From Candidatus Alcyoniella australis (GTDB lineage: Bacteria; Lernaellota; Lernaellaia; JAVCCG01; Alcyoniellaceae), in NCBI GenBank assembly GCA_030765605.1, contig JAVCCG010000032.1:1-7176 (forward strand): a stretch of 7,176 nt of DNA. Direction: 5' to 3'. A program made the translations under genes and the position numbers. The notes beneath the pieces were generated by a model. It worked only from the letters and a program-made list of their open reading frames with translations. It did not search any database and was not told where the DNA came from. Of the stretch, positions 1 to 7,176 are shown in pieces; position 1 is the first letter of the stretch, and each line of letters begins with the position of its first letter.

Positions 1-652
1 CGTTCCAGGCCCCGCCGCGAAGAACGCGGTACGAGCCCGACGACGGGCCCTTCGGATCGCGGGAGGGACTTGAGGAATAGTACTTCTCGCCGTACCAATC
101 CGCGGTCCACTCCCAGGCGTTGCCCAGCATGTCGTACAGTCCGTAGGCGTTGGCCTGCTTCTGTCCCACAGGATGTGTTTTAAAGTCTGAGTTGTCGAAA
201 TACCAGCCTACGGAATCAACGCTGCCATAGCGTACTCCGGTCGTACCACCCCGCGCCGCGCACTCCCACTCCGCCTCGGTGGGCAGGCGCTTGCCCACCC
301 GTTCGCAATAGGTCTTGGCATCGTTCCAGGATACTTTTTCCACCGGGCAGTTGGAGCAGCCAGAGAATTTGCTCGGGTTGTTGCCCATTGCTCGTTGGTA
401 ATCGGCCTGCGTTACCTCGTACACGTCCATATAGAACGTGCTGACGGTAACCTGGTGCCTTGGCTTCTCATCGCCATCGCACTCGCTGTCGCCGGGCGAA
501 CAGCCCATCTGGAACGTGCCACCCGGGATCAGGACCATGACCGCAGGAGGCGATGCCTGGCCCAGCGTCTTGTCAGAGCAGGACAAGATAAACACGACCG
601 AGCACACCAGGAAAAGAATGACCACTGCCGAATGCAGCCGACGAACCCTCAT
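1..652 (-). CDS. FGE-sulfatase (SUMF1) domain lipoprotein, partial (C-terminus beyond the left edge)
   Basis: The visible 217 residues are the N-terminal and central part of a formylglycine-generating-enzyme/SUMF1-type domain. The ATG at 652-650 is preceded by GGGAGG (659-664) at good spacing. Residues 1-24 form a basic then hydrophobic leader ending in ILSC, a plausible lipobox with Cys25 as the lipidated residue, so the protein is probably an envelope lipoprotein. Family motifs in order are IPGGTFQMGC (42-51), a DEKPRHQVTV block (61-70), YEVTQADY (78-85), CPVEKVSWNDA (102-112), RLPTEAEWE (122-130), GLYDMLGNAWEWTADWY (171-187) and RVLRGGAWN (209-217). Cysteines 51, 57, 99 and 102 are typical of one bacterial subfamily. 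True FGEs have RGGSFLC at the last motif, with the catalytic Cys just after it; here it reads RGGAWN and the window ends at that point. A non-catalytic or alternative SUMF1 homologue is therefore more likely than a real sulfatase-activating enzyme. It is separated from the next gene by 205 nt and is probably transcribed on its own. Confidence 0.9.
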   Translation of the reverse strand, partial: MRVRRLHSAVVILFLVCSVVFILSCSDKTLGQASPPAVMVLIPGGTFQMGCSPGDSECDGDEKPRHQVTVSTFYMDVYEVTQADYQRAMGNNPSKFSGCSNCPVEKVSWNDAKTYCERVGKRLPTEAEWECAARGGTTGVRYGSVDSVGWYFDNSDFKTHPVGQKQANAYGLYDMLGNAWEWTADWYGEKYYSSSPSRDPKGPSSGSYRVLRGGAWN

Positions 653-699
653 GGGCAACCTCCCTTTAATGCGCATTGCAATCTTGAATAAATACTACC

Positions 700-724
700 T
701 TGCCGATCATAAGTAAAACGGCAA
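700..724. repeat. Small inverted repeat upstream of the SUMF1 gene, possible operator
   Basis: TTGCCG (700-705) and CGGCAA (719-724) are perfect reverse complements separated by 13 bp, about 50 bp upstream of the SUMF1-lipoprotein start. The half-site spacing would suit a dimeric regulator. AT-rich stretches here (for example TAGTAT at 697-692 read on the minus strand) could supply a -10 element, but I see no well-spaced -35. A 6-bp arm can occur by chance. Confidence 0.25.
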
Positions 725-830
725 TCGAGGAAGTCGGGGCGACGCGGGCGGCAGCCAAACAGCGTCGCGTTTTGAATGGGATTGTAATATTTACGTGTTG
801 AGTTTCAGTCTCATTCCGTATCGAAGTGAT

Positions 831-847
831 GCGCACACATAGTGCGC
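831..847 (-). terminator. Stem-loop just downstream of the RmlC-like gene, possible terminator or 3' end
   Basis: GCGCAC (831-836), loop ACATA, GTGCGC (842-847) is a perfect 6-bp stem with a 5-nt loop, lying 10 nt after the stop codon of the RmlC-like gene on the minus strand. Its position suits the 3' end of the seven-gene run. No run of U follows on either strand, so it is not a classical intrinsic terminator; it may stabilise the 3' end or assist Rho-dependent ending. Confidence 0.35.
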
Positions 848-857
848 CCCGCGTTGT

Positions 858-1313
858 TCAGCGGTCGGTGGTATCCCAGTCAAATGGGATTTTATCGGTG
901 TGCGCGGGCAGCCGGAACTCGTCGGGCTGATTGTGATCGTAGGCCATGGTCGGCACGTTGATTACAATCGCCTCTTTTTCGCCCAGGCCCTTGAACCCGT
1001 GGTACACGCCCTTGGGAATGCGCAGCAGGATCATGTTGTGCTCGCCCATCACCACCTGCTGGGTCTCGCCGTTGGTCGGCGAGTCCTCGCGCGTATCAAA
1101 GAGCCCCACGCGGATCATGCCGTGTACGCAGCAGAAGTGGTCGTCTTGCAGCTTGTGATAGTGCCAGGCCTTGACCACGCCGGGGTAGACCGTGGTGAAG
1201 TAGATTTGGCCGAATTGCTCGAACAGCTCGTCGTCGTTGCGCAGTATCTCGGCCAGCCGTCCGCGGTCGTCGGGATTAACTTTAATCGGTTTGATTGCCA
1301 CGCCGTGGATCAT
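858..1313 (-). CDS. RmlC-like cupin (dTDP-4-dehydrorhamnose 3,5-epimerase family), short form
   Basis: This 151-residue protein resembles the core cupin fold of the RmlC sugar-epimerase family, which epimerises dTDP-4-keto-6-deoxyglucose on the way to dTDP-rhamnose and other deoxysugars in the cytoplasm. Recognisable pieces are the early DDRGRLAEILRNDDE region (15-29), KAWHYHKLQ (48-56), which aligns with RGLHYQ so that His51 matches the catalytic His, a VHGMIRVGLFDTRE turn (63-76) and RIPKGVYHGF (98-107), which matches IPEGFAHGF. It is shorter than the usual roughly 180 residues, and the conserved Lys of the RmlC GKLV segment appears replaced (Asp58 or His59), so the exact reaction is uncertain. 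The ATG at 1313 is chosen because AGGAGA (1318-1323) precedes it and overlaps the rmlA stop; an in-frame upstream extension would lie inside rmlA. The 8-nt gap after rmlA indicates co-transcription and a shared role in activated-sugar supply. Confidence 0.78.
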   Translation of the reverse strand: MIHGVAIKPIKVNPDDRGRLAEILRNDDELFEQFGQIYFTTVYPGVVKAWHYHKLQDDHFCCVHGMIRVGLFDTREDSPTNGETQQVVMGEHNMILLRIPKGVYHGFKGLGEKEAIVINVPTMAYDHNQPDEFRLPAHTDKIPFDWDTTDR

Positions 1314-1321
1314 TTTATCTC

Positions 1322-2386
1322 CTAGAGGATTCCCACCAGGCTGCTGTCGCCGAGCATAAAGCGGTAGGCCTTGGGCTTGAGGTTGAGTTTCTGCACCTTG
1401 ACGTTCTGGCCGATCAGCGAGTCGGTGATCTGCACGTCGATGTCCAGCACCTGGCTGCACTCGAGCACGATCGAATGTTCGATCTCGCAGTTGCGAACCA
1501 CCGTGTCGTAGTAGATCGCGGTGAACGGACCGATAAAACTATTCTCGATCACCGCGTTGCGGCCGATGATCGCCGGGCCGCGGATCGTCGAGTTGACGAC
1601 CTTGGCCCCGGGCTCGATCACCACCTTGAACTCCACCGAGCTTTGCGCACAGACCTCGCCCTCGATGCGGGTCTTAAACGTGTCGAGCACCATGCGGTTG
1701 GCTTCGAGCATGTCCTCGAGCTTGCCGGTGTCCTTCCACCAGCCGGTGACCTCGTGGCTGATTACCTCGTAGCCCTGGTCGACCAACCATTGGATGGCGT
1801 CGGTGATCTCAAGTTCGCCGCGCGCGCTGGGCTTGATGGCCCGCGCCGCCTTAAACACGGTCTTGTCGAACATGTACACGCCCACCAGCGCCAGGTCCGA
1901 TTGCGGATCGGCGGGCTTCTCATCGAGACGCACCACGCGGCCGTGGTCGAGCTGGGCCACGCCGAACTGGCTGGGGTTGGGCACCTTGTGCAGCAGGATC
2001 TGCGAGTTGGGCTGCTTAGCCTTGAAATCGGCCACCAGCTCGGAGATGCCGCCCATGATTAAGTTGTCGCCCAAATACATCACGAAGGTGCTCTCGCCGA
2101 TGTACTCCTCGGCCGTGAGCACCGCGTGGGCCAATCCCAACGGCTGGTCCTGACGGATGTAGGTCACTTTGCAGCCGAACTTGGAGCCGTCGCCCACCGC
2201 GGCGCGAATCTCGTTCTCGGTGTCGCCGACGATGATCCCGATGTCGTCGATCCCGGCCCCAACGATTGCCTCGATGCCGTAAAACAGCACCGGCTTGTTG
2301 GCCACGGGCACCAGCTGCTTGGCGCTGGTGTGGGTGATCGGCCGCAGCCGCGTCCCCTTACCGCCGGAGAGGATTAGCCCCTTCAT
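1322..2386 (-). CDS. rmlA: Glucose-1-phosphate thymidylyltransferase, long form (RmlA/StrD type)
   Basis: The 354-residue product is a sugar-nucleotidyltransferase that would join dTTP and glucose-1-phosphate into dTDP-glucose, the first step towards dTDP-rhamnose and other deoxysugars. The N-terminal Rossmann-like catalytic domain (about 1-240) has GGKGTRLRPIT (8-18) for nucleotide binding, SAKQLVPVANKPV (21-33) with Lys23, LGDN (105-108) with the metal-binding Asp107, EKP (156-158), GELEITD (190-196) and WWKDTG (216-221). The C-terminal part (about 245-354) has hexapeptide-like IIGRNAVIENSFIG spacing of a left-handed beta-helix, which distinguishes the long form from the shorter roughly 290-residue RmlA. 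The start is ATG at 2386: GAGGAG (2392-2397) lies 5 nt upstream, whereas the in-frame GTG two codons earlier overlaps that site. It begins 9 nt after the SPOR gene and is followed after 8 nt by the RmlC-like gene. No rmlB or rmlD is in view, so the final sugar cannot be named. Confidence 0.93.
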   Translation of the reverse strand: MKGLILSGGKGTRLRPITHTSAKQLVPVANKPVLFYGIEAIVGAGIDDIGIIVGDTENEIRAAVGDGSKFGCKVTYIRQDQPLGLAHAVLTAEEYIGESTFVMYLGDNLIMGGISELVADFKAKQPNSQILLHKVPNPSQFGVAQLDHGRVVRLDEKPADPQSDLALVGVYMFDKTVFKAARAIKPSARGELEITDAIQWLVDQGYEVISHEVTGWWKDTGKLEDMLEANRMVLDTFKTRIEGEVCAQSSVEFKVVIEPGAKVVNSTIRGPAIIGRNAVIENSFIGPFTAIYYDTVVRNCEIEHSIVLECSQVLDIDVQITDSLIGQNVKVQKLNLKPKAYRFMLGDSSLVGIL

Positions 2387-2391
2387 CTGCA

Positions 2392-2397
2392 CTCCTC
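2392..2397 (-). promoter_or_regulatory. Ribosome binding site that fixes the rmlA start
   Basis: On the minus strand GAGGAG is followed by 5 nt and then ATG (2386-2384). It overlaps the TGA stop of the SPOR gene (2398-2396), so ribosomes finishing SPOR would already cover it. A GTG inside the site (2392-2390) is therefore an unlikely start. Confidence 0.7.
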
Positions 2398-3127
2398 AAT
2401 TAATTCGGGTTACGAACGCGTTGCGCCCCTCGGCCTGGGCGATCGCCTCGCGCATCTTCTCCGCGCCGTCCTGGTCCTCGAACTGGCCCACGCGCACACG
2501 ATAATAGATCCCCTTGCCCGAGATCTCGGCGCGCACCACGTAGGCCGGCCAGCCGTGATTTTTAAGCTTGAGCACGTCGGCGTCGGCTTGGCCGCGCTCC
2601 TGAAAACTGGCCACCTGCACGGTCCAATTGCCCGCATGCATCGGCGGGGAGTACGGGGTCGGCGCGGCCTCGGGCGTGGGCGCGGGCGTGGCCGCAACCT
2701 CGGGCGTTGCCGCGTCCGCGGGAGTTATCTCGGGCGTGGGCTCGACCGTAGGCGGCGGCTCAGTCCCGCCCGGACCGTCGAAGGTGTAGCGGATGCCGCC
2801 GACCTCGTCGGTTACGTTGCTCGGATCAAGCTCGGTGCTCGAAATGATTTTGGGCGTTTGTGCGGCCTCTGGCGTAGGTGTGGGCTCGGGCGTGGCCGCG
2901 GGCTCGATCTGCTCCCAGGGCGTGGGGGTAATCGCGGCCACGCCGCGGGTGGTCAGCTCGGGCCGCGGGGTGGGCACGCGCCGCACCTGTTCGAGGCGCG
3001 AGCCGACCTTAACTCCCAGATAGAACACGATCGCCAGCAGCACCAGGGAGCTGAGAAAGATCGCCGCGATCTGGCGGTTGTCCAGCTTGATTTCGACCTT
3101 GTCGCGGATCTTGCGCAGGTCACGCAT
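2396..3127 (-). CDS. Membrane-anchored SPOR-domain protein
   Basis: The 243-residue protein has a basic cytoplasmic N-terminus (1-19, rich in Lys and Arg), one transmembrane helix (about 20-42, AAIFLSSLVLLAIVFYLGV), a long Pro/Thr/Glu-rich linker (about 51-165, with many TPEP, TPTP and ATPE units) and a C-terminal SPOR domain (about 167-243: WTVQVASFQ, YYRVRVGQF, then an amphipathic helix and FVTRIN). This is the layout of FtsN- or DedD-like proteins: inner-membrane anchor, flexible periplasmic spacer, and a SPOR domain that binds denuded glycan strands at the division septum. Function in septal peptidoglycan remodelling is known for the family and inferred here; the sequence does not say which SPOR paralogue it is. 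The ATG at 3127 follows a G-rich AGGGGGGAAACC segment that can act as a ribosome binding site. It lies 39 nt after argS and 9 nt before rmlA, and I associate argS followed by a SPOR gene with deltaproteobacterial genomes. Confidence 0.9.
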   Translation of the reverse strand: MRDLRKIRDKVEIKLDNRQIAAIFLSSLVLLAIVFYLGVKVGSRLEQVRRVPTPRPELTTRGVAAITPTPWEQIEPAATPEPTPTPEAAQTPKIISSTELDPSNVTDEVGGIRYTFDGPGGTEPPPTVEPTPEITPADAATPEVAATPAPTPEAAPTPYSPPMHAGNWTVQVASFQERGQADADVLKLKNHGWPAYVVRAEISGKGIYYRVRVGQFEDQDGAEKMREAIAQAEGRNAFVTRIN

Positions 3128-3166
3128 GGTTTCCCCCCTGGCGGCAGCAGGCGTTGGTGTTGATGC

Positions 3167-4822
3167 TCACATCCTCTCAGGGGCTGAGACACCGATCAAG
3201 GCCAAGGCGTTCGCCGTGACCTGTTTGACCAGTTTGCACATCAACAGCCGCGCCGCGGTCAGCTCCGGATCGTCCGAGATGATCCGGTGTCCGGCGTACC
3301 ACGGATGGAACTGTCCGGCCAGGCTTTGCAGCCAGGCGGTGATGCGGTGCGGCTCAAGCTCGCGCGCGGCCGAGGCCACTGCGTCGGGCAGGCTGAGGAT
3401 CGTTTTTATCAGCTGCCGCTCGTCCGCGGTCTGCAACAGCCGCGGATCAACGTCCGCAACGCTCGGGATCGTCAGCCCGGCCTCGACGGCCTTGGCGAAC
3501 ACCGAGCAGATCCGCGCGTGCATGTACTGGATGTAGTACACCGGGTTGTCCAGGGTCTTCTTGACCGCCAGGTCGAGGTCGAAATCGAGGTGCGCGTCGT
3601 GACGGCGCGAGAGGATGATCGTGCGCGCCGCGTCCACGCCGACCTCGCTCACCACGTCGGCCAGGGTCTCGAACTCCCCGGAGCGCTTGCTCATTTTAAC
3701 TTCCTGCCCCTCGCGCATCAGCCGCACCATCTGGATCAGCATTACCTGGAAGTCGTCCGGATCGTGCCCCAACGCGGCGCAGGCCGAGCGCATGCGCGGT
3801 ACGTAGCCGTGATGGTCCGCGCCCCAGACGTCGATCAGCCGGTCGAAGCCGCGCTCGAACTTGTCGCGGTGATAGGCGATGTCCGAGGCGAAGTAGGTGC
3901 GGCTGCCGTCGGACTTGGTCACCACCCGGTCTTTATCGTCGCCCCAGCGGGTCGAGGCGAACCACTTGGCGCCGTCCTGGTCGAACATGTGCCCGTGCTG
4001 CTCCAGATCGCCAAGGGCCCGGTCGACCTCTCCGGCCTCAACCATTGTGCGTTCGGAACTCCAGACGTCGATCGGCACGCGGAACTGCTCCAGGTCGTCC
4101 TTGATCCGCTGCAACAGCCGGTCCGCGGCCCAACGCGCCACAGCGTCGAGCTCGTCGTCGGTCGGCGGAAAGCTCTCGCGCTGTTCGCGCAGCTGCTTGG
4201 CCAGTTCGATGACGTACTCGCCGTGGTACATATCCTGGTCCAGCTCAATCTGCTCTCCGGCGAGCTCGCGGCAGCGCGCGAGCATCGTGCGCCCCAGGTT
4301 GCGAATCTGGACGCCGGTGTCGTTGACGTAGTACTCACGCACCACATCGTAACCCGCGGCCTCGAGCACCCGCGCCGCAGCGTCGCCCACTGCCGCGTTG
4401 CGGCCGTGCCCCACATGCAGCGGGCCGGTGGGGTTGGCGCTGACGAACTCGATGTTGACCTTGAGCCCCTTGCCCAGGTCGATGCGTCCGAAACCCGCGC
4501 CCGCGGCCTCCAGGGCCGTGAGCTGCTCGGCCAGGGCGTCGCGGGCCGTGAACAGGTTGATGAACCCCGCGCCCGCAACCTCGGCGCGCCGCAGCAGCGC
4601 GTTGTCCGGCAGATGATCGATGATCGATTGCGCCACATCGCGCGGCGCGCGCCGGGCCTGCTTGGCGAGCTTGAACGCCACGTTGCAGCTCAGGTCGCCG
4701 AACCCGGCCTCCTTGGGCACGCTGATCTCCCACTGCGGCGTATCGCCTGGGGGCAGCGATTCATCTTGTTGCGCGGCGGCGATCGCAGCGTTGATCAGCT
4801 TGACGACCTCAGTCTTCATCAT
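3167..4822 (-). CDS. argS: Arginyl-tRNA synthetase
   Basis: This class I aminoacyl-tRNA synthetase charges tRNA-Arg with arginine in the cytoplasm. The 551 residues match the usual length. Visible parts are the N-terminal additional domain with PKEAGFGDLSCNVAF (36-50), the HIGH-type motif in NPTGPLHVGHGRN (130-142), YYVNDTGVQIRNLG (164-177), DVWGADHHGYVPRM (331-344), the KMSKS-type loop KMSKR (376-380) and the C-terminal helical DALR anticodon-binding domain beginning near DNPVYYIQYMHARI (425-438). All catalytic motifs are intact, so it should be functional and essential. The start region has two consecutive ATG codons (4822 and 4819); the first overlaps the end of the upstream CX2C gene by 14 nt. 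The preceding GGGG is a poor ribosome binding site, which suggests translational coupling to the small gene. The SPOR gene follows after 39 nt. Confidence 0.97.
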   Translation of the reverse strand: MMKTEVVKLINAAIAAAQQDESLPPGDTPQWEISVPKEAGFGDLSCNVAFKLAKQARRAPRDVAQSIIDHLPDNALLRRAEVAGAGFINLFTARDALAEQLTALEAAGAGFGRIDLGKGLKVNIEFVSANPTGPLHVGHGRNAAVGDAAARVLEAAGYDVVREYYVNDTGVQIRNLGRTMLARCRELAGEQIELDQDMYHGEYVIELAKQLREQRESFPPTDDELDAVARWAADRLLQRIKDDLEQFRVPIDVWSSERTMVEAGEVDRALGDLEQHGHMFDQDGAKWFASTRWGDDKDRVVTKSDGSRTYFASDIAYHRDKFERGFDRLIDVWGADHHGYVPRMRSACAALGHDPDDFQVMLIQMVRLMREGQEVKMSKRSGEFETLADVVSEVGVDAARTIILSRRHDAHLDFDLDLAVKKTLDNPVYYIQYMHARICSVFAKAVEAGLTIPSVADVDPRLLQTADERQLIKTILSLPDAVASAARELEPHRITAWLQSLAGQFHPWYAGHRIISDDPELTAARLLMCKLVKQVTANALALIGVSAPERM

Positions 4823-5012
4823 CGCCCCAGGCGGGCAGGCCGCGATGGCGCGGATCGTCGGGCTTGGGCTCGCCGGTCTGCTCGGGTTCGGCGATTGTCA
4901 CGTCGCGGCTGTAGTCCGGGCAGCGCAGCTTGTTCTTTTCGACGTTGAAGCGCTTGGCGCAGGTGCCGCGCCAGGCGCAAAGGGCGCAGATGGTTCTTGC
5001 ATCGAGGGTCAT
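4809..5012 (-). CDS. Small four-cysteine protein (CX2C-X5-C-X12-C), function unknown
   Basis: This 67-residue protein has Cys9, Cys12, Cys18 and Cys31 in the pattern CX2C-X5-C-X12-C, within ICALCAWRGTCAKRF (8-22) and LRCPDYSRDV (29-38). The tail (about 40-67) is acidic and Pro-rich, ending in WGDDED, and is probably disordered. Four clustered cysteines suggest a structural zinc site or, less likely, an iron-sulfur cluster; no enzymatic motif is visible. I loosely recall similar short cysteine proteins with a CPDY/F-S/T-RD ending in deltaproteobacterial genomes, but cannot name a family. It is likely real: its ATG overlaps the nitrilase-gene stop as ATGA, AGGAG lies about 9 nt upstream, and its end overlaps argS by 14 nt. 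No signal peptide is seen, so it is probably cytoplasmic. Its position between two coupled genes may serve to couple their translation as well as to make a protein. Confidence 0.8.
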   Translation of the reverse strand: MTLDARTICALCAWRGTCAKRFNVEKNKLRCPDYSRDVTIAEPEQTGEPKPDDPRHRGLPAWGDDED

Positions 5013-5869
5013 TCGGGGGGCTCCTGATCCTGGTTATCGCAGATCGCGGCGTACTGGTCGGGGCGGCGGTCGCGCAGCAGCGGGAACTCGCGCCGGATCA
5101 GCACCAGCGCCTCGCGGTGCAGCTCGCCGAGCATCAGCCCCTCGGCCTCACCCGCCTCCTGCCCCGCCAGATCGCCGTAGGGGTCGACCAGAAAGCTGCG
5201 ACCGTAGAAGTGTTGCTCGGGCGCGCCGCCCACGCGGTTGACCCGCAGCACGTACACGCCGTTGAACAGCGCGTTGGCCGAGATCGCACGCAGCCACAGA
5301 TCGTGGCTCTCGCCGCAGTTGGCCGTGGGCGCCACGATCAGCTCCGCTCCGGCCAGGGCCAATGCGCGGCAGCCCTCGGGAAACAGGTTGTCCCACGCGA
5401 CCTGGACCCCGACCCGCAGTCCGGCCAGCTGGGCCAGCACAAAGCCGTTGTCCCCGGCGCTGAAGTAGTGCCGCTCCTCCCAGCGCGGAAGCTGGGGCAC
5501 GTGCAGCTTGCGATACACGCCGCGAACCTCGCCGTGCTCATCGATCAACGCGGTGGAGTTGTAGCAGCGCTCGCCGTCGCGCTCGAAAAACGGAAAGACC
5601 ACGGCCACGCCGCGCTGCTGCGCGGCCTCGCGGATCGCGCTGATGGCCGGGCCGTCCAGCGGCTGGGCCAGCTCGAATCCGCGCTCATCGATCTGCGCCG
5701 GAAACCACGGCAGATGCGCCAGCTCGGGAAAGCAGGCCAGGTTCACGCCCTGGTCCGCGGCCACGTTGATCAGCTCGACGCAGCGTTCGATGTTGGCCTG
5801 CGGATCGGGCCCCGGCCCGACCTGGATCGCGGCCACTGTCTTGGATTTGGATGCGTTTTCGTTGATCAT
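5009..5869 (-). CDS. Nitrilase-superfamily protein lacking the catalytic cysteine (N-carbamoylputrescine amidase-like)
   Basis: The 286-residue protein has the complete carbon-nitrogen hydrolase fold and resembles N-carbamoylputrescine amidases: FPELAHLPWF (48-57) with Glu49, VYRKLHVPQ (118-126) with Lys121, ERHYFSAGD (132-140) with the second Glu at 132, DNLFPEG (160-166), AGAELIVAPTA (173-183), VNRVGG (210-215), a GRSFLVDPYGD block (223-233) and the family ending PLLRDRRPDQYAAI (263-276). In active members the nucleophile is in a CWD or CYD motif before FPE; here residues 158-160 read AWD with codon GCG. All three bases differ from TGC, so a single sequencing error cannot explain it. Cys167 and Cys185 lie elsewhere and do not obviously substitute. 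The protein is therefore probably not a normal amidase. The ATG at 5869 abuts the upstream stop without a gap and has only a weak ribosome binding site; the downstream gene overlaps as ATGA. The family assignment is firm, the lack of activity is an inference. Confidence 0.9.
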   Translation of the reverse strand: MINENASKSKTVAAIQVGPGPDPQANIERCVELINVAADQGVNLACFPELAHLPWFPAQIDERGFELAQPLDGPAISAIREAAQQRGVAVVFPFFERDGERCYNSTALIDEHGEVRGVYRKLHVPQLPRWEERHYFSAGDNGFVLAQLAGLRVGVQVAWDNLFPEGCRALALAGAELIVAPTANCGESHDLWLRAISANALFNGVYVLRVNRVGGAPEQHFYGRSFLVDPYGDLAGQEAGEAEGLMLGELHREALVLIRREFPLLRDRRPDQYAAICDNQDQEPPE

Positions 5870-6631
5870 CTACTGCAAAGTCCGGGTGATAAATTCCACG
5901 AGCCGCGCGAACAGCTCGGGACGGTTTTGTAACAGGCGCGTGCCGTGCCCGCCAGCGGGGTAAAGCAGCAGCTCCGCGTCCACCTGCGCCGACTCCTTGA
6001 GTCGCTGCACCGTGCGCGCCGAATACTCGTCGTCCTGCGCCGCGGCCAACAACAAACGGCAATCGCGCAACTCGGTCACGGCCCCCTGGGTGGTCAGGCC
6101 GCGATAATCAAGCCCCGGCGAGAGCAGCGCCAGGCCCCGCACCCCGCCGTGTTGCGCAGTGTAAACCAGCGCGGCGTTGGCCCCGATGCTGGCCCCGACG
6201 ATCATTACGGCGTTGCCCTGGATCATCGGATGCTCGGTCATGAAGCTGCGTGCGGCGCGCACGTCCAGCAGCATGCCCGCGAAATCATCATTCGTGAACC
6301 GGCGATAATCCAGCTCGGCCGGATGCTCGCCGATGCGTTGCGTGGACTCGCCGTGGCCGCGCAGATCGATGGCCAAACAGGCGATGCCGCGCGCTCCCAG
6401 CTCGCGGGCCAGGGCCTGAAAATCGCTGCGGGAGCGGCCCATCATGTGCAGCAACAGTGCGCCGGGCTGCGCCTGCTCGCCTGATTGATACAGCGTGCCC
6501 ACCAGCACCACCTGGTCCGAGGTGACGATTTTGACGGTCGAGCCCACGGGCCCATCGCCCTGCGCCGCAAGCGGCGCAGCAATCACCAGCAGCGCGCACA
6601 GCGCTGTAATCAGCAGAATGGACCGTTTCAT
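5870..6631 (-). CDS. Secreted alpha/beta-hydrolase fold protein
   Basis: The 253-residue product starts with a Sec signal peptide (MKRS, hydrophobic stretch 5-19, probable cleavage after LAA at 21-23), so it should act in the periplasm or outside the cell. The mature part is a single alpha/beta-hydrolase domain: HMMG (62-65) for the oxyanion-hole loop, AIDLRGHGES (87-96), the nucleophile elbow VGASIGA (145-151) with Ser148 in GASIG, AAAQDDEYS (196-204) with the acid Asp200 or Asp201, and PAGGHG (225-230) with His229. The triad is complete, so an esterase, lipase or peptidase-like activity is plausible, but the substrate cannot be read from the sequence. The ATG at 6631 is preceded by GAGGAG five nucleotides upstream and by a good promoter. 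It is the first gene of the minus-strand run, and the nitrilase-family gene begins at the very next base after its stop. Confidence 0.9.
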   Translation of the reverse strand: MKRSILLITALCALLVIAAPLAAQGDGPVGSTVKIVTSDQVVLVGTLYQSGEQAQPGALLLHMMGRSRSDFQALARELGARGIACLAIDLRGHGESTQRIGEHPAELDYRRFTNDDFAGMLLDVRAARSFMTEHPMIQGNAVMIVGASIGANAALVYTAQHGGVRGLALLSPGLDYRGLTTQGAVTELRDCRLLLAAAQDDEYSARTVQRLKESAQVDAELLLYPAGGHGTRLLQNRPELFARLVEFITRTLQ

Positions 6632-6654
6632 CGCGTCTCCTCAGAGCGGATCGT

Positions 6655-6683
6655 ATCCTATAACGCGTCCTATGGAGCGTCAA
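6655..6683 (-). promoter_or_regulatory. Sigma70-type promoter for the hydrolase-argS-rmlA run
   Basis: On the minus strand TTGACG (6683-6678) matches the -35 consensus at five of six positions. It is followed by 17 bp and TAGGAT (6660-6655), a four-of-six -10 element. Transcription would start near 6648, leaving a leader of about 16 nt that contains the GAGGAG ribosome binding site of the hydrolase gene. The -35 lies next to the tandem repeat that begins at 6686. Confidence 0.65.
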
Positions 6684-6685
6684 TT

Positions 6686-6741
6686 GGCAGCTTCAAGCCG
6701 CAGCATGGCACGCGGCAGCTTGGAGCTGCGGCATGGCACGC
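6686..6741. repeat. Two tandem copies of a 28-bp hairpin-forming repeat
   Basis: Units 6686-6713 and 6714-6741 are adjacent and agree at 24 of 28 positions; both begin GGCAGCTT and end GCATGGCACGC. The second contains a perfect stem GCAGCT-tgg-AGCTGC (6715-6729). The first can form the same stem with one A-C mismatch that the second copy turns into an A-T pair, so the ability to fold is kept. Confidence 0.75.
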
Positions 6742-6823
6742 GAGCGGACCAGGGTCGTCGCTCCACGACCCTCCCCGCGCCCGGCTTTGAGCCGGGGGCA
6801 AGGCTCGCGTAGTTCGCTGGTCC
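6738..6823. repeat. Compound palindromic element with interleaved stems
   Basis: Four perfect pairings occur here. ACGCGAGC (6738-6745) pairs with GCTCGCGT (6803-6810), GGACCAG (6746-6752) with CTGGTCC (6817-6823), GGGTCGT (6752-6758) with ACGACCC (6765-6771) around a 6-nt loop, and CCCGGC (6780-6785) with GCCGGG (6791-6796) around a 5-nt loop. The first two pairs are in A-B-A'-B' order, so they are mutually exclusive or form a pseudoknot. Confidence 0.6.
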
Positions 6824-6845
6824 TAATGCCACGACCCACCCCGCG
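6763..6845. repeat. 17-bp direct repeat (two copies)
   Basis: Positions 6763-6779 and 6829-6845 share CCACGACCC, one differing base (T or A) and CCCCGCG, giving 16 of 17 identical positions. The copies bracket the CCCGGC hairpin, so this block looks duplicated or assembled from repeated modules. Confidence 0.6.
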
Positions 6846-6862
6846 GCGGAGGTGGAGTGGGT

Positions 6863-6884
6863 AATAATGTTGGATAACATTATT
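6863..6884. repeat. Perfect AT-rich palindrome with 9-bp arms
   Basis: AATAATGTT (6863-6871), GGAT, AACATTATT (6876-6884) is a perfect inverted repeat in otherwise GC-rich DNA. It could be a binding site for a dimeric regulator or a hairpin. The half-sites recall the ATAATG/CATTAT halves of Fur-type boxes, but the central spacing is wider, so this is only a suggestion. No U-run follows, so a terminator is unlikely. Confidence 0.5.
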
Positions 6885-6934
6885 TGGTAGGCGCGAGCAG
6901 CGCATTGTCTTGAGATTTACCACCTGACCAAGCA

Positions 6935-7088
6935 CGACAGCCCGCTCAGCGCGTTCTCATCGGAAGGTGGACTGATAAGCGCAGTTTGCGGTGCCATGTG
7001 CCACGCCACGATCTATGACCGATAATCGTGCGGAACATTTTGTCTCGATGAACAACACTTCTTTGAGACCGCGCTGAGCGAGCTGTCG
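6935..7088. repeat. Long inverted repeat: 25-bp arms, 104-bp interior
   Basis: The left arm (6935-6959) and the reverse complement of the right arm (7064-7088) agree at 23 of 25 positions. Pairing can continue inward after a short internal loop between GAAGGTG (6963-6969) and CACTTC (7056-7061) with one bulge. Inside lies a further 6-bp inverted repeat, CACGAT (7007-7012) and ATCGTG (7025-7030). The whole could be a structured RNA, a cruciform or a 154-bp miniature element with terminal inverted repeats. No clear target-site duplication or transposase was seen. Confidence 0.6.
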
Positions 7089-7174
7089 CACCCGGCTTCG
7101 AGCCGCCTATGAAAGAGGGCAGTCAAGTATCGTTGCTGGTTTTCCTCCGGCGAGGATGATTTCAGCTCCCTCCA
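7013..7174 (-). other. Open frame running in from the right edge, doubtful
   Basis: On the minus strand one frame is open for 53 codons from the window edge to a TAG at 7015-7013, with no ATG. It contains a segment reading ENQQRYLTALFHRRLEAG. A second frame has an ATG at 7175 and ends at a TAG at 7109-7107 after 22 codons (starting MEGAEIILAGGK). One of them could be the 3' end of a gene or pseudogene lying to the right, but neither carries a motif I recognise, and the first runs into the inverted repeat. Confidence 0.15.
7091..7105. repeat. Small hairpin related to the one at 6780-6796
   Basis: CGGCT-tcg-AGCCG forms a perfect 5-bp stem. Together with two preceding C residues it reads CCCGGCTT, C, GAGCCG, the same as the hairpin at 6780 except for one loop base and the last stem bases. 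It lies directly beside the right arm of the long inverted repeat. Confidence 0.45.
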
Positions 7175-7176
7175 TC

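Follow-up and report, generated by a model that had tools for sequence, protein, structure and literature searches.

A conserved nitrilase subfamily with a repeatedly broken catalytic triad, a probable pseudoenzyme clade within a known superfamily

Introduction

The nearest described system to the protein reported here is MtCPA, the N-carbamoylputrescine amidohydrolase of Medicago (AguB/CPA; TIGR03381; PDB 5h8i-5h8l). In this enzyme Cys158 works with Glu48 and Lys121, and the crystal of its C158S mutant contains bound putrescine (PMC4812014). Nitrilases form helical oligomers, and in MtCPA neighbouring subunits supply walls of the active site (PMC4812014); heteromeric NIT4 complexes are found in sorghum (PMC5154151). 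Mutants of other amidases of the same fold, namely C145A and E41Q/C145A of the Nesterenkonia amidase (5ny7, 4izv) and C171A of D-carbamoylase (8hpc), hold ligands according to the titles of their structures.

The window analysed here is a stretch of 7,176 nucleotides from Candidatus Alcyoniella australis, whose genome is a draft of 157 contigs. Its nitrilase-like protein shares with MtCPA the fold and register (TM 0.90, about 32% identity), Glu49/Lys121/Glu132 (window numbering), Pro125 and Trp159. It differs in having Ala158 (Cys158 in MtCPA), Trp55 (Tyr54), Trp130 (Tyr130), Asn161 (Gln161) and Leu162 (Trp162), and a shorter loop after residue 184. Ala158 is a lesion of the same kind as the engineered C158S, and the subfamily of the window protein carries Cys-to-Ala and Glu-to-Gln changes like those of the amidase trap mutants. 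The trap mutants were engineered, whereas the changes in the subfamily are natural and conserved.

Pseudoenzymes are usually viewed as single lineages in which activity was lost once; here about 16 separate losses at three catalytic residues were found. Neither a description of a disarmed nitrilase subfamily nor anything relevant on nitrilase pseudoenzymes or a link to argS was found in the open-access literature searched.

Results

The window protein keeps a predicted nitrilase fold without the nucleophile

The reading frame encodes a complete protein of 286 residues without internal stops (Table 1). Its match to PF00795 (CN_hydrolase) scores 170.2 bits against a curated cut-off of 23.2 (6.7e-50) and runs over residues 11-258, almost the full length, which places the protein in the nitrilase superfamily. 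The AF2 model is predicted with a mean pLDDT of 95.4. When this model was searched with Foldseek, the best matches were structures of MtCPA, including C158S with putrescine, and the matches also included other amidases crystallised with ligand as C-to-A or E-to-Q mutants. The top PDB match by sequence was 5h8k, the engineered C158S mutant. The score against TIGR03381, the best-scoring AguB model, was 203.5 bits, about half of the equivalog cut-off (410.25), so "AguB-like" is used here for similarity and not for identity of function. The nucleophilic Cys of AguB is absent, and several positions of its substrate pocket deviate (residues from PMC4812014).

Alignment to 5h8i confirmed the observation of an earlier sequence-only reading that Ala158 (GCG) stands in place of the catalytic Cys while Glu49, Lys121 and Glu132 are kept. 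The Glu-Lys-Cys triad is thus incomplete, and the protein is an enzyme homologue that lacks an essential catalytic residue, as expected of a pseudoenzyme. From these residues we infer that the window protein has probably lost hydrolysis. The same reading had noted that GCG differs from TGC at all three bases. This is correct, but a direct origin from TGC is not required. One base change turns GGG, or the Ser codon TCG, into GCG, and an earlier loss of the Cys via Gly or Ser is therefore possible. The Gly codons of the syntenic orthologues (GGC, GGG and GGC) are one or two steps from GCG.

Table 1. Coordinates of features in the window
Feature	Position	Strand	Basis or remark
rmlA	1322..2392	-	good match
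SPOR-domain protein	2396..3127	-	PF05036; also downstream of orthologues
argS, arginyl-tRNA synthetase, 551 aa	3167..4822	-	TIGR00456 442.7 bits, above cut-off
67-aa four-Cys protein, C-x2-C-A-W-R-x2-C-x-K-R-F...C-x-D	4809..5012	-	starts within nitrilase-like gene stop; overlaps argS
Nitrilase-fold protein, 286 aa, without catalytic Cys	5009..5869	-	ORF; PF00795 170 bits; AF2 model; Foldseek
Ala158 codon GCG, nucleophile position, AWD replacing CWD	5396..5398	-	sequence; alignment to Cys158 of 5h8i
Glu132, second active-site glutamate, kept	5474..5476	-	sequence and alignment
Lys121, triad lysine, kept	5507..5509	-	sequence and alignment
Glu49, triad general base, kept	5723..5725	-	sequence and alignment
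Alpha/beta-hydrolase-fold protein, directly upstream of nitrilase-like gene	5870..6631	-	PF12146/PF12697; same place in G002, G004, G006
Sigma-70-like promoter match ahead of hydrolase gene	6655..6683	-	pattern match only

On the minus strand the gene is part of a close-packed run of genes, in the order alpha/beta-hydrolase, nitrilase-like gene, 67-aa four-Cys ORF, argS, SPOR-domain gene and rmlA, which agrees with the earlier description of an intact, operonic frame. The hydrolase gene stops at 5870, adjoining the nitrilase-like gene (5869). The stop of the latter overlaps the next start in ATGA (5012-5009), and the CX2C ORF (5012-4809) in turn overlaps the start of argS at 4822. Elsewhere in the genome there are three further CN_hydrolase matches. 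One of them (C110) is of the nitrilase type, has all triad residues and shares only 33% identity with the window protein; judged by their alignments, the other two look like apolipoprotein N-acyltransferase and glutamine-dependent NAD synthetase.

The triad is incomplete throughout the phylum of the window

The gene was found in all seven genomes representing the phylum of the window, and none of the seven copies has a full triad. The window protein groups with its phylum-mates in the tree (SH-aLRT 96), and it has no close relative, the best identity being 47-49%. The nearest syntenic orthologues, in G002, G004 and G006, carry Gly at position 158. All three have the hydrolase gene upstream and the SPOR-domain gene downstream, and rmlA is also present in G002 and G004. 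In G001, G003 and G005, Cys158 is kept and Lys121 is replaced by Gly, Ser or Ala. The expectation that orthologues are consistently non-Cys at this residue therefore holds for the nearest syntenic ones but fails for these three, in which the missing residue is Lys121. Close orthologues with Cys, which with relaxed selection in this copy would have spoken against the earlier interpretation, were not seen among the nearest syntenic genes.

The three genomes that lose Lys121 also have a second, AguB-like nitrilase with both Cys158 and Lys121 (L047, L048 and L049 in G003, G001 and G005, respectively). In G005 the N-terminus of the subfamily member itself (L044; C7, about 5933-6785, minus strand) is split over two overlapping frames by a frameshift or an assembly error.

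About half of the sampled subfamily has a broken triad

The window protein belongs to a sharply bounded subfamily, defined by profile scores above about 325 bits, which set it apart from AguB-like and other nitrilases. It occurs, usually as one copy per genome, in the phylum of the window, Desulfobacterota, Nitrospirota and Tectomicrobia. Matches above threshold were present in 98 of 395 genomes evenly drawn from the phylum of G063 and in 35 of 295 sampled from Nitrospirota; some AguB-like matches near 290 bits are counted in both, so for the subfamily both figures are to be read as upper estimates. The gene was found in 22 of 23 genomes of the class of G066.

Among 128 members with a readable triad, 65 are broken, with one catalytic residue missing, and 63 are intact; the fetched members are a non-random sample, and the proportion of 50% holds for this set. 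The broken ones comprise 22 with Gln49, 3 with Pro49, 22 with Ser158 (one of them also Thr121), 14 with Gly158, 1 with Ala158 and 3 altered at Lys121, alone or together with Glu132. Exactly one of E49, K121 and C158 is changed in 64 of the 65. Replacement of Glu49 by Gln or Pro (PQLF/PPLF) was seen, for example, in L065, L138, L142-L150, L175, L181, L195 and L204, always with Cys158 kept; judged by its residues, this is a separate route to a broken triad. All Syntrophia members have the complete triad. These intact proteins (L055-L064) are like the window protein in identity (43-45%), pocket tryptophans and the short loop, but they carry the full E-K-E-C and precede lepB instead of argS.

The outgroup consisted of 45 nitrilases, all with Glu49 and Cys158 and all but one with Lys121, and an independent set of 30 from another phylum, all intact. 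E, K and C were thus all kept in 74 of 75 readable outgroup proteins, the exception having Met for Lys. None of the 75 lacks Cys or Glu. The earlier reading had called an intact Cys-less nitrilase homologue unusual, but the window protein is not an isolated case; its subfamily holds many broken triads at various residues.

A search for viral homologues of the nitrilase-like protein found none. Two Archaeoglobaceae loci (L078 and L079; match 6001-6573) encode distant nitrilase-like proteins with CSE for CWD and only 27% identity. An apparent nitrilase fusion in 565-aa frames of L211, L212 and L214 was rejected on inspection, since the N-terminal half looks like a GC-rich non-coding frame.

The triad was lost many times and the broken members remain under selection

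With the trait columns left out of tree building and AguB-like proteins as the root, 16 maximal clades consist only of broken members. The number holds for the best tree and should not be taken as a strict minimum, because deep branches are weakly supported and the well-supported branches alone force fewer changes. By position, the tree needs at least 11 changes at 158, eight at 49 and four at 121. One large and old clade, of 13 tree rows, is made up of Ser variants. Against 16 first losses per about 20.6 branch units, only one second-site triad loss (K121T, L191) was found per about 15.7 units within broken clades. Second losses thus look rarer than first ones, although the comparison is rough and indicative, as some broken clades mix lesion types.

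The columns conserved at 90% or more in the outgroup were then compared with the subfamily. C158 is the most released (kept in 71%), followed by E49 (80%), and these two are the only fully invariant outgroup columns that are clearly released. E69 (79%) and A83 (85%) also vary and are less strict in the outgroup; the rest are kept at 96% or more. The pocket residues W55, W159, D160 and W192 are invariant across broken and intact members.

The median pairwise omega was 0.098 for broken-broken pairs (30 pairs, mostly 0.05-0.2) and 0.081 for intact pairs (75 pairs). The broken members are under purifying selection. This result, together with the conservation of the remaining sites, supports the selection rather than decay proposed from the single sequence. 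The value was obtained from broken members across the subfamily, and maintenance of the window gene by selection is read indirectly from its intact frame and conserved sites. The conserved pocket, the low omega and the single-residue lesions are less readily explained by decay than by a pocket that stayed in use once catalysis was lost.

No shared cysteine takes the place of Cys158

Cys167 and Cys185 of the window protein had been put forward as possible substitutes for the nucleophile. Neither is conserved in the subfamily, no substitute Cys is shared by its members, and the Gly158 members have no Cys near 167/185 and lack Cys184. Both residues were therefore rejected as replacement nucleophiles. 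Most Ser158 members (L066, L067, L068, L172, L177, L182, L190 and others) have a Cys at 184 (PTACAF), which is rare in intact members and common only in the Ser clade. By its position in the alignment, it is possibly a displaced thiol or a compensation.

argS and the four-Cys gene often accompany the nitrilase-like gene

Among the broken members, 46 of 65 have argS downstream of the nitrilase-like gene and 26 have the four-Cys gene there; among the intact ones the counts are 25 of 59 and 7. This linkage suggests a common context and is no proof of a common function; the tie to argS is not found throughout and may be a matter of operon history alone.

Homologues of the four-Cys gene were found in 137 of the 395 sampled genomes, more widely than the nitrilase-like gene. 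It stands directly before argS in genomes with the nitrilase-like gene and in others without it, and precedes argS in 5 of 6 examined loci of the latter kind. The motif C-x2-C-A-W-R-x2-C-x-K-R/K-F...C-x-D is conserved across the family. No family match was obtained for the protein in Pfam and NCBIfam, and its predicted model has low confidence (pLDDT 50). It is apparently an undescribed family of small proteins linked to argS.

Proposed function of the broken-triad proteins

Taken together, these observations point to a conserved pseudoenzyme, a ligand-binding protein in which the amidase fold and its ligand pocket are preserved and Cys-dependent hydrolysis is lost; we give this reading a probability of roughly two in three. 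The ancestor of the subfamily was probably a working amidase. Its descendants would have been disarmed repeatedly by one triad change (C to A/S/G, E to Q/P, or loss of K), and such changes resemble the substrate-trap mutations made by crystallographers in the nitrilase fold. The kept Glu/Lys/Trp pocket has most likely remained a binding site for a small ligand of the amide, carbamoyl or amine type. The disarmed protein may then serve as a subunit for binding, sensing or scaffolding, perhaps with its operon products, the four-Cys protein and ArgS; the ligand class and the functional tie to ArgS are conjecture. In a more specific form of this idea, loss of hydrolysis was itself selected while binding was kept, and the protein is a natural substrate-trap sensor that evolved repeatedly, sensing a metabolite related to arginine or polyamines and adjusting arginyl-tRNA synthetase with its four-Cys partner. 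We regard this form as unlikely.

An altered or weakened enzyme is one alternative. The complete triad is present in about half of the members, among them all of Syntrophia; the shared function may therefore be enzymatic and the broken members slow rather than dead. Pocket chemistry without Cys158 could then rest on Ser as the nucleophile, on a water molecule activated by Glu49/Lys121 or on a step other than hydrolysis, and the chemistry would vary across the subfamily. The size and age of the Ser clade, the Cys184 common to many of its proteins, and the near-constant retention of the other triad residues after the first loss are all in keeping with it. However, the losses fall on three residues, Lys121 and Glu49 among them, which no single alternative mechanism fits; Gly and Ala are incapable as nucleophiles, and the Gly members do not have Cys184. 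We therefore consider an altered enzyme unlikely. It is quite unlikely that the disarmed protein is a non-catalytic subunit which joins a working paralogue of the nitrilase family and influences the assembly or the specificity of that partner. The neighbour-built active sites of MtCPA (PMC4812014) and the NIT4 complexes of sorghum (PMC5154151) provide precedents, and the C110 protein would be an intact candidate partner, but it is distant in sequence, no paralogue gene is adjacent, and a partner shared by all genomes was not found. A decaying gene, or an error of assembly or sequencing, would account for the absent catalytic residue in a draft genome, yet it is most improbable: the frame is intact in a tight operon, GCG differs from TGC at every base, three further genomes of the phylum have Gly at this position, many others have Ser or Gly there, and omega is low in broken clades.

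For the conserved, serially disarmed subfamily, the best description is a pseudoenzyme clade within a known superfamily. With intact sisters that share its pocket, it offers a test of what selection preserves once catalysis is dropped, and comparison of the natural trap variants with active relatives could reveal the ligand. If this reading is true, about half of these genes in Desulfobacterota and related phyla are misleadingly described by automated labels such as "nitrilase" or "N-carbamoylputrescine amidase".

Other features of the window

A GC-rich inverted sequence is located at 6781-6800, near the sigma-70-like match (minus strand). At the other end of the gene string, an ORF at 858-1460 (minus strand) overlaps the end of rmlA and resembles dTDP-4-dehydrorhamnose 3,5-epimerase, with 40 bits against an rmlC cut-off of 156; the suggested reading is a divergent epimerase or cupin beside rmlA.
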